Part shown: piece by piece, positions 1 through 60,515 of the stretch | Numbering within the stretch: the first letter of the stretch is position 1 | Layout: each line of letters starts with the position of its first letter | Assembly (NCBI GenBank): GCA_937124965.1 | Contig: CAKZLB010000072.1 | Location: 1-60,515 of the forward strand | Origin: an uncultured Bacteroidota bacterium | GTDB lineage: Bacteria; Bacteroidota; Bacteroidia; NS11-12g; UBA9320 | Length of the DNA: 60,515 bases | Direction: 5' to 3' | Program-made: the position numbers and the translations under genes | The notes under the pieces: generated by a model | Database searches by the model: none | The model's input: the letters and a program-made list of their open reading frames with translations, nothing else | Told to the model about the DNA's origin: nothing

Positions 1-132
1 GCTGAAATCATTGAAGGACAACTTCAAAATGGAACATATACTGTTGATATGACTGGTAAAGCTGCTGGTATGTACTTCGTACGAATGACAGCTCATAACC
101 AAGTATTCAATCAGAAAATTATCATTGAATAA
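1..132 (+). CDS. C-terminal end of a T9SS-secreted protein (partial)
   Basis: Frame 1 is open from the left edge to a TAA at 130-132 and encodes the last 43 residues of a larger protein. The tail has the pattern of a type IX secretion C-terminal sorting domain (type A): a strand ending in GTYTVDMTGKAAGMYFVRM, then a short stretch ending in KIIIE. By family knowledge the domain targets proteins for export through the T9SS and is cleaved at the surface. The passenger part is outside the window, so its function is unknown. A strong terminator follows 21 bases later. Confidence 0.85.
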   Translation, partial: AEIIEGQLQNGTYTVDMTGKAAGMYFVRMTAHNQVFNQKIIIE

Positions 133-153
133 GTAAAACTATCTTATAGGTAA

Positions 154-186
154 GGGGGCACTAAAAGTGCCCCCTTTTTTTATTTT
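154..186 (+). terminator. Rho-independent terminator
   Basis: A perfect 8-bp stem (GGGGGCAC at 154-161 with GTGCCCCC at 167-174) closes a 5-base TAAAA loop and is followed by a T-rich run. It ends transcription of the secreted-protein gene and separates it from the sigma-factor operon. Confidence 0.9.
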
Positions 187-206
187 TGAAAATATTCAAA
201 AAAAAA

Positions 207-234
207 TGCAACCTTTTCTAAAACCCGTGTCTAT
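207..234 (+). promoter_or_regulatory. Putative ECF-type promoter of the sigma operon
   Basis: TGCAACC at 207-213 and CGTGTCTAT at 226-234 place AAC and GTC 16 bases apart, which resembles the AAC...CGTC layout of ECF sigma promoters. Because it lies just ahead of an ECF sigma gene, autoregulation is a reasonable inference. No transcript data are available. Confidence 0.45.
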
Positions 235-255
235 CTATTTAAATGAGCAGTCATT

Positions 256-798
256 TTGAGCAGTGAAGAGGAACTTGTACAGCAATGTATCAAAAAAGAT
301 AGGGAAGCTCAGAAAATGCTCTTTGAAAAATATGGTTCAAAGATGATGGGCATTTGTTTAAGATATACTTCCAACCATGAGGATGCAAAAGACATCCTTC
401 AAGATGGTTTTGTGAAGGTTTTTACTCAACTTGAGAAGTTTGAGTTCAAAAGCACTTTACAAACTTGGATGTCAAGAATCTTTACAAATCTTGCAATTAA
501 CAGAGTGACTAGAGGGATTTCAAAGTACACACATGTTGATATTGACGAGCAATCAACTTTGGCATATGAAGAAACGAATGAAGAGCTTGACACTTGGGGA
601 GGTTTAACGCCACAACAAGTAATGGTATTTGTAAGAGAACTTCCAGAAATATACAGGTTAGTATTAAACATGTATGCAATTGATGGGTATTCACATCAGC
701 AGATTGCAGATCAGTTGGATATTTCAGTTGGTTCTTCGAAAAGTAGACTTTCTCGAGCGAGAGTTTTGTTAAAAGAAAATATTAAAAAATCGAAGTGA
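256..798 (+). CDS. RNA polymerase sigma factor, ECF (sigma-70) family
   Basis: The 180-residue protein has the ECF layout. Sigma region 2 spans roughly residues 10-85 (KYGSKMMGICLRYTSNHEDA, then LQDGFVKVF) and a C-terminal region 4 helix-turn-helix spans about 120-175 (GYSHQQIADQLDISVGSSKS). It would direct RNA polymerase to a small regulon. The start taken is TTG at 256. An ATG at 243 opens only a 7-codon frame because a GAGCAGT-containing 13-base unit seems duplicated between 245 and 264. The gene overlaps the next by four bases (GTGA), so they are probably translated together, as is usual for a sigma factor and its membrane partner. Confidence 0.9.
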   Translation: MSSEEELVQQCIKKDREAQKMLFEKYGSKMMGICLRYTSNHEDAKDILQDGFVKVFTQLEKFEFKSTLQTWMSRIFTNLAINRVTRGISKYTHVDIDEQSTLAYEETNEELDTWGGLTPQQVMVFVRELPEIYRLVLNMYAIDGYSHQQIADQLDISVGSSKSRLSRARVLLKENIKKSK

Positions 799-2174
799 GC
801 AAGAATCACGACATATTTGATGATTTGATTAAAAGCCAATTGGAAGGTTTTGAAGCAAATGTATCTATGGACGATTGGTCTTCGATTGAATCAAAGCTTG
901 ACGCTATTGACACAAAGAAAAAAAGACCCTTATGGTGGGCTGCTGCCATTGGTCTTTTGCTATTCATTACAGGAACTATATTTTGGCTAAACCAGTCATC
1001 TGATATTGCACCTGTGGTTGAATCTATTGTGACCCCAGAAATAGAAGAGGGTCCGACTACAAAAGAATCTGTTGTTGTTAAAAAATATATACCTACTGAA
1101 GCCCGGTCCGGGAAGACAGCAAATGAACCAAACACACATGAAAAGGTAACAACAACCACAGCTGAAGAGAAGAGTGGTAACGAAACAAACACTCTTCTTT
1201 TAAACAGTAGTGACATTGACACTAAAAAAGAAATTAAGACATTGCCTCAGAGTACGACTGAGGTTAATAAATTACCTACTAGAATTGTAGATATTAAGCC
1301 CGGTGGAGGTTCCATTAAGGGCGGAATTAAAAAGCCGGGCTTTTCTACTTCTTTAACGGTTCGTACAAACAATGATTTAGCTCCTAAACGTGATAGTGAT
1401 AATACGAATCTGAACGAATCAGAAACAACATTATCATTAAAAGATATTTTACCTAATATATCAAGATGGGAAGTTGGAATTTCCTTTACTCCTACTTGGG
1501 CAAGCAAGGTGATAGCTCCAAATGGAAGAAACGCTTGGAAGATAAACCCATATTTTGATGCTATCTCCAAGGAAATGGAACAAGGAGGTGTGAGCTACCA
1601 ATTGGAGGCAAGAGTAAATCGATATATATCCAACAATGTATATCTTGGTTTAGGTTTAAATTATAATCAAGTTCAAGAGTCGGTCGACTATAATTACTTG
1701 GTTGATTATTACTTGTATTTTGATGTAGAGAGGAAAGAGGTAAGACCTGAGTTTCTTGACCCACGGGCACATACTGAAGTTAATTATAGCGGAAGAAATA
1801 CGTACCATTATTTCGAGGTTCCACTTCGACTAGGAGCAAATTACCCAATTCAGAATCGAAAGTTTAATGTTCGAATTGAGGGAGGATTCAAGTATATCCG
1901 ACTTGTTCAAATGAATGGTAAGAGAGCCGATGCAACATATATGGACGAGCTGATTGATTTAGAGTCTGCAATGGGAACCTATTCGCGAAACAACCTTGGA
2001 TTAAATATAAATGCAGGGCTGACTTGGCAGCTAAGTGACAAGATAGATATTGGAGGAATGCCGTTTTTTAATTACTCGCTGACATCGATTAGAAATCGTG
2101 ACGAAGGAATAACAGAGAAACCGTATAACTTTGGACTAAACATTGGTTTACAGTATAATATTTTAACTAAGTGA
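795..2174 (+). CDS. Membrane-anchored protein with outer-membrane beta-barrel-like C-terminus, putative anti-sigma partner
   Basis: The 459-residue product has a short cytoplasmic head (DIFDDLIKSQLEGFEANVSM), one membrane span near residues 46-66 (WWAAAIGLLLFITGTIFWL), a long Thr/Lys/Glu-rich linker, and from about residue 220 alternating beta-strand sequence resembling PorT/OMP_b-brl domains (YQLEARVNRYISNNVYLGLG). The head-span-periplasm layout and its place directly after an ECF sigma gene suggest an anti-sigma or signal-sensing role. That is inferred from context, since no classical anti-sigma zinc motif is visible. It uses a GTG start overlapping the previous stop, and its own stop overlaps the next start by four bases. 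Confidence 0.75.
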   Translation: MSKNHDIFDDLIKSQLEGFEANVSMDDWSSIESKLDAIDTKKKRPLWWAAAIGLLLFITGTIFWLNQSSDIAPVVESIVTPEIEEGPTTKESVVVKKYIPTEARSGKTANEPNTHEKVTTTTAEEKSGNETNTLLLNSSDIDTKKEIKTLPQSTTEVNKLPTRIVDIKPGGGSIKGGIKKPGFSTSLTVRTNNDLAPKRDSDNTNLNESETTLSLKDILPNISRWEVGISFTPTWASKVIAPNGRNAWKINPYFDAISKEMEQGGVSYQLEARVNRYISNNVYLGLGLNYNQVQESVDYNYLVDYYLYFDVERKEVRPEFLDPRAHTEVNYSGRNTYHYFEVPLRLGANYPIQNRKFNVRIEGGFKYIRLVQMNGKRADATYMDELIDLESAMGTYSRNNLGLNINAGLTWQLSDKIDIGGMPFFNYSLTSIRNRDEGITEKPYNFGLNIGLQYNILTK

Positions 2175-4588
2175 AGAAATTAATTCACATATTGATTTTA
2201 ATGGCAGCTTCCTGCTTCGCGTCTGCACAAGGTATGTACAGACTAGGAGAAGGAACTGAGCTCAATGCTGTGCAATTGATTGTTCCTAGTGGTGACAACG
2301 TTTTGGTATTTGAAATTACTGAAACAAATCAATATGAACTTCACAGATATAACGGAATTAGTCTTGAGAGTTTGGGAGTTATCCCAAATATACCACTTCA
2401 TGAAATTACGGATCAAGAGAATTTCAAGATTGTTGACGCTCTGGTACTAAGCGGTAAACTGTATGTTTTAGGTAGTGATTTTGGACCCAATCCAACAACA
2501 AAACCCAATAGAATTATAGAATGGGATGGAAGCAAATGGACAGATTTAACAAATGATGTAATAGCAAATGCTTCTAATGTTAGCAAATTGATTTCATACA
2601 ATAATAATCTCACCTTAGTGGGCATCTTTGAGAATAGCGGTTTGGTTTCAATGGTTGATGGTACTTGGACAACCGTTGGAGGGGTGTTAGGAGATAATCG
2701 TATTTCGGACAACGTACTTGATGCGACTACCTTTTTAGGTAAAGTTTATGTAACTGGTGAATTTACTCGCCCCGGAACTGGACAACGTTACAATACTGGG
2801 GTCTACCAAAATGGTACTTGGAGACCTCTAGAAACTCCTCCATTTATTGGGAAAAGTAAACACTTTGATATTGTAAATAATCAATTGATTTTAACTGGAG
2901 AATCTAATATAGTTTACGATTACATCAAGTCGTATGACGGGAGCCAGTGGACGGATATTTCTGTGGGTCTAGAGGATGTTATTATTCATGAATTCTGGGA
3001 CATCGCAGGACATAATAGCTTGCTTTATCTCACTGGAAGTTTTGAAGATAGACAAACTGGAAGACGGTTCAATTTTATTTCAAAAGATGCTGATGGGTGG
3101 CACTTTGGCGAAAATACTTTCCAAAATGAACAGATTCGCTTAGCAGAAAAAGGCAATGAAATATACGCTTATGGTAATTTTAATTTAAATGGAATCATCA
3201 ATGCTGGTGAGTTGACATATCATTCTGCAATGCTTACGGGCCGAATATATTTTGATGAAAATAATAACTGTGTTTTTGATGAGACTGAACGAGGATTAGA
3301 TTTAGTTAAGGTTACTGTTAACCCTGGTGAAATTGTAGGGTACACAAATAAATACGGATTGTACGAAATACCAGTTGGGAATGATGCATACACAATCACG
3401 TTTGAAAAAACGAATGGTCAAGATTTTGGATGTGGAAGATTGGGTATTGTGAATGTAACCTCTGCAACGAATTATGTTGCTCCAGAGCTAAATGTAATTG
3501 AAAAGCCTGATGTAGTTGACCTTGAATTGAGCTCAACCATGATCAACGGATGGAAATTAGTGAGAAACAGTTACAATGAGATAAAGTTATTTGCTCATAA
3601 CGCGGGAACGGAAGATATTGAAGGTGCTTCACTGAGCATGAAAATGGGAGATTGGTGGAAAGAGGTGAAAATAACTCCACAACCAACCTCGACTAAAGAA
3701 GGTGAGTTAATATGGAAAATATCAGATTTAGCAAAAGGCGAAACTTTTGAAATATTGATATCTGGTGAAACAAAAGTGGAACTCGAGCTATATAATGACT
3801 TCTGCTTTACTGGTGAAGTTGACTTTCCACAAGTAGACTTATTTGGTTCATCTAATCGCGAAACTGCTGAATTTGAGACCGTTGATGAGCTAGGTCCTAT
3901 TTCAAAGCAAGTTGATTGTGGTGCTTGGTACCCGACGAATACACAAGATATTACCTATCAAATTCGATTTGAGAATGAAGCAGATGAGATTGTAAATGAT
4001 GTTGTTGTAATCGACACATTCGATTCTGACCTTGTCACTACAGGTGTAGAAGATTATACGGTACTTGGAAGTACAAGAGAAGTGCAGATTCGAATGATTG
4101 AGGTTCCGGGTAAAAAACAGGAGTATCGAATGATTTACAAATGGATATCATCTGATGCAAATTTGGCACCAGCAGGTGCAAAGGATGGCAAAGATGTTGG
4201 AAATGTAATTGTTAAATTCAGACTTCATGAATATAGTAAGCAAAAGAACATTGAGTTGTGTAATCAAGCGCAAGTCATATACGACAATAATGAACCGTTA
4301 TACACAAATACTGTTTGTTCCAAAGCAACGAGTCTAGGAGTTGAAAGGAACGGTAATTTTATCTCACAAGTTAGATTCTTTCCGAATCCCGCGACGAAAG
4401 AAATAACAATAGAAAATAATTCTCAGGAGTCTCGAATTATAGAAATCCGCACTCAAACAGGACAATTGTTGTTTTCGAAAGAGCTCGTGGCCTCCGAAAA
4501 TAAAGTCCTAGATTTAACGAAATGGGCAAAAGGTGTCTATATTTTGCAAATAGCGGGCTATGAATCTCAAAAGTTATTAGTGCATTAA
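2171..4588 (+). CDS. Secreted T9SS type A sorting-domain protein with beta-propeller-like repeats
   Basis: The 805-residue protein begins with a signal peptide (MKKLIHILILMAASCFASAQ). Residues of about 20-350 hold repeated short beta units with W-DG-T/SY motifs, suggesting a propeller. Near residue 355 an SdrD/Cna-B-like segment begins (GRIYFDENNNCVFDETERG), with Ca-binding-like Asp/Asn residues. A DUF11-like beta-sandwich region follows. The last 75 residues form a T9SS sorting domain (FFPNPATKEITIEN ... GVYILQIAGYESQKLLVH). It is exported through the T9SS and probably surface-exposed. As the third coupled gene of the sigma operon it may be a regulon effector. Its stop overlaps that of comF on the other strand. 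Confidence 0.85.
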   Translation: MKKLIHILILMAASCFASAQGMYRLGEGTELNAVQLIVPSGDNVLVFEITETNQYELHRYNGISLESLGVIPNIPLHEITDQENFKIVDALVLSGKLYVLGSDFGPNPTTKPNRIIEWDGSKWTDLTNDVIANASNVSKLISYNNNLTLVGIFENSGLVSMVDGTWTTVGGVLGDNRISDNVLDATTFLGKVYVTGEFTRPGTGQRYNTGVYQNGTWRPLETPPFIGKSKHFDIVNNQLILTGESNIVYDYIKSYDGSQWTDISVGLEDVIIHEFWDIAGHNSLLYLTGSFEDRQTGRRFNFISKDADGWHFGENTFQNEQIRLAEKGNEIYAYGNFNLNGIINAGELTYHSAMLTGRIYFDENNNCVFDETERGLDLVKVTVNPGEIVGYTNKYGLYEIPVGNDAYTITFEKTNGQDFGCGRLGIVNVTSATNYVAPELNVIEKPDVVDLELSSTMINGWKLVRNSYNEIKLFAHNAGTEDIEGASLSMKMGDWWKEVKITPQPTSTKEGELIWKISDLAKGETFEILISGETKVELELYNDFCFTGEVDFPQVDLFGSSNRETAEFETVDELGPISKQVDCGAWYPTNTQDITYQIRFENEADEIVNDVVVIDTFDSDLVTTGVEDYTVLGSTREVQIRMIEVPGKKQEYRMIYKWISSDANLAPAGAKDGKDVGNVIVKFRLHEYSKQKNIELCNQAQVIYDNNEPLYTNTVCSKATSLGVERNGNFISQVRFFPNPATKEITIENNSQESRIIEIRTQTGQLLFSKELVASENKVLDLTKWAKGVYILQIAGYESQKLLVH

Positions 4589-5265
4589 TCTGCACAAGCA
4601 ATCGTCACAACGCTAACTCTAATGTTGTTTGCAGAAAACAACGCAGACAAACAACTTCCAACTGTGGCACCTGTAGTAAATACATCATCGACCAAAAGGA
4701 TATGTTTGTTATTTAATAATGTAGGTTGCTTTAGTTCAAATATTTTATCTACGTTCAACCATCTGTCATAACGAGATTTCTTGGTTTGCGTAACGTTTTT
4801 AACATTGCGAACAAGTATATCCGAAGATACTTCAACTCCTAACTCACTTGAAATTCCATTCGAAAGTATTTCCGCTTGGTTAAATCCGCGCTTTAGTAAT
4901 TTGGCTGGATGTAAAGGCACTGGAATTATCAGATCTAGATCTTTAAGTATGTCTATTGACTTGAGTTCCTGCCCATAACAGGCGCCTAGTTTTAGTCCAA
5001 TTTCTTTCTCCCCTTTGTATTTGAATAGGTTCATAAGGTTTTGAACGTTGTTTCCCTTTTTAAAGAATACATATGAACTAGCAAACGTAATAGGCCATTC
5101 CCCCTTTAGAGAATTGAAAATTACGTTCTCAAGTTCGTCCCATTGAAATGTTCTGGGTAAGCTTAAATCGCATGTTAAGCACCACTGAGTGTCTATTCTT
5201 GAAAGGCTGACACCACACAAACAACATAAATTTGGGTAAATAAGATTAATGCAATCAATAAACAT
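4585..5265 (-). CDS. comF: ComF family phosphoribosyltransferase-like protein
   Basis: The 226-residue protein has an N-terminal zinc-ribbon pattern (CCLCGVSLSRIDTQWCLTC) and a C-terminal phosphoribosyltransferase signature (HILLVDDVFTTGAT) with the downstream LFSANNIRVSVVTIA strand. ComF proteins are linked to DNA uptake in naturally competent bacteria, with biochemistry largely unresolved. I take the ATG at 5265 (MFIDCINLIYPNLCC) because related proteins begin in this way and the 19 residues upstream show no family character. It is divergent from thiL. Confidence 0.85.
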   Translation of the reverse strand: MFIDCINLIYPNLCCLCGVSLSRIDTQWCLTCDLSLPRTFQWDELENVIFNSLKGEWPITFASSYVFFKKGNNVQNLMNLFKYKGEKEIGLKLGACYGQELKSIDILKDLDLIIPVPLHPAKLLKRGFNQAEILSNGISSELGVEVSSDILVRNVKNVTQTKKSRYDRWLNVDKIFELKQPTLLNNKHILLVDDVFTTGATVGSCLSALFSANNIRVSVVTIACAD

Positions 5266-5288
5266 GGTAAAAATTAGTTGGTTTATGG

Positions 5289-5316
5289 TTTGACCTGCAA
5301 AATTTAAAGACCTTTG
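5289..5316 (+). promoter_or_regulatory. Putative thiL promoter (-33 TTTG / -7 GACCTTTG)
   Basis: TTTG at 5289-5292 and GACCTTTG at 5309-5316 are 16 bases apart and match the Bacteroidota -33/-7 pattern (TAnnTTTG) with one mismatch at the -7 box. The thiL ATG lies 20 bases downstream, so the leader would be short. Confidence 0.4.
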
Positions 5317-5335
5317 TGTCAAATTTTACAAGACA

Positions 5336-6373
5336 ATGTTCGAAAATAAAGAAAGAACTACGGTTGACCAATTAGGTGAGTTTGGCTTGATAAACCATCT
5401 AATCTCAGCTATTAAACTTGAAACGGATCAAACACTAGTTCCTGCTGGTGATGACGCTGCAATTATTGCTACAAAAGGTAAAGACTTGGTAGTGTCAACA
5501 GACATGCTAGTGGAAAATGTACATTTCGACGTAATGTACACTCCGTTGAAACATTTAGGATACAAAGCAGCTGTAGTTAATTTTTCAGATATCTGTGCAA
5601 TGAACGCTATTCCCAGCCAGCTGACTATGTCAATGGCTTTCAGCAGTAAGTACACGTTGGAGGCAATTGAAGAACTGTATTCGGGTATTTTACTAGCGTG
5701 TAAAAAGTATAAAGTGGATTTAGTAGGTGGTGATACCTGTACGATTCCTCAAGGGTTGGTATTGACTGGAACGGCAATGGGTTTTGGAGATAATAACAAC
5801 ACTACAAAACGTGCTGGTGCAAAGCCAGGAGATTTGTTATGTGTTACTGGAGACTTAGGAGGTGCGTACATGGGATTGCAGCTCTTGGAACGAGAAAAAA
5901 GAGTGTTTCTGGATAACAATGAAATGAAGCCAGATTTAGGTAGTCATGATTATATTGTTGGGAGACAACTTAAACCTGAGGCACGAATTGACGTAATTGA
6001 AATATTGAAAAACCTTGAAATACAGCCCACAAGTATGATTGATATTTCGGACGGCCTATCTTCAGAGGTGTTTCACCTAAGTGAAGCTTCGAAAGTTGAC
6101 TTTTCTATCTACGAAGATAAATTACCTATTGATCAGGACACTTTTGATATGGCAGTGGAATTTGGAATCGACCCTACAACTGCAGCACTAAATGGAGGGG
6201 AAGACTATGAGTTACTTTTCACCGTAGATCAACAAGAGTATGAAAAATTAAAAGCTCACTTAGATATTACGATTATTGGGTATGCTAAAGAGGCAGGAAT
6301 GAAAAACGAATTAATATCTAAACAAGGAAACACATACGAGTTGAAGGCACAAGGCTGGAAACATAAACAATAG
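5336..6373 (+). CDS. thiL: Thiamine-monophosphate kinase
   Basis: This 345-residue protein phosphorylates thiamine monophosphate to thiamine diphosphate with ATP. Family motifs are seen in order: the N-terminal metal/ATP site (LVPAGDDAAII), STDMLVENVHFD, the KAAVVNFSDICAM segment, DLVGGDTC, the glycine-rich GDLGGAYMGLQLLE, MIDISDGLSSE and NGGEDYELLFTV. The length fits the AIR-synthase-like fold. It is divergent from comF and upstream of oxyR on the same strand, with no sign of a thiamine riboswitch. Confidence 0.95.
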   Translation: MFENKERTTVDQLGEFGLINHLISAIKLETDQTLVPAGDDAAIIATKGKDLVVSTDMLVENVHFDVMYTPLKHLGYKAAVVNFSDICAMNAIPSQLTMSMAFSSKYTLEAIEELYSGILLACKKYKVDLVGGDTCTIPQGLVLTGTAMGFGDNNNTTKRAGAKPGDLLCVTGDLGGAYMGLQLLEREKRVFLDNNEMKPDLGSHDYIVGRQLKPEARIDVIEILKNLEIQPTSMIDISDGLSSEVFHLSEASKVDFSIYEDKLPIDQDTFDMAVEFGIDPTTAALNGGEDYELLFTVDQQEYEKLKAHLDITIIGYAKEAGMKNELISKQGNTYELKAQGWKHKQ

Positions 6374-6441
6374 GAGATAACGATTTTTATTTATTCTACT
6401 ATCGATTGACTTTATAGTTATTAATCGTGACATTTGTCCCC

Positions 6442-7395
6442 ATGACACGAATTGCTAACTTATCCTTGGTTCAATTGCAATATTTAATTGCCCTTGATGA
6501 ATACCGTCATTTTATAAAAGCCGCGGAATCATGCTTTGTTACTCAACCGACTTTAAGTATGCAAATAAAAAAGTTGGAAGAGGAGCTTGGTGTTAAGTTA
6601 TTTGACCGTGGAAAGCAACCAATTATACCAACTGACGTTGGAATTTTAGTAATTGAGCAAGCTAAAAAAGTTCTTAACGAAACCCGTAAAATTGAAAATA
6701 TCCTGCTTGAGTATAAAGGTACAGTTTCTGGGGATTTAAATGTCGGAATTATCCCAACCGTAGCACCTTACTTAATGCCACAATTAATCAGCCAAATATC
6801 GAAAAGATACCCAGATATTAGATTGAATGTAAAGGAGTTAATGACTGAGGATATTATTTCGCTACTTCAGAAAGATCATATCGATGTTGGCATTGTTGCA
6901 ACGCCTCTTGACGTCGATGGAATGGTTGAAAAGCCAATTTTTTACGAAAAGTTTTGTTTATACCTGAATCCAAAGCATCCAGCGTATGAACTTGATGAAA
7001 TTGACTCTAAATTGTTATTAGATGATAAGTTATGGTTGCTTTCTGAGGGTAATTGTTTTAGAGATCAAGCGGTAAACCTTTGTTCCTTGAGGCATTCATC
7101 GTCATTGAAGAATACGTTTAACTATGAAAGTGGCTCAATAGAAACATTGATTAGGATTGTTAATTTAGAAGGAGGAGCAACGGTTATTCCTGAATGGGCA
7201 TCTCTCGACTTAAGTGATGAAGATAAAAAGCACATCAGATCAGTAAAAGGGGATTCAGTTCGAGAGGTAAGTCTGATTTTTACCCGAAACTTTGCAAAAG
7301 CAAAGTTGTCAGAGGCATTTTTTGCGACTTTACAAAGCTGTATTCCAATTCAACTTAAGAGAAATTCGAACAAGAAAGTTATGGCATTAGCGTAA
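6442..7395 (+). CDS. oxyR: LysR-type hydrogen peroxide sensor OxyR
   Basis: It has an N-terminal winged helix-turn-helix (QYLIALDEYRHFIKAAESCF ... TQPTLSMQIKKLEEELGVKLF), a linker helix and a LysR substrate-binding domain. The segment SEGNCFRDQAVNLC keeps the two OxyR redox cysteines nine residues apart with the CxRDQA core, so it should be a peroxide-responsive activator. I prefer the ATG at 6442 (MTRIANLSLVQLQYL) over the upstream GTG at 6427, since a -7-like GACATTTG lies at 6428-6435. It would control peroxide defence genes. No obvious target adjoins it. Confidence 0.88.
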   Translation: MTRIANLSLVQLQYLIALDEYRHFIKAAESCFVTQPTLSMQIKKLEEELGVKLFDRGKQPIIPTDVGILVIEQAKKVLNETRKIENILLEYKGTVSGDLNVGIIPTVAPYLMPQLISQISKRYPDIRLNVKELMTEDIISLLQKDHIDVGIVATPLDVDGMVEKPIFYEKFCLYLNPKHPAYELDEIDSKLLLDDKLWLLSEGNCFRDQAVNLCSLRHSSSLKNTFNYESGSIETLIRIVNLEGGATVIPEWASLDLSDEDKKHIRSVKGDSVREVSLIFTRNFAKAKLSEAFFATLQSCIPIQLKRNSNKKVMALA

Positions 7396-7467
7396 TTTTT
7401 GACTCATTTTGTAGTTATCCACATTTAGCTAACGTTTTTAAGGAATTTATTTTCTTTCTTTGTAGTA

Positions 7468-8037
7468 ATGAAAATTGTTAAAATACTACTTAGATCTACA
7501 ATGCTTTTTGCTTTGATGATTCTAGTTTCTACTGGGTGTTCGGATTTTGACCGACGAACTCAGTTCAGCACCACTTATACCAATAGGGTAGTCTTAGATA
7601 GTAACAATACTAAAGTTGGTGTAGAACACGATGTTTTGTCGGATACTCTTCTGGTTGATTTTTTCAAAACTGTTGAAAACCACAATAGCAAAGAAAGTAA
7701 AATTGAAAGCGTTATGCTGGAATCCGTTAGCTTAGAAATAGATAAATTTAAATCTAAAGGGAACGTTAATTTCAACTTTCTTTCTGACTTTGAAATCTAC
7801 CTTAAAGGAAAAGGAATGGATGAAATTTTGATAGGCAAGTCTGATAGTATTCCTAAAAGCGCAAGATATTTTGAGGTTAAAGTAGTACCAGAAGGTGAAG
7901 ACTTTTTAGACTTAATAAAAACTGAAGAGTTTCAATGTAGATTAAAGTTCAATACAAACACTCAATATCAAGATTCCACGATGGTAATTATGATAACTCC
8001 ATCATATTTAGTCGATACTAAAAAGTTTGGTATCTAA
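7468..8037 (+). CDS. Hypothetical lipoprotein
   Basis: The 189-residue protein starts with a lipoprotein signal (MKIVKILLRSTMLFALMILV then STGC), so the mature form begins at Cys24 and is membrane-anchored. The remainder is mainly predicted beta structure with no family I recognise. A -7-like TTTCTTTG at 7455-7462 sits just ahead of the ATG, suggesting its own promoter and an almost leaderless message. It converges with the E2 gene, 11 bases apart. Confidence 0.75.
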   Translation: MKIVKILLRSTMLFALMILVSTGCSDFDRRTQFSTTYTNRVVLDSNNTKVGVEHDVLSDTLLVDFFKTVENHNSKESKIESVMLESVSLEIDKFKSKGNVNFNFLSDFEIYLKGKGMDEILIGKSDSIPKSARYFEVKVVPEGEDFLDLIKTEEFQCRLKFNTNTQYQDSTMVIMITPSYLVDTKKFGI

Positions 8038-8048
8038 CATTTAAGGGT

Positions 8049-9278
8049 TTAAAGATTCAACAACGTTTCTTCAGCCGTTTTACCTCCTAACAACAATTCT
8101 GGATTTTCTAAGTATTTCTTCACCGTAACTAAAAATCCTACGGACTCTTTACCATCAATTATTCGGTGATCATAACTCATCGCTAAGTACATCATAGGAC
8201 GAGCAACGATTTCTCCGTTTTCAACTATAGGCCTTTCAATAATGTTGTGCATTCCGAGAATCGCGCTTTGAGGTGGGTTGATAATTGGAGTACTCATCAT
8301 ACTTCCAAAAACTCCGCCATTTGAAATCGTGAACGTACCTCCAGTCATTTCATCGATGCTTAATTTACCGTCTCGAGCTTTGATGGCAAGACGCATAACT
8401 TCGCTTTCAATTTCCGCCATTTGCAGCGATTCAGCGTTTCTGATTACTGGTACCATCAAACCCTTTGGGCCAGATACCGCAATCGAGATATCAATGAAAT
8501 CATGCAGTATAATCTCATTTCCATCGATATACGCATTAACCATTGGATATTTTTGTAATGCAAGCACACAAGCTCTGGTGAAGAAGCTCATAAACCCTAA
8601 ACCTACGCCATGAGTTTCTTTGAATTGCTCTTTATATTTTTTTCGCAAGTCCATGATTGGCTTCATGTTGGCTTCATTAAATGTAGTCAACATTGCAGTT
8701 TCATTTTTTGCAGCAACAAGTCTTCTTGAAACAGCTTTACGAAGATTCGACATCTTTTCGCGATGCTCATCTCTGCTGCCATTGCTCACTTTAAAACCTC
8801 CACCAATAGAAGGCTGAGCGTTTAACGCATCATTTTTAGTAATTCTACCATCGCGACCAGATCCCGTAACAGAATTTGAAGCGATGCCCTTCTCATCTAA
8901 TATTTTTCTGGCAGATGGGGAAGGTGTCCCAGCAGCATAGTTTGCCTTTTCTGTGGTTGGACTTGGAGTTTTCTCTTCGGTTTTTGGACTTTCTTTTACA
9001 GGCTCCTCTTTCTTTACAGGCTCAGTAGATTCAGGCTTTTCAGCAGTTGTGTCGATAGTGGCTACAACTGATCCAACTTCAACATCCTCTCCTTCAGCAA
9101 CTAATATCTTCAATGTTCCACCTTGTTCAGCATTCAATTCAACAGTCGCCTTTTCAGATTCGAGTTCGGCAACAGCCTCATCCATTTCGACATAATCGCC
9201 ATCTTCCTTAAGCCATTGGCTTATTGTTACTTCGGTTACGGATTCTCCAACTGATGGTATTTTGAGCTCTAAAGCCAT
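8049..9278 (-). CDS. sucB: 2-oxoglutarate dehydrogenase E2, dihydrolipoyl succinyltransferase
   Basis: Transfers succinyl groups from lipoate to CoA in the TCA-cycle 2-oxoglutarate dehydrogenase complex. In the 409 residues I see an N-terminal lipoyl domain with the lipoylated lysine in ESEKATVEL (near residue 43), a Pro/Glu/Lys-rich hinge at about 80-115, a peripheral-subunit-binding domain ([13 protein letters not shown] ... [14 protein letters not shown]) and a catalytic acyltransferase domain ending with the active-site motif [17 protein letters not shown]. The usual sucA partner is not adjacent and may lie elsewhere. It is divergent from menD. Confidence 0.92.
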
Positions 9279-9409
9279 AATTCAATTACTAAGTGGCAAA
9301 TTTATAAAAGGATAGGTAATATCAGCATCAAACAATCAAACTAAATCTTTGGTTTGTTTATATTAACGATTTCAGTGTTAATTATTATTTAATGTAAGTT
9401 TGAATCCTA

Positions 9410-11056
9410 ATGTTTTCACAAGCAAACTTGTCAAGTTGTATGAAGTCGTTCGTAATGGGACTGCTTGACGAAAACGTACGTCAAAGTGTTATTTCTCCTG
9501 GTAGTCGCAACTTCCCAATAATAAAAGCGCTGCATTTTTTTAATGATGAAATTGAATTGCATTCTATTGTCGACGAACGGTCGGCAGGGTATGTTGGAAT
9601 CGGATTGATTCAAGCTACCCAAGCACCTGTGATGATATGTTGTACAAGCGGTACCGCAGCTTTAAATTACTATCCAGCAGTTGCGGAAGCGTTTTATGCG
9701 AAGCAGCCATTAATAATAGTTACCGCGGATCGACCAAAGGAAAGCATTGACAATTGGGAAGGGCAATCAATTCGTCAAAATAAAGTTTTTGAGCAACATA
9801 CCTGTGCATCGTATAACATTTCAGTAAATCAAACCAATCAACAATCTATTTATAAAACAGCTCGTGATGCGGTTCGAAAATCAAAAGAACTGGGAGGACC
9901 TGTGCATATTAACCTACCCTTTACTGAGCCATTTTATTCAGATTGGGATGGTGATGAAGATGTTGTAATTGATGGTTTGAATATTGAGGAGAAGCATACT
10001 GAGCCATCAGAAATGAGTGGTTTTAGACAAGATTTACAAAAGGCTAAAAGTATACTTTGGTTAAACGGAGCTTCTCACGAATTTACACAATTTGATTACC
10101 CAGAAAACTTGGTGGTTTTTTCGGATGTTATCTCCGGAAAAAATGAAACTATTAACTATTGGGATAGTATTCTATTAACCAAAAAAACGTTGGATCTAGA
10201 CTTATCTCCCGATATGATTATTACTACTGGGATGTATTTTGTGTCGAAGAAACTACGCCTTTTTTTTGCAGCGATACCTAACCTTAAACATTACCACGTT
10301 GGAAATGAGAAGCACGTCCCAACACCGTTTCAAACAAATCCGACTATACTTAATTTACCCATATTAAAGGTTCTTGATGAGGTTCAAGAGTGTTACCAAA
10401 ATACTGAATTTAAGGCATCATGGGAACACGAAGCCAGATCGTTCGAGGGTGCTTTTACAAAATTAAACTGGAATCTTTTTTCTGAGTTTTCTGCTATTAA
10501 AACCGCATACAAAGCACTTAACCCAAAATCCATTTTACAGATTTCAAGCTCAATGCCCATTCGATATGTAGGATATTTACAGCGAAGAAATGATATCAAA
10601 CATTATTCAAATAGAGGAACAAGTGGCATTGATGGTAGTACAAGCACTGCTGTTGGATTTGCAATGAAAAGCAAACAAGAGGTCGTTCTTTTTACTGGTG
10701 ACGTGGCTTTTTTATACGACAGCAATGCACTGTGGAACAGAAACTTTCCATCCAACCTAAAAATAGTTGTCTTTAACAACAACGGTGGTGGTATTTTTGA
10801 GTTAATAGAGGGACCGTCTATTCATCGTGAGGTTTTACCACTTCAAACAACAAACCATGCAATGAATATGAAAAGTATTGTTGACCAATTTGGCATAAGT
10901 TATAGCTTTTTGGATTCTATAACTGACATGAAGCAAAAAATAAAAGACTTTTTAAACACAGACGGTGCTGGAGTGTTGGAAATTCAAACAAAAAGGGAAG
11001 CAAACAAAATGTTTTACGAGCAATTCAAATCAATAGATTTTACTGAAAAACTATGA
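9410..11056 (+). CDS. menD: 2-succinyl-5-enolpyruvyl-6-hydroxy-3-cyclohexene-1-carboxylate synthase
   Basis: ThDP-dependent enzyme that adds succinic semialdehyde to isochorismate in menaquinone synthesis. The 548 residues show the N-terminal catalytic block (VISPGSRNFPIIKAL, DERSAGYVGIGLI), the PVMICCTSGTAALNYYPAVA segment, a central domain, and the C-terminal ThDP site (NRGTSGIDGSTSTAVGFAM, then GDVAFLYDSNALWN). Its stop overlaps the moaC ATG by four bases, so a menaquinone gene is translationally coupled to molybdenum-cofactor genes, which is an unusual pairing. Confidence 0.92.
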   Translation: MFSQANLSSCMKSFVMGLLDENVRQSVISPGSRNFPIIKALHFFNDEIELHSIVDERSAGYVGIGLIQATQAPVMICCTSGTAALNYYPAVAEAFYAKQPLIIVTADRPKESIDNWEGQSIRQNKVFEQHTCASYNISVNQTNQQSIYKTARDAVRKSKELGGPVHINLPFTEPFYSDWDGDEDVVIDGLNIEEKHTEPSEMSGFRQDLQKAKSILWLNGASHEFTQFDYPENLVVFSDVISGKNETINYWDSILLTKKTLDLDLSPDMIITTGMYFVSKKLRLFFAAIPNLKHYHVGNEKHVPTPFQTNPTILNLPILKVLDEVQECYQNTEFKASWEHEARSFEGAFTKLNWNLFSEFSAIKTAYKALNPKSILQISSSMPIRYVGYLQRRNDIKHYSNRGTSGIDGSTSTAVGFAMKSKQEVVLFTGDVAFLYDSNALWNRNFPSNLKIVVFNNNGGGIFELIEGPSIHREVLPLQTTNHAMNMKSIVDQFGISYSFLDSITDMKQKIKDFLNTDGAGVLEIQTKREANKMFYEQFKSIDFTEKL

Positions 11057-11526
11057 AGGACTTGAGTCATTTAGATAAAAATGGAAACCCAAAAATGGTT
11101 GATGTTGGCAATAAAGAGGTGACCCAACGAATAGCCACGGCTCGAACGCTAATTGAGCTACCTGAAAATATAGTGGATTTGTTTGCTAATTCAGATATTC
11201 AAACGAAAAAGGGACCGGTATTTCAGACGGCAATCCTTGCGGGAATAATGGCAGCAAAAAAAACGTCAGACTTGATACCATTATGCCACCCATTAGCATT
11301 AAATAAGTGTGATGTAGATATTAACTTATTCGAAAGAATTGTTACTATAGAATGTACTGTTGGATGCAATGGCAAAACGGGTGTCGAAATGGAAGCTTTG
11401 ACTGGAGCAACTGTTGCTGCACTAACAATATATGATATGTGTAAAGCATTAAGCCATAATATAGTTTTAAAGGAAACCAAGCTGATACACAAATCAGGAG
11501 GTAAAAACGATTATACAAGTGACTAA
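11053..11526 (+). CDS. moaC: Cyclic pyranopterin monophosphate synthase
   Basis: MoaC converts the MoaA product to cyclic pyranopterin monophosphate in the first stage of molybdenum cofactor synthesis. The 157-residue protein has the signature DLIPLCHPLALNKCDVDI, the TGVEMEALTGATVAALTIYD block and the C-terminal KSGGK motif, and a length normal for the family. It is coupled to menD upstream and overlaps the next gene by eight bases. A perfect AGGAGG at 11496-11501 precedes the GTG start of the downstream gene, rare in this phylum. Confidence 0.95.
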   Translation: MKDLSHLDKNGNPKMVDVGNKEVTQRIATARTLIELPENIVDLFANSDIQTKKGPVFQTAILAGIMAAKKTSDLIPLCHPLALNKCDVDINLFERIVTIECTVGCNGKTGVEMEALTGATVAALTIYDMCKALSHNIVLKETKLIHKSGGKNDYTSD

Positions 11527-12652
11527 AAAGCATACAAAACATAGCACACTAAATCGTCCTAAATTTGGCGATTATGGTAGAGTTGAGATCGCTTTAGTTG
11601 GAACAAAATGTTCCATAATTCAGGAAGTTGCCAACGCAATTATAAAAAGACTGTCTTCAGATTATTCAATCGCGTATGTCGATTCAGATCATAGTGCGTT
11701 CGATAATCCGAATAAAGGAGATTATTTAGATGCGGGTGCATCTAGTTACGTTATAGACAAACAAGAGAGTTACGCTTTGAAGCAAAATGCGGTCTTGAGT
11801 AAATGGGATTCTAACGTTTTCCTTAATGACAAGGACGTAGTATTGTTGAATGGAAATCATCATAAAGGTCAAAACCAGATTCTGTTTGTTGATGGATCCA
11901 AAGAAAAATCAGTCATCAAAAGACTAAACCAATTGACGAATGTGATAGGTTTAATACATGTGGATGGCAATCTTCCCAAAGAAGTAAGCGATCATGTAAA
12001 CGCCAATCACATTCCAACCTTTTCTCTTAATCAACACAATGAAATCGCTGGTTTAGTTGAATTAACGATAAAAAAGAACACTCCTCCAATCAAAGCATTA
12101 ATTCTTGCAGGTGGGAAAAGTACCCGAATGGGCGCGGACAAAGCAACTCTAGTTTACAATCAACAAAAGCAACTAGACCGAATATCTGAAGTACTTCAAA
12201 CTTCCGTTAATAATGTTTTTGTAAGTATAAGACCAGATCAATCATTAGACACGAATTTGCCTACCATAACTGATGCTTTTTACGGATTAGGTCCCATGGG
12301 AGCAATTCTTAGTGCTTTTCAGTCTGACCCGAATGCAGCTTGGTTGGTAGTAGCATGTGATTTACCTTTTGTAGATGAAAGTGTTCTTGATGAGCTTATT
12401 TCACAGCGTTCGTCAAAACATATTGCAACAGCGTTTTTAAATCATGAAACAGGATTTGCTGAACCACTAATTGCTTTGTGGGAACCTAAAAGCTATATGA
12501 GGATGTTGCAGTTTTTGGCAATGGGTTATAGTTGTCCACGGAAGGTTTTAATCAATTCTGATACACATTTACTAACGCCATCAAACCCTTCAAAACTAGC
12601 AAACATCAACACACCGGAAGAATACAGGTTAGCAAAAGAACGACTAGATTAA
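11519..12652 (+). CDS. mobA: Molybdenum cofactor guanylyltransferase-like protein with N-terminal MobB-like domain
   Basis: The C-terminal half (from about residue 190) is a nucleotidyltransferase of the MobA type: IKALILAGGKSTRMGADKAT, a following GPMGAILSAFQ and WLVVACDLPFVDE. It would add a nucleotide to molybdopterin. The N-terminal ~185 residues (KFGDYGRVEIALVGTKCSII) look like a degenerate nucleotide-binding MobB-like domain without a clear Walker A. Such fusions are common in this phylum, so I treat the symbol as probable only. The start is a GTG at 11519 that overlaps moaC. An in-frame upstream alternative is absent. Confidence 0.8.
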   Translation: MTKKHTKHSTLNRPKFGDYGRVEIALVGTKCSIIQEVANAIIKRLSSDYSIAYVDSDHSAFDNPNKGDYLDAGASSYVIDKQESYALKQNAVLSKWDSNVFLNDKDVVLLNGNHHKGQNQILFVDGSKEKSVIKRLNQLTNVIGLIHVDGNLPKEVSDHVNANHIPTFSLNQHNEIAGLVELTIKKNTPPIKALILAGGKSTRMGADKATLVYNQQKQLDRISEVLQTSVNNVFVSIRPDQSLDTNLPTITDAFYGLGPMGAILSAFQSDPNAAWLVVACDLPFVDESVLDELISQRSSKHIATAFLNHETGFAEPLIALWEPKSYMRMLQFLAMGYSCPRKVLINSDTHLLTPSNPSKLANINTPEEYRLAKERLD

Positions 12653-13645
12653 ATGGAAAATCGTTACTCACGACAACTTAAAGTTCCAGGTATAGGGAGT
12701 GAAGGCCAAAAAAGACTTGAGAAATCAAGTGTTCTAATTATTGGTTGTGGAGGACTAGGTTGTCCATGTGCGTTATCGTTGAGCAGAGCTGGCATTGGTC
12801 GAATTGGTTTGGTAGATGCAGATACAATTAGTTTTTCAAACCTGCATAGACAGACCTTGTTTGTTGAACGAGATGTTGATTCTTTCAAGGTTGATGTCGC
12901 AAAAGAACGATTACTAGAAGGAAACTCAGCGTGCCAAATTGATTCATTCAATACACGTTTTACCACTTCAAATTATCAGGAATTACTCAATCCGTATGAT
13001 ATAATCATCGATGCAACGGATAACTTTGAAACGCGTTATTTAATTAACGATGCGTGCGTGGCAATGTATAAACCACTTGTTTATGGCGCTGCAAATCAGA
13101 CTGAAGGACAATTGGCTGTTTTTAACCTAAACGAAAGTGGTCAGCTCAGGGATCTCTTTCCAGAATTTCCAGAAGTAGGGACAATACAAAACTGCGAGGA
13201 AGCAGGCGTTTTAGGGCCAATTACTGGAATAATAGGTGATCTAATGGCAATGGAAGTGATAAAGATAATTACGTCTATTGGAGAGCCTTTAACCAACCAA
13301 CTTGTTCAGTTTAATGGGTTGGATACAAGTTTCCATAGAATACGGTATAAAAAACTGGAAGGTCATAAGGAATCAGTTCTAAACATTAAGGAGCCACTTT
13401 CAATTTCTTGGGATATTTTTAGAAAGAGGTATGAAAGAGATTATATATTGGTTGATGTTCGGACGATTGAAGAACGTGAAACTCAAAATTTAGGTGGGAA
13501 ACATATTCCGCTAGATGAACTTGGTAGTCACATAAAAAAAACTACATCAGATAAATTTGTGTTTTATTGTAAAAGTGGTCAACGTGCTCGGAAAGCATGT
13601 TTGTTAGTTGAGCAACTTGACATAGACGCAATGTACATTCAGTAA
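12653..13645 (+). CDS. moeB: MoeB/ThiF-family adenylyltransferase with C-terminal rhodanese domain
   Basis: Residues 1-240 form a ThiF-type adenylating domain (SVLIIGCGGLGCPCALSLSR, then GLVDADTISFSNLHRQTLF and DATDNFETRYLIND). Residues 250-330 form a rhodanese domain (YILVDVRTIEERE ... FVFYCKSGQRARKAC) with the catalytic Cys in YCKSGQR. It would adenylate and feed sulfur to MoaD. Both CxxC pairs that bind zinc in E. coli MoeB are replaced (SGQLRDLFP in place of CYRC, and no CxxC near residue 225), while NCEEAGVLG is kept. It starts directly after the previous stop. Confidence 0.88.
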   Translation: MENRYSRQLKVPGIGSEGQKRLEKSSVLIIGCGGLGCPCALSLSRAGIGRIGLVDADTISFSNLHRQTLFVERDVDSFKVDVAKERLLEGNSACQIDSFNTRFTTSNYQELLNPYDIIIDATDNFETRYLINDACVAMYKPLVYGAANQTEGQLAVFNLNESGQLRDLFPEFPEVGTIQNCEEAGVLGPITGIIGDLMAMEVIKIITSIGEPLTNQLVQFNGLDTSFHRIRYKKLEGHKESVLNIKEPLSISWDIFRKRYERDYILVDVRTIEERETQNLGGKHIPLDELGSHIKKTTSDKFVFYCKSGQRARKACLLVEQLDIDAMYIQ

Positions 13646-13647
13646 CA

Positions 13648-14883
13648 TTACTTTTTCTTTTTGCGTTTTTTTGTTTTTTGATGAATCTCTTCATTCTTGA
13701 TTAAGCTTTTCCAATCTGCATGGGCATCTCTTGAAAAATCTAACGTTTCCGAATAGGTGTGAATATTTATCTCCTGAACGGGTAACTCATCACCAATAAA
13801 TGATTCAATATCTTCTTTAAGTGTTTCCTCTTCGGGACTGCAAAAGGAAATTGCGCTCCCTTTTTGAGTGCCTCGGCCTGTTCTACCTACACGGTGAACA
13901 TAGTTTTCTGCAAGTTCAGGCAAATCATAGTTTATTACAATATCAACGTTAGGGATATCAATACCACGAGCGCTGATATCAGTTGCAATTAACAAACGAC
14001 AGTCACCAGATTTGAATGCCTTCATTGTGGAAGTTCGCTCATCGTCCGTCTTGTCACTATGAATCGTTAATGCATCAATCTCAACTCTTTCCATTGCTGC
14101 TTTTACACGCTCTGCTCTGACTTTGGTTCGAACAAAACATAAAATTTTACTCTCAGGATAGTCGTTCATTATTCGCTCCAGAAAGAACCGTTTGTCATCC
14201 ATTTTTACATGAATTAGTGAATGACTTACGCTTTTTGCAACTGGGTTCTTGGGTGAGATTTGTATTCGTATTGGGTTTTGAACGATGGAGTATGCGAGCT
14301 TTTTTATTCTTGGATTAATGGTCGCTGAAAAAAACAGAGTCTGACGTTTTTTGGGGATAAACCGAAGTAAATCCTTAATGTCTTTAATAAAACCCATATC
14401 TAACATATGGTCAGCCTCATCAAGAACCAAAATTTTGAGCTCTTCTAATTGCAGGTAGCCCTGACTTCGTAGATCAAATAGACGACCTGGAGTGGCGATT
14501 ACTATGTCTACACCCTCGGTTAGTCTGGTGATTTGTTTTTCTTGGCTCACACCGCCATGAACGCACAAAATTTCGATGGGAAGGTTCTTGGAAAAGTCTT
14601 CAAAAACACTGGAAATTTGTTGGGCTAACTCATGTGTTGGTGCCATAACAACACACTGCACAAACCCTTTTTTGTTTTTTCGTCCTAACTTAAGTATGTT
14701 TTCAATTACTGGGATTGCGAATGCCGCTGTTTTACCTGTACCAGTTTGTGCAATACCGAGTATATCCTCCCGTTTCAGAATTGGTGGAATCGATTTGAAT
14801 TGAATGTCGGTTGGTTTCTTAAAACCCTTTTCTGCGATGTTCTTTTTTAAAACTTGCGATATGCGATATTCTTCAAATTTCAT
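13648..14883 (-). CDS. DEAD-box ATP-dependent RNA helicase (RhlE-like)
   Basis: The 411-residue helicase core is complete: Q motif (FKKPTDIQFKSIPPILK), Walker A (AQTGTGKTAAF), PTHELAQQ, GVDIVIATPGRL, DEAD (LVLDEADHMLDMGF), SAT (FFSATINPRIKK), and the C-terminal motifs (LIATDISARGIDI, HRVGRTGRGTQKG). It ends in a basic Lys-rich tail, as in RhlE-like cold-adaptation and rRNA-maturation helicases. It is convergent with moeB, 2 bases between stops, and heads leftward from moaE with a 16-base gap. Confidence 0.92.
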   Translation of the reverse strand: MKFEEYRISQVLKKNIAEKGFKKPTDIQFKSIPPILKREDILGIAQTGTGKTAAFAIPVIENILKLGRKNKKGFVQCVVMAPTHELAQQISSVFEDFSKNLPIEILCVHGGVSQEKQITRLTEGVDIVIATPGRLFDLRSQGYLQLEELKILVLDEADHMLDMGFIKDIKDLLRFIPKKRQTLFFSATINPRIKKLAYSIVQNPIRIQISPKNPVAKSVSHSLIHVKMDDKRFFLERIMNDYPESKILCFVRTKVRAERVKAAMERVEIDALTIHSDKTDDERTSTMKAFKSGDCRLLIATDISARGIDIPNVDIVINYDLPELAENYVHRVGRTGRGTQKGSAISFCSPEEETLKEDIESFIGDELPVQEINIHTYSETLDFSRDAHADWKSLIKNEEIHQKTKKRKKKK

Positions 14884-14899
14884 TACACAAAGTTAAGTT

Positions 14900-15319
14900 T
14901 TAAGGATGAGCAGAGACCCATACTTCTCCGCCGGTAAAGAATTCTTTTTTCCAAATTGGAACGGTCGTTTTAAGAGTATCTATCGCAAATTCACAGGCAT
15001 CAAAAGCTGCTTTTCTGTGTGATGAACCAACCGCTATTACAACAGGAATTTCGCCGATGTTTAATTCTCCGTATCTATGATGAATTGCAATAGAAGCAAT
15101 CTCGAACTTATTGAGTGCAGTTAGAGCAACCTTTTCCATTTCTTTGACAGCCATTGGTTTATAGGTCTCAAACAACAGTTTTTCAACGTTCTTACTGTCT
15201 GTATGGTTTCTAACAGTTCCAACAAATAGCACCTCTGCACCGTTTTTTGGATGAGATACAAACTCTCGACACCTAGTTATGTCTAAAGGCTTTTCTGTTA
15301 AATGGATTGATTTTATCAC
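14900..15319 (-). CDS. moaE: Molybdopterin synthase catalytic subunit
   Basis: MoaE with MoaD forms molybdopterin synthase, which inserts two sulfurs into the pterin. In the 139 residues I see the N-terminal TGEK-like opening (FVGTVRNHTDSKNVEKLLFE), HHRYGELNIGEIPVVIAVGS, HRKAAFDACEFAIDTLKTTVPIWKKEFF split over positions 95-120 with the conserved HR and WKKE residues, and a typical length. It lies 114 bases downstream of moaD, so it may be a separate unit. Confidence 0.93.
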   Translation of the reverse strand: MIKSIHLTEKPLDITRCREFVSHPKNGAEVLFVGTVRNHTDSKNVEKLLFETYKPMAVKEMEKVALTALNKFEIASIAIHHRYGELNIGEIPVVIAVGSSHRKAAFDACEFAIDTLKTTVPIWKKEFFTGGEVWVSAHP

Positions 15320-15433
15320 TTTTATTATTTCAACAATATGTTTGAATGTTTAACGTTATACCGCTTTAAAACTAAAAAATGTTAACCTTACTTTTTATTT
15401 ACATGGTTCGTCAAGCGTATCAAGCAAAGCGAA

Positions 15434-15670
15434 CTAACCTCCGCTAACAGGAGGGATAAGCGCCACAACGTCGTTCTGTTCAATTTTGTCCTCCTCGGCA
15501 GCGTAAACTTCATTTACCGCTATTGCAAGAGAATTCAAAGACTTAAGATTTGGGTACAACTCTATAAGTCGATTTTTTAGATGAGCTACAGTCGACAATG
15601 AGTCATCGTTTAGTTCAATTTCTGATTGTCCGATATATTCTTTCGTAATTCCGAATGCTAAAATTTTCAT
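15434..15670 (-). CDS. moaD: Molybdopterin synthase sulfur carrier subunit
   Basis: The 78-residue ubiquitin-like protein ends in the required Gly-Gly (ALIPPVSGG), which is adenylated by MoeB and thiocarboxylated. The ATG overlaps the end of the TauE exporter gene (ATGA), so the two are coupled. It would work with MoaE and the rhodanese-bearing MoeB in the same cluster. Confidence 0.93.
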   Translation of the reverse strand: MKILAFGITKEYIGQSEIELNDDSLSTVAHLKNRLIELYPNLKSLNSLAIAVNEVYAAEEDKIEQNDVVALIPPVSGG

Positions 15671-16404
15671 GCAATTAATACCTTATAAATAAGTCGTAAA
15701 GAAGCAAAGATAACGAGTGCTGCTGTGAGTGCACGTACTTTTGATTGACTAATCCAGGATACTGTTATGCGAGACCCTATTTGTCCTCCAACCAACACTG
15801 CAACAATAAAAAGCAGTAACTGCTTATAATCTATCGATGGGGATGTTGAGACCATTTGACCTAAAAGACCAAAAATTGAATTAACCAAGATAAAAAAGCT
15901 TGCGGTAGCGGCGATTACTTTTGGCTTATCCCATCGCATTAAATGTAGAATTGGAGCGAGAAAAATTCCACCGCCAATACCAACTAAACCCGATAAGAAA
16001 CCGATAGCCCCTCCGATAACAGCGTTTGAGAACTTGTTGGATGATTTTACTAAAGGGTTTTGATCATTTTTGATTGAAACCATCAGCACGCCTGCAAAAA
16101 ATAGGGCAAACGCCAGTGTGATAAAAAATACATTACTCTTTAGTTGGATGGTACCACCTAGAAATGCCATAGGGATACTCGTAATTGCAAAAGGCCAAAC
16201 TTTTGAAATAGAAAGAATTTTGTTTTTTACAAAGTGATATGTTCCTCCTGAAACAACTACAATATTGCAGCAAAGGGCAATAAATCGAAGTTGCGCGGGA
16301 TCCGAATCGTAAAACGAAAGAATAGCGATATATCCCGAACCTCCACCAAAACCAACTGTAGCATAAAGCAAAGCGATGATAAAAAATAAAACCGCTTGGA
16401 CCAT
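15667..16404 (-). CDS. TauE/SafE-family sulfite or anion exporter
   Basis: The 245-residue protein is almost wholly hydrophobic, with about eight membrane spans and paired internal halves typical of TSUP/TauE transporters (LLYATVGFGGGSGYIAIL at the N-terminus and GFLSGLVGIGGGIFLAPIL in the second half). Substrates in the family are sulfite, sulfonates or molybdate-related anions. The placement between Moco genes makes molybdate or sulfur handling a reasonable guess. It is linked to a small membrane gene upstream by a one-base TAATG overlap and to moaD downstream by ATGA. Confidence 0.85.
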   Translation of the reverse strand: MVQAVLFFIIALLYATVGFGGGSGYIAILSFYDSDPAQLRFIALCCNIVVVSGGTYHFVKNKILSISKVWPFAITSIPMAFLGGTIQLKSNVFFITLAFALFFAGVLMVSIKNDQNPLVKSSNKFSNAVIGGAIGFLSGLVGIGGGIFLAPILHLMRWDKPKVIAATASFFILVNSIFGLLGQMVSTSPSIDYKQLLLFIVAVLVGGQIGSRITVSWISQSKVRALTAALVIFASLRLIYKVLIA

Positions 16405-16538
16405 TAATTATCTCTTTTTTCGAAAGACTCTAGACGTTTTAGTTTAATTCTTCTGAAAACAAGGTAAATGAGCAATATAAGTGCCGCTATAAAAAGCACT
16501 CCTTCTAATCCGATAATGACGTATGGGATGACTTCCAT
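16404..16538 (-). CDS. Small single-span membrane protein (44 residues)
   Basis: A 135-base frame reads MEVIPYVIIGLEGVLFIAAL, then LILLIYLVFRRIKLKRLESF and EKRDN. One strong membrane span lies at about residues 6-29, followed by a basic cytoplasmic tail. It is very short, but its stop and start are both coupled by TAATG overlaps (16538-16540 with the YbjQ gene upstream; 16404-16406 with the exporter downstream). That arrangement is strong evidence for a real gene. Function is unknown, and it may be a subunit or regulator of the exporter. Confidence 0.72.
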   Translation of the reverse strand: MEVIPYVIIGLEGVLFIAALILLIYLVFRRIKLKRLESFEKRDN

Positions 16539-16852
16539 TAAGATAATTTTACAGCGGTCCCATAGGCAAGAATTTCTGCAGTGCCTTGCATAATCATGGC
16601 AGTTGTGAGTCGAACATTGACTACTGCGTCTGCTCCTAAACTTTTAGCATCTGCAAGCATTCGATCCATAGCTTGCTCACGGCTTTCCGCTTGAAGTTTG
16701 GTGTATTCTTCAATTTCGCCACCAACAATATTTTTAAGACCAGCAAATATGTCTCTTCCAATATTTCGTGCACGAACCGTGCTTCCCCTAGCAATTCCCA
16801 GGATTTCCGTTACTTGTTTTCCTGGAACGTTTTCAGTTGTAGTAATAATCAT
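16538..16852 (-). CDS. YbjQ family protein
   Basis: A 104-residue protein of the YbjQ (UPF0145) heavy-metal-binding-domain family: MIITTTENVPGKQVTEILGI at the N-terminus, RNIGRDIFAGLKNIVGGEI in the middle and a hydrophobic LGADAVVNVRLTTAMI toward the end. The family forms oligomeric rings of unknown role. Its stop overlaps the start of the small membrane gene by one base. Confidence 0.9.
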   Translation of the reverse strand: MIITTTENVPGKQVTEILGIARGSTVRARNIGRDIFAGLKNIVGGEIEEYTKLQAESREQAMDRMLADAKSLGADAVVNVRLTTAMIMQGTAEILAYGTAVKLS

Positions 16853-16906
16853 AGCACCAAGATACGAAAGGGTAAGTAATTTCTGGTAAGTGTTTTTATA
16901 TAACAG

Positions 16907-17881
16907 TTATTTTTTTCTATTAATCACAAAATCAAGTAGGTCAATCAAGGATTGCTTGTTTCCTGTATCTGGAATAGAATTTAAGACATTTAACGCCTTT
17001 TGGTGATATTCTTTGAGGTGTTTCTTAGCGTAGTCTAATCCACCTTGATTAATCACAAAGTCAATTACTTTGGTAACGCTAGCTTTATCTTTTTTGTCAG
17101 ATTTGATTATTCGAATGATGCTCTTACGGGTGCTTCTGTCGACTTGCTGAAGTGCATGAATTAGAGGAAGTGTCATCTTCTTTTCTTTGATATCGATACC
17201 TGTTGGTTTTCCGATGTCACTATCTCCATAATCAAAAAGGTCGTCTTTAATTTGAAAGGCAATTCCGGTGTACAAACCAAACTCAGACATTTTCTTGATA
17301 GTCTCCTCACTTGTCGTAGTAGACGCAGCGCCTATGGCACAACAACTAGAAATTAAGGACGCAGTTTTTTTGGAGATAATATCGTAATACACCTCTTCGG
17401 TTATATCTAATCGACGCGCTTTTTCCATTTGAAGAAGTTCACCTTCACTCATTTCCTCGACGGCTGTTGATAGAATTTCGAGCATATCGAAATCTTTGTT
17501 TCGCAATGAAAGCAAAAGCCCTTTTGATAATAGATAATCACCAACTAAAACGGCAATTTTGTTTTTCCAAAGAGCATTTATTGAAAAGAAACCTCTGCGT
17601 TTGTCTGCATCATCAACTACATCATCGTGAACAAGAGTTGCAGTATGTAAAAGTTCAACAAGAGAAGCGCCTCTAAAACTTCGTTCATTAATTTCACCAA
17701 AGAGTTTTGCGCTAAGTAACACGAACATTGGGCGCATTTGTTTGCCCTTTCGCTTAACGATATAAGTCATGATTGTATCAAGCAGGGCAACCCTACTTTT
17801 CATGCTTTTACGAAAGCGTTTTTCAAATTCAACCAATTCTGTCGAAATGGGTTGTTGAATATCTTTAAGACTAATGCTCAT
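16907..17881 (-). CDS. Polyprenyl diphosphate synthase
   Basis: This trans-isoprenyl diphosphate synthase makes long-chain prenyl diphosphates (for menaquinone side chains). The 324 residues contain the first aspartate-rich motif (LVHDDVVDDADKRRG), the second (IKDDLFDYGDSDIGKPTG) and RPMFVLLSAKLFG of the family's first conserved region. It would supply a lipid tail for the menaquinone pathway that also uses menD. It is a lone gene with no partner overlap. Confidence 0.9.
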   Translation of the reverse strand: MSISLKDIQQPISTELVEFEKRFRKSMKSRVALLDTIMTYIVKRKGKQMRPMFVLLSAKLFGEINERSFRGASLVELLHTATLVHDDVVDDADKRRGFFSINALWKNKIAVLVGDYLLSKGLLLSLRNKDFDMLEILSTAVEEMSEGELLQMEKARRLDITEEVYYDIISKKTASLISSCCAIGAASTTTSEETIKKMSEFGLYTGIAFQIKDDLFDYGDSDIGKPTGIDIKEKKMTLPLIHALQQVDRSTRKSIIRIIKSDKKDKASVTKVIDFVINQGGLDYAKKHLKEYHQKALNVLNSIPDTGNKQSLIDLLDFVINRKK

Positions 17882-17944
17882 GTATCCGATAACTGGACTA
17901 AAGTGTTTGCAATATAGTTTTTAATGCGTGGTCTAAAATAAAAA

Positions 17945-17976
17945 CAATAAAAAAAGGGCTTTGTTTAAAGCCCTTT
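17945..17976 (-). terminator. Rho-independent terminator of the exb operon
   Basis: A perfect 10-bp stem (AAAGGGCTTT at 17953-17962 with AAAGCCCTTT at 17967-17976) closes a four-base loop. Read on the minus strand it is followed by a T-rich run, so it ends the ExbD/TolQ transcript 19 bases past the last stop. Confidence 0.88.
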
Positions 17977-17994
17977 ACATTAATGAAGTATTTT

Positions 17995-18471
17995 TTATTC
18001 TTTAACTTCTCCTTCAGATGCGGAGTAAAGAAGTTTCAATGAATTAATTTTTCGTAACTCTTGTTTTATATCTTGTATCAACCCCATTTTTACTGATTTG
18101 TCAGCCTTGATTGCGGTGGTTAGATAATCTCTAATTGCTTCAGGGTGTTCATTCTTTTTGAGTGTAATATAGGTTTGAACTCCATTGGCTCCTTCCACTT
18201 GCCCAAATTTATCATCAAATTGAATTCGTGGAGCTGTTCCGCTAACAGCTGCATTAATTGGAGGACCAACAAGGATGTGGTTAACCCATGATTTTTTCTC
18301 AATTTTTTCAACTTCAGAAACAGTTGGAACTGCAGTTTTTACAAGTACCGTAGGGTCTCGCATCTTCGTTGCAACCATGAAGAAGAATAAAAGCATGAAT
18401 ACAATATCAGGCAATGCCGACGTGTTAATCGCCGGTAACTCTTTGCCTTTATTTTTTTTAAATTTTGACAT
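17995..18471 (-). CDS. Biopolymer transport protein ExbD/TolR (second copy)
   Basis: A 158-residue protein with an N-terminal membrane span carrying the conserved proton-channel aspartate (INTSALPDIVFMLLFFFMVA, with Asp near residue 20) and a periplasmic tail. It works with a TolQ/ExbB-type protein to couple the proton gradient to the outer membrane. It differs from the copy upstream in the tail and length, so the two may form a heteromer. It is last in the operon, 14 bases from the gene upstream. Confidence 0.9.
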   Translation of the reverse strand: MSKFKKNKGKELPAINTSALPDIVFMLLFFFMVATKMRDPTVLVKTAVPTVSEVEKIEKKSWVNHILVGPPINAAVSGTAPRIQFDDKFGQVEGANGVQTYITLKKNEHPEAIRDYLTTAIKADKSVKMGLIQDIKQELRKINSLKLLYSASEGEVKE

Positions 18472-18485
18472 GATTGACCTTTTAA

Positions 18486-19031
18486 TTAGTACTCTACTGG
18501 TTCAGCTTCCGATATCTGCATTGGGTACTTTTTACGCACCGCTTTTGCGTCATCGCTATCTTTTGGTAAATCTTTATATGATCTGCCGTATTCCTTTAAT
18601 GCATATTCTTCTCTCGCCTCGTTATATGCACGAATCAACTCATTGTAGATTTGAACATATCGTTGAACAGAAGTTCCTCTATCGTTTTTTAGTGAAACGA
18701 TAGCAGCGGTAGATGAATCTGCAAAATTTGGTAAACGACCTTCGTTTTGGATGTGTTTTTTTGTAATCTCCGTTAAGTCACCAATCTTTAATGGTTTACG
18801 TTCCACAAGTAATTGATCACCAGAATTTACAAGAACTTCCAATACGTTTCTATCATTTTGTTCTACCACTGGTGGTGGAACAGTAGGATCTGGGTACGGA
18901 GGTAATTGCACTCTAAGACCTTTCTGTTGGTCCATCGTTGTGGTTACCAAGAAGAAAACCAAAAGCAAGAACGCGATGTCAGCCATAGAGCCGGCATTAA
19001 TCTCAGGAGTTTTTCTACTTTTTCTTGCCAT
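18486..19031 (-). CDS. Biopolymer transport protein ExbD/TolR (first copy)
   Basis: A 181-residue protein with a basic head (MARKSRKTPEINAGSMADIA), a span beginning FLLLVFFLVTTTMDQQ with the aspartate of MADIAF in the channel, and a long periplasmic domain with a KNDRGTSVQRYVQIYNEL helix. Bacteroidota often carry such paired ExbD genes, of which this one has the longer, more divergent tail. It lies 8 bases after a four-span membrane gene. Confidence 0.9.
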   Translation of the reverse strand: MARKSRKTPEINAGSMADIAFLLLVFFLVTTTMDQQKGLRVQLPPYPDPTVPPPVVEQNDRNVLEVLVNSGDQLLVERKPLKIGDLTEITKKHIQNEGRLPNFADSSTAAIVSLKNDRGTSVQRYVQIYNELIRAYNEAREEYALKEYGRSYKDLPKDSDDAKAVRKKYPMQISEAEPVEY

Positions 19032-19039
19032 TGTTTTAA

Positions 19040-19462
19040 TTAATTAGCGAAAATTGATCGTACACCAGAAGCAATAGCCAATAGCACACTTAAACCTATT
19101 AATGCAATTGCAACCCAAACACCCGCATGAGACATTTGAACGGAAGAAACTGACTCACCTGCATCAATCATTTTTTGTGTGATTGAATCTGGAGCCATAG
19201 ACTTCCCAATGAAATATAATATTACTAGTGCAAGTGCTCCTCCACCAAACCATATAAGGCTTTTTGGTGATTGAATAACGCTTACTCCAGAGAGAATTAA
19301 TGCTAAACCGGTTGTAACTACTGATAAAATAACCCCTAACCAAATTCCGAAGTTGGACCCCTTTGCTTCATTTTCCGGTGAGTAAATCATAGAAAATGCT
19401 ACCAGCACCATCACTAAAACTAGGATGTACCAGGCATATTTTGATATTTTTTTGATGTCCAT
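19040..19462 (-). CDS. Four-span membrane protein of the TolQ/ExbD operon
   Basis: A 140-residue protein with about four membrane spans (YILVLVMVLVAFSMIYS, a second ending LALILSGVSVI, a third WFGGGALALVILYFIG, and a fourth ALIGLSVLLAIASGV). I do not recognise a family with certainty. It sits between the TolQ-type and first ExbD-type genes, so a structural or regulatory role in that energised motor complex is likely by position only. Confidence 0.75.
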   Translation of the reverse strand: MDIKKISKYAWYILVLVMVLVAFSMIYSPENEAKGSNFGIWLGVILSVVTTGLALILSGVSVIQSPKSLIWFGGGALALVILYFIGKSMAPDSITQKMIDAGESVSSVQMSHAGVWVAIALIGLSVLLAIASGVRSIFAN

Positions 19463-19472
19463 AGAACTTTAA

Positions 19473-20360
19473 TTAGCTAGTTTTTACAACGTCATTTTTA
19501 ATCAACATGTCGATCAACTTGATAGAAGAGTCTTCCATGTTGTTTACAATAGAATCGATTTTCGATACCAATAAGTTGTAAAATATTTGAAGAATAATCG
19601 CAACGATAAGACCTGCTACTGTTGTTAATAACGCGACCTTAATACCATTTGCAACAATTGCTGGAGAGATATCTCCTGCATTCTGAATATCATCAAAGGC
19701 TTGAATCATACCAATTACCGTACCCATGAAACCAAGCATCGGTGCAAGTGCGATAAATAGTGAGATCCAAACTAGACCTTTTTCTAACTGACCCATTTGA
19801 ACTTCACCGTATGATACAACTGATTTTTCAACGTGCTCTAAACCTTCATCGGTTCTGTCTAAACCTTGGTAGAAGATACTTGCCACAGGACCTGCCGTAC
19901 TTCGAGCAACTTCTTTAGCGCTTTCAATTCCACCTGAAATAAGTGCATCTTCAACTTTCTTGATGAACTTGTCAGAGTTAGTACCAATCGTGAACAATGA
20001 AAGAAGTCTTTCAATTACAATCGCAAGACCTAAGATCAAACATAATAATGGAAGAGCCATAAAACCAGCACCACCTTCAATAAACTTGTCTCTTAATACT
20101 GCAATTCCTTCACCTTTTTCTTCAGTTTTAGAATCATCTTCTGTTACTTCATCCGTAGCGGCTGCCTCGTCGGCTGCAGGTGCATCTTCAGCGGGTGCTG
20201 CTTCAGCATCATTTGCTTCCGCTTCGCTAGCTTCATCATTAGGTTCAGCTGGTTGCTCTGTTGTAGCTTCTGCTTGTGGAGCTTCATCTTGTGCATACGC
20301 ATTGAGATTCAATCCCAAGAATAGTGCAAACGCGCAAATCAATACAATCGTTTTTTTCAT
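19473..20360 (-). CDS. MotA/TolQ/ExbB proton channel family protein with Ala/Glu-rich N-terminal region
   Basis: The 295-residue protein starts with a signal-like segment (MKKTIVLICAFALFLGLNLN) followed by about 55 residues rich in Ala, Glu, Asp and Pro. The MotA/TolQ/ExbB domain then begins near residue 90, with spans and the GTVIGMIQAF motif. The family's cytoplasmic loop follows the first span. The N-terminal acidic extension is longer than in E. coli ExbB and may act in the periplasm. As the first gene of the operon it supplies the channel for the two ExbD proteins downstream. Confidence 0.88.
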   Translation of the reverse strand: MKKTIVLICAFALFLGLNLNAYAQDEAPQAEATTEQPAEPNDEASEAEANDAEAAPAEDAPAADEAAATDEVTEDDSKTEEKGEGIAVLRDKFIEGGAGFMALPLLCLILGLAIVIERLLSLFTIGTNSDKFIKKVEDALISGGIESAKEVARSTAGPVASIFYQGLDRTDEGLEHVEKSVVSYGEVQMGQLEKGLVWISLFIALAPMLGFMGTVIGMIQAFDDIQNAGDISPAIVANGIKVALLTTVAGLIVAIILQIFYNLLVSKIDSIVNNMEDSSIKLIDMLIKNDVVKTS

Positions 20361-20510
20361 TATTTATGATCTTTTATAAGATTTTGTGACTATTGGCAAA
20401 AATAGAAAAACTTTGAGATTAACCTTATCAATTCAAAATCAATTTATTTTTAAGTTTTTTCATATGTGATAAGAATGCGCAAGCTGGGTTTTTATTATTA
20501 ATTTGTCGAG

Positions 20511-20518
20511 TATGTTTG
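20511..20518 (+). promoter_or_regulatory. Putative radA -7 promoter element
   Basis: TATGTTTG at 20511-20518 matches TAnnTTTG exactly. The start codon of radA is 32 bases downstream. I see no convincing -33 TTTG 16-20 bases upstream, so confidence is limited. Confidence 0.4.
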
Positions 20519-20549
20519 AGGAATAAACAGATTGAATTGACAAACGGCA

Positions 20550-21920
20550 ATGGCTAAATCAAAAACGGTATACTTCTGTCAGAATTGTGGAGCGTCTTCT
20601 TCTAAGTGGATTGGGAATTGTCCAAGCTGCAAACAGTGGAATACATATGTGGAGGAAGTAGTAGAAAAAAGTAGTACACAGCATATTCCTGCATGGGTGG
20701 AATCAAAGGACTCGAAACCTGTAAAAGCAGAACCCAAGCTAATTTCAAAACTAAATTCTGGACCGGAACACCGCATTGTAACTTCTGATGCAGAGCTTAA
20801 TCGAGTGCTTGGTGGAGGAGTGGTTTTAGGTAGTTTGGTGTTAATAGGAGGTGAGCCAGGAATTGGAAAATCTACTTTAATGCTCCAAACGGCATTGAAA
20901 TTGGATCACAAGGTGCTTTATGTAAGCGGTGAGGAGAGTGAGAATCAATTAAAAATGCGGGCAGACCGCGTTGGAATCCAAAATGAAGCATGTTACATTT
21001 TATCAGCAACAGAAATTCAGGAAATCTTTAAGCAGGTTAAAAAACTAAAACCAGCCATATTAGTCATTGATTCAGTACAAACGTTGTTCAGTCGATCAAT
21101 TGAATCTACTCCGGGCAGCATTTCGCAAATAAGGGAATGCACCGGCCAGTTGTTGCGATTTGCGAAAGAAAGTAATACACCTGTTTTTCTTATTGGCCAT
21201 ATTACAAAAGATGGACAAATTGCTGGACCCAAAGTGTTGGAGCATATGGTTGATACTGTATTGCAGTTTGAAGGTGATAGGCATCATGTGTACCGGATAC
21301 TTCGAGCAGTAAAGAACCGTTTTGGTTCGGCGTCGGAAATGGGAATATACGAAATGGACGGTCATGGACTTAGGGAGGTTTCTAACCCATCGGAAGTGTT
21401 GATTTCAAATCGTGACCAAATGTTGTCAGGTATATCTATAACAGCGGCTGTTGAGGGAGTAAGGCCTTTGATGATTGAAACACAAGCATTGGTGAGCACA
21501 GCAGTTTATGGAACTCCTCAGCGCAATTCGAACGGCTATGATTTGCGACGATTAAATATGTTGCTGGCGGTATTAGAAAAACGCTGTGGCTTTAAACTGG
21601 GGTCTCAAGATGTTTTTGTAAATATTGCAGGAGGGTTAAAATTGGATGACCCAGGCACCGATTTAGGAATTGCAGCTGCGATATTATCGTCGTATGAAAA
21701 TATTCCATTACCAACATTTACTGCTTTTGTCGGTGAAATTGGGTTATCTGGTGAAGTTCGTCCAACTGCTCGAATGGATCAACGGGTAGCTGAAGCTGAG
21801 AAACTTGGGTTTGAAGAGATACTTGTGCATTCTAGCTCAATCAAAAATCTTAAGCCAAAAACTATTAAGCTAATAGGTGTAAAGAACATTATGGAAGCTG
21901 CTGAATATTTATTCGGATAA
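20550..21920 (+). CDS. radA: DNA repair protein RadA
   Basis: The 456-residue protein contains the N-terminal C4 zinc finger (FCQNCGASSSKWIGNCPSC), the RecA-like ATPase (GGEPGIGKST Walker A), the RadA-specific KNRFG motif (KNRFGSASEMGIYEM) and a C-terminal Lon-protease-like domain (VNIAGGLKLDDPGTDLGIAA). RadA promotes branch migration and processing of recombination intermediates. It lies alone and ends only 4 bases before a convergent VOC gene. Confidence 0.95.
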   Translation: MAKSKTVYFCQNCGASSSKWIGNCPSCKQWNTYVEEVVEKSSTQHIPAWVESKDSKPVKAEPKLISKLNSGPEHRIVTSDAELNRVLGGGVVLGSLVLIGGEPGIGKSTLMLQTALKLDHKVLYVSGEESENQLKMRADRVGIQNEACYILSATEIQEIFKQVKKLKPAILVIDSVQTLFSRSIESTPGSISQIRECTGQLLRFAKESNTPVFLIGHITKDGQIAGPKVLEHMVDTVLQFEGDRHHVYRILRAVKNRFGSASEMGIYEMDGHGLREVSNPSEVLISNRDQMLSGISITAAVEGVRPLMIETQALVSTAVYGTPQRNSNGYDLRRLNMLLAVLEKRCGFKLGSQDVFVNIAGGLKLDDPGTDLGIAAAILSSYENIPLPTFTAFVGEIGLSGEVRPTARMDQRVAEAEKLGFEEILVHSSSIKNLKPKTIKLIGVKNIMEAAEYLFG

Positions 21921-21924
21921 TGTA

Positions 21925-22596
21925 TCAGAATTCAATTTCTATGAGTTTTCCTGAATGACAATAAAAATGATGTGCATCGTTTCGAATACTAAACTCAATT
22001 TCAAAGTTAGCTTCATTAGCGGTGTCGTCAGTTGGAAACCAATTTTTTACAGACCTATTAACGACAATAAACAAACCCTCTTCGTCGCCAATAGCACAAA
22101 AGCGTTCTGTGTTTCCGTCATACATGTTTATTCGAGTTGTTTCTTCTAGTGTTACTAGAACATCTTCAATATCCAAGGTTGGAATTCCTATCTCTGAAAC
22201 GCTAATTATCGATTTAATCGAGAACGAACTTTTTGCAGGTTTATTCAGTTTACGTCTTGCAATAAATTCGACAATATTGTTATCTGGATCATAGAAATAT
22301 AGCGCCTTGGCTTGCCAAAAGTCAAAATCATGGATTTTTTGACCGTCATGTTCCAATACTTTTACTCGATCTTTAAGCCAGTTTAATGCTTCGTTTTCTT
22401 GATTGGATGGGATATTAAACGCAAAGTGATAAGGTTTAGCTGATTTCTGTTTTTTAAAGGCTAGTTCCGTTGTGCCAGTTTTGAAAACGACTTTTTGATC
22501 GTTTGATGAAATGATTGGAAAGCCCAATGTTTGTGAATAAAACTGTTTTATCGAATTGAGGTTCGCCGTAAAAAGTGTTAGCCGTTTTATATTCAT
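21925..22596 (-). CDS. VOC superfamily (glyoxalase-like) protein
   Basis: The 223-residue protein begins with a vicinal-oxygen-chelate half (INIKRLTLFTANLNSIKQFY opening from residue 2, then NNIVEFIARRKL near 110). The N-terminal half contains the usual HxF...E-type residues (PYHFAFNIP, DPDNNIVEF). The second half (SVSEIGIPTLDIEDVLVTLEE) is a diverged repeat. Substrate cannot be told. It faces a divergent Crp/Fnr regulator, and its 5' end overlaps no promoter I can name. Confidence 0.8.
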   Translation of the reverse strand: MNIKRLTLFTANLNSIKQFYSQTLGFPIISSNDQKVVFKTGTTELAFKKQKSAKPYHFAFNIPSNQENEALNWLKDRVKVLEHDGQKIHDFDFWQAKALYFYDPDNNIVEFIARRKLNKPAKSSFSIKSIISVSEIGIPTLDIEDVLVTLEETTRINMYDGNTERFCAIGDEEGLFIVVNRSVKNWFPTDDTANEANFEIEFSIRNDAHHFYCHSGKLIEIEF

Positions 22597-22688
22597 TACA
22601 CGGCAAAGTAAGGGATATTATAGTAGAAGTTAAACCGTTCTGCTATCCACTTTACCAGAGCAAAAGACTGTACTTTTGTTATGGACGT

Positions 22689-23264
22689 ATGGAAAATGTT
22701 GAGTTGATTAAAAACGCTTTTAGACCACTAAAATTAAGTCTTAATACCCATTCATGGTTTTTTGAACAATGGGAAGAAGTGGATTTTAGTCGAGGGTCAA
22801 TCATAACAGACCAAGGGTCGTTTGAACGATATTTTTATGTTGTGGTTTCTGGCGTTCAAGCTATTTCAGTAATTTCAAAGTCGGGCGATAAGGTGGTAAT
22901 TGGTTTTTCCTTTGACGGGAGTTTTACAGGTGTATATGACGCATTCCTGAACAATTCGAGGTCATTGTACTTTTTAGAGAGCGTTACGTCTAGCCGGTTA
23001 TTGCGATTATCAAAAGCAAACTATGACAAGCTTTTTGATAAATACCCGGAGTTTAATTATTGGGGAAGAATTACCCATCAAAACTTGCTAATTGGACGAG
23101 TGAAACGTGAAGTGGAGTTAATCACGATGACTTCAAAAGAACGATACGACATATTTATGGACCGTTGTCCAGCACCACTTCTGACTATTCCTCAGAAGTA
23201 TCTAGCGTCTTATTTAAACATGAGACCTGAGACGTTTAGTCGACTTCGAAGGTTAAAATCTTGA
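22689..23264 (+). CDS. Crp/Fnr family transcriptional regulator
   Basis: The 191-residue regulator has an N-terminal cyclic-nucleotide-binding-like domain (GSFERYFYVVVSGVQAISVI) and a C-terminal Crp-type helix-turn-helix (LTIPQKYLASYLNMRPETFS, then RLRRL). I use the ATG at 22689 (MENVELIKNAFRPLKLSL); the upstream reading would add 38 residues without family character. No cysteine cluster is seen, so an FNR-type iron-sulfur sensor is unlikely. Target genes are unknown. Confidence 0.85.
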   Translation: MENVELIKNAFRPLKLSLNTHSWFFEQWEEVDFSRGSIITDQGSFERYFYVVVSGVQAISVISKSGDKVVIGFSFDGSFTGVYDAFLNNSRSLYFLESVTSSRLLRLSKANYDKLFDKYPEFNYWGRITHQNLLIGRVKREVELITMTSKERYDIFMDRCPAPLLTIPQKYLASYLNMRPETFSRLRRLKS

Positions 23265-23313
23265 TACAAATCAAGTTTTAACAGCAAAACGTTGTTTTCC
23301 TTTGCAAAAAAAA

Positions 23314-23889
23314 ATGGCTAGAGTAAGTTTATCACCTCGTCAACAAGTAACGCGTATCTCCAAAATAGCAGCTCGTTTTGACAAGCTAAAGAATAACGAC
23401 ATACAAGTGTTGACGACTCGCACCTCGGAAAAATCGTGGTCAGTGATCGAAGTTATAGAGCACATGAATATTGCGCAGGAAGTTTATGAAAACAAAATAA
23501 ACTCAGCGATGGCATCATTACCTCAGCGTCAAACGGAAATTACTCAAATCAAAGCATCAGCAATACCTTCATTTCTTATTAAGCGATTTCCTCCAAAGGA
23601 AGGGAAAATTCGTTTTAAGATGAAAACGATGAACGTTTTTAAACCGGTTTTGGACGTGAATACTATCACAGACTCTAAGGTCAATCACACTTTAACGCGT
23701 TTTCAAGAAGGTCTTAGTCAATTAAAGGAGTGGGTGAATCAATACGCAACTAAGGATGTTACCTCAGCAAAATTTAATTCTGCTGTCGGAGCATGGGTAA
23801 AGTTCAATGTCGCTGAAGCGTGCGAATTTATTTTATGCCATAACGAAAGACATATGCAACAAATAGAAAATACGCTTCGAAGAGTTTAG
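23314..23889 (+). CDS. DinB-like four-helix-bundle protein
   Basis: The 192-residue protein fits the DinB_2 fold: an early helix that ends with KSWSVIEVIEHMNIAQEVYENKINSAM (His near residue 47), and a late helix with CEFILCHNERHMQQIENTL carrying the paired His residues that usually bind metal. Function in the family ranges from thiol transferases to unknown metalloenzymes. A TTCCTTTG -7 element at 23297-23304 would give a nearly leaderless message. The ATG at 23314 is better than the TTG at 23302. Confidence 0.8.
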   Translation: MARVSLSPRQQVTRISKIAARFDKLKNNDIQVLTTRTSEKSWSVIEVIEHMNIAQEVYENKINSAMASLPQRQTEITQIKASAIPSFLIKRFPPKEGKIRFKMKTMNVFKPVLDVNTITDSKVNHTLTRFQEGLSQLKEWVNQYATKDVTSAKFNSAVGAWVKFNVAEACEFILCHNERHMQQIENTLRRV

Positions 23890-23891
23890 AC

Positions 23892-24668
23892 CTACTTAGC
23901 AATTTCTTTTAAAGCTTCAAGCACTACTGAAGGTTCTGCTCGGTTTCTGTAATCGGCATCTAGAAAAGCATACTTTATGACTTTATTCGTGTCGATTACG
24001 TAGGTTGCTGCAAGAGGCAACTCATTGTTATCATTGCCATTGTAAGATTGTAAATCAAAACCGTTTTGATAATACTCAGCGACTTCATCAGTTAGCTTAA
24101 AAACAATGCCGTATTGCTTTGCCACAGTGCTGTTTAAATCACTCAATACTTCAAAAGTTAATTCATTTTTTTCTTTGGTCGATAAAGACTTATCTGGCAC
24201 TTCTGGTGTAAGAGCTATCAGGTTCCCAGAATATTTCTTGAATTCTGGAATCATTTCTTGCATATAGTGTAGTGTTAAATTACAGTATGGGCACCATCCA
24301 CCTCTATACCACATTAAAATGACTGGTCCTTTTTCTAGTTCTGAATATAGCGAAACCTCAGTTCCATTTGCATTTGTAAGAGTGAAGTTTATTGCAGTAT
24401 CTCCAACTTGCAAGGCAGTTTCAACAATCTTACTTTTAATTACCGATTCGATTCCATCAGCATAAACGGCTTTTTTGGTTTCATCGGCTTTTAGATTGAA
24501 GTTAGATTTTTTTTCGTTTAACTCTTCGGTCAGTGTTTTTTTTACCTCCATGGGTTCTTCTTTGGTAGTTTGTTCTACATTCTGTTCGGTGGAATTTTTA
24601 TTGGTGCTTTGTTTACAACCCATAATCATTACCATGGACGTTGTTAGCAGTAAGAGTGTTTTTTTCAT
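23892..24668 (-). CDS. Peroxiredoxin-like lipoprotein (AhpC/TSA)
   Basis: The 258-residue protein begins with a lipoprotein signal (MKKTLLLLTTSMVMIMGC) and a Thr/Lys/Glu-rich spacer. A thioredoxin-fold domain follows with MWYRGGWCPYCNLTLHYM (a CPYC redox centre in the peroxiredoxin Q-like position) and a C-terminal VIDTNKVIKYAFLDADYRNR. The lipid anchor places it on the cell envelope. It would reduce peroxides with an unknown reductant. Confidence 0.82.
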   Translation of the reverse strand: MKKTLLLLTTSMVMIMGCKQSTNKNSTEQNVEQTTKEEPMEVKKTLTEELNEKKSNFNLKADETKKAVYADGIESVIKSKIVETALQVGDTAINFTLTNANGTEVSLYSELEKGPVILMWYRGGWCPYCNLTLHYMQEMIPEFKKYSGNLIALTPEVPDKSLSTKEKNELTFEVLSDLNSTVAKQYGIVFKLTDEVAEYYQNGFDLQSYNGNDNNELPLAATYVIDTNKVIKYAFLDADYRNRAEPSVVLEALKEIAK

Positions 24669-24703
24669 TATTCTCAAAAACGTATGAGTTAACTAGAAGT
24701 TCA

Positions 24704-25327
24704 CTATTTGTCTTTCTTAAATACACAAAAGACAAAATTTTGAATGGTATCGAAGGGTGTTTTATGGTTGATGTCAAGGCATTCTAATCGTGTAAAAAGT
24801 TCACGGAATGTATCGACCATAGTGGCCTCAGAATATTGCTTTATGCTAATTCCACTGCATTTTTTTGGGCCACTTTTCGAAAAAGTTCCGATAATGGAAA
24901 AGCCATTGGGAGACAGGTTATTGTTTAGGGTATTTTTATAGGCATTGATGTCGTTTTGTTCCACAAGAAAATGAAAGGCAGCTCGGTCGTGCCAGACATC
25001 GTACGTTTCAGTTGGTTTAAAATCAGTAATATCTGAGACAATCCAAGTTACTTTTTGAGCCTCTGAACCTAGCCGTTTTTTGGCCCGATCAATAGCTTTA
25101 GAGGAAATGTCTAAAACTGTAATATTGGAATAACCTAGTTTCAGAAGGTGATCAACAAGATGACTATCGCCACCTCCGACATCGATAATTTTAGCATTTT
25201 TCGCCGCTGCATATTTTGTAATAAGATCAATTGACGTTTGCGGAACGGGTTGGTACCAGCTAACTTCGGATAAAGCCTTTGAATGATATATTTGTTCCCA
25301 ATGTGCAGTACGGTCGAAGTTTTCCAT
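24704..25327 (-). CDS. Class I SAM-dependent methyltransferase
   Basis: The 207 residues include the SAM-binding motif IDVGGGDSHLVDHLLKLGYS, then ITVLDISSKAIDRAKKRLG and DVWHDRAAFHFLVEQNDINA. Substrate is unknown, but the HWEQIYHSKALSEVSWYQP opening is seen in thiol or small-molecule methyltransferases. It is an independent gene, 53 bases downstream of pirin. Confidence 0.85.
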   Translation of the reverse strand: MENFDRTAHWEQIYHSKALSEVSWYQPVPQTSIDLITKYAAAKNAKIIDVGGGDSHLVDHLLKLGYSNITVLDISSKAIDRAKKRLGSEAQKVTWIVSDITDFKPTETYDVWHDRAAFHFLVEQNDINAYKNTLNNNLSPNGFSIIGTFSKSGPKKCSGISIKQYSEATMVDTFRELFTRLECLDINHKTPFDTIQNFVFCVFKKDK

Positions 25328-25380
25328 CTAAAATAAAACCTATAATTTGTGGTCAAAAATACACCGATATGTTTAGTGTT

Positions 25381-26262
25381 TTATCTGCCCATAGATGGCA
25401 ATGGAATGTAAGTGTCATCGCCTGGGACCTTTGGGAACTTTTTTTGTTGCCAATCCAACGACGCCTTTTCCAATACATCTTTAGAAGATGAAACAAAATT
25501 CCAATGTAAGAAACGCTCTTCTGGTAATGGTTCTCCACCAAATAGAAGGAGTCTAGTGCCAGCTCCCAAGTCTATCGAACATTCTTGATCTGTTTTGCTG
25601 ATAAGCATTTGACCTGCCTCGATGGTTTCTCCATCATCGGTTATAGAACCATGAACTATCACGATGGCAACTTCACCATTGATTTTATCTCGTAAGTCGA
25701 TGGTGGCTTTATCTGTTGCTTCAATATCAACCATAAATAATGGCGAATACCCTTGTAACGGCGACTCTCGACTAAAGCCCTCTCCTGCGATAAGCTTACA
25801 ACGAATAGAACCTTCATCCCACGATGGAATGTCTGACGATTTGATAAAATCAAACCGTGGCTCCATTGATTCAAGCTCTTTAGGGAGTGCGACCCAAATT
25901 TGGTATCCGTGCATTGTAGAAACTTCTCCATTACGAAGATGTTTTGGGGTTCTTTCTGTATGCGTAACACCTTTTCCAGAAGTCATAAACCCAACATCGC
26001 CAGGGTTTATTATCTCATTCGCACCTGTACTGTCTTTATGTTCAATCGACCCTTCAAATAAATAGGTTAAGGTTGACAATCCAATATGTGGATGCTGGTC
26101 CACATCGACATATTTGTGAGGCCCAATGGTTGCTGGTCCCATATGATCGATAAACGTAAATGGTCCGACTTGCCTTTTTTTTCGGAAAGGTAAAAGCCGA
26201 CCGACCATAAAGTTTCCAAGATCTTTTTGTCGCTCATTGACGATCATTTTATTAGTAGCCAT
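25381..26262 (-). CDS. Pirin family protein
   Basis: A 293-residue bicupin of the pirin family: VGPFTFIDHMGPATIGPHKY, the metal-binding DQHPHIGLSTLTYLFEGSIEHKD and TSGKGVTHTER in the N-terminal cupin. Pirins can act as quercetinases or transcription cofactors. Its start (MATNKMIVNERQKDLGNFM) overlaps the preceding gene by 11 bases, so it forms an operon with the SRPBCC and GNAT genes. Confidence 0.9.
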   Translation of the reverse strand: MATNKMIVNERQKDLGNFMVGRLLPFRKKRQVGPFTFIDHMGPATIGPHKYVDVDQHPHIGLSTLTYLFEGSIEHKDSTGANEIINPGDVGFMTSGKGVTHTERTPKHLRNGEVSTMHGYQIWVALPKELESMEPRFDFIKSSDIPSWDEGSIRCKLIAGEGFSRESPLQGYSPLFMVDIEATDKATIDLRDKINGEVAIVIVHGSITDDGETIEAGQMLISKTDQECSIDLGAGTRLLLFGGEPLPEERFLHWNFVSSSKDVLEKASLDWQQKKFPKVPGDDTYIPLPSMGR

Positions 26263-26755
26263 TCGATTTCAAATTCGTTGTTGAATCAAGTATTAGTTTC
26301 CATTTGTTAGACTCGGCAAACTCTTTAATTGTCTTATTTCTTTTTTCTAACAAACGAGTCATATAATTTTTTAAAAATAGTTTATCCGCCATTACCCCTA
26401 ACCAACCAAAGGGAGAGGAGTATTCAAAGAGATCAAGCATAAACACCTCTTTACCGTTTTGAGTAAAACGATGCGAGTGTTTGAAATCTTTAAAAGCCCC
26501 GTGCACCATTTCGTCCACGAAGTAATTCGGTTTTTCTATTTCTGTAATTATACTTGTGAGCGTTTGATCGATACCAAAGTGTTTCGCTCTCCATGTTACT
26601 GTTTCATTTAGTGAAATCAGTCCAGTGGTAACACCCGCTATGGCTTTTTCGTTTGTTTGTGCAGTAGAAATTGTGTGCAATTCGATACTTCTTGCCAAAT
26701 CAAAAACCCTTCCGATAGGAGCATTTATTTTAGTAGTGATTTTGATTGTTGGCAT
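26252..26755 (-). CDS. SRPBCC family protein
   Basis: A 167-residue START/Bet v1-like protein (ITTKINAPIGRVFDLARSIEL, then SLNETVTWRAKHFGIDQTLTS and a C-terminal long helix). SRPBCC folds bind hydrophobic ligands. Catalytic residues are not visible. It is coupled to GNAT upstream by a one-base TAATG overlap and to pirin downstream by an 11-base overlap. Confidence 0.82.
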   Translation of the reverse strand: MPTIKITTKINAPIGRVFDLARSIELHTISTAQTNEKAIAGVTTGLISLNETVTWRAKHFGIDQTLTSIITEIEKPNYFVDEMVHGAFKDFKHSHRFTQNGKEVFMLDLFEYSSPFGWLGVMADKLFLKNYMTRLLEKRNKTIKEFAESNKWKLILDSTTNLKSNGY

Positions 26756-27507
26756 TAGCTCGATTGATTTTTTAGCTTGTACAATGGGATATTTCCAGCT
26801 TCAACAAACCCTAATTTTTGATAAATAGGTTTACCAGAATTGGTTGCTTGCAGTTCAATATGCGTGCAGCCTAATTCTTTGGCTTTTCTCATAGCCGCAT
26901 GCGTCAACGCTTTTCCATATCCCTTATTTCTGGAAGTCTCTTCTGTGACCACATAGTATATTCCTCCGGAATTATCTTCGATAAATAACAGTGATGTAGC
27001 CACAGGTTTGTGATCTTTTATCCCAATAAATAGGTAACAATTTTCTCTTCTGTATAAAGCTTCAATGATAGCACGATTTGTGGGTAGCCCTTGCATTAAG
27101 ACTTCAAAGATGATGGTGTACCAATGGTGTAAATGTTCTTTGTCGTCAACTTCATGAATAGAAATGTCTGTGGTTTGAATTCCTGATAGGGGCCACTTTG
27201 TATCATAGTACATAGCATGCCATTCACCGCTTCGAACATTCAACGATTCAAGTTTTTTATGAGTAAGTATGTTGGGAATTGGACTTCCCATTATGGTTGC
27301 AGGCAGTTGGTTGTTGTTTGCTAATTGAATTAACGTCTCAATGCCATCGTCAAACTCTGCTGTTGTAAAATCGACATTGAAGATCAAGTTAGGCCATGCA
27401 TTTTCTGGCGTGATGATATAACTATAGTTTTGTGTATGAATGCAGCTTTGACCTTTGAGGTTGCCGATAAACGTAAAAAGGGATTCAAGATTATATTGAG
27501 TATACAT
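26755..27507 (-). CDS. GNAT family N-acetyltransferase
   Basis: A 250-residue protein with a C-terminal GNAT domain: an acetyl-CoA-binding stretch (GIYYVVTEETSRNKGYGKAL) followed by THAAMRKAKELGCTHIELQA. The N-terminal half is longer and variable, as in two-domain members. Substrate unknown. It is the first gene of the GNAT-SRPBCC-pirin unit. Confidence 0.85.
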   Translation of the reverse strand: MYTQYNLESLFTFIGNLKGQSCIHTQNYSYIITPENAWPNLIFNVDFTTAEFDDGIETLIQLANNNQLPATIMGSPIPNILTHKKLESLNVRSGEWHAMYYDTKWPLSGIQTTDISIHEVDDKEHLHHWYTIIFEVLMQGLPTNRAIIEALYRRENCYLFIGIKDHKPVATSLLFIEDNSGGIYYVVTEETSRNKGYGKALTHAAMRKAKELGCTHIELQATNSGKPIYQKLGFVEAGNIPLYKLKNQSS

Positions 27508-27544
27508 GATTGAGCTCGATTTGCTCGAATATATTGTGAAATCT

Positions 27545-27772
27545 TTAAATCATAAACAACAAATTGGAGCGGTCTTTTAATAATTCTCGCAACTTATTCT
27601 TTACCCACTTTAAAAGTGATGCTCCTTCAGTATGGGTTGCACTAAATTCAACTAATCTAAGCTCTAGTAACCAGTTCGGTAACTTTTTGGATAACTCCAC
27701 AACGGTTTCATTATGCAAAGTGTTGTAACAACAACTTATCGATTCCTCTCGTTGATTATACTCCTTTTTCAT
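27545..27772 (-). CDS. Hypothetical protein
   Basis: A 75-residue frame (MKKEYNQREESISCCYNTLH near the start, LLKWVKNKLRELLKDRSNL at the end) with a helical, charged composition. No family recognised. It is located between AI-2E and GNAT genes on the same strand with modest gaps. It is plausible but unproven. Confidence 0.5.
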   Translation of the reverse strand: MKKEYNQREESISCCYNTLHNETVVELSKKLPNWLLELRLVEFSATHTEGASLLKWVKNKLRELLKDRSNLLFMI

Positions 27773-27816
27773 TTGGATACTTGATTAGAATGGCTGCAAT
27801 TTTTGATGAGGAGGTT

Positions 27817-28947
27817 CTATCCATTATCCTTATTGATAAGTGTTGGGTATAGTCGTTTAAAGTAGATAATCATTAAACTCGTTATTGGCACTCCAAGTAA
27901 CAACCCAGGAAGTCCAAGAACATAACCCCAAATACTGAGTGCGAGAATCATGATCACTGGGTTCATACCAATGTTTTTCTCCATAATTTTTGGAGTAAGC
28001 ACAAGTTCTTCAATAATGCTTGCTACAATGAATATCCCCATAACAATTCCATAAAGTATTATAAACGAGTAGCCTGTTTCAGTGGAGACAACCAAACAAC
28101 TAATAGCCAGTGGTATCAACATTACATACTGTAAATACGGGATAAACGAGAGGAGGATAATAAGGAGTGTAAACAAGATGCTTCCCGGTAAATCCATTAT
28201 TAAAAATCCAACGAAATAAAGCACTGAAAGTAGTAAAACAATTTTACTTCTAAGTTTAAAATATCGAAGGAAACTCTTATTAAAGTCTGCATAAACACCA
28301 CTTAAAGTATTTTGCAAGGAAGCATTGAAATATCGATCTTTTACGTCTTTGAAATAGTCTAATTGAAAAAGTATCAAGACAAAATAGGCAATGCTTGAAA
28401 AAAGAATAAACATTAATCCAAACCGTTCAGTTTGTTGTCTAGTTTCATCATTTGAACTAAAAAATGCGACTATTTCTGAATATCCTGATTTGATGCTTTC
28501 GGTGTCTAAAGTGGAAACATCAATGTCCTTGATTTCTTGGATTATGGTGTCAGCACCTTGCTTTAATTGCTCTTTGGTTTCTTCAACGTCGTACCATGAT
28601 GTTATGTACTCTACAACTCGTTGTCCAACTGTGTCCAACTTGTCCTGGTTTTCTGTTTTTAAGACAGAATAGCTTTTACTCAAACGTTCGAAGTCTCTAT
28701 TGATAAAAGATGTAAAAAGCACAAGAATGGTGATAAAAATAAGCAAACAACCAGCTAGAAACAGTGACGTCGCTGCATTACGATTTTTTACTTTTTTCTT
28801 AATTCTTCGAATGAGTGGGTCAACTGCAAATGCTGCGATTAGCCCTATAACGAAAGGAAGGATTAATCCATACAAGAAGTAAAATGAAACAACAAATACG
28901 AGACAAAATATTAAAAGTATTATCTCTTGTTTGTACCTCTGAATCAT
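27817..28947 (-). CDS. AI-2E family transporter
   Basis: A 376-residue membrane protein with about eight spans (EIILLIFCLVFVVSFYFLYG at the N-terminus, LYFVGFLIMDLPGSILFTLL in the middle and LGLPGLLLGVPITSLMIIYF at the end). The family includes TqsA and sodium or small-molecule exporters. The name does not establish AI-2 transport in this organism. Confidence 0.88.
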   Translation of the reverse strand: MIQRYKQEIILLIFCLVFVVSFYFLYGLILPFVIGLIAAFAVDPLIRRIKKKVKNRNAATSLFLAGCLLIFITILVLFTSFINRDFERLSKSYSVLKTENQDKLDTVGQRVVEYITSWYDVEETKEQLKQGADTIIQEIKDIDVSTLDTESIKSGYSEIVAFFSSNDETRQQTERFGLMFILFSSIAYFVLILFQLDYFKDVKDRYFNASLQNTLSGVYADFNKSFLRYFKLRSKIVLLLSVLYFVGFLIMDLPGSILFTLLIILLSFIPYLQYVMLIPLAISCLVVSTETGYSFIILYGIVMGIFIVASIIEELVLTPKIMEKNIGMNPVIMILALSIWGYVLGLPGLLLGVPITSLMIIYFKRLYPTLINKDNG

Positions 28948-28969
28948 CTTCTTTTTCTACGTTTAATTA

Positions 28970-29350
28970 TTAATACATCGAATTTCCGTTCGCCGAATGT
29001 TCTGGTATTTCCTGCATGGCATCCCAATGTTCAACGATTTTACCCTTTTTATCGAATCTAAAGAAATCTATGGTGACATACTGCTCATTTCCAGGCCAGA
29101 TTTGATGCGTATGTAAGGAAACTAGGTCGTTTTCGGCGATGGTGCGCACAAACGTTATTGTTTTGTCTGGGTATTCCTGATACATCCTTTCAAAGTAGTC
29201 AATGAATGGTTGCTTCCCATCTCCAACAAGCGGGTTGTGCTGAATGTATTCGTCACCAACATATAATTCAACGGCTTTTGCTGGGTTACCATCATAAGCC
29301 GTTTGATAGAATGCTATTGCGTTTTTTTTGTTTTCCTCTAACTGTTTCAT
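28970..29350 (-). CDS. SnoaL-like/nuclear transport factor 2 family protein
   Basis: A 126-residue NTF2-fold protein (KAVELYVGDEYIQHNPLVGD, then KTITFVRTIAENDLVSLHTH, WPGNEQYVTIDFFRFDKKGK and HWDAMQEIPE). This set of motifs is shared with polyketide-cyclase-like predicted hydrolases. A related remnant occurs at 49984-50181. Confidence 0.88.
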   Translation of the reverse strand: MKQLEENKKNAIAFYQTAYDGNPAKAVELYVGDEYIQHNPLVGDGKQPFIDYFERMYQEYPDKTITFVRTIAENDLVSLHTHQIWPGNEQYVTIDFFRFDKKGKIVEHWDAMQEIPEHSANGNSMY

Positions 29351-29365
29351 ACATGAATAACATTG

Positions 29366-29680
29366 TTAAACTCCATACCCTCCAAGAACAGATAACTCTT
29401 GTCCTTTTTGAGGAGATCCTTCCAACAAAGGCATTGCTTCACTAATAAGCTCCCGTACACCTGGAACGAGTAAAGAGTTGTCATGATCTTCTTTACAATC
29501 CCAAAGCTCTGTAATCCATACTGAGTTTGGGTCATTTTCTTCTTTTGAAACCAGATATAGATGGCAACCTTTGGCAGTCGATACTAAATTAGAAGCCCTG
29601 ATTAGAATTGATGCTAAATCATCGGCATGGCTTGGTTTAGCTGTTAGCTTTCCGTGTAATCCGTATTTGTTCATGTGCAT
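29366..29680 (-). CDS. Antibiotic biosynthesis monooxygenase-domain protein
   Basis: A 104-residue ABM/ferredoxin-like protein with YGLHGKLTAKPSHADDLASI, SKEENDPNSVWITELWDCKE and HDNSLLVPGVRELISEAMPL. Members include heme-degrading or quinol monooxygenases and many of unknown role. It precedes the SnoaL gene by 15 bases, so co-transcription is likely. Confidence 0.82.
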   Translation of the reverse strand: MHMNKYGLHGKLTAKPSHADDLASILIRASNLVSTAKGCHLYLVSKEENDPNSVWITELWDCKEDHDNSLLVPGVRELISEAMPLLEGSPQKGQELSVLGGYGV

Positions 29681-29707
29681 TTATTTGTGAAACGAATGTA
29701 TCGGTTT

Positions 29708-30193
29708 TTAAGGCAAATTGTCTTCGATTGTCGAGATGAAATGTTGAAAGTTTGCAGTAATAGTTGAAACGAGTTGTGTTAAATCATTAAGGTTTGGCTG
29801 ATGTAATAAGGTTTCCTCGAAAATTGATTCAACTGGAGATTCAGTGATTGTATAAGATGTTTGGTTATCAGCTTTAAATCTGTTCCACCATTTTTGAAGT
29901 TCTACTTTATTTCCTCCTACAAGCCACGCTTCAAATTTCATGTCTTTGTGGTTCAGCAGTAGAATTGTTTTTAGCTTATGTTTTTTGAGTTTCTCTGATG
30001 TTGAAGAAAAGTATGACCAATCATGCATTCCGATATGCAATGTTCCAACATGTAATGGATATGAATGGTCGGATAAGAGGTGCAATCGCAGCTTATTCAT
30101 AACGTCAATTAAACGTTTATATAGTCTCAAAAAAGACTCATCTCGAAGAACGTTGTGGTAATTTTTTACCATTTCATTGTAGTTTGTTGCCAT
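29708..30193 (-). CDS. Conserved hypothetical protein
   Basis: A 161-residue protein (MATNYNEMVKNYHNVLRDES, LLNHKDMKFEAWLVGGNKVE, LQKWWNRFKADNQTSYTITE). It resembles a family annotated as DUF7000, but I cannot confirm it. The conserved WLVGGNKVELQKWWNRF patch may mark a binding site. It is the first gene of a leftward set ending in AI-2E. Confidence 0.6.
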   Translation of the reverse strand: MATNYNEMVKNYHNVLRDESFLRLYKRLIDVMNKLRLHLLSDHSYPLHVGTLHIGMHDWSYFSSTSEKLKKHKLKTILLLNHKDMKFEAWLVGGNKVELQKWWNRFKADNQTSYTITESPVESIFEETLLHQPNLNDLTQLVSTITANFQHFISTIEDNLP

Positions 30194-30433
30194 ATCAATT
30201 TAAGATATTAGTGTTGTCAATAATAGAAAATAAATAGCACAAAAAGTTTAATCCAACACTGAAACAAACTAGTTAGTTGTTTGAACATTTCTGCTTGTAA
30301 ACTAACATACCCGTACATTTTGCGAAGAAGTTTAACCAGTTGTGCAAAAAGTGAGAGGCTCTATTATTAACCTTAACCCAGAATTCATAAGGTTTGCACC
30401 TTTTCGTTGCTTAGGTTTATCAGCCTATAACCG

Positions 30434-30454
30434 ACCTGCCTGCTGCAGGCAGGT
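30434..30454. repeat. Perfect palindrome
   Basis: ACCTGCCTGC (30434-30443) and GCAGGCAGGT (30445-30454) are exact reverse complements with one spacer base. It lies in a 573-base gene-free region. This sequence type is often seen between genes in this phylum, but no copy in this window establishes its spread. Confidence 0.75.
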
Positions 30455-30493
30455 TTTACTTTTTGAAACGAAAAAACTAAGGAAAACCGTCTT

Positions 30494-30631
30494 GACAGAA
30501 ATATGCCATCACCGCTCTCTGCTAAATGGTAATAAAATCTCATAAAAGGACGTAAACTCTTTTATGGATTTTCTACAGCATTCACCCAACCGCCGACCCC
30601 TGTCTGACGTCAGGCACGGCGCATTTCTGTC
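30494..30631. repeat. Nested inverted repeats, possible folded element
   Basis: Outer arms 30494-30507 and 30618-30631 match as GACAGAAATATGCC with GGCGCATTTCTGTC (12 of 14). Inside them 30534-30550 and 30558-30572 form AAAATCTCATAAAAGGA with TCTTTTATGGATTTT. A near-palindrome TGTCTGACGTCAGGCA lies at 30601-30616. Together they could fold into a branched structure of about 140 bases. No protein fits the stretch 30194-30766, apart from these elements. Confidence 0.55.
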
Positions 30632-30766
30632 TTTTCCACGCTCGCTTCGCAATGTCAAATAACACCAAGATTTAAAACAAAAATTATTTTTTATGAAGCT
30701 ATCGGTATGGTTGTGTATGTGCAGAATATTTTATATTGATGGGAAGAATTTAAGGGTTGAAGACTT

Positions 30767-32080
30767 TTATTTCAAAAGACTAATTCTGACCTTTTTCTTT
30801 TTTAGTCGGCTATTATTCAGTTCGTGGATTAATGATTGAGCTTTTGAATAGGGGACAGAAACGTATGAGCAGTCTTGCTTTAACTCAATTACTCCAAGTT
30901 CATCTTTTGATAGCCCACCTTGCTTTAAAAACAAACCAGCGATGTCACCTTTTGATATTTTGTCTTTTCTACCTCCCGAAATATAAAGTGTTTCCCAATG
31001 CTTTAGAACCTTGTTTCTTGAGGATTGTAACGTTAAGACGGTTGCATTTTTAACAAAAACAGGAAGTTCTTCCTTGGCCCATTTGATGACATATGCCGTT
31101 CCTTCGTTATTCATTCTTGCAGTACGTCCATTTCTATGCACAAATTCATCGGGTCTTGGTGGTAGCTCAAAATGGATGATAAAGTCTAGTGCAGGAATGT
31201 CGATTCCACGTGCAGCGAGGTCAGTTGCAATTAGCAGTCGGTGGGATCCGTTGCGGAATTTAATCAGCGCTCTTTCTCGATCGATTTGCTCCAGGCCACC
31301 ATAAAAGCATGTATGATCGATGTTCTTGTCACTCAAGAAATCACTTAAGTTATGAATGCTGTCTTTAAGATTGCAAAATATGATTCCGTTACCATCTCCC
31401 ACATGATAGATTAGCTGAAGCAATGTATCAAGTTTGTCTTCTTTTGGTGAGACTACAACATTCAGTTGAAGTTGCTGAGATTCATTTCTCAAAAAATTGA
31501 GATGCTTGGGGTCTCTAATTCCGATGAAAGATGGAACTTTTATCTTTTGCGTAGCTGAAGTAAGAATCTTTTTTTCTAAAAAAGGTAAGGCTGAGATGAT
31601 TTCTTGTAAGTCATCAGTAAAACCAATTTCAAGAGATTTGTCGTACTCATCAAGAACCAGCGTCTTAATATGAGCTGGAGAAATCGACTCTCTGCGAAGG
31701 TGATCGGCAATTCTACCAGGTGTTCCTATCAGTATTGTCGGTGGGTGTTTTATTTCATCACGGTCTTTAGCACCAGATCTACCACCATAAACGGCATTTG
31801 CTTTAAAGCCGCTGCCCATTTCGCGTATTACTTGTTCTATTTGAATTGCGAGTTCTCTTGATGGAACAACTATTAATACTTGAATTCCAGAAATGTCTGG
31901 GTTAATACTTGCTAGAATAGGCAATAAAAATGCGAGCGTTTTTCCAGTTCCGGTTGGAGATAAAAGTACAACAGAGGAATTATTTGAGATGGCATCATGC
32001 GCTTTAATCTGCATCGAATTGAGCTCTTTAATGCCTAATTTTTTCAGAATTTCCTCTTCGTTTTTATGTCTACCAACCAT
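30767..32080 (-). CDS. DEAD-box RNA helicase (DbpA-like)
   Basis: A 437-residue helicase: the Q motif is degenerate, Walker A (LLSPTGTGKTLAF), VPSRELAIQ, GTPGRIADHL, DEAD-variant LVLDEYDKSLEIGF with Asp-Glu-Tyr-Asp, SAT (ILTSATQKIK), LLIATDLAARGIDI and HRNGRTARMN. The second domain is followed by a DbpA-like RNA-binding tail (KGDIAGLFLKQGGLSKDELG). The DEYD variant is worth note. It would act in ribosome biogenesis. It is distinct from the helicase at 13648-14883. Confidence 0.9.
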   Translation of the reverse strand: MVGRHKNEEEILKKLGIKELNSMQIKAHDAISNNSSVVLLSPTGTGKTLAFLLPILASINPDISGIQVLIVVPSRELAIQIEQVIREMGSGFKANAVYGGRSGAKDRDEIKHPPTILIGTPGRIADHLRRESISPAHIKTLVLDEYDKSLEIGFTDDLQEIISALPFLEKKILTSATQKIKVPSFIGIRDPKHLNFLRNESQQLQLNVVVSPKEDKLDTLLQLIYHVGDGNGIIFCNLKDSIHNLSDFLSDKNIDHTCFYGGLEQIDRERALIKFRNGSHRLLIATDLAARGIDIPALDFIIHFELPPRPDEFVHRNGRTARMNNEGTAYVIKWAKEELPVFVKNATVLTLQSSRNKVLKHWETLYISGGRKDKISKGDIAGLFLKQGGLSKDELGVIELKQDCSYVSVPYSKAQSLIHELNNSRLKKKKVRISLLK

Positions 32081-32176
32081 GGTGTAAAGGTACGTTAAAC
32101 CGTAAATATGTACTGTTAAATTGAATACAACTAAAATTCTTAATCTATAACTTGAGAGTTTATTAAAGTCTCGAGG

Positions 32177-32815
32177 TTATTTAATGTATTTATGTGACCC
32201 ATCACACGTTGGCATTTTTTTCGATTGACCACAAACGCAGTCATGAAAACCTTTTCCATTTAATATTCTTGGGACATATTTTTTTATGCGAGAAGTGCGA
32301 GTTGCGGATTGTTTGGCTGAATTGAAGTATATAAGATATCCACGTTGTCTGCCAGGAGTTAATGCTGTAAATGCTTGTTTTAATCCCTCAACATCTGAAA
32401 AAACATTCAATAGTTCTTCAGGATATGTTAACTCCTTTTTGTGTTTTAACTCTACTTTTTGCCCTGATTTTTCAAGCTCAACAGCCTCGTGGATATAGAG
32501 TTTGATCGAATCTTTATGTTCAATTATTTCCTTACTATTTGTGAACTTCAACAGCTTTGCAGAGCGAGAATTTTCACCGGGACTAACTAACAGTTTAAGA
32601 GGATCTTTAAGTAACACTCCTTTAAAAAAACTGATCGTACAGAAATCTTTAAAATTTCCGATCATCGCAACGTTTTTGTCATTGAACGTATAACACGGAG
32701 CTCGCCATTTGTAGGTTTCGGTTAGTCCGCAATCGATTAATAATTGCCGTAACAGTTGCATTTCGTTTTGCCAATTTTTGGCGTTAAGAATGTAATCGTC
32801 AATTTCTTCAATCAT
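32177..32815 (-). CDS. YdeI/DUF1801 protein with C-terminal CDGSH-type motif
   Basis: Residues 1-185 look like the YdeI/DUF1801 fold (YKWRAPCYTFNDKNVAMIGN near 40, PGRQRGYLIYFNSAKQSATR near 165). The last 20 residues contain CVCGQSKKMPTCDGSH, which satisfies CxCx2(S/T)x3PxCDG(S/A/T)H, the 2Fe-2S CDGSH signature. Iron-sulfur binding is inferred from the motif. It lies one base from the serine hydrolase upstream. A second, single-domain DUF1801 protein is at 41316-41702. Confidence 0.82.
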   Translation of the reverse strand: MIEEIDDYILNAKNWQNEMQLLRQLLIDCGLTETYKWRAPCYTFNDKNVAMIGNFKDFCTISFFKGVLLKDPLKLLVSPGENSRSAKLLKFTNSKEIIEHKDSIKLYIHEAVELEKSGQKVELKHKKELTYPEELLNVFSDVEGLKQAFTALTPGRQRGYLIYFNSAKQSATRTSRIKKYVPRILNGKGFHDCVCGQSKKMPTCDGSHKYIK

Positions 32816-32816
32816 G

Positions 32817-33953
32817 TTATTTGAATACCGTCGTTATTAATTCTTTTATTAAAATTTGAGTTGTTAAGTCACCTTCAGCCATGGTCTGATAATGTTGTTG
32901 AGACAAGGCTAACACCATATCCAAACGTGGAAAAACATATAAACGCTGCAACCCAAATCCTGTTGTATAATAACATTCCTCTCCGTTAAACGTGGTCAAC
33001 CTCCAATGATACCCATATTGGTTGTTATTTGATTGTGGATGAATGGATTCTTCTATCCATCGTTTGCTAAGGATTTGTTCATCGTTCCATTTACCATCGT
33101 TTAAATATAACTGGCCAATTTTAGCAATATCTCGCAAACGCATATGCAGTCCGCTACCAGTATTTGCGAAATCTAGCGCTGAAATTTTATCATTTAAGGA
33201 TTTTGGAATCACCGAACCTGGAAGCTCACCACTTTGTGTTTTAGTCCAAAATTCGTTTTGGGTGTCCCATTGAAAGTTTCGGATTTCTAGAGGACCAAAC
33301 AGGTGTTTTTGTGCAAACTTCTCAGTTGTCGTTCCAGTTGATTTTTTGAGAATTGGCGCTAGAAGTATGCTGTTTCCGGTTGAGTAATTATACAATTCAC
33401 CTGCCGGATGTTTTTTAGATTGCTTCAAAACAAAAGAAACCCAATTGTCGGAGTAAGGAAGTTGATATCCGATGGAGCCTGGTCCGCCGAGTTCGACCCA
33501 ATCCAAACCACTAGTCATTGTTAGTAGATGTTTGATCGTGATGTTCGATAATTCTGAAGGGTTGTCTGGGGCAAACTCTTCTAAGTAGTTAATAATGCTA
33601 TCATCAATGGAGAGCAAATTGTTGTCAGATGCGATTCCAATGCATGTTCCAGATACTAGTTTCGTTATTGACCATATTTTGTGTAGACTGTCTGCATGGT
33701 ATCCATTGTAATATTGGTCTACAATCAGCTTTCCATTTTTAATGAGTACGATACCATCAAGTTTGGGATTGTTCTGTGGAATGTCAGCGATAATCGAAGC
33801 GAGTTTGTCACCGTTCATTTGCTGACTGTCTATGTAAGAAACGCTCCAGCCATCGTTCAAATTGCTGGGTTTTTGAAGCGATTGATTCTCAGTGCAGGAA
33901 AAAAGAAATGCAGAGAAAAGTATAATTACGTTAACGTGTTGCAGATTTTTCAA
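32817..33953 (-). CDS. Beta-lactamase-family serine hydrolase, lipoprotein
   Basis: A serine hydrolase of the class C/PBP4-like fold: the nucleophile motif IWSITKLVSG (SxxK), then HLLTMTSGLDWVELG and LYNYSTGNSILLAPIL. A lipobox (FSAFLFSC) anchors it to the envelope. I choose the TTG at 33953 because longer starts overlap the neighbour by 29 bases. The family contains esterases, D-aminopeptidases and true lactamases, so activity on beta-lactams is not shown. Confidence 0.8.
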   Translation of the reverse strand: MKNLQHVNVIILFSAFLFSCTENQSLQKPSNLNDGWSVSYIDSQQMNGDKLASIIADIPQNNPKLDGIVLIKNGKLIVDQYYNGYHADSLHKIWSITKLVSGTCIGIASDNNLLSIDDSIINYLEEFAPDNPSELSNITIKHLLTMTSGLDWVELGGPGSIGYQLPYSDNWVSFVLKQSKKHPAGELYNYSTGNSILLAPILKKSTGTTTEKFAQKHLFGPLEIRNFQWDTQNEFWTKTQSGELPGSVIPKSLNDKISALDFANTGSGLHMRLRDIAKIGQLYLNDGKWNDEQILSKRWIEESIHPQSNNNQYGYHWRLTTFNGEECYYTTGFGLQRLYVFPRLDMVLALSQQHYQTMAEGDLTTQILIKELITTVFK

Positions 33954-33957
33954 AACA

Positions 33958-34368
33958 TCATTCAAAATATGTATGATACGTTTCAAATGATACCTTCAAT
34001 CTATTTACAATCTCATTAGCTTCTTCGACGTTATCTGCCTCATTTAATTCAGTTACCATTTCTAAATGTGGGTGTAGCCATTTGTGCAATTCGTCATGAC
34101 TTTTTCCATCCATGGTGCAGCTCTTTATAAGGCTGTTGTTTTGTTCCTTTAATTGCGATGCCAAGCCTTTAAAGTCATCATTATTAAATTCATTAAGAAT
34201 TTTTTCTCCTTCTAAAATGAAGGGAGTCATTTCGGCATTGACTTTCCATTTTTGACCATCGTTTAATTCAATGGAGTTTGCGTCATTGTGGTCATGTGAA
34301 GAGGTATTATTGCAACTGGAAATAACCAATGAAAGGAAAAGAGTTAAAATAAAGGCAAAACGTGTCAT
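33958..34368 (-). CDS. Hypothetical lipoprotein
   Basis: A 136-residue lipoprotein (MTRFAFILTLFLSLVISSCN) with a His/Asp-rich spacer (SHDHNDANSIELNDGQKWKV) and helical remainder. No family recognised. It is upstream of, and probably co-transcribed with, the serine hydrolase. Confidence 0.75.
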   Translation of the reverse strand: MTRFAFILTLFLSLVISSCNNTSSHDHNDANSIELNDGQKWKVNAEMTPFILEGEKILNEFNNDDFKGLASQLKEQNNSLIKSCTMDGKSHDELHKWLHPHLEMVTELNEADNVEEANEIVNRLKVSFETYHTYFE

Positions 34369-34578
34369 AGCGTTTTTGTAATTGGGTAATTATTGTCAAA
34401 TATACTTTCAATTTTGTTGGTGATTACAATGTGTTAATGACGGCATAAAGCATCACGTACATTGAGATTGCAGAACAGTTGTTAGTTGACAAGTGCCTTT
34501 GAGATAGTGTCAAAAATTGATTGACTTTATAACAACCTGGTTAAAGGATTTAGCATTTTAGGTGGAAAATGTATAATG

Positions 34579-35337
34579 TTAGTTTTTTGGTATTTCAAAT
34601 AAGGATATTGTATAGTCGTACAACTCTGATCCGCCATAAGCACCATGGCCAGGGACAACTACTTGAACTCCTGGGTATGCAGTTTTTACATCGCGCACGG
34701 TTTGGGACCATTGCTTGATGTTTGCGTCATTGAGGTTGCCTTTACCTGCGCCAACTTCTTTGATTAAACATCCTCCAAATAAAACCTGTTCGCTAGGGAT
34801 ATAACTGACCACATTATCGGATGTATGACCAGGGCCTACAAACCGAGTGACCGTTGTTTTGTTTCCGATTGATAAATCGAGGAATTGATCAAACCCATTC
34901 AATGGCAGTACAGCATCGTGTTTAGCTGCCAAATCAATGGTTTGATTACTCGCATACGAAGGAATGTTTTGTTCATGAAATGCTTTCAATCCACCTATAC
35001 AATCGTCATGAAAATGGTTTACAACTACGGCTTTGATTTTCTTCTTTTGTTCCACCATAATCCAATTGATGAGTTCGTTAGAAACAGAATCGTTTGTGGG
35101 TGTGTCGAAAACAATTGCTTCATTGTTCGAGAAAAATACAACACCATTGCATGGAAACGGGCCATAATCAGGAACATCCAAATAGGAGATATGCTGATAG
35201 ACATTATCGTTAATCTTTTTGATTTCAAGAGTATCGGATACATACTGCTCGTTTGGTTTTTTGTTGGAATCGCAGTTGATTAGTACTATGGTTAAGCAAC
35301 TTAGAAAAAGTGAGGTATAAACTTGCGATATTTTCAT
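34579..35337 (-). CDS. bla: Subclass B1 metallo-beta-lactamase
   Basis: A 252-residue lipoprotein (LFLSCLTIVLINC) with all B1 zinc ligands: VVNHFHDDCIGG (His, His, Asp), GPGHTSDN (third His), LFGGCLIKE (Cys) and VVPGHGAYGG (final His). The Cys ligand and GGCLIK context are specific to B1 enzymes. It probably hydrolyses beta-lactams including carbapenems, but substrate range cannot be read from sequence. It is a lone gene. Confidence 0.88.
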   Translation of the reverse strand: MKISQVYTSLFLSCLTIVLINCDSNKKPNEQYVSDTLEIKKINDNVYQHISYLDVPDYGPFPCNGVVFFSNNEAIVFDTPTNDSVSNELINWIMVEQKKKIKAVVVNHFHDDCIGGLKAFHEQNIPSYASNQTIDLAAKHDAVLPLNGFDQFLDLSIGNKTTVTRFVGPGHTSDNVVSYIPSEQVLFGGCLIKEVGAGKGNLNDANIKQWSQTVRDVKTAYPGVQVVVPGHGAYGGSELYDYTISLFEIPKN

Positions 35338-35432
35338 ACTTGGGTATTACGATGATGGAATGTTACTTCAATGCAAAGAACAAATAATAATCTTTAACAT
35401 TTAGCATCTAGGGTATGTGTGTATCCAGAAGC

Positions 35433-36005
35433 TTACTGCTTTAAAAGTTTACTATCTAAAATCAACTGCAACAGCTTTTTGCCTTCCGCCTCGTCAAGGC
35501 AATCTCCAAATCGAACGGTTTGTGATCCGTAGTCAAATTTAAATATTCCAGAGTTGCCAATTTTGAAGAAACTTTTGGCAGAGCTCTTACCGTCTGAATT
35601 CATTTTTAGAATTATCGGTTCTACAGTGATGTTTTTAACCTGCTTGATATCATAGACCTTTGGTTTAGAGAACAACGCACCATTGTTGCGGATAACTAAT
35701 TCTGAACTGTCAAACGTGATAACTTCTTTTCCAGTTAACATCCACAACCATGTTCTAATGGCAAAAAAACCACCTATCGTCCAACCAATAAGCCAAAAAA
35801 TAATAAAGCCAAGCGCAAATCCTTCTAAGTTCGAGTCTCCTAAACCAAGTATTTGAGTTAGCGCAAAGTATTCACCGATTGCCCATCCTCCAAGCCAAGC
35901 AGCTAAAAAGACTATTACGAAGAAATGGCGTTTAACGGGGATTTCAATTGTAAATCCCCTCATTGTATATATTACGTTTGCTCGGCCATTGAACGGTTTC
36001 TTCAT
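35433..36005 (-). CDS. Hypothetical membrane protein
   Basis: A 190-residue protein with two membrane spans in the first half (RHFFVIVFLAAWLGGWAIG and LGFIIFWLIGWTIGGFFAI), then a soluble beta-rich part (ELVIRNNGALFSKPKVYDIK). No family certain. The layout is like small envelope proteins with a PH-like cytoplasmic domain. It lies between MBL and the sulfur cluster without overlap. Confidence 0.75.
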   Translation of the reverse strand: MKKPFNGRANVIYTMRGFTIEIPVKRHFFVIVFLAAWLGGWAIGEYFALTQILGLGDSNLEGFALGFIIFWLIGWTIGGFFAIRTWLWMLTGKEVITFDSSELVIRNNGALFSKPKVYDIKQVKNITVEPIILKMNSDGKSSAKSFFKIGNSGIFKFDYGSQTVRFGDCLDEAEGKKLLQLILDSKLLKQ

Positions 36006-36074
36006 CTATTACAACTTCCTAGTATTCAATTTCAAACGTAATCTTTTGTTCTAAAATGAACAACTAGAAACGTT

Positions 36075-36560
36075 TTAGATAAATAGTACATGCGTTCCAT
36101 CACCGCCAGCACGCTCATAAAATCCGCCAACTGTTAAAATGCCATCCAAATCGTCTATTAAGTCTTCTCGCTTAAGCTTGAACATGTCAATAGCGAGTTT
36201 GCAACCCCAAAGTTTGGTTCCGGAGGCAGATAAAATATCCAAAAACTCGTCGACAGGAGGAATGTCTAGTTTTTCCATGTCTGCTTTCATCATTTTGGTT
36301 GCTAATGCTTCAACACCGGGTAAACCACCCAAAATAGTCGGCATATGCATTGCTGGGTTCCCAACAGTTGCAACATGTAAGTCTTGAAGCTTTTTTTTCT
36401 GGATGGCCTCTAATCCAAAGAATGTGAAGAAAATTTCAGACTCGATTCCTTCCATTCTAGCGCCGTTCGCTAAGATGAAGCATGCATATACGTTTTCTAA
36501 TGTTGCTTTGGATAAAATCAACATCATTTTCTTGATTGGTTTTTTAACTTCGTTTTCCAT
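36075..36560 (-). CDS. DsrE/DsrF/DrsH-like family protein
   Basis: A 161-residue sulfur-relay protein (MMLILSKATLENVYACFILA, then EIFFTFFGLEAIQ and ASGTKLWGCKLAIDMFKLKR with the conserved cysteine-containing WGCK). This is a DsrE2-type peroxiredoxin-like fold. I take the ATG at 36560 (MENEVKKPIKK), since the longer frame would overlap the gene before it. It is the last of a three-gene sulfur cluster. Confidence 0.85.
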   Translation of the reverse strand: MENEVKKPIKKMMLILSKATLENVYACFILANGARMEGIESEIFFTFFGLEAIQKKKLQDLHVATVGNPAMHMPTILGGLPGVEALATKMMKADMEKLDIPPVDEFLDILSASGTKLWGCKLAIDMFKLKREDLIDDLDGILTVGGFYERAGGDGTHVLFI

Positions 36561-36607
36561 TGTATGTTGAGTATTTAAATAATTAATATTATTGGAAGAA
36601 GGCTTCA

Positions 36608-36919
36608 TCAAATGCAACTTACAGGCTTCGGAATTCCTGCAATTTTACTGGCAGTTTTAAGTGGCCCGTTTGGGAACAATTGATAAAACTCCTTAATTGT
36701 TACTACTCCGCTTTTTCCTACTTTCCGAATAGTTATAGCCACTTCTTGCGCGCATTGTTCTCTAAGGTAATCAATCACCTCCCAATGCTTATCTGTCATT
36801 TCAATATTTTCTTCTTTTGCAATGGCAAGACCTATTTCTTTGTTCCATTGATCAGGATTGGTTAGATAGCCTTGTTCGTTGCAATCAATGCAGAATCCCG
36901 CGATTGTTTTTTCACTCAT
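36608..36919 (-). CDS. TusE/DsrC-family sulfur relay protein
   Basis: A 103-residue protein with the family ending AGIPKPVSCI, where the penultimate Cys carries the persulfide. HWEVIDYLREQC and LFPNGPLKTASKIAG are typical. DsrC has a second Cys ten residues before the last, which is absent here, so it is more TusE-like. It lies between an SQR-like flavoprotein and DsrE, suggesting a sulfane-sulfur relay. Confidence 0.9.
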   Translation of the reverse strand: MSEKTIAGFCIDCNEQGYLTNPDQWNKEIGLAIAKEENIEMTDKHWEVIDYLREQCAQEVAITIRKVGKSGVVTIKEFYQLFPNGPLKTASKIAGIPKPVSCI

Positions 36920-36948
36920 TTCGTTACTATTATTAGTTGTGTTTGTTT

Positions 36949-38199
36949 TTAAACAGTCTCAGCCTTTTGAATATCTTTTCCTGCGATTTTCATATGATTT
37001 GAAACAAATGGGATGGGTCTTCCTTTAATCAAAATGTTCCAGTAAATCCATTTAAATGCAAGCTTTCCTAAATGATTCATTCTGGTTTCTTCCAAGAGTT
37101 TTAAAGGGCCTATTCCAGGAATCGGGAATGTCCCTTTTACAGGTTCCTGTGTATAATTGAAATCAATAAGTAACGCCTTATCATTCCCAGTTTCAATAAA
37201 GCAGTTTGAATGACCATCGAATTTTTCTGTCAAAGGTTTTCCTTTAATAAATGATAGTATATTTTTTAGTAAAATTTCTGCTTGAAAGTGGGCAACTGAA
37301 CCGGCCTTAGAAGCAGGTAGGTCTGTTGCATCTCCAATAACGAAAATGTTCTCTTTTACTTTGGATTGCAGCGTTTCTTTATCAGTCGGTACATAGTTGA
37401 GATCGTCCCCAAAACCTGATCGGGCTATGAGTTCGTCGCCCATGTTGGTTGGAACTGTGACTAATAAATCGTACTCAACTTCCTTTCCACCGTAGTCGAT
37501 GATTTTATGATTTTCTGTATCAACGCACTCAATGTTAAAATCGGCAACCACATTAATATTTTTCTGTTTAAGCAGGTAGTCAAGTTCTTTAGTCGCTACA
37601 GGTTTGGTAAATGCACCTGACATAGGTGTTACGTACGTAATGTCAACTTTGTCGCGCATTTTTTTATTGGTAAAAAACGAATCGCTTAAAAAGGCAAACT
37701 CTAAAGGTGCCACGGGACATTTAATTGGCATTTCACAGATATGGACAACAAGTTTACCGCCTTCCCAAGATTTCAGTTTATCGCGTAAGTTCTTTGCGCC
37801 GTTAAACGTATAAAAATCAAAAATGGATTTATGCCACTGTTCACCTTCCATACCTTCTATTTCACTTGGAGCAATATCGCAACCTGTTGCGATTACAAGA
37901 ATATCGTACTTGACATTTTGCTTGTTTTGTAGAACTATGGTATTACTGTCTTTGTCGATTCGGTGTATTTTCTCTTGAATCAGTTCTACACCTTTAGGAA
38001 TGAACTCAGCAACTGTTCTTTTTAATTGTTCCGGTTGGTAAATACCGAATGGTAAAAATAAGTACCCAGGCTGGTAAAAATGGTATTCCTGATGGTCTAT
38101 AATGGTGATGTTCCATTGGTCTGATGGCAGAGACTTTCTTAAATGATTGGACATCATTGTACCGGCAGTACCTGCACCAAGAATTAGTATTTGCTTCAT
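36949..38199 (-). CDS. FAD-dependent oxidoreductase, sulfide:quinone reductase-like
   Basis: A 416-residue flavoprotein: FAD-binding ILGAGTAGTMMSNHLRKSL, the ATGCDIAPSEIEG segment, and CEMPIKCPVAPLEFAFLSD with redox cysteines at positions resembling SQR. A second dinucleotide motif VFVIGDATDLPASKAG is seen. It probably oxidises sulfide or a related compound, passing sulfur to the downstream DsrC-like protein. The active-site Cys near the C-terminus of classical SQR is not clear. Confidence 0.85.
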   Translation of the reverse strand: MKQILILGAGTAGTMMSNHLRKSLPSDQWNITIIDHQEYHFYQPGYLFLPFGIYQPEQLKRTVAEFIPKGVELIQEKIHRIDKDSNTIVLQNKQNVKYDILVIATGCDIAPSEIEGMEGEQWHKSIFDFYTFNGAKNLRDKLKSWEGGKLVVHICEMPIKCPVAPLEFAFLSDSFFTNKKMRDKVDITYVTPMSGAFTKPVATKELDYLLKQKNINVVADFNIECVDTENHKIIDYGGKEVEYDLLVTVPTNMGDELIARSGFGDDLNYVPTDKETLQSKVKENIFVIGDATDLPASKAGSVAHFQAEILLKNILSFIKGKPLTEKFDGHSNCFIETGNDKALLIDFNYTQEPVKGTFPIPGIGPLKLLEETRMNHLGKLAFKWIYWNILIKGRPIPFVSNHMKIAGKDIQKAETV

Positions 38200-38331
38200 A
38201 ACTGTGGTATTTATTATGACGCAAAATTACACGGGCTCTTAAAGGGCAATTATGCGATTTGTCGTGATTTTAGATAAAGAAGTATGACTTTTCTCATGAA
38301 GCAAACTACACCGCAAATTAAAAGATGAAAT

Positions 38332-38952
38332 TCAATCGTTTTTCAGCCAACCAGCAATGCTTTGACGATTACGCGTCAAGGATGGGTGTACCTCATGTTC
38401 CATCTCATCACTGCGAAAAAATATCATTCTACCACCAATTGGCATAATGTGGCGAACCTCATGGTCAAGATACAATGAAAGATTACCTCCGTCTCCATCA
38501 TTCCAATCTTGATTAAGATAAAGAATAATTGAAAATTGGCGTCCTTTCACTATTTTGAATTGGTCGATATGTCTTTTGTAAAAACGCCCCATTTCGTACA
38601 TAGCGTAGTGACTTTCAAAACTCTTTATATCCGTAAAACAGGTTGAATTTAAGTGAGTAATAAATCGATTAACCTTAGACAAGTAAATCAGTTCAAATGG
38701 GTTGATGCTTGTGTCATCAATCCACTTTATTTTATCACCTCTTACAGCTAGGTTTTGATGGAAGTCATTACTACTTCCAATGCCAGCAGCTACAGCTTCT
38801 TTTTTACGATTTAATTCATCCGAAATTGCCCTTAATCCACAAATTATCGGAGGTTCAAAAAAATCATCACAACAACCAAATTTATTGTCAATCAACCCTT
38901 GAATCAATGATTCAAATTGATGGAACTCAAAAAGTTCATCGGCTTTGTTCAT
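38332..38952 (-). CDS. 2OG-Fe(II) oxygenase superfamily protein
   Basis: A 206-residue protein with HxD (FYKRHIDQFKIVKGRQFSII) and a distal H plus R (MEHEVHPSLTRNRQSIAGWL) typical of prolyl-4-hydroxylase-like enzymes. It would hydroxylate a protein or small molecule with 2-oxoglutarate. There are no operon partners. Confidence 0.87.
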   Translation of the reverse strand: MNKADELFEFHQFESLIQGLIDNKFGCCDDFFEPPIICGLRAISDELNRKKEAVAAGIGSSNDFHQNLAVRGDKIKWIDDTSINPFELIYLSKVNRFITHLNSTCFTDIKSFESHYAMYEMGRFYKRHIDQFKIVKGRQFSIILYLNQDWNDGDGGNLSLYLDHEVRHIMPIGGRMIFFRSDEMEHEVHPSLTRNRQSIAGWLKND

Positions 38953-39019
38953 ATGTATTTATAGACAATTTCTAATCGCAGGTTTTAGCGCTCAGAACTG
39001 GGGCAAGTACGATGTATTT

Positions 39020-39044
39020 CTAGCAATAATTGCTAGCGTTTTTT
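39020..39044 (+). terminator. Putative Rho-independent terminator (plus strand)
   Basis: A 7-bp stem CTAGCAA (39020-39026) and TTGCTAG (39030-39036) with a 3-base loop precedes TTTTTT. No plus-strand gene is upstream, so its purpose is unclear. The surrounding stretch 38953-39312 holds nothing else I can support. Confidence 0.4.
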
Positions 39045-39312
39045 ACTTAAAATGAACCAGATTTAACCAGCAATAGAGAATTGTGATGTAATTAGTAAAT
39101 AGTAGCAGTTAAAAAACAAGGTTCGGCTTAAACCCAAAAGCGGAGATACAGGTTTTTGAGGAAGTTTTATAGTTTCAAAATTGAATTGTGACTAGGATTG
39201 TCTATGGAACTAGTTTGTAACATGAACTAGCAATTAAGCATGTGTCAAATAATGAGATTGGAAGTAAGTAGGTGTTTGTCCGTTTTTTACCGATTTATTA
39301 GATTATTAAACG

Positions 39313-39616
39313 TCAGTGAGAACAACGACTTCGGCGTTGATGCATACATTCACGAATAGATTCCATGAACCAAACAAGTTTACGTTTGCGCCTATTGTAT
39401 ACCGTACGTTCGATTTTATCACCCAATTCTGTATTCGATTATCCTAAATAGCTGATGATCAGAGTCTATGCTTAAAAATTCGGCAGCAAAATTCATTGCA
39501 ATTAACTCTCTGTCAGTCAATTTCTGACGACGAATTTGAGGTTGGTATTGTTCAGAGATATTTAAATCTGACAAAACACTTAAAATTTTGATGTAATTTG
39601 CGATGAAGTTGTTCAT
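39313..39616 (-). pseudogene. IS982-family transposase remnant, frameshifted
   Basis: The first 65 codons (39616-39419) read QPQIRRQKLTDRELIAMNFA, then AEFLSIDSDHQLFRIIEYR, which is the N-terminal IS982 pattern. The frame then stops. A second frame continues with ELGDKIERTVYNRRKRKLV and MESIRECMH down to 39313. A frameshift near 39430 and truncation after about 100 codons make it dead. No intact ends were found. Confidence 0.82.
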
Positions 39617-39797
39617 GTATTTAACTGTTTGATAACCAATAAAATAATGCTACTTTTTAGCACTTGAACAACTTCATTTTTCCACGTTTAAACAAATGCA
39701 CTAGGGGTATGTTTATTATATTTTGTATAAACAAAAGTTATAAATAAATTGAGTGTGGATTGCCTAACTCTCTTAGAGTAAGAATTTTGTGGAATCA

Positions 39798-40535
39798 TTA
39801 CGGCCTATTGCAAGAAAAGCCAGTGACTGGTTGAGTTAATAAAAAAGCCTTCCAGTAGTCAGGCTCAAAATGACTTTCTACTTCAGGGTTTAAGAGCATT
39901 TTATGCCATTGGATGTTTATAAATCCTGCATCCTGAAAAGCACGAACATGCGTTGTTTTGTTCAGGTGATAATTTATAATGTCGAAGAAATTGCCATTCG
40001 ATTCGTAAATACGATAAACTACATCATCGCCTTCTTTTGGTCCTTTATTTTCTCTTGTAAAGCCATACTTTAGGGTACTATCAACGGGTGCGTCATAACT
40101 GGGGTTACTATTTATGGTTACAAATCGACCACCAGGTTTTAGATGCTTTTTTATAACATCGGCAAATCGCTTTAGTTCATTGTATGTTTGAGCGTAATTC
40201 ATTAAGTATGATGCTGTTACAATATCAAACTGTTTGTCAAGTTCCAGATGTTTTACATCATGTATGTGATAGTTAATATCAAGCGGTTTTGAAGCTTCTG
40301 AATTACGAGCAAGTTGAATCATTCCCTCTGATACATCTACACCTTCAACTATTGCTGCTCCGCGTAATTTCAATTGTCTAGAGTAGAAACCTTCTCCACA
40401 TGCTAAATCTAATACTGACTTATTTGTAACATCTCCCAACGTATTGAAAAGAGTATAAGACTCAATAAATTGTCTCCATGGTTGAAGTTTGGATGCTTGG
40501 TACTCTTCCGCAATTTCGTCGTAATTGGTTGCCAT
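39798..40535 (-). CDS. Class I SAM-dependent methyltransferase
   Basis: A 245-residue methyltransferase with VLDLACGEGFYSRQLKLRGA, VEGVDVSEGMIQLARNSEA and HDVKHLELDKQFDIVTASYL. A GGRFVTINSNPSYDAP loop follows. Substrate unknown. It starts MATNYDEIAEEYQASKLQPW, as do many small-molecule methyltransferases. Confidence 0.87.
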   Translation of the reverse strand: MATNYDEIAEEYQASKLQPWRQFIESYTLFNTLGDVTNKSVLDLACGEGFYSRQLKLRGAAIVEGVDVSEGMIQLARNSEASKPLDINYHIHDVKHLELDKQFDIVTASYLMNYAQTYNELKRFADVIKKHLKPGGRFVTINSNPSYDAPVDSTLKYGFTRENKGPKEGDDVVYRIYESNGNFFDIINYHLNKTTHVRAFQDAGFINIQWHKMLLNPEVESHFEPDYWKAFLLTQPVTGFSCNRP

Positions 40536-40699
40536 GAAATTCTTTTAGTCAGTAGCAAGTTGCATAAAAAATGTTGTACTTCTCGTAAATACTTTACTCT
40601 GTGGAGAACAAGAGCAGTTTTTCCAGATACCGTTCAGTGTAGGCTTGTTTTAATTCCGACGATGTAAAAGACTTAAGTTCTAAATTCTAATAGTTTGCT

Positions 40700-41281
40700 T
40701 TACAAAGTGATTTTATAAACCTTTATTACAGGGTCGAAAGTGTCGAATTTTTCACAGTTTATGTTTTCCATTGATGAAATTAAACCTTCCGTAAAGCCAT
40801 TTTCTTTATACACTTTAAAGTTTCGATAATGCCTTGTGAATCTTTGGTCGATCCACAATTGAAAACCCTGTAAGGCAGTTTGGGGCTCAGAAAAACCACA
40901 GATTATTGACGTTTGAGAAAACTTCGTCATATGTTTCAATAATTCTTGAGCGTTTTCCCAAGGCAATACATGAAAAAGAAGACTTGCAACAGAATAGTCT
41001 GTTTGTGTTTCAGGTGTATTGTCACTGTTTACATCAATTTTTCGAAATTCTATATTCGACAGGTTATGCGTTGTTTGATAGTTAATCGCATAGTTAATTA
41101 AAGACTGAGAAATGTCGAGACCGATTCCCGATTTAATTTTATCTGACAACGTAAATAGTAAATCTCCATTTCCACATCCATATTCGATAACAGATGATTT
41201 AGGCTTAATGAGATCTTTGATTTGATTTCGAATTGGGCGCAAATATTTGTCAACCGTTCGAGCTTTAATCGATCCTTTCAT
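40700..41281 (-). CDS. Class I SAM-dependent methyltransferase
   Basis: A 193-residue protein with IEYGCGNGDLLFTLSDKIKS, IGLDISQSLINYAINYQTTH and VASLLFHVLPWENAQELLKH. It is shorter than the neighbour at 39798-40535 and shares little with it. The product may modify small molecules. Confidence 0.85.
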   Translation of the reverse strand: MKGSIKARTVDKYLRPIRNQIKDLIKPKSSVIEYGCGNGDLLFTLSDKIKSGIGLDISQSLINYAINYQTTHNLSNIEFRKIDVNSDNTPETQTDYSVASLLFHVLPWENAQELLKHMTKFSQTSIICGFSEPQTALQGFQLWIDQRFTRHYRNFKVYKENGFTEGLISSMENINCEKFDTFDPVIKVYKITL

Positions 41282-41315
41282 TTGTGTTGAATGCGTTAAA
41301 CTTCTTTTGATTCAC

Positions 41316-41702
41316 TTAAAAATCCTTCAAAAGTTCATTTTTCCGAAATGAAACCATTCGAATGATTAATTCTTTTGGTAGAGGTTTGTCAAGTGGAAAC
41401 TGAACGGATCCTTTTCCCTGTTTAAAATCTTGTAGCTCATCAGAGAACTCCTCAATTGTAGTTGGAAATGGGTAAAAGCTCACAAATTTTGCATAGCCTG
41501 CTATCATAATTTGTTGATCTCTCTTTCCGTTGGGAATAAGGGTGAACGACGGTACTTTATAGTTTAGCATTTCCACGGCATCTGGTGCCGCTTCGTTAAT
41601 AATAGTCCGTAGTTCTTGCAACTTACCTTGTACTTCATTAGGTTGTGCTGCAATGTAATCGTCGATTGTAGCATAACTGGGCATTGGTCCTTTTTTAGCC
41701 AT
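41316..41702 (-). CDS. DUF1801/YdhG-like protein
   Basis: A 128-residue protein with IAAQPNEVQGKLQELRTIIN, AVEMLNYKVPSFTLIPNGKR and KGSVQFPLDKPLPKELIIRM. This is the frataxin-like/iron-chaperone fold of unproven role. It lacks the CDGSH tail of the relative at 32177-32815. Confidence 0.88.
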   Translation of the reverse strand: MAKKGPMPSYATIDDYIAAQPNEVQGKLQELRTIINEAAPDAVEMLNYKVPSFTLIPNGKRDQQIMIAGYAKFVSFYPFPTTIEEFSDELQDFKQGKGSVQFPLDKPLPKELIIRMVSFRKNELLKDF

Positions 41703-41857
41703 AGGGTAACTTATGTTTGGATGAACATTACAATATAATAATCTTTTGGTAGAAGAAAGGGGGGAGGCCTACGGATTCTGATTTTCATTTTTGTTAAAAT
41801 AACGTTTTGAATCGCTTGTCAAAGTATCTTTCTGCCCTAGATGGGTCGTCATTAAAC

Positions 41858-41895
41858 AAAAAAGCGGTTCAAGTTTGCACCTGAACCGCTTTTTT
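41858..41895 (-). terminator. Bidirectional Rho-independent terminator
   Basis: A perfect 14-bp stem (AAAAAAGCGGTTCA at 41858-41871 with TGAACCGCTTTTTT at 41882-41895) around a 10-base loop. It lies 21 bases after the stop of the leftward acyltransferase gene and would also stop rightward transcripts. Confidence 0.9.
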
Positions 41896-41915
41896 ATGAT
41901 TTCTATTAGATTGGT

Positions 41916-42599
41916 TTATAAGTCGTAGATTCTTTCTCTATTCCAATCAATATGGTTTTTAATAACTTTTGCTGGAATACCAGCAGCCACCGAATTATTC
42001 GTAACATTTTTAGTTACAATTGAATTAATACCGATAACGCTATTCTTTCCAATAGTAACTCCTTTCAGAATTATAGAACGTGCGCCAATCCATACGTGAT
42101 TATCAACCTCGATATTTTGTGCTGAATTGAGTCTTTTTTTAGTCTCAATATCAATGATGGAATGAGAATCGCCTGTTCTTAGCTCAACGTCACTTGATAA
42201 CATACAGTCGTCACCAATTATAATCTTTCTGTTTGGTTCTGTTACAGCCAAAAGAGCAGATTCAACCGTGGTGTTCTGCCCAATTTTTATTTGACAACTA
42301 TCGTCCTCAAACCAAACACATCCAGCTTTATATTTACAATTGTCAGCTATTGACAACCTATGATTATTCCCTCGTATATAAATGGTCATGTTTGATAAAA
42401 CCGCGTTTCGTCCAATTTCAATTACATTATTATCACCAATAACATCGAAACGTACTTTCAGTAAAACTCCTTGATTGATAACAACGTTGTTTTTCCCTGA
42501 AATAGGTTTTCTAAACAACTCTTTAAACTTTAAACCCTTGCGTGCAATTGTATGCAGAAGCCTATTGTTCTTTATTAATTCTTTGACTCTTGAATTCAT
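41916..42599 (-). CDS. Hexapeptide-repeat acyltransferase
   Basis: A 227-residue left-handed beta-helix protein. Hexapeptide repeats run from about 40 to 210, including VWIGARSIILKGVTIGKNSV and AAGIPAKVIKNHIDWNRE. It would acetylate a sugar or polysaccharide, as in colanic-acid WcaF-type enzymes. It is a lone gene. Confidence 0.85.
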   Translation of the reverse strand: MNSRVKELIKNNRLLHTIARKGLKFKELFRKPISGKNNVVINQGVLLKVRFDVIGDNNVIEIGRNAVLSNMTIYIRGNNHRLSIADNCKYKAGCVWFEDDSCQIKIGQNTTVESALLAVTEPNRKIIIGDDCMLSSDVELRTGDSHSIIDIETKKRLNSAQNIEVDNHVWIGARSIILKGVTIGKNSVIGINSIVTKNVTNNSVAAGIPAKVIKNHIDWNRERIYDL

Positions 42600-42913
42600 T
42601 AAATCTTACTATTCAATTAATCTAACCAAGTCTATTTTTAACAACACTGTTATACGCCTTTTACACGCTATATTTTTTGGTAGCATTAAGATCAAATTTA
42701 AACTTTTATGAGAACAGTCTTATAATCAAAATCCTCCTTAATATGAGTCGAGTTGTTAGTTAAGGGTCTTAATAAACCTCAGGCATTGAATGTTTTCAGA
42801 CTTGGACAAATGGTATCAAGAAGACCGACCAAGTTATAACAATGTTTCTCTTTTATTTGCTACAAATTTGGTTGGTTGCCTTAGGCTTTTGATACGATTC
42901 TGTTTCAGCCATA

Positions 42914-44398
42914 TTAAACAACGTCTAAACGACTTTTTATAAACGACTCTGCATTTCGAATATGAGTGTTTTGTTTTTCAGTCGACATTTTATTAAGCGA
43001 AAAAACTAACATAGATGTTCTCGGATTCGAACGAAAAAAGTCTTGATGCTTTATGACAAAATTCCAAAATAGACCATCCCAAACTTGCTCCCAATCTCCT
43101 TTAGGATAATTACTCATTTTTTTAATATAATTTGATCCTCCAATATACGGTTTAGTTGCGAACGTGCCTCCATCGGCAAACAGACACATAACATATACAT
43201 TTGGAACCATGACCCAATCGTAAGCATCAATAAACAGCTCCATAAACCAGCGGTAAACCTCATCTGGATCAAATTCACAAAGAAGCATGAAGTTTCCGAG
43301 GATCATTAGTCTTTCTATATGATTACAATAGCTTGTTTGAAGCACTTTTTTAATCGTTTGATCAATTGGTTCAATACCGGTGGTTCCATCATAAAAGGAT
43401 TTTGGAATTTTGCGATCAAACCCCCAGAAGTTCCTAGTTCTTGAGAATCTGCCTTTGCAAACATACATCCCACGGATAAATTCACGCCAGCCAATTATTT
43501 GACGAATGAGCCCCTCTGTTGAGTTAATCGGAATATTCTCTTGTTTAGAAAATGAAAGAGCACGGTTTATTACTTCTGATGGCTCAATAAGTCCTACATT
43601 CAGAAGCGGTGAAAGAACACTATGGTTAAGGATTGAAGATTCTTTTACAATTGCATCTTCATATATTCCGAAGTCATTAAAGCGATTAGTTAAGAATTGT
43701 TCAAGCCAATCAGTAGATTCTTGATGTGTAACGGGGTAAAGTCTTTCTGTTGAGATGCTTCCAGGATTTTCTGGAAAATTACTCATGGTGTAATTAACTG
43801 CCTCGTCCCATACCTCCGAACTATTCGGAAAATGTACTGCTGGCGGCAATTTGTTTTTTGGATATTTTTTTCTGTTTTCATAATCATACGTCCATTTACC
43901 GCCCACAGGATTTTGTTCCTCATCAATTAAAATTCCTAGCTTTTTGCGTTGCTGTTTGTAAAAGGCCGTTTGAAAAAAGGACTTTTTATCTTTTCTGAAA
44001 AAGTTAGATAAGTCTTCTTTGCTGTTTATGAACTGAGGGTTTGTATGGGTAATGATTTTACATGAGTCGGAGAGTGAGCTAACGCGCTGCTCTAGCCAAT
44101 CATCACAGGGCTCTATCAGGTTTATAGTGTGAATCTTTTTGCTCACAATCTCTTCACTGAAGCATCTTATATCAGATAGTGGATTATCAGAATCAACATA
44201 ATGTACCGTTACGTTGAGGTCTTGAAGATGATTTTGGTACGCTTTCATGGACGCCCGATGAAAAGCAATTTTCTGTTTGTGAAATTTGAACTGCTTAAAA
44301 AAGAGGAACTCTTCAATAAGGTAAATCTCATTACTGTTTTCTAAGAGCGGACTATGCAGAAAAAGCTGATGAGGAAAAATAAGATTAATGGCATGCAT
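42914..44398 (-). CDS. Cryptochrome/photolyase-related protein lacking Fe-S ligands
   Basis: A 494-residue member of the PhrB/FeS-BCP family: IREFI-type region GWREFIRGMYVCKGR, TSYCNHIERLMILGNFMLL, DWVMVPNVYVMCLFADGG and YIGGSNYIKKMSNYPKGDWE. Cysteines that bind 4Fe-4S in PhrB (equivalents of C350, C438, C441, C454) are replaced (IEPIDQTI, NYPKGDWEQ, QVWDGLFWN). It probably still binds flavin and may repair UV lesions or sense light. The gap 42600-42913 holds nothing I can support. Confidence 0.85.
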   Translation of the reverse strand: MHAINLIFPHQLFLHSPLLENSNEIYLIEEFLFFKQFKFHKQKIAFHRASMKAYQNHLQDLNVTVHYVDSDNPLSDIRCFSEEIVSKKIHTINLIEPCDDWLEQRVSSLSDSCKIITHTNPQFINSKEDLSNFFRKDKKSFFQTAFYKQQRKKLGILIDEEQNPVGGKWTYDYENRKKYPKNKLPPAVHFPNSSEVWDEAVNYTMSNFPENPGSISTERLYPVTHQESTDWLEQFLTNRFNDFGIYEDAIVKESSILNHSVLSPLLNVGLIEPSEVINRALSFSKQENIPINSTEGLIRQIIGWREFIRGMYVCKGRFSRTRNFWGFDRKIPKSFYDGTTGIEPIDQTIKKVLQTSYCNHIERLMILGNFMLLCEFDPDEVYRWFMELFIDAYDWVMVPNVYVMCLFADGGTFATKPYIGGSNYIKKMSNYPKGDWEQVWDGLFWNFVIKHQDFFRSNPRTSMLVFSLNKMSTEKQNTHIRNAESFIKSRLDVV

Positions 44399-44509
44399 TG
44401 ATTTCGTTCCTTCGATTTTCGCTTTTTTAATTTATGTTAACTATGGTTCCAACGTGAATACCAGTTTATTATACGATGTTAACACGCAAATTGTTTGTTA
44501 GCGATAATG

Positions 44510-45487
44510 TTAGGTTTTTACAATTCTAAACCCGAAGTGGTTGTTTCCTCGGTTCTCAAAATCAGATGCTCTTGCATAAGTAAGGAGTGTTGCCGAATGA
44601 TAGTTCCATGAACCTCCTCGCCGCACTCTTTTTGCATCGGTTCCAAGGGAAGTGTTTAATGGGTCGGTTGATCCATCAGAATAGAAATTTGCATCATAAT
44701 AATCTTCACACCATTCCCAGACATTGCCACCCATATCATACAGTCCAAAAGGATTTGCGGAGTATGAACCTACTGCAACCGAATGTCCATCGGGATTAAA
44801 TGCTCCCGGGGTATCACCATTGTAGTTTGCTTTGGTTGAAGATAAGGTTCCATCGTCTGTTGGGTATTTAAACATTTGCCCGCCTTGTGCTGCATATTCC
44901 CATTGAGCTTCTGAAGGTAAACTCACATTATAATAATCTGTAAAGGCTTTTGCTCCATACCATTTTACCCAGTTTACGGGCCAGTTGGATTTTGCTGGAT
45001 CGATAACTTCAAATGTGGTTGATGATGAGTTAAAGACTATCCAACTTTTATTATCAATGTGTTCAGAGTGTCCATCACTTGTACATCCGCCAGTTTCCCC
45101 CAACTGTAAATATATTTGACCAGCATTTGGGGCATTTCCAACTCCTTTTACAGCAAATTCAGTATACTGACCGCATGGATCTTGAAACTGATCTTCTACA
45201 ACTTCAATCCATCCATCTGCATAGGCTGCGTTCAGAAATTCTATGTATTGTTGATTCGTTATTTCTTTTTCAGAAATCTGGAAAGCTGATAGTGAAACTG
45301 TTACTTCAGGTGCATCGTTTTGGACAGTAGTTCCACCCATGGTAAATGTTCCAGATGAGATGTTTTTCAGAACAATACTTGTCGGAAGTTCGCTGCTTGT
45401 TGGAGTTTCTGGAACAGGTTCGTTGTCTTCATTGCATGAAAAGGCAAATACTGTAATAAGTAAAATCAATCTTGGGTATAAAGTCAT
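44510..45487 (-). CDS. Formylglycine-generating-enzyme-like (SUMF1) lipoprotein
   Basis: A 325-residue protein with a lipobox (LLITVFAFSC) and the FGE-sulfatase domain: GTFTMGGTTVQNDAPEVTVS, SLPSEAQWEYAAQGGQMFKY, GLYDMGGNVWEWCEDYYDAN and VRRGGSWNYHSATLL. The cysteine pair used by true FGEs is not obvious in the active region, so the enzyme activity is uncertain. A related, broken copy is at 53443-54119. Confidence 0.87.
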   Translation of the reverse strand: MTLYPRLILLITVFAFSCNEDNEPVPETPTSSELPTSIVLKNISSGTFTMGGTTVQNDAPEVTVSLSAFQISEKEITNQQYIEFLNAAYADGWIEVVEDQFQDPCGQYTEFAVKGVGNAPNAGQIYLQLGETGGCTSDGHSEHIDNKSWIVFNSSSTTFEVIDPAKSNWPVNWVKWYGAKAFTDYYNVSLPSEAQWEYAAQGGQMFKYPTDDGTLSSTKANYNGDTPGAFNPDGHSVAVGSYSANPFGLYDMGGNVWEWCEDYYDANFYSDGSTDPLNTSLGTDAKRVRRGGSWNYHSATLLTYARASDFENRGNNHFGFRIVKT

Positions 45488-45644
45488 TATTTGTCTTTCA
45501 GTAATTATTATTCACTTTAAAGTTACTACTTCTGCATGATTGTTAAACAATATAAGAAATTGATTTATTCGCTCGAAAGTAGTTGTTTGGGGTTCTATTC
45601 ATATGTGGTCAAAGCCGTTAATTTATTGTCATCTGGACAATGTA

Positions 45645-46022
45645 TCATTTTTTTTCTTGACGTAAAATTTTCTCCATTTTACGACCTTTAGCCAATTCAT
45701 CAATCAATTTTTCCATGCGTCTGCATTGTTTGTATACGTCAAATTCATCTTCTATTTCTTCAATGCGATAACCACAAACGACTCCTTTAATCAAATGTGC
45801 GTTTGGATGTATTTTAGCTTTTTGAAAAAAAGTGCCAAACGTAGCTTTTTCATCGATAATTGCTTGCAGAGTACTTTGGTCAAATCCTGTAAACCATTCA
45901 ATTACTTGGTTGAGTTCTTCTTTTGTTCGACCATTTTTTTCCAATCTATTTAGGTAGAGAGGATAAATGGCTGCAAATATCATATTGGCTACCTTTTCAT
46001 TTTTATCTGCTGTAACTTTCAT
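45645..46022 (-). CDS. DUF2200 family protein
   Basis: A 125-residue protein with VTADKNEKVANMIFAAIYPL, KEELNQVIEWFTGFDQSTLQ and LIKGVVCGYRIEEIEDEFDV. Function unknown. It marks the start of the accessory part of the window, where small orphan genes dominate. The gap 46023-46224 holds nothing I can support. Confidence 0.9.
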   Translation of the reverse strand: MKVTADKNEKVANMIFAAIYPLYLNRLEKNGRTKEELNQVIEWFTGFDQSTLQAIIDEKATFGTFFQKAKIHPNAHLIKGVVCGYRIEEIEDEFDVYKQCRRMEKLIDELAKGRKMEKILRQEKK

Positions 46023-46224
46023 TTATATGACTTTTTAGGTTTTAGTGTTTTGTGGCTCTTTGTTGGTTGGAAAAATAAAACACCAGTACACAAATATGCA
46101 AAAGGTCAGTTTAAGATGTTGTTTAACGGAAAACTGTTTTATGAATAAGATGTCTGCATAGTCAAGTTAATGATTCGTGTATGGTGTATATCGACTTTGA
46201 TTGTATCGGTTGATTATTATTTTG

Positions 46225-46968
46225 TTATTGTCTCAAGAATCCAATCATCCCCAAACTTTTAGGATATTTTTTGTCGTCCAGAGTTGAAGGGTCAATGCTC
46301 CAGTCTCTGGCAATTTTCATAACGAACTCTTCGTTTGGATATGTCAAATCCTCATTGTTAGAACTATCATTCGGCTGTGTTTCTTTTGAACTTGCGTCAA
46401 CAAGATTGTAGCGAAGTTCAATTTCTGTTGGGTCGCCATAAATATTCGGGTTTTCACCAAGTTCGCCATGGTAAGAATAAACTCGGTCAATATTGCCATG
46501 CATCGATTTCATCCAGCAGTGATATTCAATTACTCGATGAGTACAGAAGAATTGAGCTTCACCAAACCTTGCGCTGAGAGCAGTTATAAGTTTTTTAATT
46601 TTTTGCAAACTGTCTTTTGAATCGCCTCGAGGTAATCCCCAACCAACAACTAAAGTCCAATCGTTGATAACTGGAGTAATAAAAATAGACTTATTATATG
46701 CTTCCTTAATTCCGTTTTCCCAATTTGACTTTACTAAATGAGTCACACCGACTATCTCAGCGACCTCTTGCTGTTTGGTGGTTTTGATAGCAAACCACAT
46801 ACACTTATACCCGAAATTAATTGGGTTATCCGCTATGGTCATGGTCGTCGAACGACTTTTTTGATATGAGGGTTTGTATGGGTGGTTAGGGTTTTGATCG
46901 ACTTTCTTTGCGTACCATGAAGAGAAAACGATCAGAACAACTATTCCTGCTATTATTATGTATGTCAT
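46225..46968 (-). CDS. Hypothetical membrane-anchored protein
   Basis: A 247-residue protein with an N-terminal span (MTYIIIAGIVVLIVFSSWYA) and a large soluble part (DWTLVVGWGLPRGDSKDSLQ and FFCTHRVIEYHCWMKSMHGN). The pattern of paired Trp/His motifs is reminiscent of immunity-type proteins, but I recognise no family. It is isolated in the accessory region. Confidence 0.7.
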   Translation of the reverse strand: MTYIIIAGIVVLIVFSSWYAKKVDQNPNHPYKPSYQKSRSTTMTIADNPINFGYKCMWFAIKTTKQQEVAEIVGVTHLVKSNWENGIKEAYNKSIFITPVINDWTLVVGWGLPRGDSKDSLQKIKKLITALSARFGEAQFFCTHRVIEYHCWMKSMHGNIDRVYSYHGELGENPNIYGDPTEIELRYNLVDASSKETQPNDSSNNEDLTYPNEEFVMKIARDWSIDPSTLDDKKYPKSLGMIGFLRQ

Positions 46969-47055
46969 AGTTGTAAAGGATGATTAACCATAAAAAGGCT
47001 CGTTTTGGCTGTGATTAGACACATTGTGGATAAGCAGTATAATGTCACGTTTTTT

Positions 47056-47199
47056 TTAATCTGTTCTATTTATTAGCTGTGATTTCGCGATAATTCTGAA
47101 TAATTCTCCATCGCTTTCAAACTCCGAGACAACATCTACTCGGATATTTGGGATAGACTCTATTTTGACTACGATTTTTTTCAATTTAATGTTCGTCAA
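47056..47199 (-). CDS. Possible small protein (47 residues)
   Basis: A TTG-started frame encodes MTNIKLKKIVVKIESIPNIR, VDVVSEFESDGELFRIIAKS, ending in a TAA at 47056-47058. The alternating hydrophobic pattern (KKIVVKIES, RVDVVSEF) suggests beta structure. There is no ATG and no coupling with a neighbour, so it could be a remnant. Confidence 0.3.
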   Translation of the reverse strand: MTNIKLKKIVVKIESIPNIRVDVVSEFESDGELFRIIAKSQLINRTD

Positions 47200-47231
47200 T
47201 ACTCTAAAGTAAAAATGCGTTTATAAACCCT

Positions 47232-47807
47232 TTACATTTTGTTCACAATTTTAATTTGCAATATTTTGGTTTCAACTTCAGTAATCCTGGCGGTCCAATA
47301 GTTTTGAGCCCCAACCGTATCGTATTTTGGTTTGTTCTTGGTTCCTATGTTAAGCTCTTTAGGAATTTCGGCGTAGTAAATCCAGTTTTTATTTTGGTCT
47401 TTAGAAAATTCGCTTTGTGATTTTGGTTCAGACTTCAACCGTGCCCAGAAACTTCGTTGTTTCACATAATTGGCTTTAATTGCTGAAAGGTGATCTACTA
47501 TAGCTTGAGAGTCTTTGGGCATATATCCTGGACCGAAACAACCACATGAATGGAAAGTTAAACCAACTGCATACAAATCTTCCAAGTGTTTCCATGATTT
47601 GACATCAGTCTTTTTTGGAGATTTAAAATCCAAACCCATATCTGCAAGTAAACCAGTACATTGAGGGCATTTTGCAATTGAATCTTCGTATTTCTCATCA
47701 TAAAGAGCATCTCTATTAATGTCCTTTAGTAACTTTCTTTTTATTGTCTTTCTGCATTTAAAACAAGCTAAATGAGGCTTGTAGGCTATCATTCCATATC
47801 TACACAT
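47232..47807 (-). CDS. Conserved hypothetical zinc-ribbon protein
   Basis: A 191-residue protein with a C-x2-C pair (HLACFKCRKTIKRKLLKDIN) and a second pair (IAKCPQCTGLLADMGLDFKS), likely one zinc site, plus HSCGCFGPGYMPKDSQ. A family of this kind is widespread in the phylum but lacks a known role. Confidence 0.8.
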   Translation of the reverse strand: MCRYGMIAYKPHLACFKCRKTIKRKLLKDINRDALYDEKYEDSIAKCPQCTGLLADMGLDFKSPKKTDVKSWKHLEDLYAVGLTFHSCGCFGPGYMPKDSQAIVDHLSAIKANYVKQRSFWARLKSEPKSQSEFSKDQNKNWIYYAEIPKELNIGTKNKPKYDTVGAQNYWTARITEVETKILQIKIVNKM

Positions 47808-47935
47808 AGTCTTTGTCCAATTAATGCTTTCTATTTCGGCTATACATGGTGCAGCTACTTTCTATTTTACCAAATCGGTGATTCGCTTTCACAGTAGTAA
47901 ATTAGTTGTTCGTATAGCGCGTCTTTGAATACGTT

Positions 47936-48592
47936 TTATTTCCAAAACTTCCACCAGGGGCTTTTCGTTTTAATTTCGGATTCCTTATTTCTTTGTTTTT
48001 GAAATTCCAAGTCTTGCTCAATTTCCAGAGCCAGTCTTGCCTCATCTGTCAAATCTTCCATTGCGATCCATTCCATAAAAGATGTATCTGCTCCACCAAT
48101 TTCAATAACTCTGTTTTTATGAGTCATTATACCTAATCCGTGTTCGTCATCCCATTCACAACCAAATTCAAAGCCGATGAAACCAACATCATCTTTTGTA
48201 ACATTTACAAAATGCAATTGCGACAAACCGATAAGTTTTTTAAAATCATTTGGGTTTGTTACATCGGGCATAAATTCCTCTTTATCTTCAGGCTCATAAC
48301 CATAAATGTTCTGAATTTCTGGATACTTTTTGAGTAAAGCACTTAGAATCTCGTTTTTAATGTTCTCGTGATTATTAATCAAATACTCAAACGCTTTTTG
48401 TTGGTAGGGTTTTGGCTTTTCGATTTCTAAGGTAGAATCTCCTCCTATTGAATAATAAAAAACACAATCAATTTCGTTTGAAGAATCCTTTGATCCATAA
48501 ATGCTTTTTCTGCTTTGAAAACCATTCCATGATGGGAGGTAAACTTCTCCTTCAATATCAATTAATTCTTTGTCTTGGTTTTGATTTTTCAA
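47936..48592 (-). CDS. DUF6985-like protein with PWWKFWK C-terminus
   Basis: A 218-residue protein (DIEGEVYLPSWNGFQSRKSI, GFEFGCEWDDEHGLGIMTHK). It resembles DUF6985 proteins found near polymorphic-toxin immunity genes, an uncertain match. The last residues are SPWWKFWK. The codons for PWWKFW are identical, base for base over 18 positions, to the end of the unrelated gene at 55742-56017. Confidence 0.7.
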   Translation of the reverse strand: MKNQNQDKELIDIEGEVYLPSWNGFQSRKSIYGSKDSSNEIDCVFYYSIGGDSTLEIEKPKPYQQKAFEYLINNHENIKNEILSALLKKYPEIQNIYGYEPEDKEEFMPDVTNPNDFKKLIGLSQLHFVNVTKDDVGFIGFEFGCEWDDEHGLGIMTHKNRVIEIGGADTSFMEWIAMEDLTDEARLALEIEQDLEFQKQRNKESEIKTKSPWWKFWK

Positions 48593-48606
48593 TGTTGCAC
48601 GTTCGT

Positions 48607-49233
48607 TTATAATTCAATTATTTTTTCGATTTCAGAATCTGTCAAATTCTGAATATTCTTTGTGATTTTGTGAATATCCCAATTCCACCATTGAAGCTCT
48701 AAAAGTTTAGTGATTACTTCTTTTGAAAATCTCTTTTTGATTTCTTTTGCTGGGTTTCCTCCTACAATTGAATAAGGTTCAACATCTTTGATTACCGTTG
48801 AGTTTGTGGCAATAATTGCTCCATCACCAATTGTAACTCCAGCCATAATTGTTGCGTTGTAGCCAATCCAAACATCATTACCAATATTTATATTTCCTTT
48901 TTTTGGATATTTTTTTCTCTCCATTGCACTTTCCCAACCATTCCGAAAAATCGCAAACGGATACGTCGACAATGCATCTGTTAAATGATTTGCTCCATTC
49001 ATTATGAATTTAACGTCTGAAGCAATCATACAGAATTTCCCTATAATTAATTTGTCATCAACAAAGTCAAAAAGGTATTTTACATTCTTTTCAAAGTTCT
49101 CTACATTTTCGAAATCATCGTAATACGTATAATCGCCAACAATGATATTGGGGCTCTTCACAACATTCTTCAAGAAACAAAGTCTGTCGTAATTCTCAAG
49201 AGGAAATTTTGTGTTTTTATCGGGTCCTGTCAC
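48607..49233 (-). CDS. Vat/CatB-type xenobiotic acetyltransferase
   Basis: A 208-residue hexapeptide acetyltransferase: VGDYTYYDDFENVENFEKNV, LIIGKFCMIASDVKFIMNGA, NHLTDALSTYPFAIFRNGWE and IATNSTVIKDVEPYSIVGGN. This set (MNGANH and PFAIFRNGW) is typical of streptogramin A (Vat) and type B chloramphenicol acetyltransferases. Resistance is an inference. CatB genes are also classic integron cassettes, which fits the region. It starts 14 bases upstream of the DUF6985 gene in transcription order. Confidence 0.82.
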   Translation of the reverse strand: MTGPDKNTKFPLENYDRLCFLKNVVKSPNIIVGDYTYYDDFENVENFEKNVKYLFDFVDDKLIIGKFCMIASDVKFIMNGANHLTDALSTYPFAIFRNGWESAMERKKYPKKGNINIGNDVWIGYNATIMAGVTIGDGAIIATNSTVIKDVEPYSIVGGNPAKEIKKRFSKEVITKLLELQWWNWDIHKITKNIQNLTDSEIEKIIEL

Positions 49234-49416
49234 TGGGTTTTAGTCTGCTTAGTTTTAGGTGATTATGTATGACGCAAAATGGTTGTGGTTAAATTACAGT
49301 AATGTATAATCGGAAAACTAATATTTTTTTAGCTTAGGACTATATGGTAGGAAAGTTTTTTACTCTTTATATTCAGCTTTGCTTTTTTGTTTACGTTCTA
49401 TTGTGGGCTATTACAG

Positions 49417-49905
49417 TCATAACCGTTGAAAGACAACACATGCATGAATAGTGTGCAAAATGACAAAGAGAACTGATAGTGACAAATAAATATTGAAGAG
49501 TTTTGGTATCCGAAATAATGACTTTTCCCCAATCAGACCAATGCCTAGAAACCATATTATTGTGGTATAAGCTGGAGCCGTAAACCCATATATACTATTA
49601 CTCCAAGCACTATCAGAATATATTATTACTGCGACCCAAGATAGAAAGTATGTTAAAATGCCAAACAAATAGACCAGTAATCCAATTTTTTGATTCCTTG
49701 ATTTTATGGACAAAGTCATAATTAATGGTACTCCAAATACAAAGATTCTCAATATATTTTCTCCATAACGAATCCAATTTGGGATGTCATTCCAAAAAAC
49801 ATCGGCACCATAGGGTTTCGGCAAGTAATCGAAAAGCACGATATTCCATAATAAGATTGGAATTAGCAGAAGAAAACAATTCAGGAGGTATTTTCTAAAT
49901 TTCAT
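49417..49905 (-). CDS. Hypothetical four-span membrane protein
   Basis: A 162-residue protein with about four spans (FRKYLLNCFLLLIPILLWNI, ILRIFVFGVPLIMTLSI, LLVYLFGILTYFLSWVAVII and LFNIYLSLSVLFVILHTI). No family recognised. It may be a cassette gene, since degenerate repeats flank it (49400s and 49940s). Confidence 0.65.
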   Translation of the reverse strand: MKFRKYLLNCFLLLIPILLWNIVLFDYLPKPYGADVFWNDIPNWIRYGENILRIFVFGVPLIMTLSIKSRNQKIGLLVYLFGILTYFLSWVAVIIYSDSAWSNSIYGFTAPAYTTIIWFLGIGLIGEKSLFRIPKLFNIYLSLSVLFVILHTIHACVVFQRL

Positions 49906-49939
49906 TTTAACCGTCTCTTTTTAAAATGCAAAAGCCCTA

Positions 49940-49980
49940 CACTGATTGCGGTTATGACTTAATATGAATGCGGGTGGTAG
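49940..49980. repeat. Degenerate attC-like site (possible)
   Basis: The stretch contains TTGCGGTTATGACTTAATAT, which resembles the compact site at 55031-55075 (GTCGGCTATGACTTATGC). It ends with GCGGGTGGTAG next to an NTF2 remnant. Only one side is recognisable, so it is at most a trace. Confidence 0.25.
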
Positions 49981-49983
49981 TTT

Positions 49984-50181
49984 TTATTTGTTCTCAGGAA
50001 TACAGTATGAAACAACGTTCTCTAACTCACTCTTTTTATTGAACTCATAAACATCACAAGCAGTAATTAAAGTGATTCTTTTTCCGTTTCTTGAAAATGC
50101 TTCTGCTATTTGTATCTGTGTCATTTGGTTCCAATTGATTTTGGGTTTCCCATCAATTCCATTATTGAGTCTTAAACTAAA
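49984..50181 (-). pseudogene. NTF2/SnoaL-like gene remnant
   Basis: An open frame without a good start encodes RLNNGIDGKPKINWNQMTQI, QIAEAFSRNGKRITLITACD and VYEFNKKSELENVVSYCIP. It corresponds to the C-terminal end of an NTF2-fold protein. The 5' part is missing at a TAG (50182-50184). It may be a cassette remnant. Confidence 0.55.
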
Positions 50182-50236
50182 CTAGGGATTAACAAGCCTG
50201 TAAAAACTCAATAGAAAATTTAACATGTTTCATTGC

Positions 50237-51217
50237 TTATTTCTCTTGATAGTTTATCATCCAATTGATTCCAAATTTGTCTGTAAATTCTCCGAAGTAA
50301 GCACCAAAAAACATATCTGCCATAGGCATAGTAATATTGCCACCAACCGAAAGTTCGCTATATAGTCGGTCTGCTTCTTCTCTTGTTTCGGGTTCAAGAC
50401 AAATATGCATATTGTTTCCACTTGTCAATGTAAAGCCCATTTCGCTTGGTGCGTCTGTGCCCATTAATATATGTCCACCTACTATAGGAAGTTCAACGTG
50501 CAAAACCATTTTCTTTACGTTATCGGCAACGGGAGGCCAATTCTCTGTACTTGCAGGCACGTCTTCAAAACGTTCAATGCCTTTACCTATAAACTCAGTT
50601 TTGAAAACAGATTTATAAAAATTGAAAGCTTCTTCTGTATTACCCGCGAAGTTTAAATATGTTGCTACTCTTGCTCTATTGTTTGATTTATTTTGTTTAC
50701 GAAGTTTAAATTGTGCTTCAATGTATTGATCAAGGTTTTCCATAGCCATTGTAAAGCCTTCTTTAAAACCCATTGCGATAATTTTTTCTAAATCAGCAAG
50801 GCTCTCGTATTTGGCAGTTATAGTTACAAGGGTTTTTTCTCCATGTTCATTGAACTCATTTGTCCATTGGGTTCTGGGCATTGCCGGGTTAACTATTCCG
50901 TTTTCATCACAAAATGCGTCCAATCCTGAAAACATAGAATAATTCTCAATTTTGATAAAATCATTTTTACACCAATGACATTCTTGCGAGTCTTTACCTT
51001 CGGTATTGAACATTTCGTAGAGCCACATTCCGCCTTCACGAAAATCCATTGACTTTGTTCTTGTTTGATAGGGTTTAGGTGCCCACCATTGGTCAAGAAT
51101 TTCGGGATTTGTCCATGCTTCCCATACCAATTCAAGGTTTGCCGCAAACTCCCGATTTACATTAACGGTGTTGTCTTCTTTATTGACTTTGAAGTCAAAT
51201 TTTAAGTTTGGATTCAT
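50237..51217 (-). CDS. AHSA1/SRPBCC fused to VOC (PhnB-like) domain
   Basis: The 326-residue protein joins an AHSA1-type domain at residues 1-165 ([40 protein letters not shown]) with a C-terminal PhnB/glyoxalase-like domain ([20 protein letters not shown], then [20 protein letters not shown] and [19 protein letters not shown]). Such domains are normally separate neighbours. A direct fusion is unusual. It overlaps the ArsR gene by four bases, forming a unit with the reductase-like gene upstream. Confidence 0.85.
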
Positions 51218-51540
51218 TTTCTTTTTGATTTTAATTGTTCTAAAACGGTGTCTAATTGATCAAAGCGTTTAGCCATTAGTTGCTTGAATTGTTCCAACCA
51301 TTTTTCTATGTCTTTCAATTTGTCGGCATTTAAGTGATAATGAATTTCTCTGCCTTGTTGCTCTTTACTAAGTACATCGCACTCTGTTAGAATTCGCAAA
51401 TGTTTTGAAACAGCTTGTCTGCTTGAGTCAAAATGTTCTGCTATGGCATTGGGTGTCATGGCACCAACAACCAACATCAAAATGATGGCTCGCCTTGTTG
51501 GATCAGCTATTGCTTGAAAAACGTCTCTACGCATAGTCAA
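51214..51540 (-). CDS. ArsR-family transcriptional regulator
   Basis: A 108-residue winged helix protein with [20 protein letters not shown] and [20 protein letters not shown]. No metal-binding cysteine motif is seen, so it is the SRPBCC-associated type. It overlaps the AHSA1-VOC gene by four bases downstream and the reductase gene by four bases upstream. Confidence 0.9.
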
Positions 51541-52106
51541 ATGGGTTTATAAACCATTGCAACAATTCCACATTCAAAATTCCGAACATCTAATACGGTG
51601 AATGTTTGCATTTCAGTAAGTTCCTTAAAAATTGGCATTCCTTTTCCAATAGCAGAGGGATTTATGAACAAATGCAATTCGTCAATGAGTTTATTTTTAA
51701 TAAGGGCGGAAACGAACTCACCACCACCATAAGCCATGATGTCTTTGCCTTGTATATTTTTTAACTTGGTAATTTCTTTAGCCAATTCACCTTTTGCAAT
51801 TTCGGTGTTTTCCCAAATTGATTTGTCAAGTGTTTTGGTAAAGACAATCTTTTGAGTGGTGGTATATTTAATTCCTCCTTCATATTCTGGGTTGTTGGGG
51901 TCTTTGGCAACATTTGTCCAATGAGGAATGAAGCCTTCTGCCAATTTTCTCCCTAAAACTATTGTGTCTACGGGGTCAGTAATCTCTCTAACATAGTTTA
52001 AAATGTCGTCTGTCCAAGGAAACTTCATCCAGTTCATTTCCCCATTTTGTCCCGAAATGAAACCGTCTATGGTCATTTGGATCTGTAATTTTAATTTTCT
52101 CATCAC
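51537..52106 (-). CDS. RibD C-terminal domain/dihydrofolate reductase-like protein
   Basis: A 189-residue protein ([20 protein letters not shown] at the start, GREFV-type [39 protein letters not shown]). It would bind NADPH and reduce a small molecule. First in the ArsR-AHSA1 unit, with a four-base overlap to the regulator. Confidence 0.87.
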
Positions 52107-52221
52107 TTTTCGTTATTGCGAAACTGTTCGGTTGCAAATGTGTGCGAAACCAATTGGTTGCGCAAGTTTTTTTTGATTTATTTTTTAAACGAGTCTACTG
52201 AAGAATGGTTGTTAAAAGTAT

Positions 52222-52357
52222 CGCTAACGATACGGGTTCCGCGTGATGCGGGTTTTAATTGTGTACAGTTTTGGCGAAACGGAATTGTTGGTTTTTGGAA
52301 ACCAAACACCATGTCTTAGTCTTATGAGTAGTAAGCATTACTCAAAAGCAGTATTGG
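52222..52357. repeat. attC-like site 1 (family alpha, degenerate)
   Basis: Left end CGCTAAC at 52222-52228, then GATGCGGGTTTTAATTG, TTTTGGCGAAACGGAATTG, a GTTGGTTTTT...AAACC hairpin and GTAAGCATTACTC toward the right. The right core is GTATTGG rather than GTTnnn and lies inside the next gene's last codons. GTATCGCTAACGATAC at 52218-52233 forms a small extra palindrome. Confidence 0.65.
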
Positions 52358-53309
52358 CAGTTTTTATTAATTTTATTTCACCTGTTTCGTTGTTAAACAC
52401 CATTTGTTGAACAGTGATTCCCATCATCACTTTATCATCTTTAAGAATGTTAAAACATTGTTCGTAGTCCGCTGGAATTTGTTCTGCTAATAGCTCTTGT
52501 GTTCTATTAAATCGACAACAAGAGGTAGACTGTAGTTCACTATCATCTGAAGTATTATTTTCTAGTTTTTTGTAATCGTTCGTAACTGCAATAAATTTGG
52601 TTTCAGTTCTTCTTGTTGCGAATCTTTTCGGTGTACGTTCTATGACAACCATTTCATTTATTTGGGCTCCTGATAATAATATAAGGCAGTCACTGGCAAT
52701 TGTTGTTTGCTCTAGTTTGTTTTTCGCTTCGTCAAAAGAATTAGCAGTGTTTAGTATATTTCTTAGAAGGAAAGAAACCGGCAATGCAATTTCAGGGGTG
52801 TCGTTACTTAAAACGGCATTTAACGTTAACGAGAACTTCCCTGGTTTTAAACCAGATAAAGCTCCTACAAAGCCAACCCAACCAACAGTTTTATACACTG
52901 TTTGTCCGTTTTTTTGATATAAAAATATTTTTGAGTATTCACTTAAGATATTGTTTTCAGTCCACCAGTCTAAATTTCTTGAGTGTAAAATACTTCCATT
53001 GTTTTCTACTGCAAATGCTGTACAACCAAAATAAAATTTCAGTACGTCGTAATACAAATTTGCAATTAATACTTCGTCAGGTGAAAAGTTTGATATTGAC
53101 GATATAAAATTGATTTCTTCTAAGTATTCGTTCGAAATTATTTCCTTTTTATAAATACCTATACTGTCAAAAATAAATTCTCCTCCTTCAAAGTCATTAA
53201 GGTAGTATTCAAGTAATTGATTTATTTCAGATTTATAATTAATAAGGAAACTCCACCTTTCATTTACGGGTAAATCTAAGTCAACAATAATTTCGTCTTT
53301 TTGTGTCAT
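52338..53309 (-). CDS. C45/acid-ceramidase-like N-terminal-nucleophile hydrolase family protein
   Basis: A 323-residue protein with the likely nucleophile Cys in YYDVLKFYFGCTAFAVENNG (Cys is preceded by Gly and followed by Thr-Ala-Phe) and SILHSRNLDWW, matching NAAA/acid ceramidase-like or C45 enzymes. The ATG at 53309 (MTQKDEIIVDLDLPV) is better than the longer frame, which would start inside a repeat. The last four codons run into the degenerate attC core. Amide hydrolysis is inferred. Confidence 0.72.
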   Translation of the reverse strand: MTQKDEIIVDLDLPVNERWSFLINYKSEINQLLEYYLNDFEGGEFIFDSIGIYKKEIISNEYLEEINFISSISNFSPDEVLIANLYYDVLKFYFGCTAFAVENNGSILHSRNLDWWTENNILSEYSKIFLYQKNGQTVYKTVGWVGFVGALSGLKPGKFSLTLNAVLSNDTPEIALPVSFLLRNILNTANSFDEAKNKLEQTTIASDCLILLSGAQINEMVVIERTPKRFATRRTETKFIAVTNDYKKLENNTSDDSELQSTSCCRFNRTQELLAEQIPADYEQCFNILKDDKVMMGITVQQMVFNNETGEIKLIKTANTAFE

Positions 53310-53321
53310 TTTTCTAATGAG

Positions 53322-53434
53322 TGGTAGCGGTTTGCATATGAAAAGTAGGCTGTTTCGAAGTACCAATGTTGAAACGTGCTCAAACCCTTGAAAATATTAC
53401 TATTTGGTCAATTTATTATATAGTCTTGTTAGTA
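53322..53434. repeat. attC-like site 2 (family beta)
   Basis: Left end GTGGTAGC, then GGTTTGCATATGAAAAGTAG and GGCTGTTTCGAAGTACC. Right end GTTAGTA at 53428-53434. It shares TATGAAAAGTAGGC with the site at 56444. The AAC of the left core is mutated to AGC. Confidence 0.65.
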
Positions 53435-53442
53435 GGTCTTTT

Positions 53443-54119
53443 TTATTTATTTCTTACAATTCTAAATCCAAGGTCGTCAATTTGAAATTTTATTGGATGG
53501 CTCCTTCTTCGATTTGTCGCCATAACGCCCCTTTCTTGGTCACACCAACCCCCACCACGAAAGATGCGATATGTTCCGTAAACAGTCTCGTCATAAATAT
53601 CCGAACACCATTCCCAAACATTTCCCAACATATCATAAAGTCCCCATTCGTTGGGTGTTTTTTGTCCAACTTCCTGAGTTCGACTATTCGAGTTCTCTTT
53701 GAACCAAGCAATTTTAATCAATTCTCCGTGTCTTATGTCTTTGGTCCCCGCTTGACAGGCATATTGCCATTCAGCTTCTGTTGGTAATCGGAACCCATTT
53801 GCCTCTATATTAAGAGTTACACTCTCAGTTGTTAAATTAATAGAATAACATTTGTCTTTTCCTAAAGATTCAGAAAGTGATTGCAAAAATTCACTGCATC
53901 AATCCAAGAAACTGTTTCAACGGGTAGTTTGTCGCCTTTAAATCTGCTCGGGTTTTGATTGGTTACTGCAAGGTATAAATCTTGTGTTACGGGATATTTT
54001 AAAATGAAAAACGGCTTAATTTCAACGAACCATTTTTCTTTCAATCTGTCATCACGTAATTCAATATATCCTCTGGGTATTTGAACGGTTCGCTCAGAAA
54101 TAATTGCTCTTAAGTCCAT
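53443..54119 (-). pseudogene. Formylglycine-enzyme-like gene, frameshifted
   Basis: Two overlapping frames encode one SUMF1-type protein. 54119-53862 holds the N-terminal part ([33 protein letters not shown]). 53886-53443 holds the rest (FRLPTEAEWQYACQAGT, GLYDMLGNVWEWCSDIYDET, IFRGGGWCDQERG). A single indel near 53865-53886 breaks the protein. If a longer frame is restored the whole is about 225 residues. A sequencing error or a recent mutation are both possible. Confidence 0.75.
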
Positions 54120-54130
54120 TTATATAGCTT

Positions 54131-54493
54131 TCATTTCTGCGCAATTTTTTTCAAAGCTTCAGTCGTTGAAGAAACAAAATTAATTTGATTCCCTTTATTG
54201 CTTTCAAAGATAAAATCATTCAGGCTTTTGCTATCGTACGGTGAAAAATCCCCGACAATAACAAATTGAACACGGTAAGTCGAAAACTTTTGAAGGATAT
54301 CACCTGCCATTTGATTTTTGAGTTCAAAAAAGTCTGGAGTAATATTTTTTTGATGAATAATGATTTTATCAAATCCTTGATAATAGATGTTTCCTAATAA
54401 ATCGAGACCGTCTTGAGCATCATTCAAAATAATTTGTTTTGACGATATTTCAGCAATTTTTATATTGTTTACTTCGTGTGTCTTTATTTTCAT
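54131..54493 (-). CDS. DUF4180 family protein
   Basis: A 120-residue protein with QDGLDLLGNIYYQGFDKIII, LQKFSTYRVQFVIVGDFSPY and NKGNQINFVSSTTEALKKIA, matching DUF4180. Function unknown. It precedes the broken FGE-like gene by 11 bases. Confidence 0.85.
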   Translation of the reverse strand: MKIKTHEVNNIKIAEISSKQIILNDAQDGLDLLGNIYYQGFDKIIIHQKNITPDFFELKNQMAGDILQKFSTYRVQFVIVGDFSPYDSKSLNDFIFESNKGNQINFVSSTTEALKKIAQK

Positions 54494-54529
54494 TTTAACT
54501 CTCTGACTTTTTTAATGCATGCTTTCTAT

Positions 54530-54665
54530 TGCGATTGTGGGCCTTGCGAAATTTGGCGATGTTGATTATTGGTTTACGTGTTTGTTCTTTGGCATTTTGA
54601 CCAGCAAAGATACTAAATCATCAAAGGGTAGTGGGATGCCAGCATTGTGAAGGTCAGTGTTAGCT
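54530..54665. repeat. attC-like site 3 (family alpha, degenerate left arm)
   Basis: The right half has GGGATGCCAGCATTGTGAAG and GTCAGTGTTAGCT; the GTTAGCT core is 54659-54665 and overlaps the stop codon of the next gene (54664-54666). The left half retains GTGGGCCTTGCGAAATTTGG but no AAC. Confidence 0.55.
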
Positions 54666-55026
54666 AAAGTTTTTTTTCTTTTAGTTTAATTTCAGGAGAT
54701 TTATGTTGATCGTACAACAGCTTGTAAGTCACCCTATATTCGCATATTTCCTTGCATCCATGATCTGTAGTATTCCAATAAATGAGTTCAATTTTGTTTC
54801 CGAGTAACTTGACATCACCGTCAAACTTAAGACAGCCATTGTTGTATATTGATGCAGAAACAATCAGAGTGTCGTAAGAATGTGTTTTCACAATTTTTGG
54901 GTCAAAAACTTCTGGCCAGCTATCTAAATTACAATCACTTAAAACGTGAAAACTTAATAGTTTATCGTTCTTGATTGGCGTACAACTTAATCCGAATAAC
55001 AGGAATATTAATGATAGGTGTTTCAT
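54664..55026 (-). CDS. Hypothetical lipoprotein
   Basis: A 120-residue lipoprotein with signal MKHLSLIFLLFGLSC and three or more cysteines (LSDCNLDSWPEVF, DHGCKEICEYRVTYKLL). Not recognised. It lies in its own cassette between sites 54530 and 55031. Confidence 0.75.
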   Translation of the reverse strand: MKHLSLIFLLFGLSCTPIKNDKLLSFHVLSDCNLDSWPEVFDPKIVKTHSYDTLIVSASIYNNGCLKFDGDVKLLGNKIELIYWNTTDHGCKEICEYRVTYKLLYDQHKSPEIKLKEKKL

Positions 55027-55030
55027 ATCA

Positions 55031-55075
55031 ATTGTAGCTTGCGGTGTCGGCTATGACTTATGCCCAAGGTTGTGC
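55031..55075. repeat. attC-like site 4 (compact)
   Basis: A short degenerate site TAGCTTGCGGTGTCGGCTAT then GACTTATGCCCAAGGTTG. The right core GTTGTGCGAG (55069-55078) has its exact reverse complement CTCGCACAAC at 55566-55575, which is the end of the same cassette. Confidence 0.65.
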
Positions 55076-55082
55076 GAGGTTT

Positions 55083-55556
55083 TTATTTTACATTATACTC
55101 AACTTGAAATGGAAAAGTAGCTAATCCAAGACGTTTCCCATCGTGAATGTAATCTCCTTCAAATATTTTTGGACCTTTTGTATTAGGCACGCATTTATAA
55201 GTAATACTCTCTTGATTATAACTCAGTGTCACTCCACTCTTAGTCGTGTCATATGATTTTCTCAACTTAAGGTTAGATTGATACTCAGTTTGACTAATGT
55301 ACACTTTAGCTACAAAGGTGTCTCCAAGATTTATTGACTTTGGTGCATCTACTACAACTATTGGTAAATAGCAACCGCTTGTATGTAGTGAATTTGAGTC
55401 CAAATGGTCAGAATATTTGTAACGATAATTTTCAATTACGATCCTCAATGAGTCATTTGCTTCTTCAATTTTTTTTAACTGTTCTTTAAGATGATCATTT
55501 GGTTTTGAACATCCAATTAACAGAAAAATCATTAAGATATTTCTGTAAAGTTTCAT
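55083..55556 (-). CDS. Hypothetical lipoprotein
   Basis: A 157-residue lipoprotein (MKLYRNILMIFLLIGC). A coiled-coil-like helix follows (HLKEQLKKIEEANDSLRIVI) and then beta-rich sequence (DAPKSINLGDTFVAKVYIS). The ATG at 55556 is chosen because the frame upstream runs into the cassette end. Its stop TAA lies at the left side, only 5-15 bases from the GTT core. A gliding- or adhesin-associated role is possible but not shown. Confidence 0.75.
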   Translation of the reverse strand: MKLYRNILMIFLLIGCSKPNDHLKEQLKKIEEANDSLRIVIENYRYKYSDHLDSNSLHTSGCYLPIVVVDAPKSINLGDTFVAKVYISQTEYQSNLKLRKSYDTTKSGVTLSYNQESITYKCVPNTKGPKIFEGDYIHDGKRLGLATFPFQVEYNVK

Positions 55557-55568
55557 TTTTTTGTTCTC

Positions 55569-55700
55569 GCACAACGGTTTGCAGCTACCTGAGGGTGGTG
55601 ATTTCGAAGAACTTTACTGTCAACCAAGAAGAAACATTGATAGAAGTACAAAGTTTGATTTAACCACTGAAACGCTACTTTTGGGTAGGTGTTGTTACAG
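55569..55700. repeat. attC-like site 5 (family gamma)
   Basis: Left end GCACAAC at 55569-55575, then GGTTTGCAGCTACCTGAGGG and, toward the right, GCTACTTTTGGGTAGGTGTT with core GTTACAG at 55694-55700. The core's 10 bases GTTACAGGCA are matched exactly by TGCCTGTAAC at 56441-56450 at the far end of the next cassette. Confidence 0.8.
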
Positions 55701-55741
55701 GCATGTGCTTCTGTCGAAATGAAGATGTATCTTGTCATGAG

Positions 55742-56017
55742 TTACCAAAACTTCCACCAGGGTTTTGTTATTATTTTAGTTTCCTTCGTCTTAGTTTCTA
55801 TTGTCTTGTGGGTATCAAGTATTTTAAATTCAAAACTTTCCTCTGTCAGGATTTCTATGATATTTTCGCTATCAGCATTTTGCCCTGTGTCTGCATCAAT
55901 ACCTCGATAAACATCATGTTGAAGAAAAAAGCATCTATAACCTGAACTTGTATGCTTTTTTGCAATTTGCCAACATTCTGCAAAAAAAAACATCTTCAAG
56001 ATCGCTGTATATTTCAT
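55742..56017 (-). CDS. Hypothetical protein with PWWKFW tail, possible frameshift
   Basis: The open frame encodes FFFAECWQIAKKHTSSGYRC, then FFLQHDVYRGIDADTGQNAD and ITKPWWKFW. A better N-terminus, MNEIYSDLEDVFF, begins at 56021 in another frame. The two would join if the run of nine A's (plus strand 55982-55990) had eight. This could be an error, slippage or on/off switching. PWWKFW is shared with 47936-48592. Confidence 0.55.
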   Translation of the reverse strand: MKYTAILKMFFFAECWQIAKKHTSSGYRCFFLQHDVYRGIDADTGQNADSENIIEILTEESFEFKILDTHKTIETKTKETKIITKPWWKFW

Positions 56018-56039
56018 TCATTTCAATCTCGTCTCTAGT

Positions 56040-56372
56040 CTAAGTATTTATCCAAGTATATTCCTGTTCAACAATGTTATTATTAGCTAAAATACTTGTG
56101 AGCATACTTTCATCTTCGGTTTCACTAGCATCTATTGTAACTTGATCTAACCAGTATTCCTGTGGGATAATGTTTGGGTCAGGATACCCCACATAGCTAA
56201 ACTCAAAAGGAGGGAAATCATGCTCAAAAGTCAAAACCTTCAGGTCATTCGGGTTTGATATAAGTTTCGGTGCTTTGTTTTCAATAAAATCAATGAGCAA
56301 AGAAACAAGCTTGTCCTTCTTAGATTCTAAAAACTTTTCTTTCAATTCTTGCTTCAATTCGTCCATGGTCAA
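56040..56372 (-). CDS. Hypothetical protein
   Basis: A 110-residue acidic protein (MTMDELKQELKEKFLESKKD, FEHDFPPFEFSYVGYPDPNI, LDQVTIDASETEDESMLTSI). No family known. It shares a cassette with the PWWKFW-tailed gene just downstream. Confidence 0.65.
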   Translation of the reverse strand: MTMDELKQELKEKFLESKKDKLVSLLIDFIENKAPKLISNPNDLKVLTFEHDFPPFEFSYVGYPDPNIIPQEYWLDQVTIDASETEDESMLTSILANNNIVEQEYTWINT

Positions 56373-56443
56373 AGTTTCAAAGGTGTTTTCATTTATTGAT
56401 ATATTTTACAAACCGTCGTTATTGTGTGATGGTCTAGCATTGC

Positions 56444-56574
56444 CTGTAACGGTTGGTATATGAAAAGTAGGCGATTTTGAAGCACAAAGCTTTCGGTTAA
56501 GCACAAAGTTTGATACGAGCCAGTAGCCTTGAATTTATTAATATTTCGACTATTTTTTACATACATTGTTACCA
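56444..56574. repeat. attC-like site 6 (family beta)
   Basis: Left end CTGTAAC at 56444-56450, then GGTTGGTATATGAAAAGTAG. The right end ATTTTTTACATACATTGTTA with core GTTACCA at 56568-56574. The arms GGTATATGAAAAGTAGGCG and the reverse complement of CGACTATTTTTTACATAC pair imperfectly, as expected for an attC fold. Confidence 0.8.
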
Positions 56575-56578
56575 GCAG

Positions 56579-57238
56579 TTATTTTTCAAATACTTCTAAT
56601 TTTTCAAGCTCTGATTTAAATTGAATTTCTTTCTCAATTTTAGCCATCATTTTTCGAACTTTTGTTAAGGGATGGTTTTCAAAATCTTTATCAAAAATTT
56701 CATCTTCTGACTTATTCATTAAAGTGCCTTTATTAAAATTACTATCGTACGGGTCTGACATCCAATTTTCAAATCCGTTTTCTCCAATACTTATTATTTT
56801 TTCTTGGATTAATCGGTCTGCAATGACTGAATCTCTTAATCCAGTCATTCCAACCTCTGGTGCCTGTATTTTTATTACATAACTACAATCTTTAAAAGGA
56901 ATTGTCGTAGAAGCTAAATAAACCATTCCAGAAGGTTCTTGAGGGATTTTAAATATTGTTTTAATAGCTTTATACTTTTTTAATAGAGAAAATTCAACTT
57001 GAAGTAATCCCCCATTTTGTTCAGCAATACTTTTTCTGTGAAAATTCCTTAATACATCTACATTTTTTAAAGAAGGTAAATCAGGTTCTAAATCAAAATA
57101 ATGAAGTGATAAAGCAATAGTTTGTTCAGGATTTATCCAAAGCAATAAATTTCTATTGTTTTTTTCTTTTTCCCATCCGAAATCTGGAATTTTAACTGAA
57201 TTTATATTTGCTTTTTTTCGACTAAATAAGGTTATCAT
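56579..57238 (-). CDS. Hypothetical protein
   Basis: A 219-residue soluble protein (NSVKIPDFGWEKEKNNRNLL, ISIGENGFENWMSDPYDSNF, NHPLTKVRKMMAKIEKEIQF). I do not recognise a family. Its 5' leader is only about 20 bases before the attC core, so it has no room for its own promoter and must be read from upstream cassettes. Confidence 0.65.
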   Translation of the reverse strand: MITLFSRKKANINSVKIPDFGWEKEKNNRNLLLWINPEQTIALSLHYFDLEPDLPSLKNVDVLRNFHRKSIAEQNGGLLQVEFSLLKKYKAIKTIFKIPQEPSGMVYLASTTIPFKDCSYVIKIQAPEVGMTGLRDSVIADRLIQEKIISIGENGFENWMSDPYDSNFNKGTLMNKSEDEIFDKDFENHPLTKVRKMMAKIEKEIQFKSELEKLEVFEK

Positions 57239-57261
57239 TTTCTCTCAGTTTTTTTAATTGT

Positions 57262-57404
57262 TGGTAACGTTCCCTGCCTATGCGTAGTGCGGGTTCGTTT
57301 AGATTAATGCTTTGGGGAAACGGAATTGTTGGCTGTGCAGCAGCCAAGTCACGTTCATATCAATGGTAGAAGGATGCTAGCATTGTGTATAGGCAGTGTT
57401 GGCC
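57262..57404. repeat. attC-like site 7 (family alpha)
   Basis: Left end TGGTAAC at 57262-57268; GCCTATGCGTAGTGCGGG; TTTGGGGAAACGGAATTGTT; a GGCTG...CAGCC hairpin; GCTAGCATTGTGTATAGGC; core GTTGGCC at 57398-57404. TGTTGGTAAC at 57259-57268 is complementary (9/10) to GTTACCAGCA at the other end of its cassette (56568-56577). Confidence 0.85.
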
Positions 57405-57414
57405 GCTGGCATTA

Positions 57415-57825
57415 TTATCGAGCTAAAAATTCTTTCGCTGTCAAAACAGGAATTTTCGAGTTTTTAAAGTCTTTCTTATTTCGAGTGATTATTATATCTA
57501 CTTGATTCTCAATAGCAGAGTAATATTGTAATGCATCTTCAAAATCCGGGAAATTGTCATCGCTCAAAGCTAGTTCCGTTATTTTGTCGTCTAAACTCAA
57601 TAATTCTACAAGTACTTTAAATTTTCTCAATATTTCTCTTGCGTCTTTTGCCGATGTGAGCTTGGTCAGGATATAATTAGTATAGGCAAATGTTAATGAT
57701 GAAATGGTGAGTTTCAATTCTTTTTTGTCCGCACAAGAAAACAGTTCGGCAGCTTCGATATAGAATTTTTCTCTTTTTGAAAGTAAGTCAATTACTATAT
57801 TCGTGTCGATTAGTAATCTGTTCAT
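57415..57825 (-). CDS. PIN-domain toxin (VapC-like)
   Basis: A 136-residue PIN nuclease: first acidic motif MNRLLIDTNIVIDLLS (Asp7), central Glu/Asp in the LSDDNFPDFEDALQYYSAIE segment and IIITRNKKDFKNSKIPVLTA near the end. It would cleave RNA until bound by its antitoxin. Stop 11 bases from the attC core; start overlaps the antitoxin stop by four bases. Confidence 0.9.
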   Translation of the reverse strand: MNRLLIDTNIVIDLLSKREKFYIEAAELFSCADKKELKLTISSLTFAYTNYILTKLTSAKDAREILRKFKVLVELLSLDDKITELALSDDNFPDFEDALQYYSAIENQVDIIITRNKKDFKNSKIPVLTAKEFLAR

Positions 57826-58067
57826 TTATACTTTTCAATTAGATAATTAGTGTACGCATCTTTTTCATTAAAATCTTCATCGAGTGAAATGACTCCACTT
57901 AAACTCTCAACTAGAGGCGTTATTTCCGTTGGATTTCTTTGGCGTTTAGTGAGTGTCATTAAGTAGGATTCGATAAGTTTTGATAAACTAATATTATTCG
58001 ATTTAGCATAGTTTTTTGCACTTTCGATAATTGTATTATCTAAACTCAAAGTCAGCTTTTTATCCAT
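57822..58067 (-). CDS. Antitoxin of PIN-domain module (DUF6364-like)
   Basis: An 81-residue protein with ribbon-helix-helix-like N-terminus (MDKKLTLSLDNTIIESAKNY, AKSNNISLSKLIESYLM) and an acidic tail. It should neutralise the PIN toxin and bind its own promoter. It precedes the toxin with an ATGA overlap. Confidence 0.88.
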   Translation of the reverse strand: MDKKLTLSLDNTIIESAKNYAKSNNISLSKLIESYLMTLTKRQRNPTEITPLVESLSGVISLDEDFNEKDAYTNYLIEKYK

Positions 58068-58078
58068 AGTATTTACTT

Positions 58079-58107
58079 TACGTACAAATATGACAATTTA
58101 GTACGTA
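58079..58107 (-). promoter_or_regulatory. Operator/promoter of the PIN toxin-antitoxin pair
   Basis: TACGTAC at 58079-58085 and GTACGTA at 58101-58107 are perfect 7-base arms with 15 bases between. A -7-like CATATTTG (minus strand of 58085-58092) lies inside. This is just upstream of the antitoxin ATG, as expected for autoregulation. Confidence 0.6.
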
Positions 58108-58133
58108 TAATGTTTCTTTTTCTTTTTTTGCTT

Positions 58134-58172
58134 GCGGCTAACGGTTGCGGCTAACGGTTGCGGCTAACGGTT
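58134..58172. repeat. Three tandem copies of the attC left end
   Basis: GCGGCTAACGGTT occurs exactly three times in a row (58134-58146, 58147-58159, 58160-58172). Only the last copy continues into a full attC-like site. This looks like slippage or repeated insertion at the AAC end. Confidence 0.9.
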
Positions 58173-58303
58173 CCGGCTATGCGCAGTGCGGGTTTTAATT
58201 GATTAATGTTTTGGGGAAACGAAATTGTTGGCTGTGTAGCAGCCAAGTCACGTTCTTATCAATGGTAGTAGGATGCGAGCATTGTGTATAGCCAGTGTTA
58301 CCA
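58162..58303. repeat. attC-like site 8 (family alpha)
   Basis: From GGCTAAC (58162-58168), GGCTATGCGCAGTGCGGG, TTTTAATTGATTAATG, GGGGAAACGAAATTGTTGGC, a TTGGCTG/CAGCCAA hairpin, and GATGCGAGCATTGTGTATAG to core GTTACCA (58297-58303). Ends GCGGCTAAC pair with GTTGGCCGC (8/9) at the start of the PIN cassette. Confidence 0.88.
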
Positions 58304-58308
58304 TACGT

Positions 58309-58608
58309 TTATTTTATTTTTCTCTTTTTAAAGCTTCTTGCACCGTGATGAATCGTTAAAATATCAATCCTGTTTGGGCTCATTATCCTATAAATGATTC
58401 GATAGTTACCTTCAATAATCTCTCTGATTGTTTTGTCATTGATCTCTTGAACAGTTTTTCCGACTAATGGCAAGTGAATGAGAACTTCAACGCGATACAA
58501 TATTCGATTGACTTGATTATTTGCATAAGTAAACGAATCGTTCGAAATAAAATCATGTATTTGTTTTAGATCTTTCTTGGCCCTGTTGGTCCAATTTATT
58601 TGAACCAT
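58309..58608 (-). CDS. ParE/RelE-family toxin
   Basis: A 99-residue toxin: MVQINWTNRAKKDLKQIHDF, TYANNQVNRILYRVEVLIHL, EIIEGNYRIIYRIMSPNRID and ILTIHHGARSFKKRKIK. These features fit ParE, which inhibits gyrase. Its start overlaps the antitoxin stop region by 13 bases. Stop is 5 bases from the GTTACCATAC core end. Confidence 0.9.
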   Translation of the reverse strand: MVQINWTNRAKKDLKQIHDFISNDSFTYANNQVNRILYRVEVLIHLPLVGKTVQEINDKTIREIIEGNYRIIYRIMSPNRIDILTIHHGARSFKKRKIK

Positions 58609-58778
58609 GATTCAACTTGTTTCTTCATATCTTCATGAGAAGTAATATTTCCGTTGTTAGAGTCATTAAGTCCCTCTTCAATCTTATCTAATAGAATCAG
58701 TCTGTCGATTAATTCATCAAGTGTGAATTCATTCGGCATGTTGGCTAGCTGTTCTGTTATTTTTTCTTTAGTCAACAT
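58596..58778 (-). CDS. Antitoxin paired with ParE-like toxin
   Basis: A 60-residue acidic protein (MLTKEKITEQLANMPNEFTL, DELIDRLILLDKIEEGLNDS). The longer frame would start in the promoter, so the ATG at 58778 is preferred. It would bind the ParE-like toxin. Confidence 0.85.
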   Translation of the reverse strand: MLTKEKITEQLANMPNEFTLDELIDRLILLDKIEEGLNDSNNGNITSHEDMKKQVESWFK

Positions 58779-58803
58779 AGTTTTCTTTTTAAATGCTAAG
58801 GTA

Positions 58804-58832
58804 CAAATATATTTTTTTACTGCGGCGACAAA
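58804..58832 (-). promoter_or_regulatory. Promoter of the ParE antitoxin-toxin pair
   Basis: On the minus strand TTTG (58829-58832) and TATATTTG (58804-58811) are 17 bases apart, a full match to the Bacteroidota -33/-7 pattern. Start codon is 26 bases downstream. Confidence 0.75.
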
Positions 58833-58839
58833 CAATGTA

Positions 58840-58918
58840 TGGTAACGGTTAGCCTATGCGCAGTAGCTTGGAATGCGCGCAGGCATTGAGCGGCTATTGC
58901 ATATAGGCATTGTTATAG
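58840..58918. repeat. attC-like site 9 (compact, 79 bp)
   Basis: TGGTAAC (58840-58846), GGTTAGCCTATGCGCAGTAG, CTTGGAATGCGCGCAGGCAT, TGAGCGGCTATTGCATATAG and core GTTATAG (58912-58918). Arms TAACGGTTAGCCTATGCGCA and the reverse complement of its right half (TAACAATGCCTATATGCA) fold into the cleanest hairpin of the array. GTATGGTAAC at 58837-58846 is the exact complement of GTTACCATAC at 58297-58306. Confidence 0.85.
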
Positions 58919-59199
58919 CACGTTTTTATTTTTTTTAAGATGCACTAGTGCGTTTCATTTTTGGTAGCCGAGGGACGAGTCAGTTGTTGTCGTGCGAGTC
59001 CACCGTTGGAGTCCAAAGCATGAAGTCCAGTCAACCGTAGAAGCTCGGCGAGTGAACGTTAAACCGCAACGACAAACCATAGCTGGCCTTTTACGTAAAG
59101 TCCAATCGAGCGAGTCCAGTGTTGTTGTCAATCAGTTTTTTTTATTGTTGTCAACCAGGCCAGCCACGTAAAACGGCGTCGACCTAAATGTGCTATAAC
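58912..59199 (-). mobile_element. Gene-poor cassette A
   Basis: Bounded by GTTATAGCAC (58912-58921) and its exact reverse complement GTGCTATAAC (59190-59199). It contains no gene over 41 codons. AGTCCA occurs five times (58997, 59010, 59024, 59099, 59113), spaced 13, 14, 75 and 14 bases. GCCGAG (58967-58972) pairs with CTCGGC (59044-59049), and GCTGGCC (59082-59088) pairs with GGCCAGC (59158-59164). TTGACAACAA and similar bases occur twice on the minus strand. It is homologous to cassette B at 60156-60441. Confidence 0.75.
58955..59080 (-). CDS. Possible 41-residue peptide of cassette A
   Basis: An ATG-to-TGA frame of 41 codons (MVCRCGLTFTRRASTVDWTS, CFGLQRWTRTTTDSSLGYQK). Cassette B has a frame of identical length at 60201-60326, matching at 30 of 41 residues with 22 substitutions in 126 bases and no gaps. 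Substitutions fall on all three codon positions, so coding is uncertain. A conserved RNA element explains the data equally well. Confidence 0.35.
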   Translation of the reverse strand: MVCRCGLTFTRRASTVDWTSCFGLQRWTRTTTTDSSLGYQK

Positions 59200-59332
59200 G
59201 GTTTGGCTATGCGCAGTGCGGGTTTTAATTGTTTAATGTTCTGGGGAAACGAAATTGTTGGCTGTTTGCAGCCAAGTTACGCGTCACAAGTTGGTAGTAA
59301 AATGCTAGCATTGAGTATAGCCAGTGTTATAG
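59193..59332. repeat. attC-like site 10 (family alpha)
   Basis: CTATAAC (59193-59199), GGCTATGCGCAGTGCGGG, CTGGGGAAACGAAATTGTTG, GCTGTTTGCAGCC hairpin, AATGCTAGCATTGAGTATAG and GTTATAG (59326-59332). It ends cassette A and starts the metallopeptidase cassette. Confidence 0.88.
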
Positions 59333-59342
59333 GGCGTTTGTT

Positions 59343-60002
59343 TTATTTCGGGTCATAAGTCTCTCTTAATTTGTCCGCCCAAACTGCTACGTAATTGTCA
59401 GCATAATTTTCAGCTTTTGTTGCTGACGCTTTGCTCCAATATCTCATATAAAAACTGTCCAATGAATGACCTATTTCATGTAGTAACAAACTTTCTAAAT
59501 AATATCGCTTTATAACTTTTTCAGTCCATTGTAAATACCAACCGTTTTTATCTTCTTTCAACTCTCTAGTATAATTTTTATAATAATTTAGCGTTTTTCG
59601 TAATGGTTTCTTTTTCCCTAGCCTCATTTTATTGTCGGTTGGAAATGGATGTAAAACAATTAAATATACCCCGCTCCCACAAATAAATGAACCTTGAAAA
59701 GTGTCACCATTTAAGTAATCCGACTTCTTGATTTTTTGTAACCAAACATGTGTTAAATGTTCAGTGTGGTCTATGGGTAATTTGTTGAGTGTTTTCTTTA
59801 TTTCCTCAGTTGATATAGGGAAATAAAAATCTCTGGAAGGATTGTCAACCAAGTACACTGGAGTTTCTTCATCGCTTTGTGGTGCCGTTAAATTGTGTTG
59901 TCGATTAAAAATTTTGTCAGCAAGCTTGGGTGCTTTTCGACCACCCCAAACGTCACCAAACTTTCGATTTTTTTTCCAAGCGGTGTGTTTTTTTGTCTGC
60001 AT
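59343..60002 (-). CDS. Putative HExxH zinc metallopeptidase
   Basis: A 219-residue basic protein. The segment LLLHEIGHSLDSFYMR holds an HEIGH zinc motif, and AENYADNYVAVWADKL follows 25 residues later with a plausible third ligand. The N-terminus (MQTKKHTAWKKNRKFGDVWG) is very basic. No signal peptide. A peptidase family cannot be named. Its cassette starts GTTATAGGGC (59326) and ends GCCCTATAAC (60021-60030). There is only a 20-base leader to the core, so no promoter of its own. Confidence 0.7.
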   Translation of the reverse strand: MQTKKHTAWKKNRKFGDVWGGRKAPKLADKIFNRQHNLTAPQSDEETPVYLVDNPSRDFYFPISTEEIKKTLNKLPIDHTEHLTHVWLQKIKKSDYLNGDTFQGSFICGSGVYLIVLHPFPTDNKMRLGKKKPLRKTLNYYKNYTRELKEDKNGWYLQWTEKVIKRYYLESLLLHEIGHSLDSFYMRYWSKASATKAENYADNYVAVWADKLRETYDPK

Positions 60003-60023
60003 AATGAAGTCCTTTTAAATGCC

Positions 60024-60162
60024 CTATAACGGTTGGCCTATGCGCAGTGCGGGTTTTATTGTTTAATGTTTTGGGAAACGAAATTGTTGGCTGTGTAGCA
60101 GCCAAGCTACGTATCACAAGTTGGTGGTATGCTGCTAGCATTGCGTACAGGCAGTGTTAGGC
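60024..60162. repeat. attC-like site 11 (family alpha)
   Basis: CTATAAC (60024-60030), GGTTGGCCTATGCGCAGTGC, TTTGGGAAACGAAATTGTTG, GCTGTGTAGCAGCCAAG, GCTAGCATTGCGTACAGG and GTTAGGC (60156-60162), the only core here that fits GTTRRRY exactly. Confidence 0.9.
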
Positions 60163-60441
60163 GGCGTTTTTATTTTTTTCTTTTGATGCGTCCGTTCAGT
60201 TCATTTATAGAAGCCGAGCGACAAGTCATTTGTTTTCGTCCGAGTCCACCGTTGAAGCCCAGAACTTGAAGTCCAGTCAACCGTAGAAGCTCGGCGAGTG
60301 AATGTCAAACTGCAACTAATGTTCATGGCTGGCTTTTTATGTGCAGTCCAATCAAGCGAGTCCATTTTTGTTGTCAATCATTTTTTTTATTTCCGTAAAA
60401 GCCAGCGAGGTACAGCGGCGTCGAACTTAATGCCGCCTAAC
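60156..60441 (-). mobile_element. Gene-poor cassette B
   Basis: From GTTAGGCGGC (60156-60165) to its exact reverse complement GCCGCCTAAC (60432-60441). It is homologous to cassette A. AGTCCA or AGCCCA occurs at 60243, 60256, 60270, 60345 and 60359, with the same 13, 14, 75, 14 spacing. GCCGAGC (60213-60219) pairs with GCTCGGC (60289-60295), and GCTGGCTTTT (60328-60337) pairs with AAAAGCCAGC (60397-60406). The change C-G in A to T-A in B in this stem is compensatory. Confidence 0.75.
60201..60326 (-). CDS. Possible 41-residue peptide of cassette B
   Basis: ATG at 60326 to TGA at 60201-60203: MNISCSLTFTRRASTVDWTS, SSGLQRWTRTKTNDLSLGFY, K. Same length and frame as the cassette A peptide. Upstream of the ATG the AGTCCA repeats and stem continue, favouring a structural rather than a coding role. 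Confidence 0.35.
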   Translation of the reverse strand: MNISCSLTFTRRASTVDWTSSSGLQRWTRTKTNDLSLGFYK

Positions 60442-60515
60442 GGTTGGCCTATGCGTAGTGCGGGTTTTAATTGATTAATGTTTTGGGGAAACGAAATTGT
60501 TGGCTGTGTAGCAGC
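60435..60515. repeat. attC-like site 12 (cut by the window edge)
   Basis: GCCTAAC (60435-60441), GGTTGGCCTATGCGTAGTGC, TTTTGGGGAAACGAAATTGT then GGCTGTGTAGCAGC at the edge. The left core fits RYYYAAC exactly. The right arm and next cassette lie outside. Confidence 0.85.

Follow-up and report, generated by a model that had tools for sequence, protein, structure and literature searches.

A cluster-free member of the prokaryotic (6-4) photolyase family in an uncultured Bacteroidota bacterium

In PMC9178010, four cysteines are reported for all of the 110 prokaryotic 6-4 photolyases compared except the 20 members of subgroup M. That subgroup includes PromaPL of Prochlorococcus, which is described there as a prokaryotic 6-4 photolyase without the cluster. 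Because some members hold no cluster, the name "prokaryotic 6-4 photolyases" was proposed in the same source for the whole group, with the FeS-BCPs as a subtype. Several orthologs that miss the cysteines are also mentioned in PMC12082625, where the part played by the 4Fe-4S cluster in prokaryotic (6-4) photolyases is still called elusive. Cysteine mutants of PhrB were insoluble or not expressed, and under conditions that remove the cluster PhrB is poorly expressed or insoluble (PMC4619345). Mutants of PhrB further showed that repair needs H366 and Y424 and that Y430 is required for efficient repair (PMC4619345). Two Asp residues are indicated for Mg2+ in PMC12082625, using the numbering of the Caulobacter enzyme, which is one lower than that of PhrB.

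A stretch of 60,515 nucleotides from an uncultured Bacteroidota bacterium (the window) encodes a protein of this family without the ligand cysteines. The initial annotation had presented this as a puzzle, given that the family is named for a 4Fe-4S cluster. The ligands are missing here as it said, and the naming question was already resolved in print (PMC9178010).

Family membership and the missing cluster ligands

The gene, its domain match, and the two sites that replace the cluster ligands are located as follows.

42914..44398, minus strand: ORF of 494 aa for a putative cluster-free prokaryotic (6-4) photolyase (ORF and translation, PF04244 match, PhrB fold)
43748..44383, minus strand: DPRP domain match, residues 6-217 (Pfam)
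43367..43369, minus strand: P344, which aligns with cluster ligand C350 (P in 142/146 cluster-free rows, C in all 68 cluster-bearing rows)
43064..43108, minus strand: short tryptophan loop, residues 431-445, replacing the three-cysteine cluster loop (alignment of 214 rows)

The ORF lies exactly where the initial annotation had placed it and is full-length, with no internal stops in the 494-aa frame. The protein matches PF04244 (DPRP) with an E-value of 1.8e-54 and a score of 185.4 bits against the Pfam cut-off of 22.1. The photolyase FAD domain is also matched, below its Pfam cut-off, and the Pfam scan detected no domains beyond these two. Eight distinct sequences of solved structures are matched at E ≤0.001, all of them prokaryotic (6-4) photolyases or CryB. 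The top match is 8IJY (E 4.2e-77), and the match to PhrB has an E-value of 2.1e-71. The AlphaFold2 model, obtained with 45 aligned sequences, has a mean pLDDT of 87.3 and a pTM of 0.89. Comparison of this model with PhrB (4DJA) gives a VIA Z of 45.9 and an rmsd of 2.2 over 483 residues at 28% identity. The ten top fold matches (Z 39.8-45.9) all come from the prokaryotic (6-4) photolyase family, and the first match outside it is to class II CPD photolyases at a Z of 28.5. Loci L006 and L011, which stop near the end of the given stretch, were omitted from the fold alignment. The window protein belongs to the prokaryotic (6-4) photolyase (DPRP) family, and the earlier family assignment is borne out by the PF04244 match and the PhrB-like fold. 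The dN/dS ratio of the gene is 0.076-0.085 against four relatives, and it is therefore under strong purifying selection.

The alignment contains 214 rows: the window protein, PhrB, and the products of 212 loci. Eighty of the loci are the best 80 of at least 576 confirmed matches found using the window protein. Since loci were picked by similarity to this protein, the 146 cluster-free and 68 cluster-bearing rows do not represent a natural ratio. Three copies of the window gene (L001, L090, and L109) and three split or cut genes (L030, L169, and L218) were removed before the cysteine census, and no match to the family was obtained for L107, L108, L110, and L222. Some genomes are counted twice among the 214 rows; L059 and L179, for example, look like one contig.

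Mapping onto PhrB confirmed that the Fe-S ligand cysteines are absent from the window protein. P344, P432, and Q438 occupy the positions of PhrB ligands C350, C438, and C454, respectively, and C441 faces an alignment gap where a stretch of about 10 residues is missing. The claim that all four ligand positions are occupied by other residues thus holds for three of them, and the fourth was deleted together with the loop. The four cysteines that ligate the 4Fe-4S cluster and define an FeS-BCP are not found in this protein. Across the alignment the ligand cysteines are present on an all-or-none basis: 68 sequences have all four, 146 have none, and none of the 214 has one to three. The Y424-W445 spacing (window numbering) is 31 residues in all 68 cluster-bearing rows and 21-24 residues in all 146 cluster-free rows. 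The shortened loop carries the signature W-x3-WD in the cluster-free rows, with W436 in 143 of 146, W440 in 143 of 146, and D441 in 138 of 146.

The initial annotation had pointed to cysteines elsewhere near the cluster as grounds for revision. The window protein has seven cysteines (residues 79, 98, 113, 314, 358, 374, and 405), none of them in the cluster loop. Only C358 (105/146) and C374 (136/146) are present in at least half of the cluster-free rows, and in 126 of those 146 rows there is no cysteine at all between PhrB positions 418 and 480. C358 (43325-43327) and C374 (43277-43279) are typical of the cluster-free branch and appear in 0 of the 68 cluster-bearing rows; one of the two sits two residues from the catalytic His.

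Repair residues, antenna pocket, and electron chain

The positions that correspond to functional residues of PhrB and to the antenna pocket are listed below.

43883..43885, minus strand: D172, equivalent to PhrB D179, putative Mg2+ site (D in 214/214)
43655..43657, minus strand: D248, equivalent to PhrB D254, putative Mg2+ site (D in 214/214)
43319..43321, minus strand: H360, equivalent to PhrB His366, the presumed proton donor to the lesion (H in 214/214)
43145..43147, minus strand: Y418, equivalent to PhrB Tyr424, which PhrB requires for lesion binding (Y in 214/214)
43127..43129, minus strand: Y424, equivalent to PhrB Tyr430 (Y in 214/214)
44363..44377, minus strand: F8-P9-H10-Q11-L12 in the antenna pocket, L-G-D-Q-L in cluster-bearing relatives (alignment)
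44297..44299, minus strand: F34, aligned with PhrB Glu37 in the antenna ceiling (F in 146/146 cluster-free rows, E in 65/68 cluster-bearing rows)

PhrB residues R183 and L370 are likewise identical in all 214 rows. The lesion-contact pair, H366/L370 in PhrB, is H360/L364 in the window protein, and the combination is therefore His/Leu as in PhrB. It is not the Asn/Met pair of CPD photolyases (Asn341/Met345 in the E. coli enzyme). The CPD photolyase encoded in the same genome has Asn/Met at these positions, as do five of five rows of the SPL family. A second photolyase (PHR) found beside cluster-free genes, as at L052:2368-3873, has Phe/Ala at this pair in four of four rows.

The antenna pocket differs consistently between the two forms. 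Within the motif, the cluster-free rows have P in 143 of 146 and H in 135 of 146, and all 67 cluster-bearing rows counted have G and D; the PhrB row begins at residue 33 and was excluded from this count. The antenna-site residues described as most conserved in the FeS-BCPs are Leu8, Gly9, Asp10, Glu33, Lys47, and Met55 in PhrB (PMC9178010). The Glu, Lys, and Met of this set are kept in the window protein, and the other three are F8, P9, and H10. For subgroup M, the same source describes a complex pattern at the antenna site. The FO synthase subunit model TIGR03551 has no match in the window's genome, and of 14 genomes examined with the control, 3 exceeded the cut-off. The lack of a match argues against an 8-HDF antenna.

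Further residues are also altered. PhrB W342, an electron transmitter in that enzyme, is replaced by Y336 (Y in 124 of 146 cluster-free rows), PhrB Y391 by F385 (F in 146 of 146), and PhrB H365 by N359 (N in 20 of 146). In PMC9178010, the full electron chain is reported to be absent from all members in the subgroups Chl, HC, Ac, and M.

Descent, co-occurrence, and gene neighbors

A tree was constructed from 68 chosen rows (36 of the 146 cluster-free and 32 of the 68 cluster-bearing), with the trait columns omitted, and the cluster trait changes once on this tree with an SH-aLRT support of 100. A second tree contained 17 cluster-free and 17 cluster-bearing rows together with an outgroup of five SPL sequences, four PHR sequences, and the CPD photolyase of this genome. 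The cluster-free rows form one branch (support of 100) that is nested among the cluster-bearing rows (88 at the nesting fork), and the branch that carries the outgroup is at least 4.8 changes per column long. Because of this nesting a single loss of the cluster is favored, with the direction of the change only suggested by the trees. The reverse nesting, with cluster-free rows enclosing the cluster-bearing rows and an outgroup branch support of 71, was obtained with a wrong outgroup row from L107 and was discarded.

The record titles for the best 80 of at least 576 confirmed matches are mostly from Bacteroidota, with single titles from Kiritimatiellales, Akkermansiaceae, and one further Verrucomicrobia bin. 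The window's own family holds both forms, as L082, L083, and L084 have the cysteines. Relatives of the window protein on plasmids number 87 records, each at less than 60% identity. No match to the protein was found at an E-value of 1e-5 among 50,697 phage records. The IMG/VR contig L226:3001-4314 encodes a distant relative (35%), and in its last 130 residues the loop is of the short type and a CxxC pair is absent.

Co-occurrence was determined for 295 genomes of the window's class, 113 of which have a DPRP match. These are divided into 59 cluster-bearing, 50 cluster-free, and four untyped genomes (G220, G289, G195, and G208). Both forms appear together in 0 of the 109 typed genomes, against 10 expected if they were independent and kinship between genomes is ignored. 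Three genomes have two match rows: those of G224 and G299 are neighboring pieces of one gene, and the second row of G165 is a remnant with four in-frame stops, outside the typed set. A PF00875 photolyase is present in 49 of the 50 cluster-free and 59 of the 59 cluster-bearing genomes, compared with 94 of the 182 genomes that have no DPRP match. The cluster-free enzyme therefore accompanies such a photolyase and is not a stand-in for it.

Among the cluster-free loci with at least 3.8 kb of upstream sequence, 56 of 66 have a same-strand neighbor of a photorepair type within 4 kb. The families found in those 66 loci are SPL (41), PHR (31), DUF2805 (30), flavin reductase (24), and SDR (5, a label given only from the look of its sequence). 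The cluster-bearing Bacteroidota loci have shorter flanks, and one of the same families is present within 2.5 kb in 34 of 62; the corresponding value for cluster-free loci with similarly short flanks is 44 of 65. An SPL gene is seldom found next to the cluster-bearing form (1 of 62, versus 16 of 65 for the cluster-free form). The models used for these counts were built from the best 80 of at least 576 match loci with a 60-bit floor. Since no typed genome holds both forms and their neighbor types are common to both, the cluster-free and cluster-bearing forms largely occupy the same slot.

A same-strand cluster recurs near cluster-free genes and consists of a short photolyase-like gene, a second photolyase, a DUF2805 (TIGR03643) gene, and a flavin reductase gene. 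The photolyase/DUF2805/flavin reductase cluster is seen at L014:2065-3862, L049, L019, L064, and other loci. No paper on a photolyase with DUF2805, TIGR03643, or DUF2256 was found in one open-licence library. The window gene itself is flanked by genes for an FGE-sulfatase-domain protein and a hexapeptide protein, and no photorepair protein was found among the six neighboring proteins scanned. The SPL gene of this genome is located on contig C43, apart from the window gene; in the sister genome (G001, locus L088), unlike the window, SPL precedes the photolyase gene.

Proposed function and comparison with known systems

The window gene very probably encodes a working, light-dependent (6-4) photolyase of the cluster-free branch. 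On excitation by blue light, the reduced FAD of the helical domain would donate an electron to the (6-4) photoproduct in the active site. By analogy with PhrB and its Caulobacter relative, H360 would give a proton, Y418 and Y424 would hold the lesion, and D172 and D248 would bind Mg2+. The role of the cluster is presumed to be structural and not catalytic. Because the cysteine mutants of PhrB are insoluble or unexpressed, loss of the cluster must be compensated, and in the window protein, where the ligand loop is about 10 residues shorter, the packing role of the cluster appears to have been taken over by the tryptophan-rich loop (W436, W440, and W445).

Other readings of the gene were weighed against this assignment. 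The absence of four ligands might mark a pseudogene in decay whose cofactor site is gone, a reading given almost no weight since the frame is full-length, the dN/dS is low, and the same short loop is found in 145 relatives; the absence of the cluster is neither decay nor a one-off. It is also scarcely credible that other residues keep a cluster in place. Many rows of the branch, and none of the cluster-bearing rows, have C358 and C374, but two conserved cysteines do not provide four ligands, and most cluster-free rows have no cysteine in the region of the loop. A cryptochrome-like light sensor without repair activity is improbable. The family member CryB of Rhodobacter has regulatory effects (PMC9178010), and the antenna pocket and the photoreduction residue W342 are altered here; against this, every repair residue tested is invariant across the 214 rows, the gene often adjoins photolyase genes in relatives, and the Pfam scan gave no additional domain.

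The remaining alternative is that the enzyme without the cluster acts as a CPD photolyase, a role proposed for the cluster-free Phr2 of most picocyanobacteria (PMC9426592). This is judged quite improbable for the window protein, which has the H360/L364 pair of PhrB in a genome whose own CPD photolyase has Asn/Met. In addition, nearly all cluster-free genomes already hold a PF00875 photolyase, and the cluster-free PromaPL is termed a 6-4 photolyase in PMC9178010. The suggestion of the initial annotation of a possibly altered repair or sensing role is unsupported, because the repair residues are invariant and the gene is under purifying selection; the His/Leu pair, the failure of the two forms to share a typed genome, and their common neighbors also speak against it. 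The assignment as a (6-4) photolyase is thus preferred.

More tentatively, both accessory cofactors may have been swapped together, with the tryptophan loop exchanged for the cluster, which PhrB needs for folding, and a pocket of F-P-H-Q-L and F34 that holds either no antenna or one other than DMRL and 8-HDF. If so, this swap would amount to a natural cluster-removal experiment for a cofactor of elusive function. A natural cluster-free relative that retains the tested repair residues would allow the contribution of the cluster to be measured directly, and could show whether cluster-free members act on (6-4) photoproducts or, as also proposed, on CPDs. Nothing on the tryptophan loop or the gene cluster of this branch was found in one open-licence library, which is no proof of absence.

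The closest described systems compare with the window protein as follows. The best sequence match among the solved structures is SePhrB of Synechococcus elongatus (8IJY), which differs in having the cluster and an 8-HDF antenna (PMC9178010), whereas the window's genome has no match to TIGR03551. PhrB of Agrobacterium fabrum, an FeS-BCP, shares the whole-length fold and the repair and Mg2+ residues. Relative to PhrB, the window protein lacks the cluster ligands, has a loop ten residues shorter, carries Y in place of W342, and in the antenna pocket has P/H and F in place of G/D and Glu37. Subgroup M and PromaPL, compared here by their published descriptions, belong to the same family and lack the four ligand cysteines (PMC9178010, PMC9426592). 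The rows analyzed here are mainly from Bacteroidota and have a uniform antenna motif, in contrast to the pattern called complex for subgroup M (PMC9178010). As in that subgroup, the four cysteines are absent and the branch is separate from the FeS-BCPs on the tree, here nested among the cluster-bearing rows. The window protein is a further member of the cluster-free subtype already described.
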